From Synechococcus sp. LTW-R (GTDB lineage Bacteria; Cyanobacteriota; Cyanobacteriia; PCC-6307; Cyanobiaceae): a DNA stretch of 64,000 nucleotides. A program made the translations under genes and the position numbers. The number at the start of each line of letters is the position of its first letter. The first letter of the stretch is position 1. The notes below the pieces were generated by a model. It saw nothing but the letters and a program-made list of their open reading frames with translations, made no database searches and was not told the DNA's origin. The stretch is taken from the NCBI RefSeq assembly GCF_014217875.1, contig NZ_CP059060.1:372001-436000 (forward strand). The letters run 5' to 3'. Below are positions 1 to 64,000 of this stretch, piece after piece.

Positions 1-1095
1 GAGGCCCCCGTTGCCCCCCAACGGCCCGCCGCGGCTCCCGCCAACAAGGCCGGTGACGATGAGCTGTTCGACATGAGCGGCTTTGAGGGCCTGAGCATGG
101 CCGATCTGCTCGGCCCCGATGACCGGAACAAGGGCCGTCGCTCTGGCGGATCCCGCATGACGGCCCCCCAGGCGAAGCCTGCCGCTGTCCCCTCCCGCTC
201 GGTCGACGATTTCGACTTCGATGAGGAGGCCTTCCTGGCGGCCCTCGATGAGCAGGACTTCGTGGGCACCACCGGTGAAGTGGTCACCGGCACCGTCATC
301 GGCATGGAGAGCGACGGCGTCTATGTCGACATCGGTGGCAAGGCCCCTGGCTTCATGCCCAAGAAGGAATGTGCGCTTGGGGTGATCACGAACCTCAAGG
401 AGCGTTTCCCCAAGGGCCTGACCGTCGAGGTGCTCGTCACCCGCGAGCAGAACGCCGAGGGCATGGTCACCATCAGTGCCCGTGCCCTCGCCCTGCGTCA
501 AAGTTGGGAGAAGGTCCGCGCCTTGGAGAAAGAGGGCAAGGTCCTGCAGGTCAAAGTCAACGGCTTTAACCGCGGCGGCATCACCTGCGACGTCGAAGGT
601 TTGCGCGGCTTCGTGCCCCGCTCCCAGCTTCAGGAGGGCGAAAACCACGAGGCACTCGTCGGTAAAACCCTGGGCGTGGCCTTCCTGGAGGTCAATCCCG
701 AGACCCGCAAGCTGGTGCTCTCTGAGAAGAAGGCGGCCACCGCAGCCCTGTTCCAGAACCTGGAGGTGGGTCAGTTGGTCGAGGGTCAGGTGGTGGCGAT
801 CAAGCCCTACGGCCTCTTTGTTGATCTGGGCGGCATCAGCGGCCTGTTGCACCACTCGGTGATCACCGGTGGTCAGATGCGTGATCTGCGTGAGGTCTTT
901 GGTCAGGGCGATCGCGTCAAGGCGTTGATCACCGAGTTGGACCCCGGTCGCGGCCGCATCGCCCTGAATACGGCCCTGCTCGAAGGTCAGCCCGGCGAGT
1001 TGTTGATCGAGCGCGACAAAGTCATGGCCGAAGCCGCCGATCGCGCCAACAGGGCTCGTAACGTGCTGCGTCAGCAGGAACAAGCCGCCGGATGA
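1..1095 (+). CDS. S1-domain RNA-binding protein (30S ribosomal protein S1 homologue), 5'-truncated by the window
   Basis: Three S1 (OB-fold) RNA-binding repeats are visible, beginning near TGEVVTGTVIGMESDGVYVD, GKVLQVKVNGFNRGGI and GQLVEGQVVAIKPYGLFVDL. They occupy roughly residues 66-138, 153-218 and 232-300 counted from the ATG at 73. The frame stays open from base 1, with an Ala/Pro-rich stretch before that ATG, so the real start probably lies upstream of the window. Three repeats rather than six is the usual cyanobacterial S1 form. It likely binds mRNA during translation initiation; picocyanobacteria carry two such genes and I infer this is the second (Nbp1-like) type. The stop overlaps the next start (ATGA at 1092), suggesting translational coupling with the Tab2-like gene. 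Family call firm, exact paralogue less so. Confidence 0.88.
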   Translation, partial: EAPVAPQRPAAAPANKAGDDELFDMSGFEGLSMADLLGPDDRNKGRRSGGSRMTAPQAKPAAVPSRSVDDFDFDEEAFLAALDEQDFVGTTGEVVTGTVIGMESDGVYVDIGGKAPGFMPKKECALGVITNLKERFPKGLTVEVLVTREQNAEGMVTISARALALRQSWEKVRALEKEGKVLQVKVNGFNRGGITCDVEGLRGFVPRSQLQEGENHEALVGKTLGVAFLEVNPETRKLVLSEKKAATAALFQNLEVGQLVEGQVVAIKPYGLFVDLGGISGLLHHSVITGGQMRDLREVFGQGDRVKALITELDPGRGRIALNTALLEGQPGELLIERDKVMAEAADRANRARNVLRQQEQAAG

Positions 1096-1991
1096 TTCAG
1101 GCCACCGAGCCCGCGAGTCCTGCCCGCCTGCAGGCGGATTGGGAGCTGGATTACTACTCCCGTCCGATCCTTGAAGAGGATGGAAAGAAGCGTTGGGAGC
1201 TCTTGATTTGCAGCTCCCCTTCCGGCGCTGATCCGGAGCGTTCCTTTCAGTGGGTCATGAGGTGCCCCGCCTCCAGCGTGAACTCCCAGTGGCTGAAGAG
1301 CGCTCTGGAGCAGGCGTTGGAGCAGGCGGATTCTGAGGGGTTTGATCCTCCGCGCAAAATCCGCTGCTGGCGTTCGTCCATGCGCACGATGGTGCAGCGG
1401 GCCGCTGAGCAGCTGGGCCTTGAGCTGATTCCCAGCCGCCGCTGTTACGCCCTGGTGGAGTGGCTCCAGGAGCGTCAAGCCACGGTTTATCCCGAGGAAG
1501 AGGGCTACATGGCTGGCCCACTCGCACCTCCTCCGCAGCCGATTCAGCCCGTCGCTGTTCCCCTGCCGGAGGCGGCCCGCGGCGACAGCTGGTCTTGGGC
1601 CTCCCTGCCGATCGGCGTCCTGCGCGAGGCGATGACCTGGAACACCAGCTTCTCGGGACTCGTCCCCTTGCCGGCGTCCCTGGACAATGAGCTGATGGTC
1701 AGTGGCCTGCGCCTGTTCAGCGCGAGCCGCTCCCTCGCGATTGCCGGTTGGGTCTCCGGCCTGGAGCCCGTGCGACTGGAGGTCTCTGGTCAGCAACTTG
1801 TGCTGGAGGCGGGGCAGGAGGATCGCTGGCTTCTCGGTCAGCTGGAATCCGAAGAAGCCGAGGCCGCCGCTGGGGCGTTCCTCGCCGCCCGCGGCCAAGC
1901 CGGTGGTGTGCAATTCCTGGCCGTGCAATCCAGTCCCGATCAACCCGGTTTTGATGGCTTCTGGATCCTCCGGGACCTTCCCGATGCCTAA
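1092..1991 (+). CDS. Tab2/Atab2-family RNA-binding protein (DUF1092)
   Basis: The N-terminus carries the family signature WELDYYSRPILEEDGKKRWE (residues 17-36) followed by LLICSSP. The 299-residue length matches cyanobacterial and chloroplast Tab2/Atab2. In algae and plants this family binds A/U-rich mRNA leaders and is needed for translation of photosystem I subunits; the cyanobacterial role is inferred from that. The C-terminal region holds the second conserved block, ending GFWILRDLPDA. It overlaps the S1-domain gene by four bases, so the two RNA-binding proteins are probably co-translated, which fits a joint role in translation. No membrane segment or signal peptide is seen. Confidence 0.9.
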   Translation: MIQATEPASPARLQADWELDYYSRPILEEDGKKRWELLICSSPSGADPERSFQWVMRCPASSVNSQWLKSALEQALEQADSEGFDPPRKIRCWRSSMRTMVQRAAEQLGLELIPSRRCYALVEWLQERQATVYPEEEGYMAGPLAPPPQPIQPVAVPLPEAARGDSWSWASLPIGVLREAMTWNTSFSGLVPLPASLDNELMVSGLRLFSASRSLAIAGWVSGLEPVRLEVSGQQLVLEAGQEDRWLLGQLESEEAEAAAGAFLAARGQAGGVQFLAVQSSPDQPGFDGFWILRDLPDA

Positions 1992-1999
1992 CGGGCGCC

Positions 2000-2824
2000 A
2001 TGGCTGAGGCCGTCGAGGCCCCCTTCAACCGCCCCGATGCTGGTTTCAATGCCCTTGAGGGCTGGACCTGGATCGGCTGCTACGGGGGCTACTACCTCCA
2101 GTCCAATCTTCTGGAGGCCTTTGAACATGGCTTCTTCACCCGCCAGTGGCAGGGCCGGGGGCCTGACGTGTTGGCGGGTTATCTCAGCGCTGGCGTCAGC
2201 GTTCACCGTCCCCAGCAGGTCCACGGCGCCGTGGTGCTGCCGGCGAGCCAGGCCGCCTCAGAACCTTGGCCCGACGCCGATGGCCTGGTCGCCGATGCGG
2301 GGGGTCAGAGCCTGTGGGTCTGCGGTGCTGACTGCACTCCGGTGCTGTTGGCGGATCCCCGCTCCGGCCAAGTCGCGGTCTGCCATGCCGGTTGGCGCGG
2401 GGTGGCCGGTGGGATTGTTCTCGAGGCGATTCGCCAGTTGGAACAGCGCGGTTGCCAGCGCCATGATCTGCTGATTGCTCTGGGGCCAGCCATCAGCGGG
2501 CCCGAGTATCAAGTGGAGCCGTCCGTCCCTGCGGCGATTGCCGCGCAGCTCCAGCAGCTCGATGGGTCCCTGTCTTTGGAGGCCGCCCTGGCGGCTTTGG
2601 AGGCCTGCGCTGCCCTCAAGCCGGATCCCGATCCAAGCCGTCAGCGCTTGGACCTGCGTTTGGCGACTCGTCTGCTCTTGGAGCGGGCCGGAGTTCCCGC
2701 CGATCAGATCAGCGTCTGCCCGCTGTGTACGGCGTCTGAGCCCCTGCTGTTCCATTCCTGGCGCCGCGATCAGGTGAAGGCGGTGCAGTGGAGCGGCATC
2801 GTCTCCCAGCAGCTGCCTAGCTGA
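2000..2824 (+). CDS. pgeF: Polyphenol oxidase/laccase-domain protein, peptidoglycan-editing factor PgeF (YfiH)
   Basis: The protein shows the YfiH/DUF152 signature: GFFTRQWQG near the N-terminus, QVHGAVV, the metal-site motifs CGADCTPVLLAD and CHAGWRG, and SVCPLCT near the end. The Cys and His residues of the purine-nucleoside-phosphorylase/laccase fold are present (C, H and H in VHG, DC and CHAGW). Known members act as multicopper-like oxidoreductases, purine nucleoside phosphorylases, or editors of UDP-MurNAc-L-Ser in peptidoglycan synthesis. Which activity applies here cannot be read from sequence. The gene follows the Tab2-like gene by eight bases, and its 3' end overlaps the convergent photolyase-family gene by eight bases. 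Confidence 0.88.
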   Translation: MAEAVEAPFNRPDAGFNALEGWTWIGCYGGYYLQSNLLEAFEHGFFTRQWQGRGPDVLAGYLSAGVSVHRPQQVHGAVVLPASQAASEPWPDADGLVADAGGQSLWVCGADCTPVLLADPRSGQVAVCHAGWRGVAGGIVLEAIRQLEQRGCQRHDLLIALGPAISGPEYQVEPSVPAAIAAQLQQLDGSLSLEAALAALEACAALKPDPDPSRQRLDLRLATRLLLERAGVPADQISVCPLCTASEPLLFHSWRRDQVKAVQWSGIVSQQLPS

Positions 2825-4511
2825 GATCGAAGCTCAGCTGTCCCTCTGCGGCTTTGCTGCGGCGCGATGGACGTGCGGCGGCCCGCGGGCGCCGGGGGGC
2901 ACGTTCTGCGTCCTCATCGGTTTCCGCGGAGCGCCGCAGGCTGAACCAGCTCAACAGCGCCATCCAGCCCTCTTGGTCGAGCCGATCGAGGTCGACCGCT
3001 TCGGGGTAGAGCTCCGGTGAGCGCTCCTGGGCCCAGAGCACCTGACTACCGGCAATACGATCGCTGCCAAAGGGGGTCAAGTCCTCCGGAAGCCGAGCCA
3101 AGGCCCGCGGGATGGCTCCGATGCCGTGGCGTGTGCTGCTCAATGTCTCCAGCCGCGCCTGTCTCGCCTGTTCGTAGTTCAGGACTGGGGTTGGGTAGTC
3201 CGCCAAGGCCGGCGGCTCCCCGAGTTGGTCGTTGGTGAGGCGCTCGAGCTGCGGCAGCCAGCGGCGAATGAAGAGGCCATGGGGATCGCAGCGATTCACC
3301 GCGACTTGGCCTGGGTGATAGATCCGAGTCCAGGCCTTGGTGCCCCGATAGGTCGCTCCGGCCTGCATCGCCCATTGGTAGTGGTCGATCGGACAGTCCC
3401 CATCGATCAGGTGCCGCATGAAATGCAGTGCCCCGTAGCGCCAATCGATCCCGCAGAGGTTGCTGAGAAAGCTGGCGTAGATCGCGCGGCTGCGGAAGTT
3501 CAGCTCCAACCAGCCACCGCCTCCCCGCAGGCAATGGGCTGCCGCGTCCACGATCGGAAAACCGGTGCGTCCCTCTTTCCAGGCCTCGTAGAGCTCCGTT
3601 CGCTCGGCTGTCAGAGGGGTGTTGTCATCGAAGGCGTTCCAGAGGGAGCGCAATTCCAGCTGCGGGAGATAGCGAAAGCGTTGGTGAATCGAGCAGCCCC
3701 AGCGCAGCCGGCTGAACAGTTGCTGGATGCTGCGCAGTCGGCTGCGGTCGGCTTGATCCCGGGCCTGTTGACCGGCGGCTGTGAGTCGCTGGAGGCACTG
3801 CCTGGGGCTGACGACGCCGAACTTCAGGTACGGGCTGAGCCCGGAGGTCACCTTGGCGGAGGGATAGCTCAGTTCCCAGTAGTAGGTCCGAGCATCGGGA
3901 CCCTCGAGAAACCGATCCAGCCGCTGCAGGGCCGCTGCGGTCCCGGCTTCTGGAATCGGTTTGCCATCCCTGAAGAGCCCGAGCTCACGCAGGTCCGGGA
4001 CCGGCGTGTCCGGGACCTGTTCAGGCACGACAACGCGTTGCGGTTCGGGCATGAGCGCTGCGGCCATTGCTCCATGCCACTGACGGTTCCATGCGCCGTA
4101 GGGCTGCAGCTCGGCGCTGGCCCCCGCCGGTTCGATCCACTCCAGGCTGACGCCGTTGTCCTGCAGGGCGCGGCCAACGCGGGCATCACGGACCCGCCCG
4201 ACGAGGCGCTCACTGTCGGTATGGGCCAGGACCTGGCGGCAGCCGTGGCGTTGGGCAAGGCGAGGCAGAACCTGTTCCGGTCGTCCCCGCTCAATCAGTA
4301 ATCGCCCCCCCAGTTCCCGCAAACGTGCATCCAATGCACGCAGGGAATGGAGCAAAAACTCAACACGAGCGACGGCAGTCTCAGCATGAAACAGCAAGGC
4401 GTCATCCAGGACAAACACAGGGATGACAGACCCTCTTGAACAGGCCTTAACCAATGGTTCGTGATCTTGCGTGCGCAAATCACGGCGATACCAAACCAGC
4501 GTCGGCGGCAT
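2817..4511 (-). CDS. Cryptochrome/DNA photolyase family protein
   Basis: The N-terminus LVWYRRDLRTQDHEPL is the photolyase alpha/beta (antenna) domain. The FAD domain follows from about residue 200, with SGLSPYLKFGVVSPRQCL, EGRTGFPIVDAA, FLSNLCGIDWRYGALHFMRH and DHYQWAMQAGATY. The 564-residue length is slightly long because of a basic, low-complexity tail rich in Arg and Ala. Class I CPD photolyases have an NNGGWQW loop next to the flavin; here the same place reads PIDHYQW, so both the flavin-facing and substrate-side residues differ. It could be a CPD photolyase of a divergent clade or a cryptochrome-like sensor. The start at 4511 gives the canonical N-terminus. It is divergent from cyAbrB. 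Confidence 0.87.
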   Translation of the reverse strand: MPPTLVWYRRDLRTQDHEPLVKACSRGSVIPVFVLDDALLFHAETAVARVEFLLHSLRALDARLRELGGRLLIERGRPEQVLPRLAQRHGCRQVLAHTDSERLVGRVRDARVGRALQDNGVSLEWIEPAGASAELQPYGAWNRQWHGAMAAALMPEPQRVVVPEQVPDTPVPDLRELGLFRDGKPIPEAGTAAALQRLDRFLEGPDARTYYWELSYPSAKVTSGLSPYLKFGVVSPRQCLQRLTAAGQQARDQADRSRLRSIQQLFSRLRWGCSIHQRFRYLPQLELRSLWNAFDDNTPLTAERTELYEAWKEGRTGFPIVDAAAHCLRGGGGWLELNFRSRAIYASFLSNLCGIDWRYGALHFMRHLIDGDCPIDHYQWAMQAGATYRGTKAWTRIYHPGQVAVNRCDPHGLFIRRWLPQLERLTNDQLGEPPALADYPTPVLNYEQARQARLETLSSTRHGIGAIPRALARLPEDLTPFGSDRIAGSQVLWAQERSPELYPEAVDLDRLDQEGWMALLSWFSLRRSAETDEDAERAPRRPRAAARPSRRSKAAEGQLSFDLS

Positions 4512-4559
4512 TGATTGAAAAAAACTCCCGAAAAATCTGCAAATTGGAGACGATCAGCC

Positions 4560-4594
4560 TTGTGCAATTGCAGGCTGAGTGTGATGATGCACAA
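4560..4594 (+). promoter_or_regulatory. Nested inverted repeats in the cyAbrB upstream region (operator candidate)
   Basis: Upstream of the cyAbrB start at 4615 the sequence has TTGTGCA (4560-4566) matched by its reverse complement TGCACAA (4588-4594). Inside the left arm is a perfect ten-base palindrome TGCAATTGCA (4563-4572), and the right arm runs on into TGCACAAGTTGCA. This sits 20-55 bases before the start codon, where an operator or autoregulatory site would lie. No regulator can be assigned from sequence alone; cyAbrB autoregulation is an inference. Confidence 0.4.
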
Positions 4595-4614
4595 GTTGCA
4601 TAACTATTGCTCTC

Positions 4615-4980
4615 ATGCTCACCGGAGCTGATCTCCTCGCCAAGGTCAAAGAAATGGGCGACGTGAGCAAATCCGACGTCGTACGTGCATGCGGATATGT
4701 CTCCACGAAGAAAGACGGCAGCGAAAGGCTGAATTTCACGGCGTTCTACGAAGCCCTGCTCAACGCGAAGGGCGTTGATTTTGGCGGTTCCAGCGCCAAG
4801 GTGGGCAAAGGTGGCCGCAAGTTGAGCTTCACCACCAAGGTGCAGTTCAACGGCAACCTGATGGTGGGCAAGGCCTATACCGCCCTGCTGGACCTCAAGC
4901 CCGGTGACGAATTCGAAATCAAGCTGGGTCGCAAGCAGATCCGCTTGGTTCCCCTGGGCGCTCCTGACGAAGAAGAGTGA
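4615..4980 (+). CDS. AbrB-family transcriptional regulator (cyAbrB)
   Basis: This 121-residue protein matches the cyanobacterial cyAbrB family. The N-terminal conserved segment is LTGADLLAKVKEMGDVSKSD, then RACGYV and FYEALLNAKG. The swapped-hairpin AbrB DNA-binding domain is at the C-terminus around LSFTTKVQFNGNLMVGKAYT and LKPGDEFEIKLGRKQIRL. In cyanobacteria these regulators act on nitrogen and carbon metabolism genes and behave like nucleoid proteins. It is the only clear transcription factor in the first 17 kb. A palindrome-rich upstream region (4560-4594) suggests regulation at its own promoter. The 3' end overlaps the convergent FAD dehydrogenase gene by 62 bases. Confidence 0.92.
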   Translation: MLTGADLLAKVKEMGDVSKSDVVRACGYVSTKKDGSERLNFTAFYEALLNAKGVDFGGSSAKVGKGGRKLSFTTKVQFNGNLMVGKAYTALLDLKPGDEFEIKLGRKQIRLVPLGAPDEEE

Positions 4981-6616
4981 TTCCAATGGCCTCCGCGACG
5001 CGGATGCCATCCATCGCAGCGGAGAGGATTCCACCGGCAAAGCCGGCCCCCTCTCCAGCCGGATAAAGCCCTGGGGTGTTCACGCTCTCCAGGGCTTTTG
5101 TTCTGGGAATGCGCACCGGCGAAGAGGTGCGGGTTTCAACGCCTGTCAGCAGCGCATCGTCCATGGCGTAGCCAGGGATGGACTGGTTGAACTGCGGGAG
5201 CGCCTCCCGCAGGGCCTTGATCACAAAGGCCGGTAAGGCTTGCCCCAGATCCGCCGGCACCACGCCGGGGTTGTAGGAGGGCTTGATCGTCCCCAGTGCA
5301 GTGGGTGCGGCGTTGCTGGCGGCGAGGAAGTCACCCAGTCGCTGCCCCGGTGCGGCATAGCTGCTGCCACCGAGCTCAAAGGCCTTGGCCTCCCAGTGCC
5401 GTTGAAAAGCAATGCCCGCTAAGGGGTCCCCCGGGTAGGCGCCGTAGCTCTCGACGTCGTCGGTCTCGATGTTGACGACGATGCCGCTGTTGGCATTGCG
5501 CTCGTTGCGGGAGTGTTGACTCATCCCGTTGGTGACGACCCGCCCCGCCTCCGAGGTGGCCCCCACCACGAGGCCGCCCGGACACATGCAGAAGCTGTAG
5601 ACGCAGCGGCCGTTGCTGACGTGTTTGACCAGCTTGTATTCCGCGGCCCCGAGCCGAGGATGGCCGGCGCATTCCCCCCAGCGGGCGGCATCGATTAACG
5701 GTTGGGGGTGCTCGATGCGAAAACCCACCGAGAAGGCTTTGCGCTCCAAGGTCACCCCCTTCTCGTGGAGCATGGCGAAGGTGTCCCGGGCGCTATGGCC
5801 CACCGCCAGCACCACCTGCTGAGCCGCGATGCGCTGGCCGTCCGCCAGCTCCACACCGCAGAGGCGGCGGCCGTCTTCCAGCGGCTCAAAACAGAGCTGA
5901 CTGACCCGGCTTTCGAAGCGAATCTCCCCACCCAGCTCCCTGATCTTGCGGCGTAGGCCCCGCACCACGGTGGCCAACTTGAAGGTGCCGATGTGGGGAT
6001 GGTGTTTGACCAGGATTTCTGGGTTGGCGCCCGCCGCCACGAGTTCTTCGAGCACCTTGCGCCCGAGGTGCTTCGGGTCCCGGACCTGGCTGTAGAGCTT
6101 CCCGTCGGAGAAGGTGCCCGCACCCCCTTCGCCAAATTGCGCGTTGGATTCGGGGTTAAACGGTTGGGTCCGTCTCCAGAAGCCAAAGGTGTCCGCCGTT
6201 CGCTCCTTGACCGGCTTGCCGCGCTCCAGGAGCAACGGCTTTAGACCCATCTCCGCGAGGACGAGGGCGCAGAAATAGCCGCAGGGGCCCGCGCCGACTA
6301 CCACCGGCCGGGGGGGTGCTTGGCTGCCGGGGCTGACCTGGCCTACGAGGCGATAGCGCGTGTCGCTGGCCGGCTGCAGGTGCGGGTCACGCTTGAAGCG
6401 TTTGAGCAGTTGGCGCTCGAGTTCCGGTTGGAGTTCCAGCTCCAAGCTGTAGGCGATCTGAATCGCCGACTTGCGCCGGGCGTCCACGCTCTCTTTGACC
6501 ACGCGGTGCTTGAGCAGCGCCGCCGGATCGATCTTGAGGCGTTTGCAGACGGCTGGAGCGAGATCCGCCTCCTCGTGGTCGAGTGGCAGTTTCAACTCGC
6601 TCAGTCGCAGCACCAC
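4919..6616 (-). CDS. NAD(FAD)-utilizing dehydrogenase (COG2509-type FAD-dependent oxidoreductase)
   Basis: The N-terminal lobe (LRLSELKLPLDHEEADL, then a Lys/Arg-rich stretch) precedes a Rossmann FAD motif, VVVGAGPCGYFCALVLAEMG. Later come FGEGGAGTFSDGKLYSQV, CMCPGGLVVGAT and the C-terminal flavin motif YPAGEGAGFAGGILSAAMDG. This pattern is typical of the roughly 550-residue uncharacterised dehydrogenases. I chose GTG at 6616 because AAGGAGG lies ten bases upstream; GTG at 6613 is the alternative. The frame is open further upstream to 7255, but that part is antisense to the neighbouring MBL-like gene and looks like a shadow. Substrate unknown. The 3' end overlaps cyAbrB by 62 bases. Confidence 0.88.
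   Translation of the reverse strand: MVLRLSELKLPLDHEEADLAPAVCKRLKIDPAALLKHRVVKESVDARRKSAIQIAYSLELELQPELERQLLKRFKRDPHLQPASDTRYRLVGQVSPGSQAPPRPVVVGAGPCGYFCALVLAEMGLKPLLLERGKPVKERTADTFGFWRRTQPFNPESNAQFGEGGAGTFSDGKLYSQVRDPKHLGRKVLEELVAAGANPEILVKHHPHIGTFKLATVVRGLRRKIRELGGEIRFESRVSQLCFEPLEDGRRLCGVELADGQRIAAQQVVLAVGHSARDTFAMLHEKGVTLERKAFSVGFRIEHPQPLIDAARWGECAGHPRLGAAEYKLVKHVSNGRCVYSFCMCPGGLVVGATSEAGRVVTNGMSQHSRNERNANSGIVVNIETDDVESYGAYPGDPLAGIAFQRHWEAKAFELGGSSYAAPGQRLGDFLAASNAAPTALGTIKPSYNPGVVPADLGQALPAFVIKALREALPQFNQSIPGYAMDDALLTGVETRTSSPVRIPRTKALESVNTPGLYPAGEGAGFAGGILSAAMDGIRVAEAIGITLLRQERPGEPSGSACDPA
5065..5099 (+). terminator. Terminator-like hairpin downstream of cyAbrB
   Basis: AAAGCCCTGG (5065-5074) and CCAGGGCTTT (5089-5098) form a perfect ten-base-pair stem with a 14-base loop, followed by one more T. 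It lies 84 bases after the cyAbrB stop and inside the opposite-strand coding region of the FAD dehydrogenase, where the same bases encode part of a conserved motif (ALESVNTPGLYP). It may therefore be a terminator or a codon coincidence. Confidence 0.45.
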
Positions 6617-6700
6617 AGGTTCTGAGCCTCCTTGCTGTATTCCAGCACCGCACTGCGCCGGCTTCCGCTGCCTAGCCTCCCCGGCAGTTGTGTTGACGCC

Positions 6701-7483
6701 GTGGAAGCGACCTATTTCGGGGCCAATGGTTGGTTGCTGGAATGGTCCGGACTGCGGGTGCTCGTCGACCCCTGGTTTCGCGGCCCGCTGGTCTTTCCTC
6801 CAGGGCCTTGGTTTTTTCAGGGGGAGTTGTCCCAGGCGTTGGACCTGCCAGGGGAGCTGGACCTGCTGCTGCTGACCCAGGGCTTGGATGACCATGCCCA
6901 TCCGGAGACCCTGGTGCTGCTGCCTCGCTCCCTGCCGGTGGTGGGGTCCCTGAGTGCGGCCAAGAAGGTGCAGCAGTTGGGCTTCACCCAGGTCACGGGA
7001 CTGCGCCCTGGCGAGACCACGACCGTCGGGGAGCTGGCGATCCAAGCCACGGCCGGAGCGCCGGTTCCCCAGGTCGAGAACGGCTACCTGCTGCGCCACC
7101 CCGAAGCCAGCCTCTATCTCGAGCCCCATGGCTATCTCGCGGCGGATCTGCCGCCGGAACCCCTGGATGCCGTGATCACACCCGTCGTGGACCTGGGACT
7201 TCCCGTCGCCGGGGCCTTTGTGCGCGGTCAGAGCGTCTTGCCGGAGCTGGTGCAACGCTTCTCACCGCGGACGGTCCTGGCGAGCACGACCGGCGGCGAG
7301 GTGCGCTTCAGCGGATGGCTGAACCGTTGGCTCTGGCAAAAGGGAAGCGTCGCCGCGGCCCATCAGGCCCTGAAGGCAGCGGCTCAGTTGATCGATCCTG
7401 TCCCGGGTACCCGCTATGCCCTGGGGAGTGGTCATGGGGAACACCGTCCTGATCCGCTGGGGTCTCTGCTGGGTTCTGACTAG
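6701..7483 (+). CDS. Metallo-beta-lactamase-fold protein with degraded metal site
   Basis: The opening EATYFGANGWLLEWSGLRVL and VDPWF resemble UlaG-like MBL-fold hydrolases, and LDLLLLTQGLDDHAHPETL lies where the HxHxDH metal motif should be. Here the two first histidines are replaced (TQGLDDH), leaving only DH, so catalysis is doubtful. GTG at 6701 gives the family-typical N-terminus; an ATG at 6632 in frame would add 23 unsupported residues and nearly abut the divergent gene. No signal peptide is evident. The gene is divergent from the FAD dehydrogenase, and their start codons are about 85 bases apart, so they probably share a promoter region. Function unknown. Confidence 0.75.
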   Translation: MEATYFGANGWLLEWSGLRVLVDPWFRGPLVFPPGPWFFQGELSQALDLPGELDLLLLTQGLDDHAHPETLVLLPRSLPVVGSLSAAKKVQQLGFTQVTGLRPGETTTVGELAIQATAGAPVPQVENGYLLRHPEASLYLEPHGYLAADLPPEPLDAVITPVVDLGLPVAGAFVRGQSVLPELVQRFSPRTVLASTTGGEVRFSGWLNRWLWQKGSVAAAHQALKAAAQLIDPVPGTRYALGSGHGEHRPDPLGSLLGSD

Positions 7484-7498
7484 GGTTGACCTTTCTTG

Positions 7499-8269
7499 AT
7501 GGCTCGCATGCTCTCGCGCTTTCCCGCTTGGTTGAAGCCGATGGGCCGTCAAGCGGCCTCCCTGCTGGCCCCCGTCGCTGTCCTGGGCGCCATGGCCGCT
7601 GGTCCGGCGCTGGCCATCCCCGAAGCCGAGGCCATCAAGAAGCTTCAGGTGATCCCGGTGTTTGTGATCACCGATGCCAACGGCATTCCCCTGCCGATCC
7701 CCCGGGATGAGGCCCTGGTCCTGCCCCTGTATCTAGAGAGCGATCGGGCCAATGCCGAACTCAAGGCGCTGCTGAAATCGAACCCGAGCCTGAAGGCCAA
7801 CGTCACCCCCGTTCCACTCAACGTGATGAACGAGAAGGTGGTGGAGCTCAACAAGCAGCTCAAGGACAAGAGCAAGCCACTGGTGGCTCCGGTGGTCATG
7901 AATGACGCCGACATCAAGCAGGCCTACACCTTGCTGAAGCAGGAGGGCCTCAGCGATGAGGAGATCAAGAAGGGCCTCAACGTGGCCGTGTTCTTCACCC
8001 AGCCCTTCCTGACCCTGAACACCCCTGATGGCCCCCGGGGTGTCTTCTTCCTCAGCTACGACGAACTGCAGAAGGCCCTCTCGAACGTGCCCCAGGCCGA
8101 GCGCGGCAAGCTCAAGCCCCGCGTGGCTGACCTCACGGCGGTGCTCTCCCAGATCAGCAAGGCCAAGGAAGACAGCTTCGTGATCTTCCCCACCCGCGAG
8201 TATTTCCGACTCGTGGAAGAAGGCCGGACCAAGGCCCAGTCCACCCCTCAGACCAAGCCCGCCAAGTAG
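7499..8269 (+). CDS. Tic22-family protein
   Basis: After a hydrophobic targeting segment ending near MAAGPALA (residues 25-40), the mature protein starts IPEAEAIKKLQVIPVFVITD. It contains PLYLESDRANAELKAL, VPLNVMNEKV, VAVFFTQPFLT and FFLSYDELQKALS, all typical of Tic22. In chloroplasts Tic22 is an intermembrane-space import factor; in cyanobacteria the homologue is a periplasmic/thylakoid-associated protein linked to outer-membrane protein biogenesis. About 256 residues is the normal length. ATG at 7499 was preferred over TTG at 7496. It follows the MBL-like gene by 15 bases and converges on a small membrane protein gene. Confidence 0.85.
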   Translation: MARMLSRFPAWLKPMGRQAASLLAPVAVLGAMAAGPALAIPEAEAIKKLQVIPVFVITDANGIPLPIPRDEALVLPLYLESDRANAELKALLKSNPSLKANVTPVPLNVMNEKVVELNKQLKDKSKPLVAPVVMNDADIKQAYTLLKQEGLSDEEIKKGLNVAVFFTQPFLTLNTPDGPRGVFFLSYDELQKALSNVPQAERGKLKPRVADLTAVLSQISKAKEDSFVIFPTREYFRLVEEGRTKAQSTPQTKPAK

Positions 8270-8282
8270 GGCTACTCAGCGG

Positions 8283-8498
8283 TCAGGGTTCGTTCTGAGC
8301 CCTCTTGGCTTCGGGTTCCGGCTCCGGCATCAGTTGCGCGAGCAGGCCCGCGGCGATCAGGACACAGCCCACGACGATGGCGACCGGTTTGTTCTCGGCC
8401 GCCGCCGCGGGCCCCCAGGCGGCCGTCGCGAGAAACGCGCTTCCGAGTAAGAGGGTTGGCACCAAGACGATGCCCTTGGCTGCCCGATTGATTCCCAA
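8283..8498 (-). CDS. Small two-helix membrane protein, unknown function
   Basis: A 71-residue protein with two hydrophobic segments, GIVLVPTLLLGSAFLATAAW (about residues 9-28) and a second of about 20 residues from VAIVVGCVLIAAG (about 39-58). The C-terminal tail is charged and Pro/Glu-rich (PEPEPEAKRA). The start is TTG at 8498, six bases after the stop of the preceding gene, so it probably belongs to the ilvB transcription unit. No family function is recognised. It is supported by compact operon placement and clear membrane topology rather than by a known domain. Confidence 0.6.
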   Translation of the reverse strand: MGINRAAKGIVLVPTLLLGSAFLATAAWGPAAAAENKPVAIVVGCVLIAAGLLAQLMPEPEPEAKRAQNEP

Positions 8499-8504
8499 CG
8501 GCCG

Positions 8505-8873
8505 TCAGCAGGATCCGGACGAGGAGGCTAGGCCGGATTCAATCAGCTCGGCGCCGAGGTCGTGGTTGCCTTGGCCATCCAAGTGGTTGATGTGGGCAAT
8601 CAGGACACCATCGGAGCTGCCGGTGGGCCGCAGGTTGACCTTGCTGCGCCGCGGCAGTTGCTTGCGAATCCAGTCGACGGCCTCTGCGTCATCGGCGGGA
8701 TCCACCACGACGCAGGCCAGTTGAACGCTGTAGGTGCGGTTGCGGTCACCGATTTGAAGGAGCGTGCCGCTGCGCACCTGCAGGACCTCGGCTGCGTCGA
8801 CTGGGCTGGACCAGAGCAGCAGGCAGGTTGCCGCTGCTGCGCAGAGAAAGCGCCGGATGAGCCCGAAGGTCAC
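8505..8873 (-). CDS. Exported small protein resembling a degenerate staphylococcal-nuclease (SNase) fold
   Basis: An N-terminal signal peptide of about 27 residues ([20 protein letters not shown], then VDAAE) precedes a roughly 95-residue domain. The pattern [39 protein letters not shown] and ELIESGLA mimics the strand-helix order of SNase-like proteins. The catalytic Arg/Glu set is not recognisable, so it is probably not an active nuclease. It overlaps the ilvB stop by four bases (ATGA) and is followed six bases later by a small membrane protein gene, so the three are likely cotranscribed. Fold assignment is inference. Confidence 0.6.
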
Positions 8874-10723
8874 AGCTTGGCGCCGCAGTTGGGGCAGTAG
8901 AGGCTCGAGCTGGAGGTGCTGTGGTGGCAGCTATGGCATTCGCGGTTGGTGTCGATCGCCAGTTCCGGATGGGAGGGCAGGCCGACCATCTGGGCATTGC
9001 TGGCACCGGGGGGCACCATCGGATAGCAGTTCTCGTTGCGGCGCACCTGCACCTCGATGAAGGCGGGGCCGGGATGGGCGAGGGCTTCGGCGAGCTTGCT
9101 GCGCAGCTCCTCTCGGCCTTGGATCTGCACCCCTTTGACGCCAAAGGCTTCAGCGACCGCGGGGAAGTTGGGCATGCCACCGGTCATCTCCGACGCGCTG
9201 TAGCGCTCGCCGTAGAAGCTCTCCTGCCACTGGCGCACCATGCCCTGCCAGCCGTTGTTGAGCACCACGACCTTCACGGGAAGGTGGTACTGACTGAGGG
9301 TGCCGAGCTCCTGGATGTTCATCAGGATGCTCGCGTCGCCGGCCACGCAGATCACCGGCTCCTCGGGGAAGGCGCACTGCACGCCCATGGCCGCCGGCAT
9401 GCCAAAGCCCATGGTGCCCAGGCCCGCCGAGCTGATCCAACGGCGCGGAAGGGTGTGCAGGAATTGGGCGGCCCACATCTGGTGCTGACCGACGTCCGTC
9501 GTAAAGAAGGCCTTCGGGGAGAGCTCTTGCAACATCGAGACCACCTCCTGGGGTGCGATGTCGCCTTCGGGAGCGGGCACGACCAAGGGGTAGTGCTGCT
9601 TCCACTGGGCAATTCGCTCCAGCCAGGCTTCGGTGCGGCCGCGGGAGTCCTCTTCGCTGGAGGCCGCCAGCAGGGCTTCCACGGCCTGCTTGACGTCAGC
9701 GACCACAGCGACGTCCGGCAGACGGGTTTTGCCCATCTCGGCCGCATCAATGTCGATGTGGATGACCTGGGCCCGCGGGGCAAAGCCATCCAGGCGGCCG
9801 GTGACGCGGTCGTCAAAACGGGCGCCCACCGCGATCAGCAGGTCGCAATCGGTGACGGCGAAGTTCGCGTAGGCGGTGCCGTGCATGCCAAGCATCCCGA
9901 CGGACAAGGGATGGAGCTCATCGAAGGCGCCCTTGCCCATCAAGGTGGTGGTCACGGGCAGCCGGAAGCGCTCCGCCAGGGTGTGGATGACCGCGTGGGC
10001 GCCACTGCTGATGGCGCCACCACCGACGTAGAGCAGTGGCCGCCGGGCCTGGCGAATCAGCTCAAGGGAGGCCTCGATCGCGCTGGGGTCCGCGGCGGGC
10101 GGCAGCTTGAAGCCGGGGGGAATCGCGGCGCCGGGTTCCACCGGCACATAGTCAAATTCCTCGACACCCACGTCCTTGGGCACGTCGATGAGGACGGGAC
10201 CTGGCCTGCCGCTGGAGGCGATCAGGAAGGCCTCCGAGACGATGCGGGCAATGTCCCGCGGATCACGCACCACCCAGGAGTGCTTCACGATCGGCAGGGT
10301 GATGCCGAAGATGTCGGTCTCCTGGAAAGCGTCCGTGCCGATCGCTGCCCGGGGCACCTGCCCGGTGATCACCACCATGGGCACCGAGTCCATGTGGGCG
10401 GTGGCGATGCCCGTCACCAGGTTGGTCGCGCCAGGGCCGGAGGTGCCAAAGCAGACACCCACCTGTCCGGTGGCCCGTGCATAGGCGTCTGCGGCGTGGG
10501 TTCCGCCCTGTTCATGGCGCACCAGGACGTGCTTCAGCCAGCCCCGGGACTCGGCCTTGTGCAGCTCGTCGTAGATCGGCAGGATGGCGCCGCCCGGATA
10601 GCCAAAGATGGTCTCCACGCCATGGCGCCGAAGGGCATCCATCAGGGCGTAGCCGCCACTCACCCGGGTGGGGGTGGAGTGTTCAGCGGCGGTGGCCGCT
10701 TGCGAAACGGACGTCACGGTCAC
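8870..10723 (-). CDS. ilvB: Acetolactate synthase, large (catalytic) subunit, with a Cys4 tail
   Basis: This thiamine-diphosphate enzyme condenses pyruvate with pyruvate or 2-ketobutyrate in valine, leucine and isoleucine synthesis. Visible signatures include [38 protein letters not shown] (activating Glu), [15 protein letters not shown], and the ThDP motif with [14 protein letters not shown] and [13 protein letters not shown]. The catalytic core ends near [19 protein letters not shown]. Beyond it is an extra tail of about 40 residues ending with C596xxC599 and C610xxC613, which looks like a small zinc ribbon. GTG at 10723 overlaps the preceding M23 gene by 41 bases; a later GTG is possible. 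The regulatory subunit is not in this window. Confidence 0.95.
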
Positions 10724-11294
10724 GGCGGCGGCGGACTGCGTATTCAGATCCAGTCACCCTAAGGTCTGGCCTGAGAAATGGGCGCTTCAGGCTTTCTCGC
10801 GCAACCATTGCTCGCAGCACAACCAGCGGGTCCAGCCAGCGGTTCTTGAGCTTGACCCCCCAATGCAGGTGCGGACCGCTGCTGCGGCCGCTGACGCCAA
10901 TGGCGCCCAGGGGCTGCCCGGTTTTCACGCGGGAGCCTCGCCGCAGCTCCACCGCTCCACTGCGTAGCAGGCCGTCCTCGACGCTGCCCTGCAGATGGCA
11001 ATAGAGGTGCTCGTAGCTTCCCGAGCGGATCGCTAGGCCGATTCCGCAGCTCTCGTCATCGATCAGCCGCTCCACGCGGCCGCCCCACCAACTCAGCACG
11101 GGGGACCCCAGGGGCGCAGCAATGTCCAGGCCCCGATGGGGACTCGAGTCATTCGCCCGCCAGCCGAAATGGCTGGTGTAGCCGCTGAACTGCGGCACCG
11201 GGAACCGGGCGAGGCGCCAGGGATTGGCCTGAACCGGAGCCGCCAGGAGCAGGGCTGCGGCCAGTAGGGCCGGTTTAGAGCAGCCCGATGGCAT
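10683..11294 (-). CDS. M23-family (LytM) metallopeptidase, exported
   Basis: A signal peptide ([20 protein letters not shown], then VQA) leads into an M23 domain with [20 protein letters not shown], supplying the HxxxD zinc ligands, and [12 protein letters not shown], supplying HxH. All expected zinc ligands are present, so it should be an active peptidoglycan endopeptidase or an envelope amidase activator. I start at ATG 11294 because it gives a clean signal peptide; an in-frame TTG at 11324 would extend further into hemH. It overlaps the hemH stop by 20 bases and runs 41 bases into ilvB, and the very basic last 25 residues are probably non-functional run-on. Confidence 0.85.
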
Positions 11295-12450
11295 GAAGCG
11301 GGCCGCGTCCGCTGAGGATTTCAAGGAGGAAAGCGGAGAAGCCGAGCATGGCCAAGCGACCGTTCCAGACCTCAGAGCTGTTGTTCCAGCCCCAGGCCCA
11401 CTTGTCCTGGGGATAGAGCTTGACCTTGGTGGGTAGAGCGGCGGCTTGATCGAGGTTGACCTCGGGTCCTTCTAGGGCGTGTTGGACGAGGTTGGCGAGG
11501 CCATTGATAAAGGAGGGAGTGGTGTCGAGTGCGGGTACGCGTCGGAAGTTGGTGATGCCGGCTTCCGTTGCGATCTCGCGGTACTCGATATCGATTTCCT
11601 CGAGGGTTTCGATGTGCTCGCTGACGAAGCTGATGGGGACGACGACGAGGTCTTTGACGCCGGATTCACCGAGCTCATTGAGGGCGTCATCGGTGTAGGG
11701 CTTGAGCCATTCCACCGGACCCACACGGCTCTGGTAGGCCAGGGTGAAGGGATTGGAGTGGCCGAGATCGCTGGCCAGCTTGTCCATGATCAGCTGGGCG
11801 CAGGTTTCGATCTCCTTTTGATAGGGATCACCGGCTTCCTCGACGTAGCTCTTGGGGACGCCGTGGGCGGAGAAGAAGACGTGGGCGTCAGCGGGGTTGG
11901 GGCAAGCCTGGATTTCTTTGCCGATCAGTTCGGCCATGGCCCCGATGTAGCCGGGGTCGTTGTAGTAGCTGCGGATGCAGCGGATGGGGAGCTTGGAGAA
12001 GGAGGGATCGCCCTGGCGGAGGCGTTGCAGTTCGCGGAAGCTGGAGCCGCTGGTGCTGATGGAGAAGTGGGGATAGAGCGGGAGGACCACCACCTCATCG
12101 ATGCCGTCGGCCTTGATGTCGGCGACGGCGGATTCAGTGAAGGGGTGCCAGTAGCGCATGGCCACGTAGCTGGTGGCCTCAATGCCGCGTTGGCGCAGGG
12201 TGCTCTGCAGTTCCCGTGCCTGCTGCTCGGTGATGCGGCGCAGGGGTGAACCACCGCCGATGGAGCGATAGGCGGCCTGTGATTTGCCGGCGCGCAGGCT
12301 GCTGATGAGCCAGGCGAGGGGTTTTTGGAGTGCCGGGTTGGGGAGCCGGATGATCTCCGGGTCAGCGAAGAGGTTGTAGAGGAAGGGGCCGACGTCCTGA
12401 ATGCGCTCAGGGCCGCCGAGGTTCAGCAACACCACGCCGACCTTGGCCAT
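11275..12450 (-). CDS. hemH: Ferrochelatase with C-terminal chlorophyll a/b-binding (HLIP-like) segment
   Basis: The enzyme inserts Fe2+ into protoporphyrin IX in the last step of haem synthesis. It starts [20 protein letters not shown] and contains [19 protein letters not shown] (active-site His) and [17 protein letters not shown] (Glu pair). After a linker, the last 45 residues contain [20 protein letters not shown], the ExxNxR chlorophyll-binding helix seen in high-light-inducible proteins; this fusion is standard for cyanobacterial and plastid ferrochelatases. ATG at 12450 gives the usual 391 residues; an upstream in-frame ATG lies at 12462. It heads a minus-strand cluster with the M23 peptidase and ilvB, and is divergent from the recombinase gene. 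Confidence 0.96.
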
Positions 12451-12704
12451 GCCCCGCTTCATCGGACAACAACAGCGGCGAGCGTAACGCTGCCGGCTTG
12501 GGCCTGGTCGCTCCGGCCCAGGCTCGATAGGGTCGGCCGGACCGCTTCGGTGACGAGATCAGCCTCGAACAGCTCGATCTGGCCCTTCGCGAACACAACG
12601 CGCTGCTGGCGGGCAGCGGTGTCTCGCTGCGGCTGGAACGGCGCGGTTCTCGGCTGGGCCTGAGGGGCCCCCTGCCCTGCCGCATTGGTGGACCGTCCCA
12701 GCGG

Positions 12705-13751
12705 GTGCAACGGATCAGCCTCGGCCTGGAGGCCGACATGGCGGGGCTGGAGCAGGCCCGCGCCCAGTTGAAGCAGGTGCTGCAGGAGCTCCAGCACCAA
12801 CGCTTCCGTTGGCAGGACTGGGGGCCAAGCTCCAAACCGAGCGAAGACCACTCGGCTCGGTTGACCCCTGCCCTCACGACGTCGATTGGGACCCGGCTGG
12901 AGCGCTTTGAGGAGGCCTTCTTCAAGGACCCGCGCCGCCGCCGCAACCCATCGGGTGCTCGGACCACCTGGAGCAGCGCCTATCAGCCTTATTTAAGACG
13001 CCTCCAGGGCCTGGCCCAGGACCAGGCCCTGGATTGGGGATTCCCCCTGCTGGAGGCCGTTCTCGAGAGCTATCCCCTGGCGTCGCGGGGGCGACAGCAA
13101 TGCGGCACTACCTTGGCGGCCCTCGCCCGATCGGAAGGCCTGGCCTTGCCTTCCGACTGGAGTGAGCGGGCCGCAGGCTATGGCCTCCATGCCGCCCAGT
13201 TCCGTCAACTCCCCAGTGATCAGCAGATCCTGGACTGGCTGGAGCGCATTCCCAATCCCGGTTGGCGCTTGGCCTATGGCTTGATGGCCACCTACGGCCT
13301 GCGCAACCACGAGGTGTTCTTCACCGATCTATCCGCCCTGGCCCCTGGGGGCGATCGGGTAATCCGCGTGTTGCCGACGAGCAAAACAGGCGAGCACCAG
13401 GTCTGGCCCTTCCAGCCGCAGTGGGTGGAGCGCTTCGGCCTGGAGCAACTCGGATCCCAGCGTCAGTTGCTCCCGGCGGTCTGCACGGATCTGAGGCGCA
13501 CCACCCTGCAGCAGGTGGGACGGCGGGTGGCGGAGCAGTTTCGGCGCTACGACCTTCCCTTAACCCCCTATGACCTGCGCCATGCCTGGGCGGTCCGCAC
13601 CATCCACATCGGCCTGCCCGACACCGTGGCGGCGCGAATGATGGGGCACTCGGTGGCGATCCATACCCGCACCTATCACCACTGGATTACACGGCGGGAC
13701 CAACAGCAGGCGGTCGACAACGCCCTGGCCCGCCATCAGGCGACGGCCTGA
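12705..13751 (+). CDS. Orphan tyrosine recombinase/phage-integrase-family protein
   Basis: The C-terminal catalytic domain has YGLRNHEVFFTDLS (box I Arg), LPTSKTGEH (beta-hairpin Lys), PYDLRHAWAVR (box II, with Tyr replacing the usual first His), RMMGHS and TRTYHHW (nucleophile Tyr). A SAM-like helical domain precedes it. GTG at 12705 is the first usual start codon, but protein-like sequence continues upstream in the same frame to 12531 (for example [16 protein letters not shown] and VSLRLERRGSRLGLRGP). No phage genes, att sites or cargo are nearby. From memory, similar genes sit between hemH and cobO in related picocyanobacteria, which suggests a resident chromosomal protein, not an active element. 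Confidence 0.8.
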   Translation: MQRISLGLEADMAGLEQARAQLKQVLQELQHQRFRWQDWGPSSKPSEDHSARLTPALTTSIGTRLERFEEAFFKDPRRRRNPSGARTTWSSAYQPYLRRLQGLAQDQALDWGFPLLEAVLESYPLASRGRQQCGTTLAALARSEGLALPSDWSERAAGYGLHAAQFRQLPSDQQILDWLERIPNPGWRLAYGLMATYGLRNHEVFFTDLSALAPGGDRVIRVLPTSKTGEHQVWPFQPQWVERFGLEQLGSQRQLLPAVCTDLRRTTLQQVGRRVAEQFRRYDLPLTPYDLRHAWAVRTIHIGLPDTVAARMMGHSVAIHTRTYHHWITRRDQQQAVDNALARHQATA

Positions 13752-13777
13752 CCTTGGCAGATTGGAAGGACACCCGC

Positions 13778-14455
13778 ATGGCCGCTGTGTCTGATCCCAA
13801 CGCCCTCGACCAGACGGCCTCGGAGCTCGGGATGGGCGGCGATCTGGCCCCTGAAGCCAGCGCCGACGCCTACCAACGGCGCATGGCCCGTCGCAAGGAG
13901 GTGCAGCAGCAACGGGTTGGCGAGCGCTCCTTAGAGAAGGGCTTGGTGCTCGTCTTCACGGGCGATGGCAAGGGCAAGACCACGGCGGCTTTGGGGTTGG
14001 TGCTGCGGACCTTGGGCCATGGGGAACAGGTGGCCGTGGTTCAGTTCATCAAGGGGGGCTGGCATCCCGGCGAAGCCAAGGCCCTGGAGGCCTTTGGAGA
14101 ATCCCTGCATTGGCATGCCCTCGGTGAGGGGTTCACCTGGGAAACCCAGGACCGCGAACGGGATCGTGCCTTGGTGCAGGAGGCCTGGAAGCGCTCCTGC
14201 TCCTACCTCGCTGATCCCACTCGGAAATTGGTGGTGCTCGATGAGGTGAACGTGGCCCTGAAATTGGGCTACCTCGACGTGGAGGATCTGCTGGAGGGAC
14301 TCAAGCTGAGGCCTCCGCTGACCCATGTGGCCTTGACCGGCCGCGGCGCTCCGCCGGCCTTGATTGAGCGGGCTGACCTAGTCACGGAGATGAAGCTCGT
14401 ACGCCATCCCTTCCGCGAGCAGGGGGTGAAAGCCCAGGCCGGGATCGAGTTCTAG
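13778..14455 (+). CDS. cobO: Cob(I)yrinic acid a,c-diamide adenosyltransferase
   Basis: CobO/BtuR transfers the adenosyl group of ATP to cob(I)alamin precursors in B12 synthesis. The P-loop GLVLVFTGDGKGKTTAALGL, the motif VVQFIKGGWHPGE and VVLDEVNVALKLGYLD are diagnostic. I chose ATG at 13778, with GAAGGA seven bases upstream; an in-frame TTG at 13754, two bases after the recombinase stop, is the alternative. The N-terminal 40 residues are a charged extension before the ATPase core. With cobK at 35.8 kb this indicates corrinoid synthesis. The 3' end shares a CTAG with the stop codon of a convergent small gene. Confidence 0.94.
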   Translation: MAAVSDPNALDQTASELGMGGDLAPEASADAYQRRMARRKEVQQQRVGERSLEKGLVLVFTGDGKGKTTAALGLVLRTLGHGEQVAVVQFIKGGWHPGEAKALEAFGESLHWHALGEGFTWETQDRERDRALVQEAWKRSCSYLADPTRKLVVLDEVNVALKLGYLDVEDLLEGLKLRPPLTHVALTGRGAPPALIERADLVTEMKLVRHPFREQGVKAQAGIEF

Positions 14456-14658
14456 GAGCTGGCGTTGGCCTGAACCGTGGCCAAGGCACTCATCAGAACC
14501 GACAGCCCACTAATGAGTAGCGCTCGGTGAACCACCGGCTCTCGCCAGGCGCTGGGGTCTTCGGTGAGCTGTTCCACCGCTGAGAGGGTGAGCCGGGCCA
14601 TCAGGCCGCTGCGGCAGGAGCCGCGGGGGGGAATGGGTTGGTCTTGATGCCTGTCCAT
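14452..14658 (-). CDS. Small hypothetical protein with one membrane helix
   Basis: A 68-residue protein beginning [20 protein letters not shown], with a middle region [19 protein letters not shown] and a C-terminal hydrophobic helix ([17 protein letters not shown]) followed by a few residues. The ATG at 14658 was chosen; the frame is open further upstream to 14709. The stop codon shares four bases with the cobO stop on the other strand. No known domain is recognised. The supported features are the membrane helix and the neat convergent placement. Confidence 0.5.
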
Positions 14659-14759
14659 CCAGCACTCCCATCTTTCGGCCATCGAAGCGCTCCTGGCCAG
14701 CGTCGGCAAGGGATCTCACGCTTGCTACTGTTCGGCCAACGAAGCTGCAGCACGAAGGG

Positions 14760-15473
14760 ATGGCCTATCAGCGCGTGTTGCTGAAGCTCAGTGGCGAAGC
14801 CCTGATGGGCGAACAGGGCTACGGCATCGATCCTGCGGTGGTGGACGCGATCGCCAAGGACGTGGCTGCGGTGGTGGCCGACGGCAGCCAGCTGGCGATT
14901 GTGGTGGGCGGTGGCAACATCTTCCGCGGCCTCAAGGGATCAGCGGCTGGCATGGATCGGGCTACGGCTGACTACGTCGGCATGCTCGCCACCGTGATGA
15001 ATGCGATCACCCTCCAGGACGGACTCGAGCGGGCCGGTATTCCGACGCGGGTGCAGAGCGCCATCTCGATGCAAGAGGTGGCGGAGCCCTACATCCGGCG
15101 CAAGGCCATCCGCCACATGGAGAAGGGGCGTGTCGTGATTTTTGCGGCCGGCACCGGCAATCCCTTCTTCACGACCGACACCACCGCCGCGCTGCGGGCG
15201 GCGGAGATCGGGGCCGATGTGGTCTTCAAGGCCACCAAGGTCGATGGGGTGTACGACAAGGACCCCAACAAGTTCGCCGACGCGGTGCGCTACGAGAGCC
15301 TCTCGTTCATGGATGTCCTCAGCAAAGAGCTCGAGGTCATGGACAGCACGGCGATCGCCCTCTGCAAGGACAACGCCATTCCAATCGTGGTGTTTGATCT
15401 GTTCGGTTCCGGCAACATTGGCCGGGCGGTGCGTGGTGAACCGATCGGCACCAGCATCCTTCCTTCGGCCTAA
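14760..15473 (+). CDS. pyrH: UMP kinase
   Basis: The amino-acid-kinase-fold enzyme phosphorylates UMP to UDP. Signatures are [40 protein letters not shown], and [20 protein letters not shown], with [13 protein letters not shown] near the uridylate site. The length of 237 residues is normal. It lies 44 bases upstream of frr, the conserved bacterial pairing. A short 4-bp inverted repeat followed by a T-rich stretch separates them, too weak to call a terminator. Confidence 0.97.
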
Positions 15474-15517
15474 CGGGTCGGCCCGGTTCTTTTCTTCAGC
15501 GACTCCTTTTTCTCGCC

Positions 15518-16057
15518 ATGGATCTCGAAGCCAGCATGCGCAAGTCGGTGCATTCCACCCAGCGCACCTTCAACACGATTCGCACCGGCCGGGCGAATTC
15601 CTCGCTGCTCGACAAGATCCAGGTGGAGTACTACGGCGCTGATACGCCCCTGAAGGCGCTGGCCACGATCAGCACACCGGACTCCACCACGATTCAGCTC
15701 CAACCGTTCGATATGAGCTCCTTGGCTCTGATCGAGAAGGCGATCTCGATGAGTGATCTGGGCTTGACCTGCAACAACGACGGCAAGCTGATTCGCATCA
15801 ACATCCCGCCCCTCACCGAGGACCGCCGCAAGGACCTCTGCAAGCTGGCGTCGAAGTATGCCGAGGAGGGCAAGGTGGCCCTGCGCAACATTCGTCGCGA
15901 TGCCATCGACAAGGTGAAAAAGCAGGAGAAGGAAGGCGAGTTCTCCGAGGACCAGAGCCGCGATGAGCAGGACAAGGTTCAGAAGCTCACCGACAAATTC
16001 ATTGCGGAGATCGAGAAGCTTCTGGCGGAGAAGGAAGCGGACATTCTCAAGGTGTGA
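15518..16057 (+). CDS. frr: Ribosome recycling factor
   Basis: RRF splits post-termination ribosomes together with EF-G. The protein shows the expected head-and-tail pattern: [52 protein letters not shown], then [20 protein letters not shown] and [20 protein letters not shown]. The length of 179 residues is close to the family norm of about 185. It follows pyrH, and its stop overlaps the GTG start of the next gene by four bases. Confidence 0.97.
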
Positions 16058-17202
16058 GCCAAACCCACGCGTTTGATGTCGCCGTCGTCGGTGCCGGTGC
16101 GGCCGGTGCAGCGGCGGCTTATCACTTGGCGGCCCGTGGCCGCCGTGTGCTGCTTCTGGAGTCCGAGGCGTTGCCCCGCTCCAAGCCCTGCGGTGGCGGC
16201 ATGGCGGCGTCGGTGCAGCGCTGGTTCCCCTTTGATCTGCAGCCGGCCGTTGATCGGGTGATCACCCAGGTGAAGTTCACCTGGTGCCTCGAGGATCCGG
16301 TGGTGGCTGTGCTGCCGGGTGATTCCCCGTTCTGGATTGTTCAGCGCTCCAAGCTCGACCATTACTTGGTCCAGCAGGCCGTGGCCGAGGGCGCCGAGCT
16401 GCTGGATGGCTCCGAAGTGTCGACGATTCAGCGGGATGGCGACCAGTGGTCGCTCAATGCTGGGGGGCAGGGCTACCGGGCGCGAACGGTCGTGATTGCC
16501 GATGGCTCCAATTCGCGTTTCGCTGCTCCCCTTGGCCTGGGCCCCAGCCAGCCCCGCTTTGCCGAGGCGTTGTCGGCGGAGGTGGATGCGGATGTCCTGG
16601 AGGGGGACACGGCACGGTTTGAGTTTGGTCTGGTGCGCCATGGGTTCTGCTGGGCCTTCCCTCGCCAGGGCGGCTACAGCATTGGTGTGGGCACCTTCAT
16701 TGGCCGCGATGCGGCGGATGCGGATGCGGTCTTGGCGGAACTATTGCCGTCGTTGGGTCTGCCCCCGGGTGCTGGGCTGCGGCGCCGCTCCCCGTTGCGG
16801 GTCTGGGATGGTCACCACCCCTTGCATGTGCCGGGGGCGGTCGCGGTTGGCGATGCGGCCTCCCTCTGTGACCCCTTCCTGGCGGAGGGGTTGCGCCCGG
16901 CCTTGATGAGTGGCGTCCGCGCCGCAGAGGCGGTGGATCGTTTCTTGGGCTGCTCTGTGGCCGACGAGCAACTGCAGGCCTTAGCCCAGTACAGCGCTGA
17001 CATGCGCCAGCAGTGGGGACACTCCATGGCCTGGGGCAGGCGTATCGCCCAGGTCTTCTACCGGGTTCCCAAAGTTGGCTATCAGCTGGGCATCAAGCGC
17101 CCCACCGCACCCCAACGGATCGCCCAGATCCTCTCTGGCGAGATGGGCTATGGGGATATCGCCCAGCGCGTGATCAAACGCTTGCTGTTCAAGCGGGGCT
17201 GA
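16054..17202 (+). CDS. Geranylgeranyl-reductase-family FAD-dependent oxidoreductase
   Basis: The N-terminal dinucleotide motif [20 protein letters not shown], then [18 protein letters not shown] and the later [19 protein letters not shown] define the geranylgeranyl reductase/ChlP-like flavoprotein family. Its 382 residues are shorter than true ChlP (about 450). It is therefore probably the ChlP paralogue found beside frr and tal in picocyanobacteria, saturating an isoprenoid or reducing another lipid-like substrate; the substrate is not deducible. GTG at 16054 overlaps the frr stop, so translation is coupled. It converges on the cyclic-nucleotide-binding gene with a four-base gap. Confidence 0.85.
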
Positions 17203-17206
17203 GTGC

Positions 17207-17587
17207 CTAGCCGACCTTCGTGCAGTCCTTGAGTTGGCGGAGGCGTTGATCGATGGAGCCGAGCAGTTCAATGGCAAACATCGGTGACTCCTGGACCGCG
17301 AAGAGGAACTTCTCGCGATTCATCTTCAGCAGTTTGCAGTCGCTGACCGCTTTGGCGTTGCCGTAGCGGCGATGCTCCGCCGTGACCAGCGCGCCGGCCC
17401 CAAAGACGTCTCCGGCCTGGATCACTTCATGGCCAACCTCATCGTTCCAGGTGAGTTCGACGGTCCCTTCGAGAACGCCGAACATGCAGTCCCCTGTCTC
17501 GCCGGACGAGAAGATTGACTCGCCTGCCGGAGCCTGAATGACCTCACCCTGGCTCGCGAGGGCGCGCATGGTTTCGAGGGCGTTCAC
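17207..17587 (-). CDS. Stand-alone cyclic-nucleotide-binding-domain protein
   Basis: The 126 residues are almost entirely one cNMP-binding beta-roll: IFSSGETGDCMFGVLEGTVE, then VIQAGDVFGAGALVTAEHRR and LKMNREKFLFAVQESPMF, ending in a helix. The phosphate-binding cassette is approximate (GAGALV rather than the canonical GEIALL), so ligand binding is uncertain. There is no helix-turn-helix, so it is not a Crp-type transcription factor. It starts 33 bases after the transaldolase stop and is probably in that operon. It may sense cAMP or act as a protein-protein module. Confidence 0.82.
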   Translation of the reverse strand: MNALETMRALASQGEVIQAPAGESIFSSGETGDCMFGVLEGTVELTWNDEVGHEVIQAGDVFGAGALVTAEHRRYGNAKAVSDCKLLKMNREKFLFAVQESPMFAIELLGSIDQRLRQLKDCTKVG

Positions 17588-17620
17588 GCAGGAGCTAGCG
17601 CGGTGGTGCCGGACTTTAGG

Positions 17621-18790
17621 TCAGGTATTGAGGGCGAGTGCCGCGCCGAGGCCGCCACGGATGTCGTTGGGCAAGAGGCGCCCATCGTGGTCGGTGTCCA
17701 GGGCATCAAAGACGGCATCGCTGCCCAACCACTCCTCGCGGGTGATGCAGCCATCGCCATCGAGGTCGTTGAGCAGGAAGATTTCCTGGGCGGCATGTTG
17801 GAAGGCGCCTGCGCCCTCCAGTTCTCCGAGGCGGTGCGCCAGCTGGGCTTCGAGGGTTTCGATGGCTTTGGTGAAGCCACGGATGCCTTCATCCAGTTTT
17901 TCGGTCGCCATCGGGTCCTCGGCCATCATCCCCTTGAAACCCGCAGCATCCAGATGAATCTGTTGCTCGGTTGTGGCCGGGTCGAAGGGGTTGAGTTTGC
18001 GTTGCAGATCCCCCTGGGTGTTGCGCAGTTGATCGAGCAGCTTGGGGGAGATGGTCAGGAGATCGCAGCCGGCCAACTCGACGATCTCGTCGATATTGCG
18101 GAAGCTGGCCCCCATCACCTCGGTTTTGTAGCCGAAGGTCTTGAAGTAGTTGAAGATCTTGGTGACCGAGAGGACACCGGGATCCTCGTGGCCGGGGTAG
18201 CTCTCGCGGCCGGTGCTCTTCTTGTACCAGTCGAGGATGCGACCGACGAAGGGGGAGATCAAGGTCACCCCGGCTTCGGCGGCAGCGACCGCCTGGGCAA
18301 AGCTGAAGAGCAGCGTCAGGTTGCAGTGAATGCCCTCCTTTTCAAGTACCTCGGCGGCTTTGATGCCTTCCCAGGTGGAGGCAATCTTGATCAGGACGCG
18401 ATCGCGGCCGATGCCGGCTTGGCGATAGAGGCCGATCAGCTTGCGGGCTTTGGTGATCGTGGCTTCGGTGTCAAAGCTCAGGCGGGCATCGACCTCGGTG
18501 GAGACGCGGCCGGGGACGATTTTGAGGATCTCCTTGCCGAAGGTGACGCAGATCTCATCGAGGGCTTCGCGCACCACCTCTTCGGCGGGGGCCGACGGGC
18601 CGCAGACCTCGCGGGATTCGCGCAGGGAGGTGTCGATCAGGTTCTGATAGGCCGGAATCTGGGCGGCCGCCAGGATCAAGGAGGGGTTGGTGGTGGCGTC
18701 CCGGGGGGTGAACTGCTGGATCGCATCGATGTCACCGGTGTCGGCGACCACAACGGTCATCGCGGCCAGTTGGTCGAGGAGATTGGCCAT
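17621..18790 (-). CDS. tal: Transaldolase with C-terminal EF-hand pair
   Basis: Transaldolase of the pentose phosphate pathway; signatures are [33 protein letters not shown], and [20 protein letters not shown] with the Schiff-base lysine, then [20 protein letters not shown]. After about residue 330 come two EF-hand loops, [12 protein letters not shown] (about 342-353) and [12 protein letters not shown] (about 365-376); the first has the ideal acidic pattern, while the second ends in Asp instead of Glu. EF-hand-tailed transaldolases are known from picocyanobacteria. ATG at 18790 gives the family N-terminus; an in-frame ATG at 18823 overlaps the ftsI terminator. Calcium regulation is an inference. 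Confidence 0.94.
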
Positions 18791-18827
18791 GCCGGGCACC
18801 AAACGTAATTTCAAGCTAGCCATGCAA

Positions 18828-18847
18828 AACGGGGACAGAACCCCGTT
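18828..18847 (-). terminator. Terminator between ftsI and tal
   Basis: On the minus strand AACGGGG and CCCCGTT form a seven-base-pair stem with a six-base loop, followed by TT to make a short T run. It lies 20 bases after the ftsI stop and before the tal start, so tal probably has its own promoter or relies on partial read-through. Confidence 0.6.
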
Positions 18848-18867
18848 GTCATCAAGCGGTCACCGAT

Positions 18868-20691
18868 TCAGCTCGATTGCCGGGCGGTCGTTGGCACCGA
18901 ACGACTGGGGGGAATCTTTTCCAGGACCAGCAAGGCTTCGATGATTTGTTTGGCGACCGGTACGGCAACGGTGGAGCCATAGGCGTTCTCGCCTTTCGGC
19001 TCGTCAATCACGACCAAGACGACGTAGCGCGGGTTGTTGATCGGCAGATGGGCGATGAAGCTCGTGATCTTGGCCCCGGAGACGTAGACGCCATTGCGAG
19101 CCTTTTGCGCTGTGCCGGTTTTGCCGCCAATGCGGTGACCGGGGATTTGAACGCCGCGTCCACTGCCTTTCTCCACCACGGTCTCCATCCAATTCAGGAC
19201 GGTCTGCGCGATGGCCGGTCGGATCAGTTGCACCCCAGACGCGGGCGGGGCGCTGGCGAGGTCGTCGCCGGAGCGCAGTCCCCGGGTGATGTGGGGACTG
19301 ACCAGCCTGCCGCCGTTGGCCAACATGGCGTGCAGCTGAATCAGTTTCAGCGGCGTCAGGTTGAACCCTTGGCCGAACGCGGCCGTCGCCGGTTCAATCG
19401 GTTGCGTTTTGAAGGTCTCGAGGGATTTGAGCTGGCCTGCAACAGCGCCGGGTAGGTCGGTGTCGGGGGTGTTGTCGATCCCAAGGGTGTGAAGCCAATG
19501 CCAGAACCGCGCCGGCTGGACGCGCCGCATCGCCTCGACCATGCCGACATTGCTGGAGACCTGCAGCACCGTGGGGAAGTCAATCACCCCATTTCCTTTG
19601 CGGTCGTGGTTGAAGATCGGCCAGCCACCAATGGTCAGCTTGCCTGAGTCGTTGACCTTGCCGGAGGGATCAATGGCGTTTTCCTGCAGGGCGATCGCCA
19701 GGTTGATCGGTTTGAAGGTGGAGCCCGGTTCGTAGAGGTCTTGGACCGACCATTCCCGGAAGAGCCCGGGCTTGTACTTCCAGAACTGGTTGGGGTTGTA
19801 GGTCGGTGTGGAGGCCAGGGCCAGCAGTTCACCGTTGCTGACATCCATCACCAGCACCGCCCCCCGCTGGGCTTTCCACTTCTTCACCTGCTTAGCCAGG
19901 GCCATCTGGGTCACCTGCTGCAGGCGGGCATCGAGGGTGAGCTGGAGCTTCAGGTCATCTCCGTAGAGCACCCCTGGCTTCAGCCCGTCGGGAAGGGGGG
20001 TGCCATCGGCGCCGCGCCGGAGACTTCTCGAGGCCTCTTGGCGACGCAAGTCGCGATCACGGCTCTGCTCGAGACCGGCCTGCGGGATCCGCTCCAGGTT
20101 GAGGAAGCCGACGACGTTGGCGAAGAGCCCGGCTTGGGGATACACCCGCTGCGGGTAGGCCTCAAGATCGACACCGCTGATGCCGAGTTCGCGCACCCGT
20201 TGGGCGGTTTCGGGATCCAGCTCGCTGGTCAGTTTGACGCCGGATTTGCGGCCCTCCATCGCCTTGAGCAAGTCCCCCATGGGCTTGGCGAGCACCGGGG
20301 AGAGCTTGCGGGCCACGTCCAGGGGACTGCGCAGGCGTCCGATGTCGTCGCCGGGGAAGGAGAAGTAGCGGGGGTGGGCCCAGACGGTGAAGCGCTCTTC
20401 ATCCAGGGCCACCAGGCGGCCTTGGCGATCGACGATGGTCCGGCGCCGACCCAGGGGTGTGATCGTCTGGGTCTGGATGGCACGGGCTCGGTTCAGCAGC
20501 TCGTTGCCCTGGATGACCTGGACCCAAGCCAGGCGGAGTGCCAGCCCACTCAGCCCGGCCGCCAAGAGGCCGTAAACGATCCAGAGCCGCCGTGGCGGGA
20601 CCGGCTGGAAGTCCACAACCTGGTTGCGTCTGGGCCGGCGACCTTTCCGTGGAGCAGGGGCGCGGCGGCCTTGCAGCCCCTGGGATCCCAT
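18868..20691 (-). CDS. ftsI: Peptidoglycan D,D-transpeptidase FtsI (PBP2/3 class)
   Basis: A basic cytoplasmic tail is followed by one membrane helix (LWIVYGLLAAGLSGLALRLA, about residues 33-52), the non-catalytic PBP dimer domain, and the transpeptidase domain. That domain carries GSTFKPINLAIAL (SxxK nucleophile), VSSNVGM (SxN) and GGKTGTAQKAR (KTG). The length of 607 residues is normal. It cross-links septal peptidoglycan during division. Its ATG overlaps the stop of the preceding FtsL-like gene by one base (TGATG), which fits a division-protein pair made in concert. Confidence 0.95.
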   Translation of the reverse strand: MGSQGLQGRRAPAPRKGRRPRRNQVVDFQPVPPRRLWIVYGLLAAGLSGLALRLAWVQVIQGNELLNRARAIQTQTITPLGRRRTIVDRQGRLVALDEERFTVWAHPRYFSFPGDDIGRLRSPLDVARKLSPVLAKPMGDLLKAMEGRKSGVKLTSELDPETAQRVRELGISGVDLEAYPQRVYPQAGLFANVVGFLNLERIPQAGLEQSRDRDLRRQEASRSLRRGADGTPLPDGLKPGVLYGDDLKLQLTLDARLQQVTQMALAKQVKKWKAQRGAVLVMDVSNGELLALASTPTYNPNQFWKYKPGLFREWSVQDLYEPGSTFKPINLAIALQENAIDPSGKVNDSGKLTIGGWPIFNHDRKGNGVIDFPTVLQVSSNVGMVEAMRRVQPARFWHWLHTLGIDNTPDTDLPGAVAGQLKSLETFKTQPIEPATAAFGQGFNLTPLKLIQLHAMLANGGRLVSPHITRGLRSGDDLASAPPASGVQLIRPAIAQTVLNWMETVVEKGSGRGVQIPGHRIGGKTGTAQKARNGVYVSGAKITSFIAHLPINNPRYVVLVVIDEPKGENAYGSTVAVPVAKQIIEALLVLEKIPPSRSVPTTARQSS

Positions 20692-21149
20692 CAGTAGCCC
20701 GGGAGGATTTGGCCGGGATTGACCTGGGCAAGCAGGGCTTCAAAACTCGGGCCCGCGCCGGTCGCCGGGGGAGCGACGTAGACGAGTTTTTCGCTGCTGG
20801 TGGGCTCCAGCAGGCTGGGCTTGCGGGTCATCGAGAGGTGGTGCTGCTCGAGCACCGCCGCCGATTCCTGCAGCCGGTGTTCGAGGCGCTGGGTGGCTTC
20901 GAGGGATTGGAAGCTGCTGGTCCAGCGGCCTTGCCAGTGCAGGGTCAGGGCGCTGAGGCCCACCACGGCGACGCCGAGGCCCACGAGGCTTCCATCGGCA
21001 ATGCGGTGGAGATTGCCCAGCCAAGGGACTTGCCGATCGAGCTTGCGGGCGAGCAGCGAGCCCTGAAGGAGCTCGAGGGATCGCCTGGAGCGGTTGCTCT
21101 GCGCTCGATTGCTCTGCTGGAGCGGAACGGCAACCACAACGTCGAACAA
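20691..21149 (-). CDS. Single-pass membrane protein upstream of ftsI, FtsL-like architecture
   Basis: A 152-residue protein with a basic cytoplasmic N-terminus (SNRAQSNRSRRS), one hydrophobic helix (SLVGLGVAVVGLSALTL, about residues 54-70) and a heptad-like extracytoplasmic helix (SLEATQRLEHRLQESAAVLE), then a Pro/Ala-rich tail. This layout, and the one-base overlap with ftsI, match FtsL of the divisome, whose sequence is poorly conserved. No motif proves it. Upstream is the CPBP protease gene, 47 bases away. I regard FtsL-like as a reasonable inference; the alternative is an unrelated cyanobacterial envelope protein. Confidence 0.65.
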   Translation of the reverse strand: MFDVVVAVPLQQSNRAQSNRSRRSLELLQGSLLARKLDRQVPWLGNLHRIADGSLVGLGVAVVGLSALTLHWQGRWTSSFQSLEATQRLEHRLQESAAVLEQHHLSMTRKPSLLEPTSSEKLVYVAPPATGAGPSFEALLAQVNPGQILPGY

Positions 21150-21196
21150 GGTCTGCGCAAGTCAACCACGCGAGAGCGCTTCCAGCAATGGGGTTT

Positions 21197-22624
21197 TCAC
21201 CAACCCAGCACAACCAAATTGAAGAACGTCAGGCTGTTCCAAAGGGCATGCATCAAGACGCAGCTGCCGAGCCGTCCGCTGCGCCAGCGCAACCAGCCCA
21301 ACCCGAGGCCCAGCACCATCAAGGGCGGGAATTCGCCGAGGCTGGAGTGGGCCACCGCAAAGACCGCGGCGCTGGCCACAATTCCCCAGGACGATCCCCA
21401 ATAACGGGCGGCCACCGGCAGGAGCACGCCGCGAAAAATCGTCTCCTCAAAGACGGGCGCCATCACGATCGCCGTCACGCCAAAGCAGGCCAGGGCAGGG
21501 ACGTTGTGTCCGTTGAGCACCAGCTCCAGGAGCGGATTGCTGCCGCCTGGATCCTCAAAGAGCTGTCCCTGCAGCCAGCCGACAAGGCTCACCAAGGGCA
21601 GGACCATCAAGAACCCCTTCAGGGCTTGGCCGAAACAGAGTTGTGGCGGTGACCAACGGAATTGCAGCCATCCCCCCTGGGGGCCTGGGCCCAGCGGCTT
21701 GAGCAGCAGCCGCAGGATCACCAGCGGACCGGCCATTAAGGCGCCATAGAGCGCGACCACGCTGATGCCTTGTTTGAGCACCGCATCGATGGGCAAGTCC
21801 TGCAGCAGGCGGGTCAGCAGAGGCGCCACTAGGAGTGGGGTCAGCAGTTCACCGACCACGACAAAGCCGCCCGCCACAAGGAGGATGGTGTCCAGCCCCG
21901 AGAGATTCGGCCCCTGCCAGGGAGCGGCTGCTTGGGCCTTCCCGCGCCAGCGGCGCCACAGCTCCCGCAGCAGCAGGGCGATCCCTGCGATGAGGCCGAC
22001 TCCAGGCAGGAGCGTGACCGAGAGCAGTTGAGCGCTGGCCCTCCGCGCGACGGCCTCGCCATTGCAGGCTCCATCCCCCAGCAGTGCCTCGCAGCTCCAT
22101 TGCCGCAGCAGCGTGGATCCCTTGAGTTGGGCCAGCAGAGCTTCTCGCTCGCTCCGGTTGCTTGCCTCCGGCGTCAGCAGGGCGGCGGCGATGGCGGAGG
22201 GGCTTCCGGTTCCAACGCTGAGGTCCTGGAGGACGGCCGTGGCCTCCTCGGCCTGCCCGGTGCGCTCCAGCAGCAACGCCTGCTCGAGCAAGAGCTCAGG
22301 GGCTGGCGTGCGTCCATCCTCTTCGCTGCTGCTGATCGCCGTCGTCAGGCTCTCCTGGAGGGCCTGCAGGGGATCGCCGGAGCTCAGAAGCGGACGGATC
22401 GGTTCGCTGAGGTTGCCCTGGGCGAGCACCGTCAACTCGAGCTGACGCCGACTGAGGTCATCGCCAACGGAGGGGCGCTGCAAGCTGGTGACCAGCCCGT
22501 TCAGCCAGAGCAGAAGGCTCAAGGCCAGGCTGACCAGGGCGAGGGCTGATTTCCAGCTGGGGGTCTGATTGTTGGACTCGTGTTCCGCGCTCACCCCACT
22601 GCCCCGTGGTTCAGATCGGGGCAT
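21197..22624 (-). CDS. CPBP-family intramembrane glutamic protease (CAAX-protease-like)
   Basis: The N-terminal part has a membrane helix and a roughly 150-residue soluble segment (LLLEQALLLERTGQAEEATA looks TPR-like). The C-terminal half is a polytopic Abi/CPBP domain with VFEETIFRGVLLPVAARYW (EExxxR), FAVAHSS (FxxxH) and LMHALWNSLTF. These are the known catalytic motifs, so an active membrane protease is likely; bacterial substrates are mostly unknown. ATG at 22624 was chosen, with an in-frame ATG at 22660 as alternative. It is divergent from the histidine phosphatase gene and heads the FtsL-like/ftsI cluster. Confidence 0.86.
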   Translation of the reverse strand: MPRSEPRGSGVSAEHESNNQTPSWKSALALVSLALSLLLWLNGLVTSLQRPSVGDDLSRRQLELTVLAQGNLSEPIRPLLSSGDPLQALQESLTTAISSSEEDGRTPAPELLLEQALLLERTGQAEEATAVLQDLSVGTGSPSAIAAALLTPEASNRSEREALLAQLKGSTLLRQWSCEALLGDGACNGEAVARRASAQLLSVTLLPGVGLIAGIALLLRELWRRWRGKAQAAAPWQGPNLSGLDTILLVAGGFVVVGELLTPLLVAPLLTRLLQDLPIDAVLKQGISVVALYGALMAGPLVILRLLLKPLGPGPQGGWLQFRWSPPQLCFGQALKGFLMVLPLVSLVGWLQGQLFEDPGGSNPLLELVLNGHNVPALACFGVTAIVMAPVFEETIFRGVLLPVAARYWGSSWGIVASAAVFAVAHSSLGEFPPLMVLGLGLGWLRWRSGRLGSCVLMHALWNSLTFFNLVVLGW

Positions 22625-22683
22625 TCTGTCGGCTCGGGCTGGGCAAAAAGAGCACTCCAATACGATGCTTTTTCGTTACAGAC

Positions 22684-24054
22684 GTGCCCGTGTCCCTCCG
22701 GATCCTGCTGGTTCGCCACGGCCTGAGCAGCTTCAACCTCGAGCACCGCATCCAGGGCCGCGATGACCTCTCCAGCCTCACTGAGGCTGGCTCGAAACAG
22801 GCCTTGGCGACTGGCGAAGCCCTGCGGGGATTGACGATTGACGCGGCCTACAGCTCCCCCCTCCGGCGGGCCCACGACACCGCTCGCGCCCTCCTGGCGG
22901 CCCAGGGCTCGAGCGTCGAGCTGCAGCTCAGTGACGACCTGCTGGAAGTGGACCTCGCGCCCTGGAGCGGTCTGCTCAGCACGGAGGTTCAAGCCCAATT
23001 CCCCGGAGATTACGCCACCTGGAAGCAGCAGCCTGAGCAGCTCCAGTTGAAGCGTCCCGATGGGTCGGCCTATGCGCCGATCCCTGAATTGATGGCGCAG
23101 GCCCAGCGCTTCCTGGATCGTTTGCTGGCGGCCCATGACCCCGCCGCCGGGGCGAACCAGACCGTGCTCGTGGTGGGGCACAACGCCATCCTTCGCTGCC
23201 TCGTGCTCGCCCTGTTGGGGCTGGATGCGTCTGGCTTCCGTCGCCTGCGCCTCGAGAACGCGTCGCTCTCGGTCTTCAACGTCAGCCCGGCCCCCTCCGC
23301 CTCCGCCGCGAAGCCTTGGGCGGTGCAAATCGAATCCCTGAACGGCACCACCCACCTGCAGCCCGAGGTGTGTGCCAGTAGCCTGCCAAGCAAAGGTCAG
23401 GGCCCCCGTTTGCTGCTGGTGCGCCATGGAGAGACCGACTGGAACCGTCAGGGCCGCTTCCAAGGACAGATTGATATCCCCTTGAACGAGAACGGCCGTG
23501 CTCAGGCCGCGGCGGCGGGTGAGTTTCTGCGCCAACTCAGTTTTGATCGCGCCTACTCCAGCTCCATGTCACGGCCCCGCCAGACGGCGGAGGGGATCTT
23601 GAAGCACCATCCCGGTGTGCCCCTCACCAGCGTCTCGGACCTCGTGGAGATTGGTCACGGCGAATGGGAAGGTCGCCTCGAGGAGGAGATCTCGGCCACG
23701 TGGGCGGATCTCCTGGCTGACTGGAAACGGGCACCGGAAACAGTTCAGATGCCGGAGGGGGAGACCATCCAGGATGTCTGGCAGCGCTCCCTACGGGGCT
23801 GGAACACCATCGCGGCCAGCTTGGCCGCTGAGGAGACTGCCTTGGTTGTCGCCCACGATGCGGTCAACAAGACCATCCTCTGTGCCTTGCTCGGCTTGAC
23901 CCCGGCGGATATCTGGGCGGTGAAGCAGGGCAACGGTGGTGTCACCGTGATCGACTACCCCAATGGAGCCGATCAAGCGCCGGTGGTGGTGTGTTTGAAC
24001 CAGACGGCGCATCTTGGGGGAGTGATCGACCGCACTGCAGCCGGTGCTCTCTGA
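22684..24054 (+). CDS. Tandem histidine-phosphatase (phosphoglycerate-mutase-like) protein
   Basis: Two complete histidine-phosphatase domains lie in tandem. The first begins RILLVRHGLSSFNLEHRIQG and the second, near residue 235, RLLLVRHGETDWNRQGRFQG. Each has its second catalytic His (VVGHNAILRC and VVAHDAVNK) and the acid Glu after the core (DLLEVDLAPWSG, DLVEIGHGEWEG). Both sites therefore appear active. Related cyanobacterial enzymes are annotated as phosphoglycerate mutases, phosphoserine phosphatases or alpha-ribazole phosphatases; sequence alone does not decide. GTG at 22684 is the likely start, with GTG at 22690 possible. It starts about 60 bases from the divergent CPBP protease gene. 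Confidence 0.88.
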   Translation: MPVSLRILLVRHGLSSFNLEHRIQGRDDLSSLTEAGSKQALATGEALRGLTIDAAYSSPLRRAHDTARALLAAQGSSVELQLSDDLLEVDLAPWSGLLSTEVQAQFPGDYATWKQQPEQLQLKRPDGSAYAPIPELMAQAQRFLDRLLAAHDPAAGANQTVLVVGHNAILRCLVLALLGLDASGFRRLRLENASLSVFNVSPAPSASAAKPWAVQIESLNGTTHLQPEVCASSLPSKGQGPRLLLVRHGETDWNRQGRFQGQIDIPLNENGRAQAAAAGEFLRQLSFDRAYSSSMSRPRQTAEGILKHHPGVPLTSVSDLVEIGHGEWEGRLEEEISATWADLLADWKRAPETVQMPEGETIQDVWQRSLRGWNTIAASLAAEETALVVAHDAVNKTILCALLGLTPADIWAVKQGNGGVTVIDYPNGADQAPVVVCLNQTAHLGGVIDRTAAGAL

Positions 24055-24078
24055 TCGCCTGATCCCCCAGCGTTAACG

Positions 24079-25362
24079 ATGTCCATGTCTCTCCCCCAAG
24101 CCCTGGTGCTGCGCCAGGTTCAGCTTTTGGAGGGACCGGGTCAGGCGCCGCGCCGCTCCGACGTCCGCCTGGAGGACGGCCGGATCAGTGCCTGGGGCGA
24201 GGGTTGTCTCGACCCCTCCAGCCCGCAGATCGACGCCTCGGGGCTGCTCCTGGCTCCCCCACTGGTGGATCCCCATTCCTGTCTGGAGGATCCACAACAC
24301 GGGGTGGCCGAGACCCGGGCGTCCCTGGAGCGCTCTGCCATTGCAGCGGGTTACGGCACCGTCGCCCTGCTGCCGGACGCCAACCCTTGGCGCGATACCC
24401 CCGAGCGGCTCCAGGCCCTGGGTGCCGCCCCCGCTGGCGGACTGGAGCTGTTGCTCTGGGGAAGCTTCAGCTTGTCGGGGGCAGGGCATGAGCTGGCTCC
24501 CCATGGCGATCAACTCGCGAGCGGTGCCCTCGGACTTGCCGATGGCCCCCAGCGACCATCCCTCCCCCTACTGGAGCGTGGCCTGAGCCTGGCGGAAATG
24601 GATCAGGCTCCGGTGCTCTTGGCCCCGCGGGATCGGAGTTTGGCCCAGGAGGGCTTCGTTCGGGAGGGGGTGGAGGTATTGCGGGCCGGATGGCCCATGG
24701 ATCCCTCCACGAGCGAAACGTTTCCCCTGCGCACGCTTCTGGATCTGGCGGCGCGTTATCCCGAGGTTCGTCTGCAACTGATGAACCTCTCCACAGCGGA
24801 CGCCGTTGCGCTCCTGGGCACCCTGCCGATGGAGCAACGTCCTGCCGCCACGGTGTGCTGGTGGCATCTTCTGGCGGATTCCGCCGGCTTGGATCCGATT
24901 GCGGAAGGGTGGCGGGTGGAGCCGCCCCTGGGATCTGCCGAGGACCGCGAGCAGCTGAAGCAAGGATTACGGGATGGACGGATCGCGGCCGTGGCCGTTC
25001 ACCATCAAGCCCTGGATCCCGAGGAGCAACTCCTGCCCGTCGACCAGCGCCGTCCTGGGGTGGCGGGCCATCGCTTTGTCCTGCCTGCGCTCTGGCAGGA
25101 ACTCGTCGAAGGGGATGGCTGGAGTCCCGATCAGCTTTGGCAGGTGCTTTGCTTTGGGCCCGCGTCTCTACTGGGTCTTGAACCCCCCACGCTCCAACTG
25201 GGGAGCGATCGCTGGGTGCTGTTTGATCCCTCGCAGGTCTGGTCGGCCCAGGGGGATCCCTATGCGCCGCTGGCCGCGAATCAGCCCCTCGGCCGATCCA
25301 GCCTGAAAGGTCAGGTGGTGGCGACGGGGCTTAACCCCCAGCTTTGGCGCCGGAGTTCTTGA
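24079..25362 (+). CDS. Dihydroorotase-like protein lacking metal ligands
   Basis: The overall plan is that of class I dihydroorotases: an N-terminal beta-sandwich (LVLRQVQLLEG, VRLEDGRISAWG), an amidohydrolase barrel and a C-terminal GSDRWVLFDPSQVWSAQGDP segment. The metal site is lost: the DxHxHxRxPG motif reads VDPHSCLEDPQHG, and the catalytic DHAPH-type motif is VHHQALDPEEQ. It is therefore probably an inactive DHOase-like partner, analogous to the pseudo-DHOases known to pair with aspartate transcarbamoylase, or an enzyme with another activity. ATG at 24085 is an alternative start. The 3' end overlaps convergent lepB by 32 bases. Confidence 0.8.
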   Translation: MSMSLPQALVLRQVQLLEGPGQAPRRSDVRLEDGRISAWGEGCLDPSSPQIDASGLLLAPPLVDPHSCLEDPQHGVAETRASLERSAIAAGYGTVALLPDANPWRDTPERLQALGAAPAGGLELLLWGSFSLSGAGHELAPHGDQLASGALGLADGPQRPSLPLLERGLSLAEMDQAPVLLAPRDRSLAQEGFVREGVEVLRAGWPMDPSTSETFPLRTLLDLAARYPEVRLQLMNLSTADAVALLGTLPMEQRPAATVCWWHLLADSAGLDPIAEGWRVEPPLGSAEDREQLKQGLRDGRIAAVAVHHQALDPEEQLLPVDQRRPGVAGHRFVLPALWQELVEGDGWSPDQLWQVLCFGPASLLGLEPPTLQLGSDRWVLFDPSQVWSAQGDPYAPLAANQPLGRSSLKGQVVATGLNPQLWRRSS

Positions 25363-26092
25363 GCGGATCGCGACTGGTCAGCGCCCCCGAGGTGGACAAG
25401 GGCCAGAAGCGCCAGAACGCCCGGCCAATGATCTCCTTCTCGGGCAGGAAGGCCCCGCCGGGCCAGAAGCGACCATCCCAGCTATTGGCGCGGTTGTCGC
25501 CCAGGACCAGGACATGGCCTGGGGGGACGACGGAGTTGAGCGTGCGGCACTGCCCCATGCCTAGGGCATCGACGGGGCAGTAGCGCTGGACGTAGGGCTC
25601 CTTGAGCCAGGTGCCGTTGACGTTGACCTCACCACGGGGGTTGACGACAACCCGATCACCGGAGACGGCGACGACGCGTTTGATGTAGGCGTCACAGGCC
25701 GGATCGGCAACTCCGGGGATGCTGTTGACGATCGGCAGGTGGGCGAGGACGCAACCGAAGGGGCCAACCTTCCGATCGGCGCTCAGGACCGGATCGAAAT
25801 GATGCGGGGCATGGAAGACCACGATCTCGCCCCGTTGCGGCGCGCGGCTGCGAAGGGAGAGTTTCTCCACCAGCAACCGATCCTGCAGCTGCAGTCCAGG
25901 AAGCATCGAACCCGAGGGGATGTAGCGCGCCTCCAGGACGTAATGGCGTACCCCAAGGGCAACGCCGAGGGTGATCAGAACCCCTCGCCAGAACACCCAG
26001 GGGCTTTCTTGGGGTGGCTGTTTCCCGCCGGTGTCCGGTTCTGAGCCCCCGGTTGTTCCGCTGGATGCTTGTGTTGGATCGTGCGAGGACAA
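25331..26092 (-). CDS. lepB: Signal peptidase I
   Basis: One N-terminal membrane helix (WRGVLITLGVALGVRHYVLE) is followed by YIPSGSMLPGLQLQDRLLVE, giving the catalytic Ser, and AYIKRVVAVSGDRVVVNPRG, giving the catalytic Lys. The later GHVLVLGDNRANSWDGRFW is box E. A Ser/Thr/Gly-rich N-terminal tail of about 30 residues precedes the helix. It cleaves Sec and Tat signal peptides. The C-terminus overlaps the dihydroorotase-like gene by 32 bases on the other strand. ATG at 26092 was taken, 62 bases from the divergent membrane protein start. Confidence 0.95.
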   Translation of the reverse strand: MSSHDPTQASSGTTGGSEPDTGGKQPPQESPWVFWRGVLITLGVALGVRHYVLEARYIPSGSMLPGLQLQDRLLVEKLSLRSRAPQRGEIVVFHAPHHFDPVLSADRKVGPFGCVLAHLPIVNSIPGVADPACDAYIKRVVAVSGDRVVVNPRGEVNVNGTWLKEPYVQRYCPVDALGMGQCRTLNSVVPPGHVLVLGDNRANSWDGRFWPGGAFLPEKEIIGRAFWRFWPLSTSGALTSRDPLKNSGAKAGG

Positions 26093-26154
26093 GGACGGGG
26101 CTGCCAGCTTGGGGTTCGGCTAGGGAAGATTAGGTCGGTCCCCTCGCTTCTTCG

Positions 26155-27648
26155 ATGGTTCGTCCGCGTTGGTTGTCTGTTCAGCGAACCGCCGCGGCGC
26201 GCAGCTGGGTGATCTGGGATCGCTCCATTGCCCTGTGGGCGACCGTCAACCTTGTCTGGGTGGCCTTTGACATCACCTATGTCCCCTTTCGCACCTTCTG
26301 GCTGCAGCGGAATCTGACGCCGATTCCCCAGGTGCCCTTGGTGGTTCCCCTGAAGGTGCTCCCGAACATCACTCCCCTCTATGACCCGGTGAAGGGCATT
26401 GAGCCCCACCGGGAGACCCAGGCCTATCTGCAGCACTTCGATCAACTGGATGCAGCACTGTCCCAGGCTGCTCCGTTACCCGGCTCGGCTGCGCTGCGTC
26501 GCCAGCAGGTGCAGTTGACCGAGGCGATGATCAATGAGAACCCGTTTGCCGCATCGGGCAACAGCGGGACGCTCGAGAAGATCAAGAACCGCCTTCGCCA
26601 GCGCGCTGGCTTGGATTCGGCGAAGCAGTCGGCGGAGCGCCTCCTCTCCGATCGCTGGCTGCAGCAACACACCTGGGAGGAGGAGCGCCGCTTCTGGCAG
26701 CAGCAGATTCTGCCGCTGGTGGCGACCAGCTATTGGCGCTCCATCGACGAGAACGGCCGGCCGAGTGATCACTTCTGGCGTTACGACCTTCTGCTCTTCC
26801 AGAGCGTCTTTGCCTTTGACATCCTGCTGCGGATGCTGCGCCTGCGGCGGCGTTTCCCCGGCCTGAGCTGGCGCGATGCCTTGCTGCGCCGTTGGATTGA
26901 CCTGCCGCTGCTGCTGCCCTTTTGGCGTTGGATGCGGCTTGCGCCGGTGGTGGAGCGCCTCAGTCAGACCGGCCTGATCAACGTCGAGCCGCTTCGGGCT
27001 GTGATCAGCCGCGGTGTGGTCTCGCTGTTGGCCCTCGAGCTGTTTGAGGTGCTGGCCCTGCAGTTGGTTGATGGCACCCAATCGCTGATCCGCTCTCCCC
27101 AGTGGCCGCGCATGATTCGCAGTCTGCGCAGCCATCAGAGTGTCAGCGCCCTGCCGCCGCAGCTCGAGCAGCCACTGCTGGGCTTGCTGCAGCTCTGGGG
27201 ACCGATGGTCCTGGGACAGGTCACCCCGCGGCTGACCCCAGAGCTCCAGTCCCTCTTGAGCCATGCCCTCGAACAGAGTCTGCGGGAGGTGCCTGGCGGT
27301 GCGGTGGTTCCGTCCGCCCTCGCCCGGCAGCTCACGGCCAGCATGGTGGAGACCGTTGTTGAGCTCTCCCGGACCACGGCCGATCGTCTGGCCCAAAGTG
27401 ACGACCGTCAAGCGGAGCTGCTTCAGCGCTTCGGGGATCGTTTCTGGGAGGAGTTGGCCGCGGCGCTAGAGCGCGGCGACACCCTGGAACGCAGTCAGGA
27501 GCTGCTCTGCGGTCTGCTGCAGCAGGTCAAGCTGAACTATCTCGCCCAGGTGAACCGGGCTGGGATCGGCGCTCTGATGGAGGAGCTTGACGACTTGACC
27601 TCCCCGGGAGCTACGACCCCAGAGCCGCCTGCCACTCCTCCGGTTTGA
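26155..27648 (+). CDS. Conserved membrane protein of unknown function, possible voltage-sensor-like core
   Basis: The 497 residues hold a first membrane helix (IALWATVNLVWVAFDITYVP), a loop of about 140 residues with charged helices, then FWRYDLLLFQSVFAFDILLR, RRWIDLPLLLPFWRWMRLAP and a further hydrophobic stretch ending VSLLALELFEVLALQLVDG. The pattern FDILLR, WIDLPLLLPF, WRWMRLAPVVER recalls the S2, S3 and S4 segments of voltage-sensing domains, but no pore signature follows. The C-terminal 200 residues are amphipathic helices. The family function is unknown to me. It is divergent from lepB and overlaps the convergent ArsC/Spx gene by 38 bases. Confidence 0.75.
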   Translation: MVRPRWLSVQRTAAARSWVIWDRSIALWATVNLVWVAFDITYVPFRTFWLQRNLTPIPQVPLVVPLKVLPNITPLYDPVKGIEPHRETQAYLQHFDQLDAALSQAAPLPGSAALRRQQVQLTEAMINENPFAASGNSGTLEKIKNRLRQRAGLDSAKQSAERLLSDRWLQQHTWEEERRFWQQQILPLVATSYWRSIDENGRPSDHFWRYDLLLFQSVFAFDILLRMLRLRRRFPGLSWRDALLRRWIDLPLLLPFWRWMRLAPVVERLSQTGLINVEPLRAVISRGVVSLLALELFEVLALQLVDGTQSLIRSPQWPRMIRSLRSHQSVSALPPQLEQPLLGLLQLWGPMVLGQVTPRLTPELQSLLSHALEQSLREVPGGAVVPSALARQLTASMVETVVELSRTTADRLAQSDDRQAELLQRFGDRFWEELAAALERGDTLERSQELLCGLLQQVKLNYLAQVNRAGIGALMEELDDLTSPGATTPEPPATPPV

Positions 27649-27988
27649 AGCCCACCAGGGCTATCCCTGCATCTGTGATGGCGAAGGGGCGTTTAATCAT
27701 CTTCCCATCGGCGGCCAGGGCCGCCAGCGCTTCGTCATCGCTGAGGGCGGCGACGGCGGCTGCCCCCAGGGCGCGGTAGCTCTGGCCACTGGTGTTGAAG
27801 AGGCGCTTACGTCCTAAGCTGTTGAAGGCCAGCTGCAGCTCCTCGAGGGCGGGGGGCTGCTGGGTGATGTCGATCAGTTCGAGGGTGCCCTTCCCAACAG
27901 AAAAGCCCTGCTGGTCTAGCCAGAGCAGGGCTTTGCGGCAGGTGCCGCATTTGGGGTAACTGAAGAGCCGAAGTCGGCTGGTGCTCAC
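27611..27988 (-). CDS. ArsC/Spx-family thioredoxin-fold protein
   Basis: The 125-residue protein opens RLRLFSYPKCGTCRKALLWL, with a CxxC redox pair, and continues with LFNTSGQSYRALG and MIKRPFAITDAGIALVGFKP. The RP followed by a short C-terminal region is typical of the Spx/MgsR/ArsC group. Without the arsenate-reductase Arg triad being clear, it may be a glutaredoxin-linked reductase or a regulator interacting with RNA polymerase. Its start overlaps the ferredoxin stop by four bases, so the two redox proteins are likely cotranslated. The 3' end overlaps the membrane protein gene. Confidence 0.85.
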   Translation of the reverse strand: MSTSRLRLFSYPKCGTCRKALLWLDQQGFSVGKGTLELIDITQQPPALEELQLAFNSLGRKRLFNTSGQSYRALGAAAVAALSDDEALAALAADGKMIKRPFAITDAGIALVGFKPEEWQAALGS

Positions 27989-28422
27989 TTGCCTAGCAGG
28001 CTCTTGATGGCGCCGACGAGGCTGTTGGAACCGGCACCGACAGCGTTCTGAGGACGGGTGCGAACGGTCACATCACCGTTGACGCTGGTGCGGCAGCTCA
28101 GGCGGTAGTTGGCGGGACGATCAGCCAGATAGACCTGCTCGACGTCGCTGCGGGGGGACAGGTTTTGCATGCCCTCCACAACTTCGACAACGCAGGTGCC
28201 GCATTGGCCGACGCCACCGCAATTGTTGAGGTTGCTGAGACCGCCGTAGGGGTTGACCCCTGCATCCACGGCAGCCTTGCGAAGGTTGGCCCCCTCAATA
28301 CAACCGACCTGCTGGCCTTCCTGTTCAAAACGGATGGTGGGCACGGTCGGACGGGGATCTTCGGCGCCGACAAACTTACCTGGCCGGCGCCGATCATTGA
28401 CGTTGTTTGCTTTGGTTGACAC
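27985..28422 (-). CDS. 2Fe-2S ferredoxin-domain protein
   Basis: A plant-type 2Fe-2S ferredoxin fold is visible from about residue 30: PTIRFEQEGQQVGCIEGANL, NNCGGVGQCGTCVVEVVEG and NYRLSCRTSVNGDVTVRT. The cluster ligands are the four cysteines in CGGVGQCGTC plus LSC; the C-x5-C-x2-C spacing differs from the classical C-x4-C-x2-C photosynthetic ferredoxin. An amphipathic tail (SLVGAIKSLLGK) follows. GTG at 28422 was chosen; the frame is open to 28491. It probably serves as an electron carrier in an operon with the downstream ArsC/Spx protein. Confidence 0.85.
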   Translation of the reverse strand: MSTKANNVNDRRRPGKFVGAEDPRPTVPTIRFEQEGQQVGCIEGANLRKAAVDAGVNPYGGLSNLNNCGGVGQCGTCVVEVVEGMQNLSPRSDVEQVYLADRPANYRLSCRTSVNGDVTVRTRPQNAVGAGSNSLVGAIKSLLGK

Positions 28423-28485
28423 CAAATGCAGCGTCCTGACGGCCTGAATCGGGCTGCCTAGGATTGATCTTTCTCGGCTGAAGCG

Positions 28486-29154
28486 GTGCATCCATCGGGT
28501 TACGACCGTCTCCAGAGCCAGGTCATTCCTGGTTACGGAAGCTTGGCCCGACTGGCGGTGGCCCTCCTCAGCTGCTCACCCCAGGCACAGCAGCAGGGCT
28601 CGTCGGTTCTGGTGGCGGGCTGCGGTACCGGTGCGGAGCTGCTGGAAGCGGTGGCCCAGCGGCCTGATTGGCAGCTCACCGCCCTGGACCCGAGCGACGA
28701 GATGCTCAGTGCCTCGCGCGAGCGACTGGCAGGCGCCCCCTCAATCCGTTGGCATCAGGACACCGTTGAGGACTTTGTCGCCGGGGAGGCCGCGGCTGGC
28801 GGCTTCAGCGGTGCCCTCTCGGTTCTGGTGCTCCAATCCCTGCCCGATGACGGCAGCAAGCTGGCCTATCTCGGTGCCCTGGCGAAGTCTCTGCAGCCCG
28901 GGGCCCAACTGGTCTTGGTGGACCTGATGCGTAGTTCTCTGACCTCCCTGGAGCCCCAGCTCGAGGCCGCTTGGGAGGGCTTTCAGCGGGCCAGCGGCTT
29001 GGAGGTGACCCGTGATCAGTTGCCATCTGTGGGATTGCATCCCATTGGTCTGGCCCGCCTCACCAGCTTGGTGAATGCGGCAGGCTTCGGTGATCCGGCT
29101 CGGGTCTTCCAAGCCTTGGGCTTTGAGGGTTTCTTGCTGCAGCGTCAGGGTTAG
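28486..29154 (+). CDS. Class I SAM-dependent methyltransferase
   Basis: Motif I is SVLVAGCGTGAELLEAVAQR, with the acidic residue in LTALDPSDEM and motif IV near FSGALSVLVLQSLPDD. The 222-residue length and simple Rossmann core fit a small-molecule methyltransferase. The N-terminus MHPSGYDRLQSQVIPGYGSL resembles the Methyltransf_25/UbiE-like groups. Substrate unknown. The start is GTG at 28486, and the gene is divergent from the ferredoxin. Its stop overlaps the pyrophosphatase stop on the other strand by four bases. Confidence 0.83.
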   Translation: MHPSGYDRLQSQVIPGYGSLARLAVALLSCSPQAQQQGSSVLVAGCGTGAELLEAVAQRPDWQLTALDPSDEMLSASRERLAGAPSIRWHQDTVEDFVAGEAAAGGFSGALSVLVLQSLPDDGSKLAYLGALAKSLQPGAQLVLVDLMRSSLTSLEPQLEAAWEGFQRASGLEVTRDQLPSVGLHPIGLARLTSLVNAAGFGDPARVFQALGFEGFLLQRQG

Positions 29155-29666
29155 GCCTTTTGGGCTGCTGCGCTGCAGCGCTCGATCAGCGCTGGAACAG
29201 CGTCGACGTCCAACCAGTCCAGGATCTCCACGACCCGCCCTTCCATGCTCTTGTAGGTGCGGAAGAACTCGGCCACTTCCTCCAGCTGGACCGGAGCAAT
29301 CTGGCGAATGCTCGTGATTCCCCGTTGATTGGGATCGGCGGCTGGCACGCAGAGGAGCTTGCCGTCGTGGGCCCCCTCATCCAGCATGTCGAGGATGCCA
29401 ATCGGGCGGGCCTGGATCAGGCAGCCCGCAAAGGTGGGCTCGTGCATGATCACCATCGCGTCCAGGGGCGCTCCGTCCTCCGCCAGGGTGTTGGGCACAA
29501 ACCCGTAGTCGAAGGGATAACGAACAGAGGAGTGCAGGACCCGATCGAGGGTCATCACTCCAGCGGCTGCGTTGAATTCGTATTTATTGCGGCTGCCAGC
29601 CGGAATCTCGACCACCAGGTTCACTAGCCCTGGCTGCGGGGAGGCCTGCAGACTGCGCAAGTCCAT
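29151..29666 (-). CDS. ppa: Family I inorganic pyrophosphatase (first of two)
   Basis: The sequence NLVVEIPAGSRNKYEFN, VRYPFDYGFVPNTLAEDG, PLDAMVIMHEPTFAGCLI and GKLLCVPAADP matches family I soluble pyrophosphatases. The metal motif usually reads DGDPxD; here it is DGAPLD, so one Asp is Ala, a change also seen in some plant-type or cyanobacterial members. Hydrolysis of PPi drives nucleotide and tRNA-charging reactions. I used ATG at 29666; TTG at 29681 is in frame. The 5' end overlaps the upstream small gene by 83 bases in another frame. A second pyrophosphatase lies at 51143. Confidence 0.9.
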   Translation of the reverse strand: MDLRSLQASPQPGLVNLVVEIPAGSRNKYEFNAAAGVMTLDRVLHSSVRYPFDYGFVPNTLAEDGAPLDAMVIMHEPTFAGCLIQARPIGILDMLDEGAHDGKLLCVPAADPNQRGITSIRQIAPVQLEEVAEFFRTYKSMEGRVVEILDWLDVDAVPALIERCSAAAQKA

Positions 29667-29955
29667 GGCTGGGGTGCTCAATCACGCCGGAGGGGGGAGC
29701 CGCCACCACGGGCTGATTGGGTCGACTACCAAGCACGCTGGCCAGGGGAATCACCATCGTGCAGATCGCGACCACAAAGCCCAATAGAGGAGCAGCTGTG
29801 TCGTAGATCGGGCTGGAACTGAAGGGTTCCTCGCTCGATTCACTGGGTTGAGATGGGGATCTGCCGCTGGCGGCTTGGGGCGGGGCTGAGGCCTGTTCCG
29901 CTGGGGAGCTCGCTAGGGCGGATCCGCTGGTTCGGGGAGGGGGGTCTGAGTCCAT
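29584..29955 (-). CDS. Small membrane protein with a Pro/Ser-rich N-terminus
   Basis: A low-complexity Ser/Pro/Ala region of about 45 residues precedes SPIYDTAAPLLGFVVAICTM, which runs on into a single membrane helix ending VIPLASVLG. The tail after the helix is probably not conserved because it runs out of frame over the first 83 bases of ppa. Position and the coherent membrane segment support it as a gene; the family is unknown. A TACTAAT-like -10 sequence lies a little upstream on the minus strand. Confidence 0.55.
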   Translation of the reverse strand: MDSDPPPRTSGSALASSPAEQASAPPQAASGRSPSQPSESSEEPFSSSPIYDTAAPLLGFVVAICTMVIPLASVLGSRPNQPVVAAPPSGVIEHPSHGLAQSAGLPAARASEPGGRDSGWQPQ

Positions 29956-30000
29956 TCAGGGGGTTAATGAAAACCCTCGGTACAGATTAGTAATTGCATC

Positions 30001-30026
30001 CTGACATCCAGAGCATGGAGTGTCAG
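30001..30026 (-). other. Hairpin downstream of the HTH-like gene
   Basis: CTGACATCCA and TGGAGTGTCAG pair with one bulged base around a five-base loop. It begins 10 bases past the end of the minus-strand gene at 30036. There is no T run on that strand, so it may stabilise the 3' end rather than terminate transcription. Confidence 0.35.
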
Positions 30027-30035
30027 GTGTGCTGG

Positions 30036-30494
30036 CTACGCCGCGGGTCGCTCTTGCTCGTGCTGATCGCGCCGGCTATCGAGGGTCGTGGGGCTGATGT
30101 TGCTGGCGTCGAGCAGCTCACGGATGCTGCGCAGCTCATCAAGGATGGATCCCAGAAGTTGTTGCGTTGCTGTTGAGGGAGAGTTCAGGACCTCAACGGT
30201 GACCTCCTTGATCCGGAGGACGTCTCGGGCAAAGCGAGCCACCTCGTTGGGGTGGAACATCAGCGGTTCCTTCTGATCGCTCCGGTACTCGGGATTGAGT
30301 TTCCGGGGGTTGAAGGGGGGGTTGAGGTTACGGGGGTCGGTGTTGGTGTAGCGGTAGACCGAGGCGCGCGAACGGTTCAGGGAGCGCTGGACCTCATCGA
30401 TGCCGATCAGGTTTTCCGACTGCTCAGAGCTGTTGGCTGCCCCTTCGGCGCTGCCTTCGATCGCTGCTGCTGCTTTCGCCATGGCCTGACCCAT
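30036..30494 (-). CDS. Cyanobacterial helix-turn-helix-like protein
   Basis: The core NLIGIDEVQRSLNRSRASVY followed by RYTNTDP resembles a MerR- or excisionase-like helix-turn-helix. After it come PPFNPRKLNPEYRSD and MFHPNEVARFARDVLRIKEV, then a C-terminal helix (QQLLGSILDELRSIRELLDA) that may mediate oligomerisation. Such proteins are sometimes annotated as resolvase-like in cyanobacteria, but no catalytic serine domain is present. Starts at 30539 (TTG), 30521, 30494 and 30482 are possible; I used 30494. It is divergent from proS. DNA binding is an inference. Confidence 0.65.
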   Translation of the reverse strand: MGQAMAKAAAAIEGSAEGAANSSEQSENLIGIDEVQRSLNRSRASVYRYTNTDPRNLNPPFNPRKLNPEYRSDQKEPLMFHPNEVARFARDVLRIKEVTVEVLNSPSTATQQLLGSILDELRSIRELLDASNISPTTLDSRRDQHEQERPAA

Positions 30495-30722
30495 TCCTGC
30501 TGAGAACGAATGGGGGGTCATGAGACGTGCTTGCGACAAATTGGAATTGACCGGAAGTTAGCAGGCTTTCCTCTCTGCAACTGAAATTTCTTCTTGATTC
30601 CAGCTGCGCTTGTGGCGCTTTTTCAAGCGGGTGCGACGGAGGGTTGTGCTGGGCCGAGATCGCTGAGCCGACCCGCGCACAAGCAGGTGATAGCTTCCGG
30701 CCTCTTTCCCCCTCTCGATCCG

Positions 30723-32549
30723 ATGCGCGTCTCCCGCCTGATGCTGGTGACGCTGCGGGACGACCCCGCCGAGGCTGAGATCGCCTCCCACAAATTGCTG
30801 CTCCGGGCCGGTTACATCCGCCGGATCGGCAGTGGGATTTACGCCTATTTGCCCCTCCTCTGGCGCGTTCTTCAGAAGGTCTCGGCGGTTGTTCGTGAGG
30901 AGCTCAATGCGGCCGGAGCCCTGGAGACGCTTCTGCCCCAACTCCAGCCGGCGGAGCTCTGGCAGCGCAGCGGCCGTTGGGCGGGCTACACCGACGGCGA
31001 GGGGATCATGTTCCACCTCGAGGACCGCCAAGGGCGGGAGCTGGGTCTGGGTCCGACCCACGAGGAAGTGATCACGGCCTTGGCTGGAGATCTGCTGCGG
31101 TCCTACAAGCAGCTTCCGGTGAACCTTTACCAGGTTCAGACCAAGTTTCGCGATGAGATCCGTCCCCGCTTCGGCCTGATGCGTGGGCGCGAATTCATCA
31201 TGAAGGACGCCTATTCCTTCCACGCCAATGAGGACTGCTTGAAGCAGACCTATGGGCAGATGGATCAGGCCTACCGGCGCATCTTTCAGCGTTGCGGCCT
31301 CAGGGCTGTGGCCGTTGAGGCCGACAGCGGTGCGATCGGAGGCTCCGCGAGCCAGGAGTTCATGGTCACGGCGGACTCCGGTGAGGACCTGATCCTGGCC
31401 GCTGCCGATGGCCGCTATGCCGCCAATCAGGAGCGGGCGATCTCCCTGGCCCCCGAGGCACAACCCCTAGCGCAGGCCTCGCCGGTGGAGCGGATTCAGA
31501 CCCCCGGCCAATCCAGCATCGAGTCCCTTTGCGAGGCCCAGGGGTGGCACCCCACGCAAGTGCTCAAGGTGTTGCTGTTGCTGGCCCGCTTCGAGGATGG
31601 GTTGCAGCAGCCCGTCCTTGTGAGCCTGCGTGGCGATCAGCAGCTCAATGACGTCAAGTTGAGCAATGCCCTGAGCCGGCGCCTCTCCGCTGAGCACGGC
31701 ACCCTGTTGGACGTGCAGCCGTTGCTGCCCGATGAGGCGGCCAAGCAGGGCCTGCAGAGCATTCCATTTGGCTTCCTCGGCCCCGACCTCAGCGATGTGG
31801 TGCTCGCCGGGGCCAAGTCCTGGGCTCCGCGATTTGAGCGGTTGGCCGATGCCACCGCCACGGACTTGGCGGCCTTTGTCTGTGGTGGTAACGAGCGCGA
31901 TGAGCACTGCCTCGGAGCCCGTTGGGCGGACTGCGGAGGTGCCCTGCCCCCCGAAGACCTGCGCTGCGCCCAGCCCGGTGATCGCTGTGTGCACGACCCC
32001 AGCCAAACCCTGGAGGCCAGTCGAGGCATTGAGGTGGGCCACATCTTCCAGCTGGGTCGCAAGTACTCGACGGCCCTGGGTGCCACCTTCACCAATGAGT
32101 CCGGCGCTGAAGAGCCGCTCTGGATGGGCTGCTACGGCATTGGTGTCTCCCGCTTGGCCCAAGCCGCGGTGGAGCAGCACCACGACGCCAATGGCATCTG
32201 TTGGCCTACGGCGATTGCTCCCTTCGAGGTGATTGTGGTGATCGCCAACGTCAAGGAGGCGGCCCAGGTGGAGCTGGCGGAGCGCCTCTATGGCCAGCTC
32301 CAATCCGCCGGTGTGGATGTGCTTCTCGACGATCGCCCTGAGCGGGCCGGCGTCAAATTCAAGGATTCAGAACTCCTGGGGATCCCCTGGCGTGTCGTCG
32401 TGGGTCGCGGTGCGGCCGATGGACAGGTGGAGCTCGTCCAGCGCTCCACGGGGGACAAGCAAGATCTTTCGGCCGATGCCGCGGAGAGCACGCTGCTGCC
32501 CCAGCTCCAAGTGGAGCGTCAAGGGCTTCTGGCGGTGGAGGCCCCCTAG
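30723..32549 (+). CDS. proS: Prolyl-tRNA synthetase, bacterial type with editing domain
   Basis: Class II motifs are clear: SRLMLVTLRDDPAEAEIASH at the start, RDEIRPRFGLMRGREFIMKD and YSFHANEDC (motif 2), and GCYGIGVSRLAQAAVEQHHD (motif 3). Between residues about 250 and 400 is the YbaK-like insertion (VLKVLLLLARFEDGLQQPVL, NDVKLSNALSRR) that removes mischarged Ala-tRNAPro. The C-terminal anticodon-binding domain ends at residue 608. ATG at 30723 gives the conserved MRVSRLMLVTLRDD start; the open frame to 30594 is not supported. It lies 28 bases before psb27. Confidence 0.97.
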   Translation: MRVSRLMLVTLRDDPAEAEIASHKLLLRAGYIRRIGSGIYAYLPLLWRVLQKVSAVVREELNAAGALETLLPQLQPAELWQRSGRWAGYTDGEGIMFHLEDRQGRELGLGPTHEEVITALAGDLLRSYKQLPVNLYQVQTKFRDEIRPRFGLMRGREFIMKDAYSFHANEDCLKQTYGQMDQAYRRIFQRCGLRAVAVEADSGAIGGSASQEFMVTADSGEDLILAAADGRYAANQERAISLAPEAQPLAQASPVERIQTPGQSSIESLCEAQGWHPTQVLKVLLLLARFEDGLQQPVLVSLRGDQQLNDVKLSNALSRRLSAEHGTLLDVQPLLPDEAAKQGLQSIPFGFLGPDLSDVVLAGAKSWAPRFERLADATATDLAAFVCGGNERDEHCLGARWADCGGALPPEDLRCAQPGDRCVHDPSQTLEASRGIEVGHIFQLGRKYSTALGATFTNESGAEEPLWMGCYGIGVSRLAQAAVEQHHDANGICWPTAIAPFEVIVVIANVKEAAQVELAERLYGQLQSAGVDVLLDDRPERAGVKFKDSELLGIPWRVVVGRGAADGQVELVQRSTGDKQDLSADAAESTLLPQLQVERQGLLAVEAP

Positions 32550-32577
32550 GATCCCGCTCAAGTTGAACCTGAGACCG

Positions 32578-32988
32578 ATGGCAGCTGGTTGGCGTCGAAT
32601 CAAAGCAGCCCTGCTGGCTGTCTGCCTTGGCCTGACCCTGTTGGTCACGGCTTGCTCCGGCAGCGGTGGTCCCCTGACCGGCAACTACGTCGAAGACACG
32701 GTCACGGTTGCTGATCAACTGATCGCCACCATTTCGATTGGTGCCGATGATCCCGGCCGCAGCGAGGCGGAGACCTCGGCTCGGGCTCTGATCAATGACT
32801 ACATGGCCCGTTACCGCCCCCAGCCCAAGGTCAATGGTCTGGCCTCCTTCACCACGATGCAGACGGCCCTGAACTCCCTGGCGGGTCACTACGCCAACTA
32901 TCCGAATCGGCCCGTTCCCGATGCGCTGAAGGATCGTCTGAGTAAGGAACTCAAGAAGGCCGAAACCGGTGTGGTCCGCGGCGCTTGA
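32578..32988 (+). CDS. psb27: Photosystem II assembly lipoprotein Psb27
   Basis: A 136-residue protein with a lipoprotein signal, LLVTACSGSG, with Cys at residue 26 as the lipidation site. The mature four-helix domain follows: GNYVEDTVTVADQLIATISI, ARALINDYMARYRP and FTTMQTALNSLAGHYANYP. Psb27 binds CP43 on the lumenal side of assembly and repair intermediates of photosystem II. ATG at 32578 is in good context, and the gene ends at a strong terminator (33013-33043). Confidence 0.93.
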   Translation: MAAGWRRIKAALLAVCLGLTLLVTACSGSGGPLTGNYVEDTVTVADQLIATISIGADDPGRSEAETSARALINDYMARYRPQPKVNGLASFTTMQTALNSLAGHYANYPNRPVPDALKDRLSKELKKAETGVVRGA

Positions 32989-33012
32989 TTGAGCCCCGCT
33001 CACTGATGTGAA

Positions 33013-33043
33013 GGAAAAGCGGCCCGGTTGGGCCGTTTTTTTT
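33013..33043 (+). terminator. Rho-independent terminator after psb27
   Basis: CGGCCC (33020-33025), loop GGTT, then GGGCCG (33030-33035), flanked by an A run and followed by eight T residues (33036-33043). This is the clearest intrinsic terminator in the window; it ends the proS-psb27 unit before purA. Confidence 0.93.
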
Positions 33044-33112
33044 GTCCACACACTTTTGTGATTGTTTTGACGGAGGGTCACCCCATCTGAGATCCTTGAT
33101 CCTTGTGCTTAG

Positions 33113-34450
<1,338 letters not shown>

Positions 34451-34455
34451 TTCCC

Positions 34456-35451
34456 ATGCCTGAACAGAAGACCCTGGACGTTGTCGGCATCGGCAACGCC
34501 ATCGTTGATGTGCTCGTCCAGGCTGACGATGCCGTCATCGAGGGCTTTGGCCTGACCAAGGGAACCATGGCCCTGATCGATCAGGACCAGGCCGAGACCC
34601 TCTACGCGAAATTGGGCCCGGGTCTGGAAACCTCCGGGGGCTCTGCCGCCAACACCTTGGCCGGGATTGCCCAATTGGGAGGCCGTGCCGGATTCATCGG
34701 CCGCGTTCGCGACGACCAGCTCGGCTCGATCTTTGCCCACGACATCCGTGCGGTCGGCACCCGCTTTGAGACCCCCGCCGCGACGGCGGGTGCTTCCACC
34801 GCCCGTTGCCTGATCCTGGTGTCGCCCGATGCACAGCGCACGATGTGCACCTACCTCGGCGCGTCAGTCGGTCTCGATCCCAGTGATCTGAACCTGGAGA
34901 TGGTGGCCCAGGCGAAGGTGCTCTACCTCGAGGGCTACCTCTGGGATAGCGATGAGGCCAAGGCGGCATTTCTCGCGGCCGCAAGGGTCGCCAAAGAGAA
35001 CGGCGCCGAGGTGGCCCTGAGCCTCTCGGATGCCTTCTGTGTGGAGCGCCATCGCGACAGCTTCCTGGAGCTGGTTGATGGTCACGTCGACATCCTCTTC
35101 GCCAATGAGATGGAGATCACCTCCCTCTACAAGGCCAACAGTTTTGAAGAGGCCGTCCAGGCCGTGCGCGGTCAGTGCCGCATTGCGGCACTGACCCGCA
35201 GCGAGCAGGGGTCCGTTGTTCTCAGTGGCGACGAGTCCATCACGATCCAGCCCTTCAACCTTGGTGCGCTGGTGGACACGACCGGCGCCGGTGATCTCTA
35301 TGCCGGTGGTTTCCTGCACGCCTACACCCAAGGCGAGTCGCTGGAACGTTGCGGCCAGCTGGCTTCCCTTTGTGCTGGTCAAGTCGTGACCAGGCTTGGT
35401 CCCCGTTCCCAGGTGGACCTCAAGGCCCTCGCCCAGACCCATCTCAGCTAA
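34456..35451 (+). CDS. PfkB-family carbohydrate/nucleoside kinase (adenosine-kinase-like)
   Basis: PfkB features are VVGIGNAIVDVLVQADDAVI, GGSAANTLAGIAQLGGRAGF and the anion-hole motif LVDTTGAGDLYAGGFLHAYT with the catalytic Asp. The 331-residue length and SGGSAANT pattern resemble adenosine kinases and related nucleoside or sugar kinases. Position directly after purA favours a purine nucleoside substrate, but this is inferred. The 3' end overlaps the convergent cutA gene by eight bases. Confidence 0.88.
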   Translation: MPEQKTLDVVGIGNAIVDVLVQADDAVIEGFGLTKGTMALIDQDQAETLYAKLGPGLETSGGSAANTLAGIAQLGGRAGFIGRVRDDQLGSIFAHDIRAVGTRFETPAATAGASTARCLILVSPDAQRTMCTYLGASVGLDPSDLNLEMVAQAKVLYLEGYLWDSDEAKAAFLAAARVAKENGAEVALSLSDAFCVERHRDSFLELVDGHVDILFANEMEITSLYKANSFEEAVQAVRGQCRIAALTRSEQGSVVLSGDESITIQPFNLGALVDTTGAGDLYAGGFLHAYTQGESLERCGQLASLCAGQVVTRLGPRSQVDLKALAQTHLS

Positions 35452-35758
35452 GGACGGATCGGGCCCAGCTGGCGTAATCCGCGCTGGCCTCGGCTGGCCA
35501 GCAGAGAAATTCAGGCGTCGCGTAGCTGTGCTGCTGCCGCACCGCAGCCTCCAGGGCGTCCCGTTGGTCGGGACGGGCCTTGATCAGAAGCTGCACCTCC
35601 TCGCTGGATTCGATCTGGCCTTCCCACCAGTAGAGGGCCCGCTGCGGTTGCAGTGCGACGCAGGCGGCGAGACGTTGCTCGAGCAGCGCCCGGGCGAGGG
35701 CTTCGGCTTGCTCTTGGTTGGCCTCCGTCGTGAGGGCCAGGATCAAAGCTTCACTCAT
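35444..35758 (-). CDS. cutA: Divalent-cation tolerance protein CutA
   Basis: The short protein (104 residues from ATG 35758) shows the CutA1 trimeric fold: LTTEANQEQAEALARALLEQ, RLAACVALQPQRALYWWEG, VQLLIKARPDQRDALEAAV and YATPEFLCWPAE. CutA is a very stable trimer linked to metal tolerance in E. coli; its cyanobacterial role is unclear. It overlaps the cobK stop by eight bases, so the two are transcribed together, and it converges on the PfkB kinase gene. Confidence 0.92.
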   Translation of the reverse strand: MSEALILALTTEANQEQAEALARALLEQRLAACVALQPQRALYWWEGQIESSEEVQLLIKARPDQRDALEAAVRQQHSYATPEFLCWPAEASADYASWARSVLS

Positions 35759-36566
35759 GCCGTCCCTGCGGTGCCCCAACCTGGCGCAGGATCGCCTCCT
35801 GGAGGAGGCCCTGCTCGGCAGCGTCCCCTGGCGGTTTGATCTGGATCAAGCGCAGCCCCAGCTCCTGACTGAGGCATTGCCAGATCTGCTGGGTCAGCCC
35901 CCCGGACTGCCGGCAGAGCACCGCGCTGATCCTCCAGCGCCGGCAGAGGGCGCGCTCGATGGCGCCCTCCGGGAGGAGGCCTGGCCTGACGCAGGCGAGC
36001 TGCTCGGCAGGGAGGCCTGCGGCGAGGGCGAGGCGGAGGCTCTCCGGGTTGTCGAGAACCCGGGCGAAGTGCTGCGAGGCGGAGCTGAAGCGCAAGGCTG
36101 TGGCCAGATGCCTTGAGCCAATCGCCAGGAGGAGTCGCTCGTCTGAGAGCGGCAGGCCTTGGAGCTCCTCAAGCTGGTTGATGCGCGTCCCTGATCCGGC
36201 CAGGGTGACGTCCCGTTGGAGCCGGAGTAGTGGCTGGCCTTGGGCGTGGCAGCAGCGCTGCAGTCGGCTGCTGATCACCGCTGCAAACGGGTGGGTGGCA
36301 TCGATGACCCAGCGCGGCCTGTGGCGTTGCAGCAGCAGATCGACCTCCCCGTCCCCCTGGAGTGCCCCCACCTGAAAGTGGAGAGCCGGATGGGAGCGGT
36401 AGGCCCGAGTGGCGGCCTCGCTGACCACGCTCACCAGGAGGGTCCAGCCCCGCTCCAGGAGGGCCTGGGCCAGGCGGGGGCCATCGCCGGTGCCGGAGAC
36501 CAACCAAATCGTCTCGGTCGCGTCAGAGGTCGAGGAATCCCCCTGGTGAAATTCCAGGCGTTGCAT
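35751..36566 (-). CDS. cobK: Precorrin-6A reductase (CobK/CbiJ)
   Basis: The protein begins with a short extension, then IWLVSGTGDGPRLAQALLER, and carries the family motif WVIDATHPFAAVISSRL and LLRLQRDV. The DATHPFA signature identifies CobK/CbiJ, which reduces precorrin-6A (or its cobalt form) during corrin ring synthesis. The C-terminal half, with HFARVLDNPESLRLAL and ISAVLCRQSGG, is the usual second domain. The start is 20 bases from divergent ssb. Together with cobO it indicates a corrinoid biosynthetic capacity. Confidence 0.9.
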   Translation of the reverse strand: MQRLEFHQGDSSTSDATETIWLVSGTGDGPRLAQALLERGWTLLVSVVSEAATRAYRSHPALHFQVGALQGDGEVDLLLQRHRPRWVIDATHPFAAVISSRLQRCCHAQGQPLLRLQRDVTLAGSGTRINQLEELQGLPLSDERLLLAIGSRHLATALRFSSASQHFARVLDNPESLRLALAAGLPAEQLACVRPGLLPEGAIERALCRRWRISAVLCRQSGGLTQQIWQCLSQELGLRLIQIKPPGDAAEQGLLQEAILRQVGAPQGRHE

Positions 36567-36586
36567 CAGGATGTGGCCCCCTGTCC

Positions 36587-37075
36587 ATGACCGGTCCTGT
36601 GAACCATTGCTTGCTGGAGGTAGAGGTGCTGGAGGCGCCTCAGGTGCGTTACACCCAGGACAACCAAACTCCAGTGGCGGAGATGGCCGTTCAATTCGAT
36701 GGCCTGCGTCCTGATGATCCGGCGGGTCAGCTCAAGGTGGTCGGCTGGGGAAGTCTTGCTCAGGACCTTCAGAACCGGGTTCAGGTCGGTCAGCGTCTGA
36801 TGGTCGAAGGCCGTCTGCGCATGAACACCGTGAGCCGCCAGGACGGTGTGAAGGAGAAGCGAGCCGAATTCACCCTCTCCCGTCTGCATCCTCTGGGTGG
36901 TGGTGCCGCCCGCCCCGCATCCCCGGCGCCGGCCTCCTCGGCTCCTGCTCCGGTTCGTGCCTCGGCTCCCGCTCCCGTCGCGGCCGCCGCCGCAGCGCAG
37001 CAGCAACCCCCGACCTGGAACGCGTCGCCCCTGGTGCCCGATCTGCCCGAGGGTGAGGACGAGATTCCGTTCTGA
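36587..37075 (+). CDS. ssb: Single-stranded DNA-binding protein
   Basis: An OB-fold domain covers about residues 1-105 (VNHCLLEVEVLEAPQVRYTQ, then MAVQFDG and VGQRLMVEGRLRM). A Pro/Ala-rich flexible linker follows (PASPAPASSAPAPVRASAPA), and the acidic C-terminal tip EGEDEIPF recruits partner proteins. The length of 162 residues is usual. The N-terminus is somewhat divergent from E. coli SSB, as in other cyanobacteria. A hairpin terminator begins 19 bases after the stop. Confidence 0.94.
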   Translation: MTGPVNHCLLEVEVLEAPQVRYTQDNQTPVAEMAVQFDGLRPDDPAGQLKVVGWGSLAQDLQNRVQVGQRLMVEGRLRMNTVSRQDGVKEKRAEFTLSRLHPLGGGAARPASPAPASSAPAPVRASAPAPVAAAAAAQQQPPTWNASPLVPDLPEGEDEIPF

Positions 37076-37094
37076 TCGCTGGATCCGTTGAATG

Positions 37095-37117
37095 GGCTCA
37101 GCTGCTTGGGCTGAGCC
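37095..37117 (+). terminator. Hairpin terminator after ssb
   Basis: GGCTCAGC (37095-37102) and GCTGAGCC (37110-37117) form an eight-base-pair stem with a seven-base loop, followed by GTTCTT. The T tract is weak. It overlaps the stop codon of the opposite-strand gene at 37098. Confidence 0.5.
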
Positions 37118-37319
37118 GTTCTTGGGCCTGCTCGAGTAGTTGACCCAGTTCCCGCTCTAGGGCGGCCAAGTCCAAACGCAGCTCAGGCCAGCGCCCCTGA
37201 TCGAGCTGCTGCAGCAACCAAAGCCGGTCCCGCTGCAGCTGCTCAATCAGCTCCTCTGTGCTGGGGGCATCGTGCACAGGGTTTGGCTCTTGCCCCCCGT
37301 TGACCGAAGATGCCCGCAT
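37098..37319 (-). CDS. Small coiled-coil hypothetical protein
   Basis: The core is a charged helical segment, STEELIEQLQRDRLWLLQQL, then LRLDLAALERELGQLLEQAQ, predicted to form coiled coils. ATG at 37319 shares its bases with the ATG of the divergent DUF2854 gene (CATG at 37317-37320). A GTG further in (HDAPSTEELIE, residue about 18) is a plausible later start that would avoid this clash. No function is recognised. The even helical pattern in this frame supports it as real. Confidence 0.55.
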   Translation of the reverse strand: MRASSVNGGQEPNPVHDAPSTEELIEQLQRDRLWLLQQLDQGRWPELRLDLAALERELGQLLEQAQERLSPSS

Positions 37320-37860
37320 GCTTGCAATCGCTTCCCCCGGCAGCCTAGTCACCTTGGCCGGCGCCGCTCTCTCGGTCATTGGTTGGGTCGGCTATGCCAC
37401 CTCCAATCCGAACCTCAGCTTGCCGACGATCTTTTACGGCATCCCCATCCTTCTGGGGGGCTTGGCCCTGAAGTCCTCGGAACTCCCCCCGGCGGAGCTG
37501 CTGCCGGCTCAGGCCGATGCCGTCGCCCTGCGAGAGGAGGCCTCCAGCAAGACCCTGCGCAAGTTGGTGAAGGATGTGACCCGCTGGCGCTACGGCCAGA
37601 AGGCACACCTCGAGAGCTCCTTGGAGGCTCTGAAGCTCTGGGACGAAGATCAACCGCCCCAGCTGATCAGCGTTGCCGAGCGGGCCGTGGATGGTCGCTA
37701 CGCCGTGGCGATGCGATTCCGCTGTGAAGGGGTTCCCTTTGCCCGATGGCAGGAGAAGCAGGACCGCTTGGGCCGCTTCTTTGACCGTGGCCTGCGCGCC
37801 GAGCTCAGCGAGCCCAGCAGCGGTGAAGTGTTGCTTGAGTTGTTGCCCGCTGCTGGCTAA
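37318..37860 (+). CDS. DUF2854 family membrane protein
   Basis: Two membrane helices at the N-terminus (SLVTLAGAALSVIGWVGYAT and FYGIPILLGGLALKSSELPP) are followed by a soluble domain of about 120 residues with TRWRYGQKAHLESSLEALKL and AMRFRCEGVPFARWQEKQDR. This is the layout of DUF2854, a family found in cyanobacteria and plastids with no assigned function. ATG at 37318 was selected; 60 in-frame bases upstream are not needed. It precedes argB by 54 bases. Confidence 0.85.
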   Translation: MLAIASPGSLVTLAGAALSVIGWVGYATSNPNLSLPTIFYGIPILLGGLALKSSELPPAELLPAQADAVALREEASSKTLRKLVKDVTRWRYGQKAHLESSLEALKLWDEDQPPQLISVAERAVDGRYAVAMRFRCEGVPFARWQEKQDRLGRFFDRGLRAELSEPSSGEVLLELLPAAG

Positions 37861-37914
37861 ACCTTGAGCAGCGCCGTGTTGTTTTGACCCCATTGTTCGA
37901 CCGCCGTCCCTCCC

Positions 37915-38799
37915 TTGCGCGAACGTCCTGCTGATCGCACCGACGCCTTGCGGGTGTCGGTGCTGAGTGAAGCCCTCCCCTACATCCAGCGTTTCTCCGG
38001 CCGCCGCGTCGTCGTCAAATACGGCGGTGCGGCCATGGTCCGTGAAGACCTGCGGGATGCGGTCTATCGCGATTTGGTGCTTCTGGCTTCGGTTGGGGTG
38101 AAGCCCGTGGTGGTCCACGGCGGTGGGCCTGAAATCAATGAGTGGTTGGGGCGCCTGAACATTGAGCCCCAGTTCCGCAATGGCCTTCGGGTGACCTGCC
38201 CGGACACCATGGATGTGGTGGAGATGGTCCTGGTGGGCCGGGTCAATAAGCAAATCGTCAATGGCTTGAACCGCCTGGGTGCTCGGGCCGTGGGCCTCTC
38301 TGGCAGCGATGGACCGTTGGTGCGGGCGCGCACCTATGGCGATGGGGCCAATGGCCTCGTTGGCGATGTGGCTGCGGTGGATCCCTCGGTGCTCTTCCCG
38401 CTGTTGGACGCTGGCTACATCCCCGTCATCTCCTCGGTGGCCGCCGATGGGGAGGGCCAGGCCCACAACATCAATGCCGACACCGTGGCCGGCGAGTTGG
38501 CTGCGGCCTTGGAAGCGGAGAAGTTGATCCTGCTGACCGATACCCCAGGCATCCTTCGCGACCGGGAGGATCCCAGCTCCTTGATTCGCTCCGTCAGCCT
38601 CTCCGGGGCCCGCGAGCTGATCAGCTCCGGGGTGGTGGCCGGGGGCATGACCCCGAAGACTGAGTGCTGCATTCGCGCCCTCGCCCAGGGCGTCGCCGCC
38701 GCCCATATCGTCGATGGACGCACCCCCCACGCGCTGCTGCTGGAGGTGTTCACCGATGCAGGCGTCGGCACGATGGTCACGGGCCGCTCCAACTTCTAG
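37915..38799 (+). CDS. argB: N-acetylglutamate kinase
   Basis: This arginine-pathway kinase has [40 protein letters not shown] and [20 protein letters not shown], and [20 protein letters not shown] near the C-terminal arginine-binding region. The N-terminal region with [15 protein letters not shown] fits the hexameric, arginine-sensitive enzymes regulated by PII in cyanobacteria. The length of 294 residues is typical. TTG at 37915 is the apparent start. The next gene begins at the very next base after the stop. Confidence 0.96.
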
Positions 38800-39942
38800 G
38801 TGCCGGTGGAGGACCCCAGCTCAGAGCCGGCGGCGGATCCCGCGGCGCTGCTGCCGGCCCGCGCTGCCCTGGAGCGGGGGGACTACGGCAGTTGCGAGCG
38901 CTTGCTGACCCCGTTGCTGGAGGCCCATGGGCCGGTGACCCCGTTTGGCGGGGAAGTGCGCCTGCTCCTAGCCACGGCCCAGTTGGGACGTGGGGACCAT
39001 CAGGCCGCGGCGGTGACCTGCCGAAGCCTGCGGGCCTGCCGCGATGCCACCCTGCGCGCCCAGGCCAAGGGGTTGCAGGAGATTCTGGATGCTCCGGCTC
39101 TGGTCAGGCCAAGGGAGTGGTCCATGACCCTCCCGAGCCTTGGCGAGATGAAGCCGCTTGAGGGCGAGCTCAAGGCCATGGCCCGGCAACGGCGCCGCCG
39201 CCGGCGTCCCCCTGAGCCACCGCCGCCGCCCACCGGACCCACCCAGGCACCGATTGGTTTTGCCGTGGTGGCGGTCCTGCTGCTGCTGATCACCGCGTTG
39301 CTCGGGGGCTGCGTTGACCTGGAGACCCAGCTCCACTTCCCGGCCCCGGGCCGTTTGCAATTTGAGCAACGCAGCCAGTCGTTGACCGATCAGCCCCTCC
39401 CCTGGCAGGCCCAGCTGCGCCAGACGCTTCGCGGCCGGTCCCTGAAGGTGCATCAAGACCACGGTCTCCTGGAGGTGCGCTCGCCGGTTTTGCCGGCTGC
39501 TCAAGCCCTGCGGCTCCTTGAGGACAGCCTTGCCCAGGGTGCCGAGCTGGCCAATCTCGAACTCCCCGCCCCCGAGTTGCAGTTCAGCGAGCGCAACTGG
39601 TTGATCGGGGTCCGCCAGCAGCTTGTTCTTCGCCTGGATCTGGAGACGCTGCAACCGCTTCCCGGCCTGAAGCTGAGCGTCGACCTGGAGCCCATGGCCC
39701 TGCGCGCGATCCAGGCCTCGGGGCCGATTCCCGCCCAAGCCCTTCGCCGCGCCAAAGACGAGCCCGAGGCTGTCCGCTGGCGCCTGCAGCCTGGCTCCGT
39801 GAACACCCTCCACCTCTCCTGTTGGCGCTGGAGCAAGCTCGGCTTGGGCAGTGTTGCGATCACGCTCCTGCTCCTCCTTGTGGCCTTGCTGCAGCGGCTG
39901 CGTCTGGCCGCTGGCTTTGGCTTGCCTCAGCTCCCGGCCTAG
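38800..39942 (+). CDS. TPR-like/DUF3153 fusion membrane protein
   Basis: Residues 1-115 are helical and TPR-like (ALERGDYGSCERLLTPLLEA, LLATAQLGRGDHQAAAVTCR). A basic, proline-rich linker follows (RQRRRRRRPPEPPPPPTG), then a membrane helix ending LLLLITALLGGC and a DUF3153-like domain (VDLETQLHFPAPGRLQFEQR) of about 200 residues. A final C-terminal helix (LGSVAITLLLLLVALLQRL) closes it. The LLGGC before VD looks like a lipobox, which would normally sit at an N-terminus. It starts at GTG directly after argB and overlaps priA by four bases at the 3' end. Function unknown. Confidence 0.75.
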   Translation: MPVEDPSSEPAADPAALLPARAALERGDYGSCERLLTPLLEAHGPVTPFGGEVRLLLATAQLGRGDHQAAAVTCRSLRACRDATLRAQAKGLQEILDAPALVRPREWSMTLPSLGEMKPLEGELKAMARQRRRRRRPPEPPPPPTGPTQAPIGFAVVAVLLLLITALLGGCVDLETQLHFPAPGRLQFEQRSQSLTDQPLPWQAQLRQTLRGRSLKVHQDHGLLEVRSPVLPAAQALRLLEDSLAQGAELANLELPAPELQFSERNWLIGVRQQLVLRLDLETLQPLPGLKLSVDLEPMALRAIQASGPIPAQALRRAKDEPEAVRWRLQPGSVNTLHLSCWRWSKLGLGSVAITLLLLLVALLQRLRLAAGFGLPQLPA

Positions 39943-42200
39943 AGCTCGAGGGGGTCGGGATCGATGGCCAGGCTGACGTCCGCGGGTAAGAGCGCCCTGA
40001 GCTCGGTTTCCATCGGTAGCGGCAGATCGGAGCCGGCCGGTCCATGTAGCAGCAATTGCCAGCGGCTATTGCCGGCCACCCGTGCCACAGGTGCCGGTGC
40101 CGGTCCGATCAACAGCCAGCCGTCTTGCATCAGTCGGGTACGCAGGTGTTCGGCGAGGCTGGAGGCCGCGGTCGCCGTTCGGCTGGCGGAGGGCCCGGCG
40201 AGTCGCAGCAGGCAGGCCCGGCTGAAGGGGACGAGCGAGGCGGCCTCGCGCTGCTGGAGTTCCTCGCCCAAGAAGGCCTCGTAGCGGCCATCGACCAGAT
40301 GCCGAATCACCGGGTGTTCGGGGCTGTAGGTCTGCACGAGAACTTCCCCCGGCCGATCGCCGCGTCCCGCACGGCCCGCCAGTTGCAGCAGCAGCTGCAG
40401 GCTTTCCTCGGCGGCCCGGAGATCCGGGCGATGCAGCAGGCCGTCGGCCGCCAGCACGGCCGCCAGGGTGACTCGCGGCAGATCCATGCCCTTGGCCAGC
40501 ATCTGCGTACCGATCAAGACATCGGCCTCTCCGCGGGCAAACCGCTCCAGGAGTTGACGGTGACCGTCCCGTCCGCGGGTGGTGTCCCGGTCGAAGCGCA
40601 ACAGGCGCAGGTCCTCCAGTTCGTCCGAGAGGTGCTCGAGCACCTGCTGGGTGCCAGCGCCGAAGGGTTTGAAGGCCGTCGAGCGGCACTTTCCGCAGCG
40701 GCGTTCGATTTCGGCGCGATGGTCGCACCAATGGCAGCGGAGCCAGGAGCGCTCCAGCTGGCGGTGGACGGTGAGAGCGACATCGCAGTGGGGGCACTGC
40801 ACCACCTCACCGCAGCTGCGGCAACTCAAAAAGCTGCTGTAACCCCGGCGTGGCACCAGAACGACGGCCTGCTCGCCCCGTTCTTTGAGGGTTTGCAGGC
40901 GATCCATCAAGGGCCGACTGACGAGTCGGCGATGCCCCTCCGCCAGTTCCTGCCGCATGTCCACCACCAGAACCGGGGGAAGCACACTTGTGCCAATCCG
41001 CTTGGGTAATCGCACCAACTGGCAGTCCGCGTGGGGGCCCTGGCAGGCCCGCCAGGTTTCGAGGCTCGGAGTGGCACTGCCCAGGATCAACGTGGCACCG
41101 CAGCTCTGGGCCCGCAGCCGCGCGACGTCCCGCGCGTGATAACAGGGCATGGGGCTGTCCTGCTTGTAGGAGCGGTCATGTTCCTCATCGAGCACCACCA
41201 AGCCCAGTTGGCGCAGGGGCAAGAAGATCGCTGAGCGGGTGCCCACCACCAGCAGTGGTTTCTCGCTGTTGAGACAGCGGCGCCAGGTCCGAATCCGTGC
41301 GCCATCGCTGCAACCGGAGTGGTACTCGGCCACCGCGTCGCCAAAGCGGGCCCGGCTGCGATCCAACAGTTGGGGGATGAGGCCAATCTCGGGGGTCAAC
41401 AACAACACGGAACGACCCGCCTTGAGGGCCTGGGCTGCCGCCTGGAGATAGACCTCCGTTTTGCCGGCTCCCGTGACGCCCCACAGCAGGAGTCGGCTGC
41501 CGGGTTCCGCCTGCTCAATCGCGTCGAGGGCCAGGGCCTGATCCGCCGTGAGCGCTTTCGGGAGGGCGTCCTCGGGTCGGTGGATGGTTGCCGGGGCCGT
41601 TGCGCCGTGAAAAAGGCGCCGTTCGCGCCGGAGGGTTCCCCGGCGCAGCAGGGTGTCGCTGATGGATCGGCTGACCTGCGCGGCCTCGAGGGCCTGGCTT
41701 TGCCAGCACTGACCCCCCTTCTCCTGGAGGACCTGCAGCAGACGGATCTGTCCCTTGCTCCAGCTGGCGAGCTCCTCCTCCGTGGGCGGTTGGATCAACT
41801 CGAGCCACAGTTGCTCCCTGGAGCGTTCTGGGGCGGAGCTGGCCCGTTGTCCCAGCCAGCCGGGCGGCAGGACCGCCTTCAGTGTTCGAAAGGAGGTGGT
41901 GCGGCACTGCTGCGCAACCGTCTCAATCAGGCTCTGCCAATGCGGTTCAACCGCGGCCTGCTGGTGGATTGCTTCAATCGGTTGCAGGGCTTTGCCGTCC
42001 AGGGCTGATGGGACCTGATCGAGCAGTTCCACCACCAGTCCAACGTGGCGGCGGCCCCGGAGTCGAATCTGCACCAGATCACCTGGGGCGCAGGGGAGTT
42101 GCCGGGGATTGCCGTAGGTGAAAACCTGTCCTTCACGGCCTGCCTCGAGCCAGACCTGGACCCAGGAGCCCTGGGCAGCAGCTGAGGCGGAGACGGTCAA
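39939..42200 (-). CDS. priA: Primosomal protein N' (replication restart helicase)
   Basis: PriA unwinds stalled forks and reloads the replicative helicase. The N-terminal DNA-binding domain precedes Walker A LLLWGVTGAGKTEVYLQAAA and the DEEHD box (LVVLDEEHDRSYKQD). Zinc-binding cysteines lie in CRSCGEVVQCPHCDVALTVH and RCHWCDHRAEIERRCGKC, and later helicase motifs include IGTQMLAKGMDLPRV and QLAGRAGRGDRPGEVLVQTY. The length of 753 residues is normal. It converges on the DUF3153 gene with a four-base overlap; its upstream side is the 455-base sigma-factor leader region. Confidence 0.96.
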   Translation of the reverse strand: MTVSASAAAQGSWVQVWLEAGREGQVFTYGNPRQLPCAPGDLVQIRLRGRRHVGLVVELLDQVPSALDGKALQPIEAIHQQAAVEPHWQSLIETVAQQCRTTSFRTLKAVLPPGWLGQRASSAPERSREQLWLELIQPPTEEELASWSKGQIRLLQVLQEKGGQCWQSQALEAAQVSRSISDTLLRRGTLRRERRLFHGATAPATIHRPEDALPKALTADQALALDAIEQAEPGSRLLLWGVTGAGKTEVYLQAAAQALKAGRSVLLLTPEIGLIPQLLDRSRARFGDAVAEYHSGCSDGARIRTWRRCLNSEKPLLVVGTRSAIFLPLRQLGLVVLDEEHDRSYKQDSPMPCYHARDVARLRAQSCGATLILGSATPSLETWRACQGPHADCQLVRLPKRIGTSVLPPVLVVDMRQELAEGHRRLVSRPLMDRLQTLKERGEQAVVLVPRRGYSSFLSCRSCGEVVQCPHCDVALTVHRQLERSWLRCHWCDHRAEIERRCGKCRSTAFKPFGAGTQQVLEHLSDELEDLRLLRFDRDTTRGRDGHRQLLERFARGEADVLIGTQMLAKGMDLPRVTLAAVLAADGLLHRPDLRAAEESLQLLLQLAGRAGRGDRPGEVLVQTYSPEHPVIRHLVDGRYEAFLGEELQQREAASLVPFSRACLLRLAGPSASRTATAASSLAEHLRTRLMQDGWLLIGPAPAPVARVAGNSRWQLLLHGPAGSDLPLPMETELRALLPADVSLAIDPDPLEL

Positions 42201-42655
42201 TCTTGCAAAGCTCTTGGGAGTTTCTTAAGCTGAGTCTGTTGAGCAGTCCATATGGCTGCAGTCGGAACCAGGCAAAGTTCCGTCCAGCGGGAAGATCTTG
42301 AGGACAGCCAGCTCTGCTGCGCGCCCGATCTGCGAGCCCCCCTGACAGCCTTGCCGGGCTTCTGGCCCCGTTCCGTAACCCTGTTTTAAACCCTCAGTCC
42401 CTGCCGATTTTTCGGCATCAGAGCTGAGTCCGCCGACACCTCCCCGTCAATCGCCCACGGGTGCTCACGCTTTAACGGTGTGAGTGCTGACTTGGTTAGC
42501 TCCTCAGTCTGAGCCAAGTTGATTGTTGGTTTGTCCTCTGCCGCTTGCGCGGTTCAGACACCCGGAGTTCGTCTGCCGTCAGGCCTGGATCCATTTCCCC
42601 CCGGGGACGATCCATCTGATTTGCCTTCCGCCTCAACTTCATCTAGCCGAACGCG
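42201..42655 (+). other. 455-base intergenic region upstream of the sigma factor gene, with hairpins
   Basis: No convincing gene is seen. It holds the divergent upstream regions of priA and rpoD. There are two notable inverted repeats: TGCCGA-TTTT-TCGGCA (42402-42417), and a nested pair with ACTTGG (42490-42495) matching CCAAGT (42514-42519) around CTCAG-T-CTGAG (42503-42513). The length suggests a long 5' leader or several promoters for the principal sigma factor, but no promoter hexamers can be assigned with confidence. Confidence 0.5.
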
Positions 42656-44065
42656 ATGAGTCCTGCTGCTGCGACCAAAAAGTCAGCGACCACCAAGACC
42701 GCTTCGAAAGCATCAGCGACGGCGGAGAAGCCCTCTGATGAGATTCTCACCGTGGCGAACGCCTCTGGTGACTCCGTCAAGGTGACGAAGGCCAAGGCCA
42801 CCAGTAAGACCAAGAAAGAAACCGAGGCCGCCAATAAGGTCGCTCCGACCAAGGCCAAGGCCACCAGCACAAAGGCCAAGGCCTCCTCCACGAAGGCTGC
42901 CGCCAGTAAGAAGAGCACCACGACCAAGGCGGCCTCTACTAAAGCGGCAGCCTCTAAAGCCGCTGGAAAGAAAGCGGCTTCAGCCGATCTCGACAAGGCT
43001 GCTGATCAACTGCTGGCCGCCGCGGGTAAAGCTCCTGCCGCCGATGCCAAGGCGTCGGAGAAGGACGCGGCCAAGACCGCCAAGGCCCTGGCCAGCATCA
43101 AGATCGGTCCGAAGGGCGTCTACACCGAAGACTCGATCCGGGTTTACCTCCAGGAGATCGGTCGCATCCGCCTGCTGCGGCCTGATGAAGAGATTGAGCT
43201 GGCCCGCAAAATTGCCGACCTGCTTCAGCTGGAAGAACTGGCGAACCAGTTCGAAGCCGACAACGGCCACTACCCCGACACCAAGGAGTGGGCGGCCCTG
43301 GTCGAGATGCCCCTGGTGAAGTTCCGCCGGCGCCTGATGCTCGGCCGGCGCGCCAAGGAAAAAATGGTGCAATCAAACCTCCGCCTGGTGGTTTCGATTG
43401 CCAAGAAGTACATGAACCGGGGCCTGAGCTTCCAGGACCTGATTCAGGAAGGCTCCCTCGGCTTGATTCGTGCCGCGGAGAAGTTTGACCACGAGAAGGG
43501 CTACAAGTTCTCGACCTACGCCACCTGGTGGATTCGTCAGGCGATTACCCGCGCGATTGCGGACCAGTCCCGCACCATTCGTCTCCCGGTGCACCTCTAC
43601 GAGACGATTTCTCGAATCAAGAAGACCACCAAGACGCTTTCCCAGGAGTTCGGCCGTAAGCCGACCGAAGAGGAAATTGCTGAGTCGATGGAGATGACCA
43701 TCGAGAAGCTCCGCTTCATTGCCAAGAGCGCTCAGCTGCCGATTTCCCTGGAAACCCCGATCGGTAAGGAAGAGGACTCCCGCCTCGGTGACTTCATCGA
43801 AGCCGATATCGAAAACCCTGAGCAAGATGTTGCCAAGAACTTGCTCCGGGAGGACCTCGAGGGCGTGCTGGCGACCCTGAGCCCCCGCGAACGCGATGTG
43901 CTCCGCCTGCGCTACGGCCTTGATGACGGTCGGATGAAGACCCTCGAAGAGATTGGTCAGATCTTCGATGTGACCCGTGAGCGGATCCGTCAGATCGAAG
44001 CCAAGGCTCTGCGCAAACTGCGGCACCCCAACCGCAACGGCGTGCTCAAGGAGTACATCAAGTAA
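42656..44065 (+). CDS. rpoD: Principal RNA polymerase sigma factor (group 1, RpoD/SigA)
   Basis: Residues about 155 onward show region 1.2 ([20 protein letters not shown]), region 2 ([40 protein letters not shown]), region 3 and region 4 ([20 protein letters not shown], then [20 protein letters not shown]). The first 130 residues are a Lys/Ala/Thr/Ser-rich, histone-H1-like low-complexity tail (for example [20 protein letters not shown]), not part of the sigma core. It directs housekeeping transcription. A long upstream region and a downstream hairpin mark it as a single-gene unit. Confidence 0.96.
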
Positions 44066-44106
44066 CCAAGCCGTTGGCTTTCGCCCAAGCGGTTTAAGGT
44101 TCAGGC

Positions 44107-44131
44107 GCCGGCGGGATTTCCCGCCGGCTTT
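44107..44131 (+). terminator. Terminator after rpoD
   Basis: GCCGGCGGG (44107-44115), loop ATTT, CCCGCCGGC (44120-44128) make a perfect nine-base-pair stem, followed by TTT. The T tract is short, but the stem is strong and the position between rpoD and the next start fits. Confidence 0.7.
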
Positions 44132-44145
44132 GTCTTGAGGATTCC

Positions 44146-45246
44146 ATGGGCTTGCGGGTCTCGATTGTTCTGCCCACGTACAACGAACGGGGCAATATCG
44201 AGCCGCTCTTGGCCCAACTGCTTCCCCTCGGTGAGCAGTGGGACCTGGAACTTTTGGTCGTTGACGACGATTCCGCCGATGGGACCGCCGAGCTGGTGCG
44301 TCAGCTCGCCCACAACGAGCCGCGGCTGCGCCTGATCCGCCGGGTTGGTCGCTCCGGTTTGGCCAGCGCGATCAAAGAGGGATTGCTGGATGCCACCGGC
44401 GATCTGGTGCTGGTGATGGATAGCGATGGTCAGCACGAGCCGGGATCGGTTCGCCGCGCCATCGAAACCCTGGAAGCCGGCGGCTCCGATCTGGTCATCG
44501 GCAGCCGCTTCCACCCGGAGGCCCAGATCCTGGGGTTGAGTGACCGCCGTGAGACCGGTTCCACTTGGGCGAATGCCAGTGCCCGCTTCAGCCTGCCGAA
44601 GCGCTACGCCCATCTCACGGATTACATGAGCGGCTTCTTTGCCCTGCGCTTAGAGCCCCTGCTGCCTTTGATCCGGGGTGTGGATGTCAATGGTTTCAAG
44701 TTCCTCTACGAACTCCTGGCCGTTAGCCGTGGGCGCTTGAGCACCGCGGAGGTGCCCCTCACCTTCCAACCCCGCACCTATGGCAGCTCCAAGTTGGATC
44801 TGGCCATCTTTTGGGATTTTTTGATTTCGATCCTCCACAGCCTGAGCTTCCGCCTGTTGCCCCGGCGCGCCATCAGCTTTGGGTTGGTCGGCTTGAGCGG
44901 CGTTGCGGTGCAGCTGCTCATCACGCAGCTCTTCATGGCCCTGTGGGGCCTGGGCTTTGAGCAGGCATTGCCGATTGGCGTCATCTCGGCCGCCAGTTCC
45001 AACTATCTGATTAACAATGCCCTGACCTTCCGCTTTGCACGCCTGAAGGGTGTGCTGCTCCTGCGCGGTCTGCTCAAGTTCCTACTGGTGGCCTCCTTGC
45101 CGGTGATGGCGAATGTGGGGCTGGCCTCGGCGTACTACAGCCTGATCGCCCCGAATGCCTTCTGGGCGCAGCTGGCCGGGATCGTTGTGGTGTTCGTCTG
45201 GAACTACGCCGCCAGCAGCCGCTTCGTTTGGAATACCCCCAACTAG
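44146..45246 (+). CDS. Polyprenyl-phosphate glycosyltransferase (GT2) fused to a GtrA domain
   Basis: The N-terminal GT-A domain has VSIVLPTYNERGNIEPLLAQ, LLVVDDDSADGTAELV and VLVMDSDGQHEPGSVRRAIE (metal-binding Asp residues), as in dolichol-phosphate mannose synthase. From about residue 225 a GtrA-like domain of four membrane helices follows (FGLVGLSGVAVQLLITQLFM, FLLVASLPVMANVGLASAYY). It should load a sugar from a nucleotide donor onto a polyprenyl phosphate and help flip or anchor it. The GT39 and PAP2 genes follow closely, forming a lipid-linked sugar pathway. Confidence 0.9.
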   Translation: MGLRVSIVLPTYNERGNIEPLLAQLLPLGEQWDLELLVVDDDSADGTAELVRQLAHNEPRLRLIRRVGRSGLASAIKEGLLDATGDLVLVMDSDGQHEPGSVRRAIETLEAGGSDLVIGSRFHPEAQILGLSDRRETGSTWANASARFSLPKRYAHLTDYMSGFFALRLEPLLPLIRGVDVNGFKFLYELLAVSRGRLSTAEVPLTFQPRTYGSSKLDLAIFWDFLISILHSLSFRLLPRRAISFGLVGLSGVAVQLLITQLFMALWGLGFEQALPIGVISAASSNYLINNALTFRFARLKGVLLLRGLLKFLLVASLPVMANVGLASAYYSLIAPNAFWAQLAGIVVVFVWNYAASSRFVWNTPN

Positions 45247-45248
45247 TG

Positions 45249-47015
45249 ATGCAGCGGCTCAGAACCTGGCTGGACGCCAACCCTTCCCGCGCCCTCGCTG
45301 CGGCCTTAGCAGCCCTCTTGGGCCTTTGCTTGCTGGCCTTTTTTAACCAGTTGGGCAGCCTGGGTCTGCTCGATAAAACCGAAGGACTCTTTGTCGAGGT
45401 GCCGCGCCAGATGGTCTTGAGCGGTGACTGGGTCACCCCCCGCTGGAACGGCGAGACCTTTTTCGACTACCCCGTCTGGGGGTACTGGATGGTCGGCCTC
45501 AGCTTCCAGGTGTTCGGCATCAGTGAATGGTCGGCCCGATTGCCGGCGGCCCTGGCGGCCACTGCCGTGGTCTTTGCGCTCTTTGGCCTGTTGCTTGCCC
45601 TCGCGCCTGCCCAGGAGTCCGTCAGTGATCGCTTTGGACGGGCCACCCTCTGCGCTGGCCTCTTGGCCCTGAGTCCCGGTTGGGTCGGCTGGGGCCGCTC
45701 CTCGGTCACCGACATGTTTTTGGCGAGTGGGATCAGCCTGGCCTTGCTGGGTTTCGCGTTGGCCTACTGGCGCCGGGACCGGCCTTGGCTGCGCCAGCTC
45801 GGACATGTCGCCCTGGCGCTCTTCTGCGGTGTCGCGGTCTTGGCGAAGGGGCCCGTGGGTTTGCTCTTACCCGGCCTCGTGATCATTGGCTTTCTGCTGT
45901 TGCGCCGTGATCTCTGGCCTGAGGTCCGTCAGACCCCATGGCTGCCGCTGCTGTCCCTCTTCATCGGCGTCACCCTCCCTTGGTATGCGGCTGCGACCCA
46001 GGTGAACGGCTTCAACTTCCTGGCGCGCTTCATCGGTTTCAGCAACCTGGAGCGTTTCACCTCCGTCATCTACGCCCACCCCGGTCCTCCGTGGTTCTAT
46101 CTGCCTTGGCTACTGCTCTTGGCGCTGCCCTGGTCGCTTTATCTCCCCGCGGCGATTCTTGATCTACAGGTCTGGGCTCCCCAGCGCTGGCACCGCGCCG
46201 ATGGGGGATCAGCCCTGGCGCAATTGGCGCTGATTTGGCTGGTCGTTGTTGTGGGCTTCTTCTCGGCGGCAGCCACCAAATTGCCCGGCTACATCCTTCC
46301 GGTTGTTCCCGGTGCGGCCCTACTCGTGGGACTGTTCTTCGCCCCCCTTTCGGCCCGTCCGCCCCGGGCCCTTTGGTTGGACCGACTGCAGCGCGGCAGC
46401 GGCTGGTTCAACGCGCTGTTGCTGGGAGCGATGGCGTTGGCGGCGGTGCTTGCCCCGCGGCTGATCGAGGTGGACCCCTCCTACCCGGGCTTTGCTGGTG
46501 CGATTGCGCGCTCAGGTTTGCCCTGGCTGCTGGCCCTGCCCCTTGCCGCGGCTTGCGCAGGCTTGATCGTCGTGCTGCGGGACGCGAATCCGGAGGCGCT
46601 GCGATGGTTGTGGCTCCCCAACACGGCTGGCTTCGCGGCGGTCTTGGCCCTGGTGATTCCGGTCTTGGCGCCCTTGATGGATCGCGAGCGCCTCTTGCCC
46701 ATTCGCGTCTTGGCGCGTCAGGCCGCTGCGGCTGCGCAGCCCGGAGAGCCGCTGCTCGTGGCGGGCTACAAGCGCTACAGCGTCGTCTTCTACAGCGGCC
46801 GGCCTGTGCTGTTTGTCCACGATGCCCGCTCCGCCCTCGAGCAACTGGAGGCGCAAGCCAATCCAGCCGGATCGGTCCTGGTCTTGGGGTCCGATCGGGA
46901 GCTCCTGGACCTTGGCGTGGGACCGGGTGATGCGGAACTCCTCGGTCGTTTGGATGCCCACCGCTTGATCAGACTGGACCGCAGCACCCTCGATCAGTTG
47001 AGCGAAAGACCTTGA
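45249..47015 (+). CDS. GT39-family (ArnT/PMT-like) membrane glycosyltransferase
   Basis: Roughly a dozen hydrophobic segments are visible across 588 residues. The first loop carries LGLLDKTEGLFVEVPRQMVL, where PMT/ArnT enzymes have their acidic DE-type residues, followed by GDWVTPRWNGETFFDYPVWG and WSARLPAALAATAVVFALFG. Such enzymes move a sugar from polyprenyl phosphate to a lipid or protein outside the membrane. It sits just after the polyprenyl-phosphate sugar synthase, which would supply its donor. ATG at 45249 starts two bases after the preceding stop. Acceptor unknown. Confidence 0.87.
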   Translation: MQRLRTWLDANPSRALAAALAALLGLCLLAFFNQLGSLGLLDKTEGLFVEVPRQMVLSGDWVTPRWNGETFFDYPVWGYWMVGLSFQVFGISEWSARLPAALAATAVVFALFGLLLALAPAQESVSDRFGRATLCAGLLALSPGWVGWGRSSVTDMFLASGISLALLGFALAYWRRDRPWLRQLGHVALALFCGVAVLAKGPVGLLLPGLVIIGFLLLRRDLWPEVRQTPWLPLLSLFIGVTLPWYAAATQVNGFNFLARFIGFSNLERFTSVIYAHPGPPWFYLPWLLLLALPWSLYLPAAILDLQVWAPQRWHRADGGSALAQLALIWLVVVVGFFSAAATKLPGYILPVVPGAALLVGLFFAPLSARPPRALWLDRLQRGSGWFNALLLGAMALAAVLAPRLIEVDPSYPGFAGAIARSGLPWLLALPLAAACAGLIVVLRDANPEALRWLWLPNTAGFAAVLALVIPVLAPLMDRERLLPIRVLARQAAAAAQPGEPLLVAGYKRYSVVFYSGRPVLFVHDARSALEQLEAQANPAGSVLVLGSDRELLDLGVGPGDAELLGRLDAHRLIRLDRSTLDQLSERP

Positions 47016-47020
47016 TCGCC

Positions 47021-47689
47021 ATGCCCCCTGTTGTTCGCGAGTGGCTGTACGTTCTCGGCCGTCGGCGCCTGTTCATCGCTCTGGCCATCGCGGCGGTGCT
47101 GCTGGTGGCGGGTCCCAGCCTCAAAGCCAATGCTCCGGATTCCTGGGATCGCGCCCTGCTGGATGGCCTGCATCAGCAGATCCCGGAGTGGTTGGGGCAG
47201 CTGTTGCTTGTGGTTTATCAAGCCAGCGGTGTGCACGTGACCGCCGTGCTCGTGTTGGCTGTCCTTGGCTTTCTGGCCTTCAAGCGGTTTTGGCCTGATT
47301 TGGTCTGCCTGGTGGCGGGAACCGGCGGGATCTTGGTGATCGTGGATCGTCTTCTGAAGCCCTGGTTCGATCGCCCGCGGCCCGACGCCAGTCTGCTGGA
47401 GCTGAGTGGCCGCAGCTTCCCCAGTGGCCATGCCGCTGGCTCGGTGGTCTTTTACTTAATGAGCTGCACCCTGCTGGCCGCCCACTATCCGCGGTTGCGC
47501 AGGCCCCTCTTTGTTCTCTCCAGCCTCTGGGTCGCCCTGGTTTGGCTGAGCACGCTCTACTGCCGAGCCCACTGGCCGAGCGACATCCTGGCGGGGGCGG
47601 CAGTCGGTTATGTGTGGCTCAGCTTCTGCCTTGCGGGGTTCACCGTCTGGGAGCGGCACCATTCCCATCCTTCCTCGTCCCATGGCTGA
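47021..47689 (+). CDS. PAP2-family membrane phosphatase
   Basis: The three phosphatase motifs are present: KPWFDRPRP, RSFPSGHAAGSVVFYLMSC and CRAHWPSDILAGAAVGYV. Several membrane helices surround them. Such enzymes dephosphorylate undecaprenyl pyrophosphate or phosphatidic acid; after the lipid-linked sugar genes, recycling of the polyprenyl carrier is likely. ATG at 47021 was used; TTG at 47012 overlaps the GT39 stop. The 3' end overlaps the DUF1824 gene by eight bases. Confidence 0.88.
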   Translation: MPPVVREWLYVLGRRRLFIALAIAAVLLVAGPSLKANAPDSWDRALLDGLHQQIPEWLGQLLLVVYQASGVHVTAVLVLAVLGFLAFKRFWPDLVCLVAGTGGILVIVDRLLKPWFDRPRPDASLLELSGRSFPSGHAAGSVVFYLMSCTLLAAHYPRLRRPLFVLSSLWVALVWLSTLYCRAHWPSDILAGAAVGYVWLSFCLAGFTVWERHHSHPSSSHG

Positions 47690-48089
47690 TGCCCCCTCAC
47701 TGCTGGCTTCGCTGAAGGGACTCCGTTCAGCCCCCACCTTGTCCGCCGCTGAGCAGGGCCAGCTGGCCGACGAGCTGATGGCGGCGCTGGCCACCTGCGA
47801 GTGGTTCACCGTCGGTGTGATGGCCCCCTCCGCCGCGGTCGCCGTTGCGAGCCTGCGGGCCCTGGAGACGCGGCTCTCTTGGGAGGCCCTGGAACTGGAT
47901 CCCTCAGGGGAAGAGCTGGCCTCCATCGAGGGTCCGGTCTTCCTCAAGGCCAACCAGAACAATGGCCGCTTCTTGGTGCGCCGCGAGAGTGGCCTCGGCG
48001 AAGGCCTGCTCATCACCGGCCATAACCCCGTCGATCCCAGTGCTGAGGACACCTGGGGCCCCCTGCCCTTGGGCTTGTTCGACGACTGA
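47682..48089 (+). CDS. DUF1824 family protein
   Basis: The 135-residue protein matches the cyanobacterial DUF1824 family: AELMAALATCEWFTVGVMAP-like core (here ELMAALATCEWFTVGVMAPS), then LEGPVFLKANQNN-type IEGPVFLKANQNNGRFLVRR and GLLITGHNPVDPSAEDTWGP. It is soluble, with no signal peptide. No function is known for the family. ATG at 47682 overlaps the PAP2 stop by eight bases, so it is cotranscribed. hemC starts about 95 bases downstream. Confidence 0.85.
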   Translation: MADAPSLLASLKGLRSAPTLSAAEQGQLADELMAALATCEWFTVGVMAPSAAVAVASLRALETRLSWEALELDPSGEELASIEGPVFLKANQNNGRFLVRRESGLGEGLLITGHNPVDPSAEDTWGPLPLGLFDD

Positions 48090-48183
48090 TCACGACTTTT
48101 GGGCCTTTGGCCTGGATGGGCACTTCACTCCCTAGGCTTGGCGGCTGTGATTCGGCGGCCCTTTGCTGCCTTGATGCATTCCG

Positions 48184-49137
48184 ATGGCTGGTTCCCAACT
48201 GCGTATTGCTTCCCGTCGCAGCCAGCTGGCCATGGTCCAGACCCATTGGGTGCGTGACGAGCTAGCTAAGGCCCACGACGGCTTGGAGATCACCATCGAA
48301 GCGATGGCCACCCAGGGGGACAAGATCCTCGATGTGGCGCTGGCCAAGATCGGTGACAAGGGCCTGTTCACCAAGGAGCTTGAGGCTCAGATGCTGGTGG
48401 ACCGTGCGGACATCGCCGTCCACAGCCTGAAGGATCTCCCCACCAACCTGCCCGAGGGCTTGATGCTGGGCTGCATCACCGAGCGGGAAGATCCCGCCGA
48501 TGCCCTGGTGGTGCACGAGAAGCACAAGGACAAAACCCTCGCGACCCTGCCGGAAGGCGCCGTGGTGGGCACCAGCTCCCTGCGTCGTTTGGCCCAGCTG
48601 CGCCACCACTTCCCCCACCTCACCTTCAAAGATGTGCGGGGCAATGTGATCACCCGCCTGGAGAAGCTCGATTCCGGTGAGTTCGATTGCCTGATCCTTG
48701 CTGCCGCCGGCTTGGGCCGCCTCGGCCTGGGGGATCGCATCCATGAATTGATCGATCCGTCCATCTCGCTCCATGCCGTCGGCCAGGGTGCTCTGGGCAT
48801 CGAGTGCCGTGATGGCGACGCCAAGGTCCTGGAGCAGATCAAGGTGCTCGAGCATGTCCCCACCGCCCGCCGCTGCCTGGCGGAGCGCGCGTTCCTGCGG
48901 GAACTGGAGGGCGGTTGCCAGGTGCCCATCGGCGTCAATACCCGTTTTGAGGGTGACGATCTGGTGCTGACCGGCATGGTCGCCAGCCTCGATGGCAAGC
49001 GTCTGATCCGTGATCAGGTCCAGGGTGATCAAACCAACCCCGAAGCCCTCGGGATTGACTTGGCCAACAAACTGAAGGCCCAGGGAGCAGGAGAGATCCT
49101 GGAGGAGATCTTTGCAACCGTTCGGCCCGAGGCCTGA
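48184..49137 (+). CDS. hemC: Porphobilinogen deaminase (hydroxymethylbilane synthase)
   Basis: HemC joins four porphobilinogens into hydroxymethylbilane for haem, chlorophyll and B12. Signatures are [60 protein letters not shown] and [14 protein letters not shown], with the dipyrromethane cofactor Cys in [18 protein letters not shown]. The length of 317 residues is typical. A strong terminator hairpin begins 10 bases after the stop, inside the start of the overlapping ClC gene. Confidence 0.97.
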
Positions 49138-51097
49138 CACCCCCCCGGAAGGGGCCGAGTTGGATGAGGCTCGGCCCCTTCCTTTTCAGTGGAGCCTCCT
49201 GGCATGGGCCGCCCTGGTTGGTGCCCTGACGGGCCTCGCGGTTGTTGGCTTCCATGAGCTACTAGGCCTGATCAACAACGGCTTGTTTGGTCCTGCCGTG
49301 TCCTGGGCGCTGGCCCTGGTGGGCCAGGCGCAACCAGAGCCGCCACCCCTTCCGGTGGAACCCTTACCGGTGGAAAGCGGCACGCCGTTGCGAGCTTTGC
49401 TGCAGCTCGGTTTGGGGGGCGTGGGCTTTTTGCCTGATCAGGCCCCCGCGGTCCCGGATCCAGTCCCGGCCCTGGCTGGAGATCTCCCCCTCTGGTTGGC
49501 TTCTTGGCCCGTGGTGCTCATGCCACTTCTCGGTGGGCTGGGGGTCGGTGTGTTGCGGCTCTGGTCGAAGGATTTGGGACCAGGCTTACCGAGCTTGATG
49601 GCGATGGCCGATGGGGCCGTTCAGGCGAACCCGAAGCTGCCCTTTCAACGCCTGCTTGGGGCGTCCTTGAGCTTGGGGAGTGGAGCGTCCCTTGGGCCTG
49701 AGGGGCCGAGCGTGGAGAGCGGCGGCAACATTGGCCTCTGGCTCGGCATGCGTGGTGGTCTGCCGCCGGAGTCCCAGAAGGCATTGGTGGCCGCCGGTGT
49801 TGCGGCGGGTTTGGCGGCGGGCTTCAAGGCACCCATCGCCGGGGTCTTTTTCGCCTTTGAGGGCAGTTACAGCACCATCCCAGGGCGTCCCAGCATCCGT
49901 GCGGTCTTGGTGGCGGCCGTGGCCTCCGCCCTGGTCACCCAGCTCTGCTTGGGCAGTGATCCGATCTTCCGGTTGCCGGCCTACGAGGTGCGCTCCCCCC
50001 TCGAGTTGCCCCTGTATCTGGGACTGGGGTTGTTGGCCAGTGGTGTCTCCCTCGCCCTGCTGCGCCTGCTGGCGGCCGGCCGCAGTCCGCGCGTCCAGCG
50101 CTGGCTGGGCCTGCTGCCCCCATGGCTGCTGCCCGGGGTTGGCGGTCTGGCCATCGGTCTGTTGGCCTTGGGCTTCCCCCAGGTGCTGGGGGTCGGTTAC
50201 GACACGATTGAGGCCCTCTTGGGGAGCGGCGGTGGGATCGCCCTGCTGACCCTGGTGGGCCTGCTCTTGGTGAAGCTCGTGGCCACCGCCTTGAGTAGTG
50301 CCACGGGATTTGTCGGCGGTGGTTTTGCGCCCTCGCTCTTTGCCGGGGCGGTCTTGGGCAATGTTTATGGCCAGCTGCTGGGAGACAGTGGCTTGGGTCT
50401 GCCGGTGGCGGAACCCCCCGCCTACGCCATGGTCGGCATGGCCGCGGTCCTGGCGGGCAGTGCCCGTGCGCCTCTGACCGCCCTGCTGCTGCTCTTTGAG
50501 CTGACCCGTGACATCCGCATCGTTTTGCCGCTCATGGCGGCAGCGGGCTTAAGTGCGGCGTTGGTGGAGCGTTGGCAGGGTCTGGCTGATCCGGGTCTGC
50601 TCGGACCGGATCTGCTTGAGGATCAGCGGCGCCAATCCCTGGCGGCCCTCCCGGTTGTGGACGCCTTTGAGCCGGAGGCCCCCTTGGTGCTGAATGCCGC
50701 GGAGTCAGCCCAGTCGGCCCTTCAGCAATTGCTTGAGGCCCACGGCCACTGCTTGATGGTCGAGCAGGAGAACTGGGTCGTGGGACTCGTGACCCTCGCT
50801 GATTTGCAGCGGGCCCTGACGGGGCTCGGGCCGGCGGTCACCCTGGCGGAGTGCCGCCGCTCCGACCTGTTGTGGCTGCCAGCATCGGCGAATCTGGCCC
50901 AGTTGGAGGATCAGCTGCGCCCCAATGGCCTGCGCCAGCTGCCGGTCTTCGACCTCAGCCTTCCGGACCTGCCCCATCTCCCGAGTGCTTTGCCCAGCAG
51001 CGGCTTGCCGGTGCAGGCTCTGCAGGGATTGGCCAGCCGCGATGGCATGGCGCGGGCCGTGGCCCGTGCCCAGTCCTTGGTTCACTCCCAGCCATGA
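49112..51097 (+). CDS. ClC-family chloride channel/transporter with CBS pair
   Basis: The membrane domain has the ClC ion-pathway motifs: [20 protein letters not shown] (GxEGP with the gating Glu), [20 protein letters not shown], and [20 protein letters not shown]. About ten further hydrophobic segments surround them. The C-terminal 150 residues form two CBS modules (for example [20 protein letters not shown]). It moves Cl- or exchanges it for protons. The start is uncertain: TTG at 49112 overlaps hemC by 26 bases, and TTG at 49160 is in the loop of the hemC terminator. No ATG or GTG precedes the first helix ([20 protein letters not shown]). Confidence 0.9.
49147..49186 (+). terminator. Strong terminator hairpin after hemC, within the ClC 5' region
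   Basis: GGAAGGGGCCGAG (49147-49159) and CTCGGCCCCTTCC (49170-49182) form a perfect 13-base-pair stem with a 10-base loop, followed by TTTT (49183-49186). The position fits hemC, yet it lies inside the reading frame of the ClC protein, whose TTG start candidates are at 49112 and in the loop at 49160. Confidence 0.8.
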
Positions 51098-51120
51098 AAA
51101 AAGCCCCCGCTTGGGGGCTT
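51095..51120 (-). terminator. Terminator of the second pyrophosphatase gene
   Basis: On the minus strand AAGCCCCC, loop AAGC, GGGGGCTT is followed by a run of T residues running into the ClC stop codon region. The stem covers 51101-51120. It is 22 bases after the stop of the minus-strand ppa gene; in the plus direction only two T residues follow, so it works mainly for ppa. Confidence 0.82.
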
Positions 51121-51142
51121 GGATGGTCGTCGAGCGCTTGGC

Positions 51143-51730
51143 TCAGTTGACCAGCTTGGGATCGATGACCTCCATGTAGCGGGCCTCGCACTCCTTGACA
51201 ATCTTCACGGCTTCGGCGGAGTCGAAGAAGCCGTTGACGCGGCAGGTGCCGGGCTTCTTGAGGTCCTTGTAGTGCTCCCAGTAGTACTGGGTTTCCTTCA
51301 GCCAGTGCTCACCCAGTTGGGTGTAGCTGGTGATGTGGTCCATGCGCTTGTCATCGGCCAGCACGGCAATGACCTTGTCGTCGACTTCGCCGCCGTCGTC
51401 GAATTTCATGATGCCGATGATGCGGGCTTCCACCAGGGAGCCGGGCACCAGGGGCTCGGTCACACCGACGATCTCGATGTCGAGGGGGTCGCCGTCCTCA
51501 TCCCAGGTGCGGGGGATGGTGCCGTAGGCGAAGGGATAGGCCAGGGAGGAATAGCCGACGCGGTCCAGCTTGAGGTGACCGGTTTCGGTGATCAGCTCGT
51601 ACTTATTAATCGTGTTGCTGTTGAGCTCCACGATGGTGTTCAGCCGCAGCTCGGCTTCATCGGCAAAGGCCGGCAGCACGTGCAGCAGGTTGAGCATCGT
51701 GCGGCTTGGGGCGTGGTCGATGTTCGCCAT
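51143..51730 (-). CDS. ppa: Inorganic pyrophosphatase, cyanobacterial type (second of two)
   Basis: The protein starts MANIDHAPSRTMLNLLHVLP, and the core has LNTIVELNSNTINKYELITE, SLAYPFAYGTIPRTWDEDG, DPLDIEIVGVTEPLVPGSLV and DDKVIAVLADDKRMDHITSY. The DGDPLD metal motif is intact, unlike the pyrophosphatase at 29151. From memory this is the form found across Prochlorococcus and Synechococcus. Length 195 residues from ATG 51730; the frame is open to 51760. It has its own terminator, and the LOG gene ends 57 bases upstream. Confidence 0.95.
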   Translation of the reverse strand: MANIDHAPSRTMLNLLHVLPAFADEAELRLNTIVELNSNTINKYELITETGHLKLDRVGYSSLAYPFAYGTIPRTWDEDGDPLDIEIVGVTEPLVPGSLVEARIIGIMKFDDGGEVDDKVIAVLADDKRMDHITSYTQLGEHWLKETQYYWEHYKDLKKPGTCRVNGFFDSAEAVKIVKECEARYMEVIDPKLVN

Positions 51731-51786
51731 CAGGGCAGCGGGCCTAAGGATGGCCGGCATCCTACGGAGTTCCCGGAACAGCCCTT

Positions 51787-52773
51787 TTAGGCGGCGAGTG
51801 CCTCGGAACTGGGTGCGTCGTTCGCCTTCTCTTCGAAGGCTTGGATCCAGGACCAGGCCTCTTGGGCTGAATCGGTGAACTGGAAGAGCTCGAGGTGCTC
51901 CTCGCGGATCAGGCCGCAGTCCGCCAGGTAGTCGAAATCAATCAGGCGCTGCCAGAAGTCCTTGCCAAAGAGGATGACGGGCATCCGCCGTTTGATGGCC
52001 GTCTGACGCAGGGTGAGCACTTCAAACAGCTCATCGAGGGTCCCGAATCCACCGGGGAAGAGAACGGCCGCGGTCGAGCGTTTAACGAAGTGGAACTTGC
52101 GCAGGGCGAAGTAGTTGAACTGAAAGCAGAGTTCTGGGCTGATGTACGGGTTGGGTACGGGTTCCCCCGGGAGCTTGATGCTGAGACCGATCGATCGCCC
52201 ACCGGCGTCGAAGGCGCCCCGGTTGGCGGCCTCCATGATTCCGGGCCCTCCGCCGGTGACGATGACTTGCTTGTGGTGGCCGGCCTGCTGATCCGCTGAG
52301 ACCAGGCGGCTGAATTCACGGGCGGCGTCGTAGTAGCGCGAGAACTCCAGTTGCCTCTGGCTGCGTTGGTGCTGGCGCTTCAGGGCAGGGTTGCTCGGGT
52401 CGGCGGCGAGCTCGGCTTCCGCGGCCGCCAGGCGCTGTTCGGCGTCGCTGCGCTCAATGATGTTGACCCCGCCAAAAATGATGATGGTGGAGTCGACGCC
52501 TTGGGCGTCGAGGATTTGCTGCGGTTTGGTGATCTCCAGCAGCATTCGCACACCGCGCATTTCGGCGCTGGAGAGCAGGTCTCCATCGGAGTGGGCCAGC
52601 TGATAGCTGGAGGACCGCAAGATTTGCTGGAAGTTCTCATTCACCAGGCGCTCATCTTCACTGCGCCTTCCGCCTTGGATGGCCTCAAGGTTCGTGACTT
52701 GGCTGTTAATACCCTCGATCCGCTCCCGGGATCTCAGATCGAAACTTGCCTTGCGGGGGAATTGATCGGCCAT
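51787..52773 (-). CDS. LOG-family Rossmann-fold protein (TIGR00730-like)
   Basis: The LOG nucleotide-binding motifs are VIVTGGGPGIMEAANRGAFD and LFPGGFGTLDELFEVLTLRQ (PGGxGTxxE). About 130 extra N-terminal residues precede the usual short form, including helical segments such as AEAELAADPSNPALKRQHQR. LOG proteins cleave cytokinin-type or other nucleoside monophosphates to the base plus ribose phosphate; the long form here is the cyanobacterial type. ATG at 52773 was used, with in-frame GTG 52800 and ATG 52797 possible. Substrate not deducible. Confidence 0.88.
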   Translation of the reverse strand: MADQFPRKASFDLRSRERIEGINSQVTNLEAIQGGRRSEDERLVNENFQQILRSSSYQLAHSDGDLLSSAEMRGVRMLLEITKPQQILDAQGVDSTIIIFGGVNIIERSDAEQRLAAAEAELAADPSNPALKRQHQRSQRQLEFSRYYDAAREFSRLVSADQQAGHHKQVIVTGGGPGIMEAANRGAFDAGGRSIGLSIKLPGEPVPNPYISPELCFQFNYFALRKFHFVKRSTAAVLFPGGFGTLDELFEVLTLRQTAIKRRMPVILFGKDFWQRLIDFDYLADCGLIREEHLELFQFTDSAQEAWSWIQAFEEKANDAPSSEALAA

Positions 52774-52851
52774 CTCTTTCTTTTCGCGCAGGCCCATCAC
52801 AGCGCAACGGTCAGGGTTTGCACACCTTTGTCCCGTTTCTTTACGCAGTGC

Positions 52852-54381
52852 CTATGGCGTCGCGAGTCGCTCGAGCTTCCCTTGGAGGTAATGAATGAAG
52901 GGGCGATGGTCCAGCGGGCGGCCGCTGACCTGCTCCACCAGCTCCATCGCGTTGACACTGCGACCGAGTGGGTAGATCCGCTGGTTCAGCCATTGAGCGA
53001 GGGCCGCGTCTTCCCCGGCCTCGAGCAGTGCTTCGATCGGGCCGAGCTGGGTTTCGATCGTCTCGCTGATTTGGGCGCTGATGAGGTGACCGAGGGCATA
53101 GGAGGGGAAATAGCCAAACAGTCCCTCGCTCCAGTGCACGTCCTGCAGGCAGCCCTCGCGGTCCGTCTTGGGCTGGATGCCGAGGAGGTCTTGCATGCCC
53201 TGATTCCAGGCACTGGGGAGCTCCTCCACCGGTAGGCCCCCCTCGAGTAGGGCCAGCTCCAGCTCGTAGCGCAGCAGCACGTGCAGGCCGTAGCTGACCT
53301 CGTCGGCTTCGACACGGGTGAGCCCAGGGGCGATCGGATTGAGGTCACGCCAGAAGGCCTTCGGGCTGCCCCAGGTGTCTCGGCCTAGGGCTTCGCTGAA
53401 GCGGGGGTGCCAGCGTCGGGCGAGGGCTTCGCTTCGGGCTAAGCGGTTCTCGTAGAAGAGGCTCTGGCTTTCGTGAACGGCCATTGAGGTGGCTTCACCC
53501 AAGGGCCAGGGAAACCAGTGGTCACCGGTGCGCGGTAGCCCCTGCTCGTAGAGGCTGTGGCCCCATTCATGGGCGGTGGCCAAGAAGGCGGAAAAGGGCT
53601 GAGCGGTCACCACCCGGGTGGTGATCCTGAAATCATCCGGTCCGAGGGTGCTCGAGAAGGGATGGGGTGAGCGGGCACGGTGGCAGCGCTGGGCGTTGTA
53701 ACCCCACTCCTGCAGCAGTTGATCGCAGAGGGTCTCCTGGGAGGACTCCGTGAGATCCCAGGGCTCACGGCTGCCCTGCGGGATCGATCGGGCTCGCTCC
53801 AGCAGGGGAGGGAGTTCCTGACGTAGCGGCAGCAGCCAGCCGGAGAGCTGCGCTTTGCTGATGTCGGGCTCAAAGGGTTGGGCCAGGATTTCCCAGGGGC
53901 TGCGCTTTTGCCCAGAGGGGTCCTGCTCCACGGGGGCCAGTTGGCGGGCCTGCTCGAGCCGCAGCTCAATCAGGGTCTTGAGGGCCGGCGCAAAACGCTC
54001 AAAGGCGTCGGCTTGTTTGGCTTCCTGCCAAAGGGCATAGCCCTGGGCTTGCGCCTGGGCGAGTTGGCCGACCAGGGCCGGGTCCAGGCGGGATTGACGC
54101 TCCCATTGCCGGCGCAGGAGCTCGAGATTGCGTTGCTGCTCCGGGTTGGCTGAACCCGCAGCTTCCGCCTCCGCCTCGGTCAGCAGATCGGCGTACTCCA
54201 TCGAGGTCTGCCGGCCATGGAGTTGCAGCGCCAACAGTGCCAACTGCTCACCGCGCCAGCCCGCCGATGCCGCGGGCATGGCGGTGTTTTGGTCGAAGTA
54301 GAGCGTGCTCTGGATCCCTCCAAGCAGTTGGGTGGTGTGCAGGTGATCGCGAAGCCGTGCGTATGCCTGTCCTGCGCCCAA
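52852..54381 (-). CDS. M32-family metallocarboxypeptidase (Taq type)
   Basis: The zinc site is TAHEWGHSLYEQGLPR (HExxH variant HEWGH), with downstream SQSLFYENRLARSEALARRW supplying the third ligand Glu, and the family motif LRYELELALLEGGLPVEELP. The N-terminus QSTLYFDQNTAMPAASAGWR is typical. The 509-residue length is normal. The start is TTG at 54381; an in-frame stop lies 30 bases upstream, with no other start between. It hydrolyses C-terminal residues of peptides, probably in the cytoplasm. The OsmC gene ends 40 bases upstream. Confidence 0.94.
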   Translation of the reverse strand: MGAGQAYARLRDHLHTTQLLGGIQSTLYFDQNTAMPAASAGWRGEQLALLALQLHGRQTSMEYADLLTEAEAEAAGSANPEQQRNLELLRRQWERQSRLDPALVGQLAQAQAQGYALWQEAKQADAFERFAPALKTLIELRLEQARQLAPVEQDPSGQKRSPWEILAQPFEPDISKAQLSGWLLPLRQELPPLLERARSIPQGSREPWDLTESSQETLCDQLLQEWGYNAQRCHRARSPHPFSSTLGPDDFRITTRVVTAQPFSAFLATAHEWGHSLYEQGLPRTGDHWFPWPLGEATSMAVHESQSLFYENRLARSEALARRWHPRFSEALGRDTWGSPKAFWRDLNPIAPGLTRVEADEVSYGLHVLLRYELELALLEGGLPVEELPSAWNQGMQDLLGIQPKTDREGCLQDVHWSEGLFGYFPSYALGHLISAQISETIETQLGPIEALLEAGEDAALAQWLNQRIYPLGRSVNAMELVEQVSGRPLDHRPFIHYLQGKLERLATP

Positions 54382-54421
54382 GGTGCTCGAGAGAACGTCC
54401 GCGAGACCCTAGGCGTTGTGC

Positions 54422-54823
54422 TCAGCTCCAGTGGAGCTCCATCGGAACCGCCCCTTCCAGGCTCACTTTGACGGGGCAGTTTTCGCCGGCCTTTTGCAAG
54501 ATCTTCCGCGCCTTGGCATCGAGGTGGGCCGGCAATTCAATCCAGACCTCGAGCTTGGCGATCTTCCTCGGCGCTTCGCTGGTCATGACTTTCTCCACCC
54601 GGGCCGTGCACCCCTTGAGATCCCAGTCGTGCCGCTCGGCGACGATCCCCATGATCGTGAGGATGCAGGTGTTGAGCGCCGTGGCCACGAGGTCGGTGGG
54701 CGAGAAGCGCTCCCCTTGGCCTTGGTTGTCGGTTGGCGCATCGGTTTCCAGGGCTGAGCCCGATGGTCCATGGATCGAGGCACAGCGCAGTTCGCCGCTG
54801 TAGCTGCTGGTGATCTGGGTCAT
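54422..54823 (-). CDS. OsmC-family protein (peroxiredoxin-like)
   Basis: A 133-residue OsmC/Ohr fold with two redox cysteines at NTCILTIMGIVAERHDWDL and ENCPVKVSLEGA. The catalytic Arg/Glu context is approximate, and FSPTDLVATALNTCILT is the conserved helix. OsmC/Ohr proteins reduce organic hydroperoxides with thiols. It lies upstream of the M32 peptidase on the same strand and is divergent from the DUF2721 gene. Confidence 0.88.
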   Translation of the reverse strand: MTQITSSYSGELRCASIHGPSGSALETDAPTDNQGQGERFSPTDLVATALNTCILTIMGIVAERHDWDLKGCTARVEKVMTSEAPRKIAKLEVWIELPAHLDAKARKILQKAGENCPVKVSLEGAVPMELHWS

Positions 54824-54899
54824 GGAACGGCGAGCCTGTGCGGCCAGGTTGGCAGTTCTGAATCGCTCCGCTTAGGTGGAACGGTCGACGTTGCTGACG

Positions 54900-55316
54900 A
54901 TGGATCCCGGAGCTGGTTCACCGATGCTCGGCTTGGCCAGGGCGATTCAGCTCTCGGTGGCCCCGGTGTTTCTGCTGACGGCCATTGCCGGTCTGTTGGG
55001 TGTGATCAGCAACCGCCTGGCCAGGGTGCTGGACCGGGCCCAGCGGCTGCAGAGCGTCACGGATGAAGCAATGGATTTGGCGTTGCTCAAACGGCGCATG
55101 ACGTTGCTGACCCGTGCCAGCGAGGCCGTGACTACCACCGGGGTGCTGGTGGCGGCGGTGGTCGCTGTCACCTTCATCAGCGCGATTGCGGTAATCGATC
55201 TGACGGCGATCGTCGTGCCGCTGTTTGTGGTGGCGATGGTCTCGCTGATGGTGGGGTTGTTGACGCTGCTCCTGGACGCCCGCGTCTCAGCGCGGCTGAT
55301 TCGCCGTCGCTTCTAG
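54900..55316 (+). CDS. DUF2721 family membrane protein
   Basis: Three hydrophobic segments are visible: IQLSVAPVFLLTAIAGLLGV, TTGVLVAAVVAVTFISAIAV and VPLFVVAMVSLMVGLLTLLL. Between the first two lies the conserved cytoplasmic loop SNRLARVLDRAQRLQSVTDE and LLKRRMTLLTRAS. This is DUF2721, of unknown function. ATG at 54900 was used; a GTG at 54876 is also in frame. The 3' end overlaps the convergent DCC gene by 30 bases. Confidence 0.85.
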   Translation: MDPGAGSPMLGLARAIQLSVAPVFLLTAIAGLLGVISNRLARVLDRAQRLQSVTDEAMDLALLKRRMTLLTRASEAVTTTGVLVAAVVAVTFISAIAVIDLTAIVVPLFVVAMVSLMVGLLTLLLDARVSARLIRRRF

Positions 55317-55712
55317 GCGGCAGCTGCAGAGTTCATCCAGGTCAGGCCGACCGGTCAGGGCCAAGCGCCAGTGGGCCCAGAGGCCATAGGCCCAATCCGC
55401 CAACGCTCCGATGACGGGCCAGGCTGTCGGGGCGTACAACCAGCCCAGTCCGATCAGTCGATAGGCCTCGCGGAAGACTGCGACATCCTTCAGAACAGTT
55501 CCGTCCCCCTGAATGGCGTGGATGCGGCCCATGGCCTCCCGGTAGCTGATCCCTTGGTGTTGCTCAGGTCTGTAGTGGTTGTCGTTGATGTCGACAAACG
55601 CGATCCGAGCTGAGCTGGGGTGCAGCCGTTGATCCCGCTGGCGCAGGAAGTTCACTTCCCGCAGACAGAGCGGACAGCCGCCGTCGTAGAGGAGCGTGAG
55701 TTGGATGGTCAT
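55287..55712 (-). CDS. DCC-family thiol-disulfide oxidoreductase-like protein (DUF393)
   Basis: The motif LTLLYDGGCPLCLREVNFLR carries the DxxCPxC of the DCC family, with RIAFVDINDNHYRPEQHQG next. The later EAYRLIGLGWLYAPTAWPVI and WAYGLWAHWRLALTGRPDL are typical of longer members. Predicted thioredoxin-like fold acting in disulfide exchange; substrates are unknown. ATG at 55712 is the best start. The final residues run over the convergent DUF2721 gene. It is divergent from the YjbQ gene. Confidence 0.85.
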   Translation of the reverse strand: MTIQLTLLYDGGCPLCLREVNFLRQRDQRLHPSSARIAFVDINDNHYRPEQHQGISYREAMGRIHAIQGDGTVLKDVAVFREAYRLIGLGWLYAPTAWPVIGALADWAYGLWAHWRLALTGRPDLDELCSCRLEATANQPR

Positions 55713-55785
55713 GACGTCAGCCTGAACCATCAGTCGAGCTCTCCGTGGCCCATGGCGTTGACTGGTCTTTGCACCAACGGCACTG

Positions 55786-56244
55786 GTGATGGGCTTGCAG
55801 CAGGCGCTTGAGCAATTCGAGTTCCAGACATGCGGCAAGGGGTTCTTGCGCATCGATCCTGAGCTGAACCGCTGGATTCGCTCAACGGGTCTGCGTCAGG
55901 GCGTCCTTCATCTGAGTGCGCTCCACACCAGTTGCAGCCTGACCATCAATGAGAACGCCGATCCACGGGTTCTCGATGATCTCGCGGCCTGGATGGAGGC
56001 GGTGGTTCCTCAGGTCGCCCATGGCGCCTTGGATGGCTCCGATTCCCTTCGCCTTTATCGCCATGACGACGAGGGGCCCGACGACATGCCCGCCCATATC
56101 CGCTCGGCGTTGACCAGCCAAACCCTGTCCCTGAGTGTTGTGGACGGGGAATTGCTGCTGGGCATTTGGCAAGCGGTCTACCTCTGGGAGCACCGTGCTA
56201 GGCCCCAGCGCAGGCGGGTCGCGGCCCATCTGATCGGGGAGTAG
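55786..56244 (+). CDS. YjbQ-family (UPF0047) protein
   Basis: The 152-residue sequence carries the YjbQ signature: GLRQGVLHLSALHTSCSLTI and NENADPRVLDDLAAWMEAVV, then LPTSQT-type ALTSQTLSLSVVDGELLLGI and WQAVYLWEHRARPQRRR. YjbQ proteins are small beta-barrels with thiamine-phosphate synthase activity reported in some members. GTG at 55786 or ATG at 55789 starts it. A small coiled-coil gene begins three bases after its stop. Confidence 0.9.
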   Translation: MMGLQQALEQFEFQTCGKGFLRIDPELNRWIRSTGLRQGVLHLSALHTSCSLTINENADPRVLDDLAAWMEAVVPQVAHGALDGSDSLRLYRHDDEGPDDMPAHIRSALTSQTLSLSVVDGELLLGIWQAVYLWEHRARPQRRRVAAHLIGE

Positions 56245-56247
56245 GGG

Positions 56248-56502
56248 ATGACGCTTTCGCTCGAGGAACTGACCTTGGCGCTCACGCGCCTGCAAGAGCG
56301 GGTGGAGACGTTGGAGCTGGAACTGGCCTCGCTGCGGGGCCGGGACCTCTCGCCTTCAACCCAGTTGGCGCGGCGCAATGCTGAACGGCTGGCGGAGGAG
56401 GTTCGGCGACGCCGGGAGAGCACGCCGGAGCCGGAGGACGACACCGACATTGATCTCTTGATCGATCGCTTGCATGACTTGGCCCTCGAGAATGGGCCTT
56501 AG
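56248..56502 (+). CDS. Small coiled-coil protein, unknown function
   Basis: 84 residues that form a clear heptad helix: SLEELTLALTRLQERVETLE and LELASLRGRD, then a charged segment AERLAEEVRRRRESTPEPED and a C-terminal DTDIDLLIDRLHDLALENGP. It starts three bases after the YjbQ stop and ends 15 bases before the cupin gene. It is probably cotranscribed with its neighbours. No family function is recognised. Confidence 0.65.
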   Translation: MTLSLEELTLALTRLQERVETLELELASLRGRDLSPSTQLARRNAERLAEEVRRRRESTPEPEDDTDIDLLIDRLHDLALENGP

Positions 56503-56517
56503 TTCCAGATTTTGCGG

Positions 56518-56796
56518 ATGGCCACGCCGATCAACGTCGTCCACGGGCCTGAACCTGCTCAATTGGAGCACTTGGGCGTCGCCCAGTGGCCGATTTGGAG
56601 CTGCGAGATCAGCTCCTTTCCTTGGACCTATGACGAGCAGGAAACCTGCCTGCTGCTGGAGGGGGATGTCACGGTGACGCCCGAGGGCGGTGAACCCGTG
56701 CGCTTTGGCGCCGGCGATCTGGTCACCTTTGCCGCTGGGCTCTCTTGCCACTGGGATGTGCATCAGCCTGTGCGCAAGCACTACCGCTTCGGTTGA
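56518..56796 (+). CDS. Small cupin-domain protein
   Basis: A 92-residue single cupin barrel: FPWTYDEQETCLLLEGDVTV, PEGGEPVRFGAGDLVTFAAG, then LSCHWDVHQPVRKHYRF. It resembles the Cupin_3 / (S)-ureidoglycine aminohydrolase-like small cupins, with the metal-binding His/Glu partly present. TTG at 56512 is also in frame; ATG at 56518 is preferred. Substrate unknown. It lies between the coiled-coil and pterin dehydratase genes in one plus-strand run. Confidence 0.82.
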   Translation: MATPINVVHGPEPAQLEHLGVAQWPIWSCEISSFPWTYDEQETCLLLEGDVTVTPEGGEPVRFGAGDLVTFAAGLSCHWDVHQPVRKHYRFG

Positions 56797-56832
56797 GCCG
56801 CGCCAGGCTGAGGTCCGTTGGATGGATTGGTG

Positions 56833-57117
56833 ATGGCTGCCGTTCCGCTCACCCCGGCTGAAATCGATCAGCTCGAGCAGAAGTTGCCCGGCTGGAGCCT
56901 GGTGGACGGCAAGCTGCACCGGGAGTTGGTTTTTTCTGACTTCAATGCGGCCTTTGGCTTCATGACCCGGGTGGCCTTGATCGCCGAAGCGATGGGGCAT
57001 CACCCGGAATGGCGCAACGTCTGGAACCGGGTGGCGATCGATCTGACAACCCACGACACCGGCGGGCTCTCCAACCTCGATCAGCAGTTGGCGCAGCGGA
57101 TCAACGCCTTGCTTTGA
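56833..57117 (+). CDS. phhB: 4a-hydroxytetrahydrobiopterin dehydratase (PCD)
   Basis: The protein opens [20 protein letters not shown], and the catalytic core includes [20 protein letters not shown] and [20 protein letters not shown] (the HHPEW and THD motifs). It dehydrates carbinolamine pterins, recycling the cofactor of aromatic hydroxylases, or acts in a folate-related step. ATG at 56833 gives 94 residues; TTG at 56818 is an upstream in-frame option. asnB starts 32 bases downstream. Confidence 0.93.
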
Positions 57118-57149
57118 CCGTAGATTCGACGCACTGAGGGGCGCCTCGC

Positions 57150-58946
57150 ATGTGCGGATTGGCAGGCGAACTCACGGGTGGGTCCACCGAGACCATGCCC
57201 CGCGCCCAGGCCGCGCGGATTGCTGAACTCCTGCTGCACCGCGGCCCCGATGACTCGGGCATCTGGCAGAGCCGGACCTGCACCCTGATTCATCGCCGCC
57301 TCTCGATTCAGGACCTGTCGCCGGCGGGCCATCAGCCGATGCAGTCCGCCTGCGGGCGCTACCGCCTGGTCTTCAACGGCGAGATCTACAACTACAAAGC
57401 GCTCCGCGAGCAGTTGGAGGCCCGCGGTGAGCGGTTTGTCTCCACGGGCGACACCGAGGTGCTCCTGCGGCTCTTGATCCGCGAGGGCGCGGCAGCTCTG
57501 CCGCAGTTGCGGGGCATGTTCGCCTTTTGTTTGTTTGACCAAGAGAGCCAGAGCGCCCTTTTGGGCCGCGATCCCTTCGGCATCAAACCGCTCTATCTCT
57601 ACCGATCGGGGGCGGACCGTCTGCTGTTCTCCTCGGAGGTCCGGGCGCTCCTGCGCAGCCGCGCGGTTCCCCGCGAGCTCAATGGGGCGGCGCTGCAGCA
57701 CTACCTGATGTTTGGCTGCGTCCCCCAGCTGGAGACCTTGGTGCAGGGGCTGAACGTGCTTCCTCCCGGACACGTCGCCCGCTGGCAGAACGGTGAACTC
57801 GCCATCGAGCGCTACTGGCAGCCCCGCTTTGCTGCCGAGCCGGAGGCTGGCCCCTATGACGCGCTGGTGGAGCGGGCCCGTGCGGCCGTTGGGGAGAGCG
57901 TCAAAGCCCACATGGTTTCCGATGTGCCGGTGGGGCTGTTCCTCTCGGGGGGGATGGATTCATCGGCGATCCTCGCGGCGACGGATCAGCGGTTGACGAC
58001 CCTCTCGATTGGCTTTGAGGAGGAGGCCTTCGATGAGAGCGAACTGGCTGAACAGGTCGCGCGTCGTTTTGGCTCGGAGCATCGCCGCTTACTGCTGCGC
58101 CGCGATCAGGCCTGGTCACGGCTGCCGGCGTTTTTTGATGCCCTCGATCAACCCAGCAGCGATGGCTTCAACACCTATTGCGTGTCCGCGGAAGCGGCGG
58201 AGGCGGGCCTGAAGGTGGTGATGAGTGGCTTGGGGGGAGATGAGCTCTTTGGCGGTTACCCGCTCTTTCAGACAGTGCCCAAGTTGCTGGCCCTGCGCCG
58301 ACGCCTGGGCCCGGCCGCCTGGGCCGGCTCCCAGCTGATCAAGCCCCTCAAGCACGCCAAGCTCCAGCGCTTCGCCGATTACCTGGCCAGCCCCCCTGGT
58401 GTCGCGGCCGCCCACCGCTGCATGCGCACGATTTTTTCGGCGCGGGAAGCGTCGCGGCTGATGAAGCTTTGGCAGTTGCCGCCACCGGCGGCCCCATCCC
58501 TGGCGGAGCTCCCTGAAGGCGTTGTCGGCGCGGAGCTCGCCGATCAGATCGCCTGGCTTGAAACCTCCAGCTACATGGGGGGGATGTTGCTGCGGGACAG
58601 CGATGCCCTCTCGATGGCCAGTTCCCTTGAGCTGCGGGTCCCACTGGTTGACGTCGCTTTGTTTGAGGCGTTGGCGCCGGTTGCGGCCTCAACGCGGTTG
58701 GCGCCGGGCAAGCAGCTGCTGCGGGATGCCTTCCCCGAGGTGACGGCTGTGTTGAAGGATGCGCCCAAGCGTGGTTTTGTGATTCCCTTCGACCAGTGGC
58801 TACGGACGCCATCTCAGGCGACAGGCTTGCCGCAGCTGGATCTCACGGCCGCCTCGCGCGCCGTTGATTTGAGGCCTTGGGCGCGGCGGTGGGGATTGCT
58901 GGTGCTTGCCGATTGGTTGGAGCGCAACATGGAGTTAACTCTCTAG
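57150..58946 (+). CDS. asnB: Asparagine synthetase, glutamine-hydrolysing (class B)
   Basis: The N-terminal glutaminase domain starts MCGLAGEL (catalytic Cys2) and has LLHRGPDDSGIWQSRTCTLI, HRRLSIQDLSPAGHQPM and RLVFNGEIYNYKALREQLEA. The synthetase domain has LFLSGGMDSSAILAATDQRL (PP-loop) and VVMSGLGGDELFGGYPLF. The 598-residue length is normal. This type, starting with MCGLAGEL and ending in a short C-terminus, is common beside cell-surface glycan genes. An A+T-rich insert with a glycosyltransferase follows directly. Confidence 0.95.
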   Translation: MCGLAGELTGGSTETMPRAQAARIAELLLHRGPDDSGIWQSRTCTLIHRRLSIQDLSPAGHQPMQSACGRYRLVFNGEIYNYKALREQLEARGERFVSTGDTEVLLRLLIREGAAALPQLRGMFAFCLFDQESQSALLGRDPFGIKPLYLYRSGADRLLFSSEVRALLRSRAVPRELNGAALQHYLMFGCVPQLETLVQGLNVLPPGHVARWQNGELAIERYWQPRFAAEPEAGPYDALVERARAAVGESVKAHMVSDVPVGLFLSGGMDSSAILAATDQRLTTLSIGFEEEAFDESELAEQVARRFGSEHRRLLLRRDQAWSRLPAFFDALDQPSSDGFNTYCVSAEAAEAGLKVVMSGLGGDELFGGYPLFQTVPKLLALRRRLGPAAWAGSQLIKPLKHAKLQRFADYLASPPGVAAAHRCMRTIFSAREASRLMKLWQLPPPAAPSLAELPEGVVGAELADQIAWLETSSYMGGMLLRDSDALSMASSLELRVPLVDVALFEALAPVAASTRLAPGKQLLRDAFPEVTAVLKDAPKRGFVIPFDQWLRTPSQATGLPQLDLTAASRAVDLRPWARRWGLLVLADWLERNMELTL

Positions 58947-59130
58947 GGCAGTTACCGCGGGTGTGGTGGAGAGCTTGATGTAGTGACGCATCGAACAATA
59001 GCGATTTAACTCAATGTCTTCTCCATTGTTTGGCTATTTTGGGATTAATTCTTTGGTGAATGTCTGTGTGACTAATGTCAATTATAGAAAGCTGGCGGTG
59101 CGTATTTGTTGTTCACTAGATTTGCATGAT

Positions 59131-60600
59131 CTAATTGAGATTTTGTCCGTCTTCCGATGTCGAACTCCTTGCCGCGCGCATCGTAATTGCTTTTCTTCTA
59201 ATAATCTCTCGTGATTCCTTCCTGAATCCTTCGTATTGATAGGGTCTGTAATTGATGGGATGCTGCTCAGTCTTGAAAAAATGAGTTTTTGATTGATGCT
59301 CCTCTTTTATCGGGTACAAGTACTTGGCATTTATAAGTGATATTTCGTTAGAAGAGTGTGTCTCGCTGCCTGATTCGATCCATTCCCCAGGAGTATTCTT
59401 TGCAAGGGGTGCTCCTGTCTCTTTTCTGACAGCTTCAACGAATTGGTTGGGGAAGACTTGCTGGAATGGATCTGATATATTTCCTGTATATAGGAATAAT
59501 GTTGCAGATGCCAGCATTAGGTATATGGTTGATTTGCGATTGCTCCATTCTGCTAGTGATCGTAATGAGTATGCTGCTGAAATGCATGCAAGAGGTAGTA
59601 ATTGCCTGCAGGTTCTTCCGTACACTACGAACTTATGAGCGCCTACAGAGGCTAGTACTAAGGATAAATAAATAAATACTAGTAATATCAGAGTTTCCCT
59701 CTCTCCTGTGGAGTCTTTTTTGAGTATCGCCCTGATGCAGCTCCAGGCAATAAGAACGGTAAATACGTAAAAAATAGCACCTTCTGATGAGTGTAGGTAT
59801 TCGAATGGAAGCATCCAGCCTTCGCTGAAATTGCCCTGCGTGACGGTGTTAGAGAAAGATGATAATCCTCTGAAGAAATCCTTTCCCGACAGGATATGAG
59901 GAAGAAGTACAAATCCAAGAGGAATTGCGCATCCTGCCAGGAAAAATATTGAATCTGCCGCGCTTTTCTTGTATGAGCGAAGTATGAAAAAGGCCGCTAT
60001 ACAGCATGCTGTCAATGCCCAATAGCCTGTATAGGTCCAAAAACTTAATCCGCACAATGCACCAGCCATCCCATACTTTAATTGAGTGGGCCTCTTTGAT
60101 GCCAGAATTGCTATCGAAGATATCCCAAGGAATAGGGATATATCATATGGAACGATGTGCCTCGAGTATATCGTTAGGGATGTGCTAATTGATGCCACGA
60201 AGGCGGCTATTAGTGCTATTTCGGTAGAGTCGCTTAGGGATTCTGATGCCTTAAATGTTGCATATATAATGCCCGCTGAGAACAAGGCTATATACAGAGA
60301 TGGCAGGATATCTGTTGTGCCTATGAGCCTTTCTAGAGCAGCTGGCACTAGCATCCATTGGAAGAAAAGTGGATGATCTGCGTTGCTTAGCGACTGAAAT
60401 ACGTAGTCCCAGTTTCGATCTTGGAGAAATGCTGCCGCCTCCCTTGACAGGTTGTAGCGAGACTCGTCTGGGAAGAAGAATTGTCCACCTCTCAATGCTA
60501 AAGTTATTCTTGTGCAAAGTGAAAAAATTAGAATGGAACCAATGACCGCTCCGCTATTCCTATTTTTTTCCGAGTGGTTCCTTCTCGTATGTTGATTCAT
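59131..60600 (-). CDS. PMT/ArnT-like membrane glycosyltransferase, foreign-looking
   Basis: The 489-residue protein has a basic N-terminus, then many hydrophobic segments. The first loop reads GGQFFFPDESRYNLSREAAA, the DE-type site of GT39/PMT_2 enzymes, and ADHPLFFQWMLVPAALERLI, LYIALFSAGIIYATFKA and TSLTIYSRHIVPYDISLFLG follow as in that family. The C-terminal 120 residues are soluble and little conserved. A+T-rich codons set it apart from all neighbours. It probably transfers a sugar from a polyprenyl-phosphate donor to a surface glycan. No second membrane glycosyltransferase of this type adjoins it. Confidence 0.75.
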   Translation of the reverse strand: MNQHTRRNHSEKNRNSGAVIGSILIFSLCTRITLALRGGQFFFPDESRYNLSREAAAFLQDRNWDYVFQSLSNADHPLFFQWMLVPAALERLIGTTDILPSLYIALFSAGIIYATFKASESLSDSTEIALIAAFVASISTSLTIYSRHIVPYDISLFLGISSIAILASKRPTQLKYGMAGALCGLSFWTYTGYWALTACCIAAFFILRSYKKSAADSIFFLAGCAIPLGFVLLPHILSGKDFFRGLSSFSNTVTQGNFSEGWMLPFEYLHSSEGAIFYVFTVLIAWSCIRAILKKDSTGERETLILLVFIYLSLVLASVGAHKFVVYGRTCRQLLPLACISAAYSLRSLAEWSNRKSTIYLMLASATLFLYTGNISDPFQQVFPNQFVEAVRKETGAPLAKNTPGEWIESGSETHSSNEISLINAKYLYPIKEEHQSKTHFFKTEQHPINYRPYQYEGFRKESREIIRRKAITMRAARSSTSEDGQNLN

Positions 60601-60691
60601 GCGGCTGCTGGTGCGTTCGGCTGATTCTATGTCCTTAGTGCCTTGTCTGGTTCATTCTTGTTTGGATTGAGTTCGCATTGTCTGATTATTA

Positions 60692-63346
<2,655 letters not shown>

Positions 63347-63410
63347 GGTGGTCCTCCCTCAGTTGGGTGGTGACCAAACCGTATGGCGATTGTTGGGGGA
63401 AGGAGGAGCG

Positions 63411-63438
63411 GAGAACCGAAGGTCTTGCTTCGGTCCTC
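63411..63438 (-). other. Hairpin upstream of clpB
   Basis: GAGAACCGAAG (63411-63421) and CTTCGGTCCTC (63428-63438) pair over 11 positions around a six-base loop, with one position that is a G-U wobble in the minus-strand RNA. It lies 65 bases before the clpB start and 45 bases after the stop of the upstream gene. No T run follows, so a leader element or attenuated 3' end are both possible. Confidence 0.4.
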
Positions 63439-63482
63439 CACCCCCCTGTCGTGTGAGCCGTCTGTTCGGGACGGTTTCCCGC

Positions 63483-63845
63483 TCAGCGCGGTGAGCCGTT
63501 GTAGATCACTTGGGTGACGTGGCGGCCATCGACGGACACCTGCAGCTCCGTTTCGGTGGTCGGGGCTGTGCCCTGCTCAATCCAGCCGGGTCGGCCGCCA
63601 AGGAACTTGAAGCGGAATCCCTGGCTGTTGTTTTGCGTGAGGCAGCTGCCCCCACCGTCACCGGTGTTGAACATGCAGGCGGCGGGGCGATAGACGCTGA
63701 GGCCGCCGTTGTTATTGACGGCCCAGTTGCGCGCGACGTTGAGCGCCCGCACGTTGGCGGCACTGACCTGGGCGAGGGCAGGCATGCTGCTCAAGAGCGC
63801 GCTGGCAGCCATCAAGGCAGAGGTCTTCACCAGGGACTTGACCAT
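63483..63845 (-). CDS. Secreted small protein, unknown function
   Basis: A signal peptide (SLVKTSALMAASALLSSMPA, then LAQ) is followed by a 95-residue mature protein: ANVRALNVARNWAVNNNGGL, ACMFNTGDGGGSCLTQNNSQ, FRFKFLGGRPGWIEQGTA and VSVDGRHVTQVIYNGSPR. Two cysteines in the middle may form a disulfide. It looks like a cyanobacterial periplasmic/exported family without known function. It ends 137 bases upstream of clpB on the same strand. Confidence 0.72.
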   Translation of the reverse strand: MVKSLVKTSALMAASALLSSMPALAQVSAANVRALNVARNWAVNNNGGLSVYRPAACMFNTGDGGGSCLTQNNSQGFRFKFLGGRPGWIEQGTAPTTETELQVSVDGRHVTQVIYNGSPR

Positions 63846-63895
63846 GACCGAGGCGGTGGAGTGAGGAAGTCCTCTTCAGTGTGGCCAGGGTTTCC

Positions 63896-64000
63896 CTATT
63901 GGGCTGCGGGGAGGGGAAGGACGCCGCTGGTCTGGCCGCACAACCGCGCCGGGCAGCCATCAGCGCTGTAGATCGCATCCGCTGGGGACAGGCAGCCCAT
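63896..64000 (-). CDS. C-terminal end of a gene running off the window
   Basis: In the minus direction a frame enters from beyond 64000 and ends at a TAG (63896-63898). The 34 visible residues include CLSPADAIYSADGCPARLCG and VLPLPAAQ, with three cysteines. The stretch is G+C-rich like its surroundings. It is too short to identify; it may also be a chance open frame. Confidence 0.3.
   Translation of the reverse strand: MGCLSPADAIYSADGCPARLCGQTSGVLPLPAAQ

Follow-up and report, generated by a model that had tools for sequence, protein, structure and literature searches.

The gene int, which lies on the + strand between hemH and cobO in the window (the whole stretch of 64,000 nucleotides of Synechococcus sp. 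LTW-R DNA that was analysed), is almost certainly a core, domesticated chromosomal recombinase. It is probable (roughly 0.62) that its product is an FtsK-independent former integrase which resolves chromosome dimers at a 27-bp palindromic site, with one-sided arm repeats as its control. A broader proposal is offered tentatively, at slightly less than even odds: picocyanobacteria may resolve dimers by an unrecognised system comprising an arm-binding integrase encoded beside hemH, a dif-like terminus site, helically phased one-sided TGGAC repeats in place of FtsK, and expression throttled by AUC or CUG start codons in several lineages. For cyanobacterial dimer resolution, the analysis puts forward a gene, a precisely defined site and accessory repeats, all testable in cultured strains, and the organisms concerned are ecologically weighty. 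If true, this would be a case of a phage-type integrase with arms recruited as a housekeeping enzyme, and of an AUC start codon that bacteria have retained across species.

The features of the int locus, in window coordinates, are as follows.

11275..12462, − strand: divergent neighbour, taken to be hemH from its sequence and from the initial annotation; divergent to int in 37 of 38 loci of the family and in 5 of 8 from other cyanobacteria
12528..12533, + strand: presumed −10-like box TAGGGT, named by general promoter rules; TANNNT in relatives; overlaps the in-frame stop
12540..12557, + strand: short hypervariable leader; 12 of its 18 columns are variable in the six relatives
12558..13751, + strand: int, domesticated tyrosine recombinase gene; 397 codons from the proposed AUC start (open frame, PF00589, family matches)
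12558..12560, + strand: proposed AUC start codon; ATC in six of six relatives, with constraint beginning there
12564..12794, + strand: modelled N-terminal α-β-β-β-α domain, possibly arm-DNA-binding-like (AlphaFold2 models; weak to borderline Arm-DNA-bind_2)
12870..13133, + strand: core-binding helical domain (modelled helices 114-201, within the range aligned to XerA, XerH, Tn1549 Int and lambda Int)
13215..13745, + strand: catalytic domain with R258, K285, Y347, R350, H373 and nucleophile Y382 (PF00589, alignment, structure match)
13754..14455, + strand: cobO, directly downstream of int in 38 of 38 family loci; start codon provisional

Reading frame and start codon of int

The + strand frame 12531-13751 is open for 406 codons after the TAG stop at 12528-12530 and, as the initial annotation had observed, contains no ATG, GTG or TTG upstream of GTG 12705. 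These codons are also missing between the −10-like box and codon 31 in all six relatives used for the start analysis (the window, L133, L006, L007, L134 and L135). Among the six, the ATC at 12558, 24 nt after the box, is invariant while the codon preceding it varies (GAG, AAG or CTG), and only 5 of 21 columns vary in 12558-12578, as compared to the 12 of 18 in the leader. Over 12558-12704, 24 of the 49 codons vary synonymously only and 14 non-synonymously in the int frame, against 2 and 36-37, respectively, in the two other frames. This synonymous excess, confined to the int frame, indicates that the stretch is protein-coding, and bears out the coding signal reported upstream of GTG 12705. The absence of a standard start in the six relatives, together with the sharp onset of constraint at ATC 12558, makes an AUC start the best reading, and the comparison renders it very likely that int is translated from there.

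Translation from CTG 12579 or GTG 12705 instead of ATC 12558 is an unlikely alternative to which some observations lend weight, as CTG 12579 is likewise invariant in the six relatives and the start of genus g35 looks like a CTG. In the seven g35 loci, the first invariant codon is CTG, preceded by ten codons that all vary non-synonymously; constraint right after it is still loose, making a weaker case than that of ATC 12558. Against CTG 12579 stands the constraint already present in codons 12558-12578, while a start at GTG 12705 would cost the N-terminal domain, which is confidently modelled and conserved in relatives with standard starts, its first helix and two strands. The AUC start therefore remains preferred. 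Among the explanations first put forward for the upstream signal, a non-standard start is supported, with ATC 12558 chosen over CTG 12579. Frameshift entry from the out-of-frame GTG 12550 was discarded, that codon being missing in L006 and L007, and N-terminal trimming in this strain is contradicted by an arrangement common to six species and by an N-terminal region conserved family-wide. Homologues beginning at the equivalent of GTG 12705 and lacking upstream similarity had been named as a possible counter-example; the alignment shows the conserved N-terminal region instead.

Start codons vary elsewhere. No standard start lies between the box and the conserved Asn23 in L048, L123, L124 and L126 (genus g30) or in L129 and L132 (genus g6); other g6 loci have a possible GTG or TTG start near codon 19, and many other int loci have an ATG at codon 13. 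This diversity across g35, g30, g6 and other lineages suggests that the start shifts between lineages and that near-cognate codons recur. Start codons were read directly from the sequences; counts from an automatic classification were set aside, since it included starts lying within the conserved part and placed some −10 boxes wrongly. In L020, an in-frame tandem repeat (AGNGF) precedes the conserved N-terminus, and it is shorter and altered in the sister locus L021.

Most of the GC-rich relatives have, as read by eye, a TANNNT box in the equivalent position, usually after CGA or GG. A transcript start at about 12540 is predicted from the sequence, in which case the in-frame stop would be part of the promoter. 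Between hemH and int, the stretch GAGCGTAACGCTG at window positions 12479-12491 is conserved in most relatives and is probably part of the hemH promoter.

Domain organization and catalytic residues

Int matches Pfam PF00589 (E 2.7e-6; 27.7 bits against a cut-off of 27.1). The roles of its catalytic residues are taken from the tyrosine recombinase superfamily, to which it belongs by its PF00589 fold and by its catalytic Arg, Lys, Arg, His and nucleophilic Tyr, with codons beginning at 13302 (R258), 13383 (K285), 13578 (R350), 13647 (H373) and 13674 (Y382). The Pfam match and the located residues thereby confirm the catalytic domain initially described. Also as described, Tyr347 replaces the first His of box II (PYDLRHAW), and R258, K285, Y347, R350, H351, H373 and Y382 are invariant in 30 aligned orthologues. 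The motif PY.LRHAW recurs in eight orthologues outside the family, and Tyr occupies the box-II His position in two other recombinases of the window's genome. As judged by these alignments, the Tyr-for-His replacement is a family trait and not a mark of damage.

The AlphaFold2 model of Int has a mean pLDDT of 80.4. Residues 12-88, modelled alone, reach a mean of 92.7 and form a helix, three strands and a helix; downstream of this N-terminal domain, the model displays core-binding helices and then the catalytic domain. In the PDB, the model is matched best by XerA structures (Z 12.8, rmsd 10.1, 233 aligned), and it also aligns with XerH (Z 11.0, rmsd 6.5, 250 aligned) and Tn1549 Int (Z 10.5, rmsd 5.9, 230 aligned).

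Arm-DNA-bind_2 (PF12167) was detected at E ≤ 0.1 in 4 of 30 members, the best at 8e-4, and four of five N-terminal segments from outside the family score 18.0-22.0 bits against a cut-off of 22, with L119 at 22.0. The window's own N-terminal segment alone gave no Arm-DNA-bind_2 match. One fold search with the N-terminal domain returned no E below 0.5; in a second, Z did not exceed 4.5 and the matches listed included no integrase. The assignment of this domain as arm-DNA-binding-like is borderline, and is to be taken as a good guess from the models and not as a result.

Conservation and gene context

The profile table places an int match at E ≤ 0.001 in 190 of 201 family genomes and in 130 of the 131 good ones, i.e. 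those with completeness of 90% or more and contamination of 5% or less. By our own reading of the table, strong matches (E < 1e-100) are present in 184 of 201 family genomes and in 128 of 131 good ones, so that the gene is no orphan, as it had first been called. The three good genomes devoid of a strong int are G025 and G049, which have weak matches, and G087, which has none.

The order hemH(−) int(+) cobO(+) was scored in family loci of at least 12 kb and agrees with the place initially described for the gene; no mobile-element gene was seen among its immediate neighbours. In L067 (G008, genus g9), cobO follows int, hemH is absent within 12 kb and int is more diverged. Outside the family, ten genomes match the int profile at E < 1e-120, and eight of these loci, fetched for comparison, provided the counts for hemH given above.

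Among 22 single-contig genomes, int is the sole PF00589 match in six, its identity being established by coordinates in G010, G031, G095 and G152 and inferred from the single strong match in G065 and G110. The window's genome has 13 PF00589 matches, i.e. 12 besides int. Five PF00589 matches other than int cluster in one 64-kb stretch of this genome, G000:C1:1273573-1337384, perhaps a genomic island.

A 27-bp palindrome in single copy

Conserved runs outside ORFs were sought by comparing 200 kb of G009 with its counterpart in G092, which revealed a single perfect 9-bp dyad, GCGTACCTG-TGTCTATAG-CAGGTACGC, at G009 313879 and G092 304815. Alignment of the 150 bp to the left of the dyad is no better than that of shuffles, while that of the 150 bp to the right beats all 100 shuffles, which fits the conserved repeats found there. 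The candidate site is a 27-bp palindrome, GCGTAyCTG-N9-CAGrTACGC, with about one copy per genome. A scan that left two arm positions free and tolerated one mismatch recovered it in 42 of 56 family genomes, 40 of them with a single copy, and in 2 of 24 cyanobacteria outside the family; the reversed-pattern control matched 3 of 80 genomes. The search for a dif site proposed at the outset thus yielded a dif-like candidate, although the consensus is missing at this stringency in 14 of the 56. The two other matches, in G394 with int and G227 without it, amount to 1 of 10 int-bearing and 1 of 14 int-lacking genomes outside the family, about the chance level. The one-mismatch site of G394 (C35:21477-21503) has well-matched outer arms and is either chance or a true copy. 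In the window's genome, the site lies outside the window at G000:C1:612612-612638, and a second match, at 2044990, has a mismatch. An exact scan of GTDB genomes gave, among the 80 loci listed, 66 that are cyanobacterial by title and 14 that are not. At up to three mismatches, 149 of 200 genomes match, with a noisy control.

The distribution of the site has gaps. None of the 24 genomes of genus g17 has it at up to three mismatches, few g56 genomes have it, and the consensus was not found in G008 or G164. Weight-matrix scans of 180 and 220 kb around the skew switch of G095 and G117 detected no site, and relaxed dyads, a weight matrix and TGGAC repeats uncovered none in g17. Int is also less similar in the clades that lack the consensus, namely g17, most of g56, and g9. 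Among the six genomes in which int is the sole PF00589 match, G010, G065 and G031 have the site and G095, G152 and G110 do not. G025 (95% complete) and G049 (94%) have neither a strong int nor the site, a weak observation given their completeness. G087, scanned only at three mismatches, gave 3 matches and 1 in the control. A first terminus candidate, at G095 844862, was set aside: its 23-bp core occurs in 8 of 9 g17 genomes and in 0 of 111 others searched, and it lies in an apparent divergent promoter block. In G474 (genus g45), 17 matches at up to three mismatches were recorded with 0 in the control, one of them at up to one mismatch and the best copy at C1:2592039; these may be a repeat family, or else elements that carry mimics of the site.

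Site anatomy and TGGAC repeats

Flank-identity thinning and edge limits reduced 123 sites at up to one mismatch to 103, 102 or 96. Across 103 loci with dissimilar flanks, the core holds 1.45 bits of information per position, compared with 0.03 and 0.12 for the flanks, and T and A are favoured immediately outside the arms. The arm pair 6/22 is complementary in 78 of 96 sites (C-G 49, T-A 21, A-T 8) as compared to a mean of 42.9 and a maximum of 58 in shuffles, which overstate the significance of this covariation given the kinship of the sites. The inner pairs 10/18 to 13/15 exhibit no covariation beyond shuffles. This pattern suggests that one protein would bind both arms, with the centre giving polarity. 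With its 11-bp arms, the layout is that of the single-copy palindromes of Xer/dif systems, apart from a centre of 5 instead of 6 bp. Sites fall inside ORFs in 65 of 123 cases, against 81% of random positions, by a crude ORF call.

Of 96 sites, 68 have the word TGGAC at a distance of 45-60 bp on one side of the core, and 2 have it on each side. The first copy lies at 51-53 bp in 66 sites, and additional copies are mostly 11 or 23 bp further out. Controls gave 57 of 1920 random positions and 0 of 14 non-cyanobacterial site matches. As read from this spacing, the layout is that of a core plus arm sites on one helix face. In the AT-rich genomes of L225, L226, L228, L231, L232 and L392, AGTCT/AGACT words at short steps were seen by eye opposite the TGGAC side.

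Terminus position

Sampled AT skew places the terminus of G009 between about 0.23 and 0.35 Mb, with the sign flipping at about 320-330 kb; in the sister genomes G009 and G092, the sign change lies about 5-20 kb from the site. In ten further genomes, skew in the 20 kb either side of the site is small, with no clear flip. Among 28 single-contig genomes, the distance from int to the site, as a share of the chromosome, is 18-23% on the upstream side in 12, 17% on that side in G023, and 7-16% on the opposite side in 15, which include the window's clade. The skew switch of G095, where the site was not found, is 22% from int on the same side as in the 12 genomes, whose int-to-site distance equals this int-to-skew-switch distance. 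About 22 kb of G009 (C1:274471-296393), ending in an apparent tRNA gene, is missing at the same place in G092.

XerC/D and FtsK searches

The XerC/XerD model NF001399 gives Int 14.8 bits, against a curated cut-off of 279 bits. None of 65 cyanobacteria exceeds this cut-off, a strict one that only 5 of 14 control genomes pass, and 8 of the 11 family genomes in the set have no match even at E 1e-20. The genome search for XerC/XerD suggested initially is therefore negative above the cut-off, while weaker, sub-threshold matches are present in 42 of the 65. FtsK_gamma was detected in 0 of 30 cyanobacteria, and the FtsK_SpoIIIE motor in 0 of 19 int-bearing genomes as against 3 of 6 int-lacking ones; each search was positive in 8 of 14 named control genomes. 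An FtsK with a gamma domain, as in FtsK-activated XerCD, is thus absent from the matches in the genomes searched.

Proposed mechanism and alternative explanations

From these observations we infer a mechanism in which a former integrase would have settled beside hemH before the family arose and become a housekeeping recombinase. The leader of its mRNA would be very short, and the AUC start at 12558 proposed for this subclade may keep the amount of Int low. Int alone would bind both 11-bp arms of the single 27-bp palindrome near the replication terminus, cut with Tyr382, exchange strands and convert chromosome dimers to monomers. Its N-terminal arm-binding-like domain may contact the TGGAC repeats, the first of which starts some 51 bp beyond one edge of the site, with further copies one or two helical turns outward, and this one-sided arm would supply the control given by FtsK elsewhere. 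That Int acts at the palindrome is likely. Confidence in the site and dimer readings is tempered by the strictness of the XerC/D cut-off in controls, and by two outside matches that cannot be called defective. The cellular role suggested by the initial annotation for a domesticated chromosomal recombinase is supported, with dimer resolution as its best candidate.

It is hardly credible that int is the remnant of a prophage or other mobile element: its fold is integrase-like and its viral fold matches are integrases, but the locus is fixed, with conserved chromosomal neighbours and no linked element or att site seen, and the catalytic residues are invariant in 30 of 30 orthologues. The relatives known from phages (30% identity over 42%), plasmids (29-31% over 83-84%) and viral contigs (27%) are all distant, and the gene is kept in the smallest complete genomes searched. 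A stronger challenge to the proposed pairing is that Int is a core recombinase engaged in, for example, DNA inversion, while the palindrome belongs to another recombinase or to a terminus-organising factor. The pairing is indirect, g17 genomes carry int and lack the consensus site, and any of the 12 other PF00589 matches of the window's genome, or the sub-threshold XerC/D-model matches, could own the site; this reading is nonetheless rather improbable, since G010, G031 and G065 have the site with int as their only PF00589 match, and G025 and G049 lack both a strong int match and the site. Very unlikely, finally, is a conserved transcription terminator or other hairpin. The palindrome is an inverted repeat, and 21 of 54 sites with clear neighbours lie between convergent genes by a crude gene call, but its occurrence about once per genome, the conservation of base identity and not of pairing alone, the shuffle-like complementarity of its inner pairs and the one-sided TGGAC repeats at a fixed distance all argue against this reading.

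Comparison with known systems

The site sequences of XerS, XerH and XerL have no known relation to the cyanobacterial palindrome. As outlined in passages of PMC5357621 (XerS/difSL, XerH/difH) and PMC9765430 (XerL/dif), these systems also use one recombinase at one atypical chromosomal site; they differ from the present case, in which the int-bearing cyanobacteria tested have no FtsK-family match. XerS is closer to phage recombinases than to XerC, according to part of PMC8987985, so that recruitment of a mobile-element recombinase for dimer resolution is known in principle. Archaeal XerA/dif, as described in passages of PMC2958812 and PMC5357621, likewise has a single FtsK-independent recombinase and one palindromic terminus-region site with 11-bp arms. 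Int has an extra arm-binding-like N-terminal domain as compared to XerA, and the cyanobacterial site differs from archaeal dif in sequence, in a centre of 5 instead of 6 bp and in its TGGAC repeats; the same passages report a 13-bp conserved flank on one side of some archaeal dif sites.

For cyanobacteria, the relevant passages of a large 2011 dif survey predict none in the 5 species tried (PMC3025954), those of a 2019 genome paper predict none in its species or other cyanobacteria (PMC6416890), and xerC is called rare in the phylum in part of PMC5101192. Titles and abstract openings of open-licence PMC articles, weak evidence of absence, contained no report of a cyanobacterial dif site or of the int start codon. 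The idea that some Xer-lacking cyanobacteria use a class-specific recombinase has been published for the 'Cyan' simple tyrosine recombinases (passages of PMC8138268), a subgroup which, compared by description only, is named for Oscillatoriophycideae and comprises recombinases without an arm-binding domain.

The ColE1 cer site with XerCD also combines a core site with accessory DNA that controls dimer resolution; cer employs ArgR and PepA over about 180 bp, as outlined in part of PMC5357621, whereas short repeats, perhaps bound by the recombinase's own domain, would serve here. Lambda Int and Tn916/Tn1549 Int resemble Int in having a small N-terminal domain before the core-binding and catalytic domains, and a core site with distant repeats. 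Int differs from them in its fixed locus with no mobile element seen, its one chromosomal site and its one-sided repeats.
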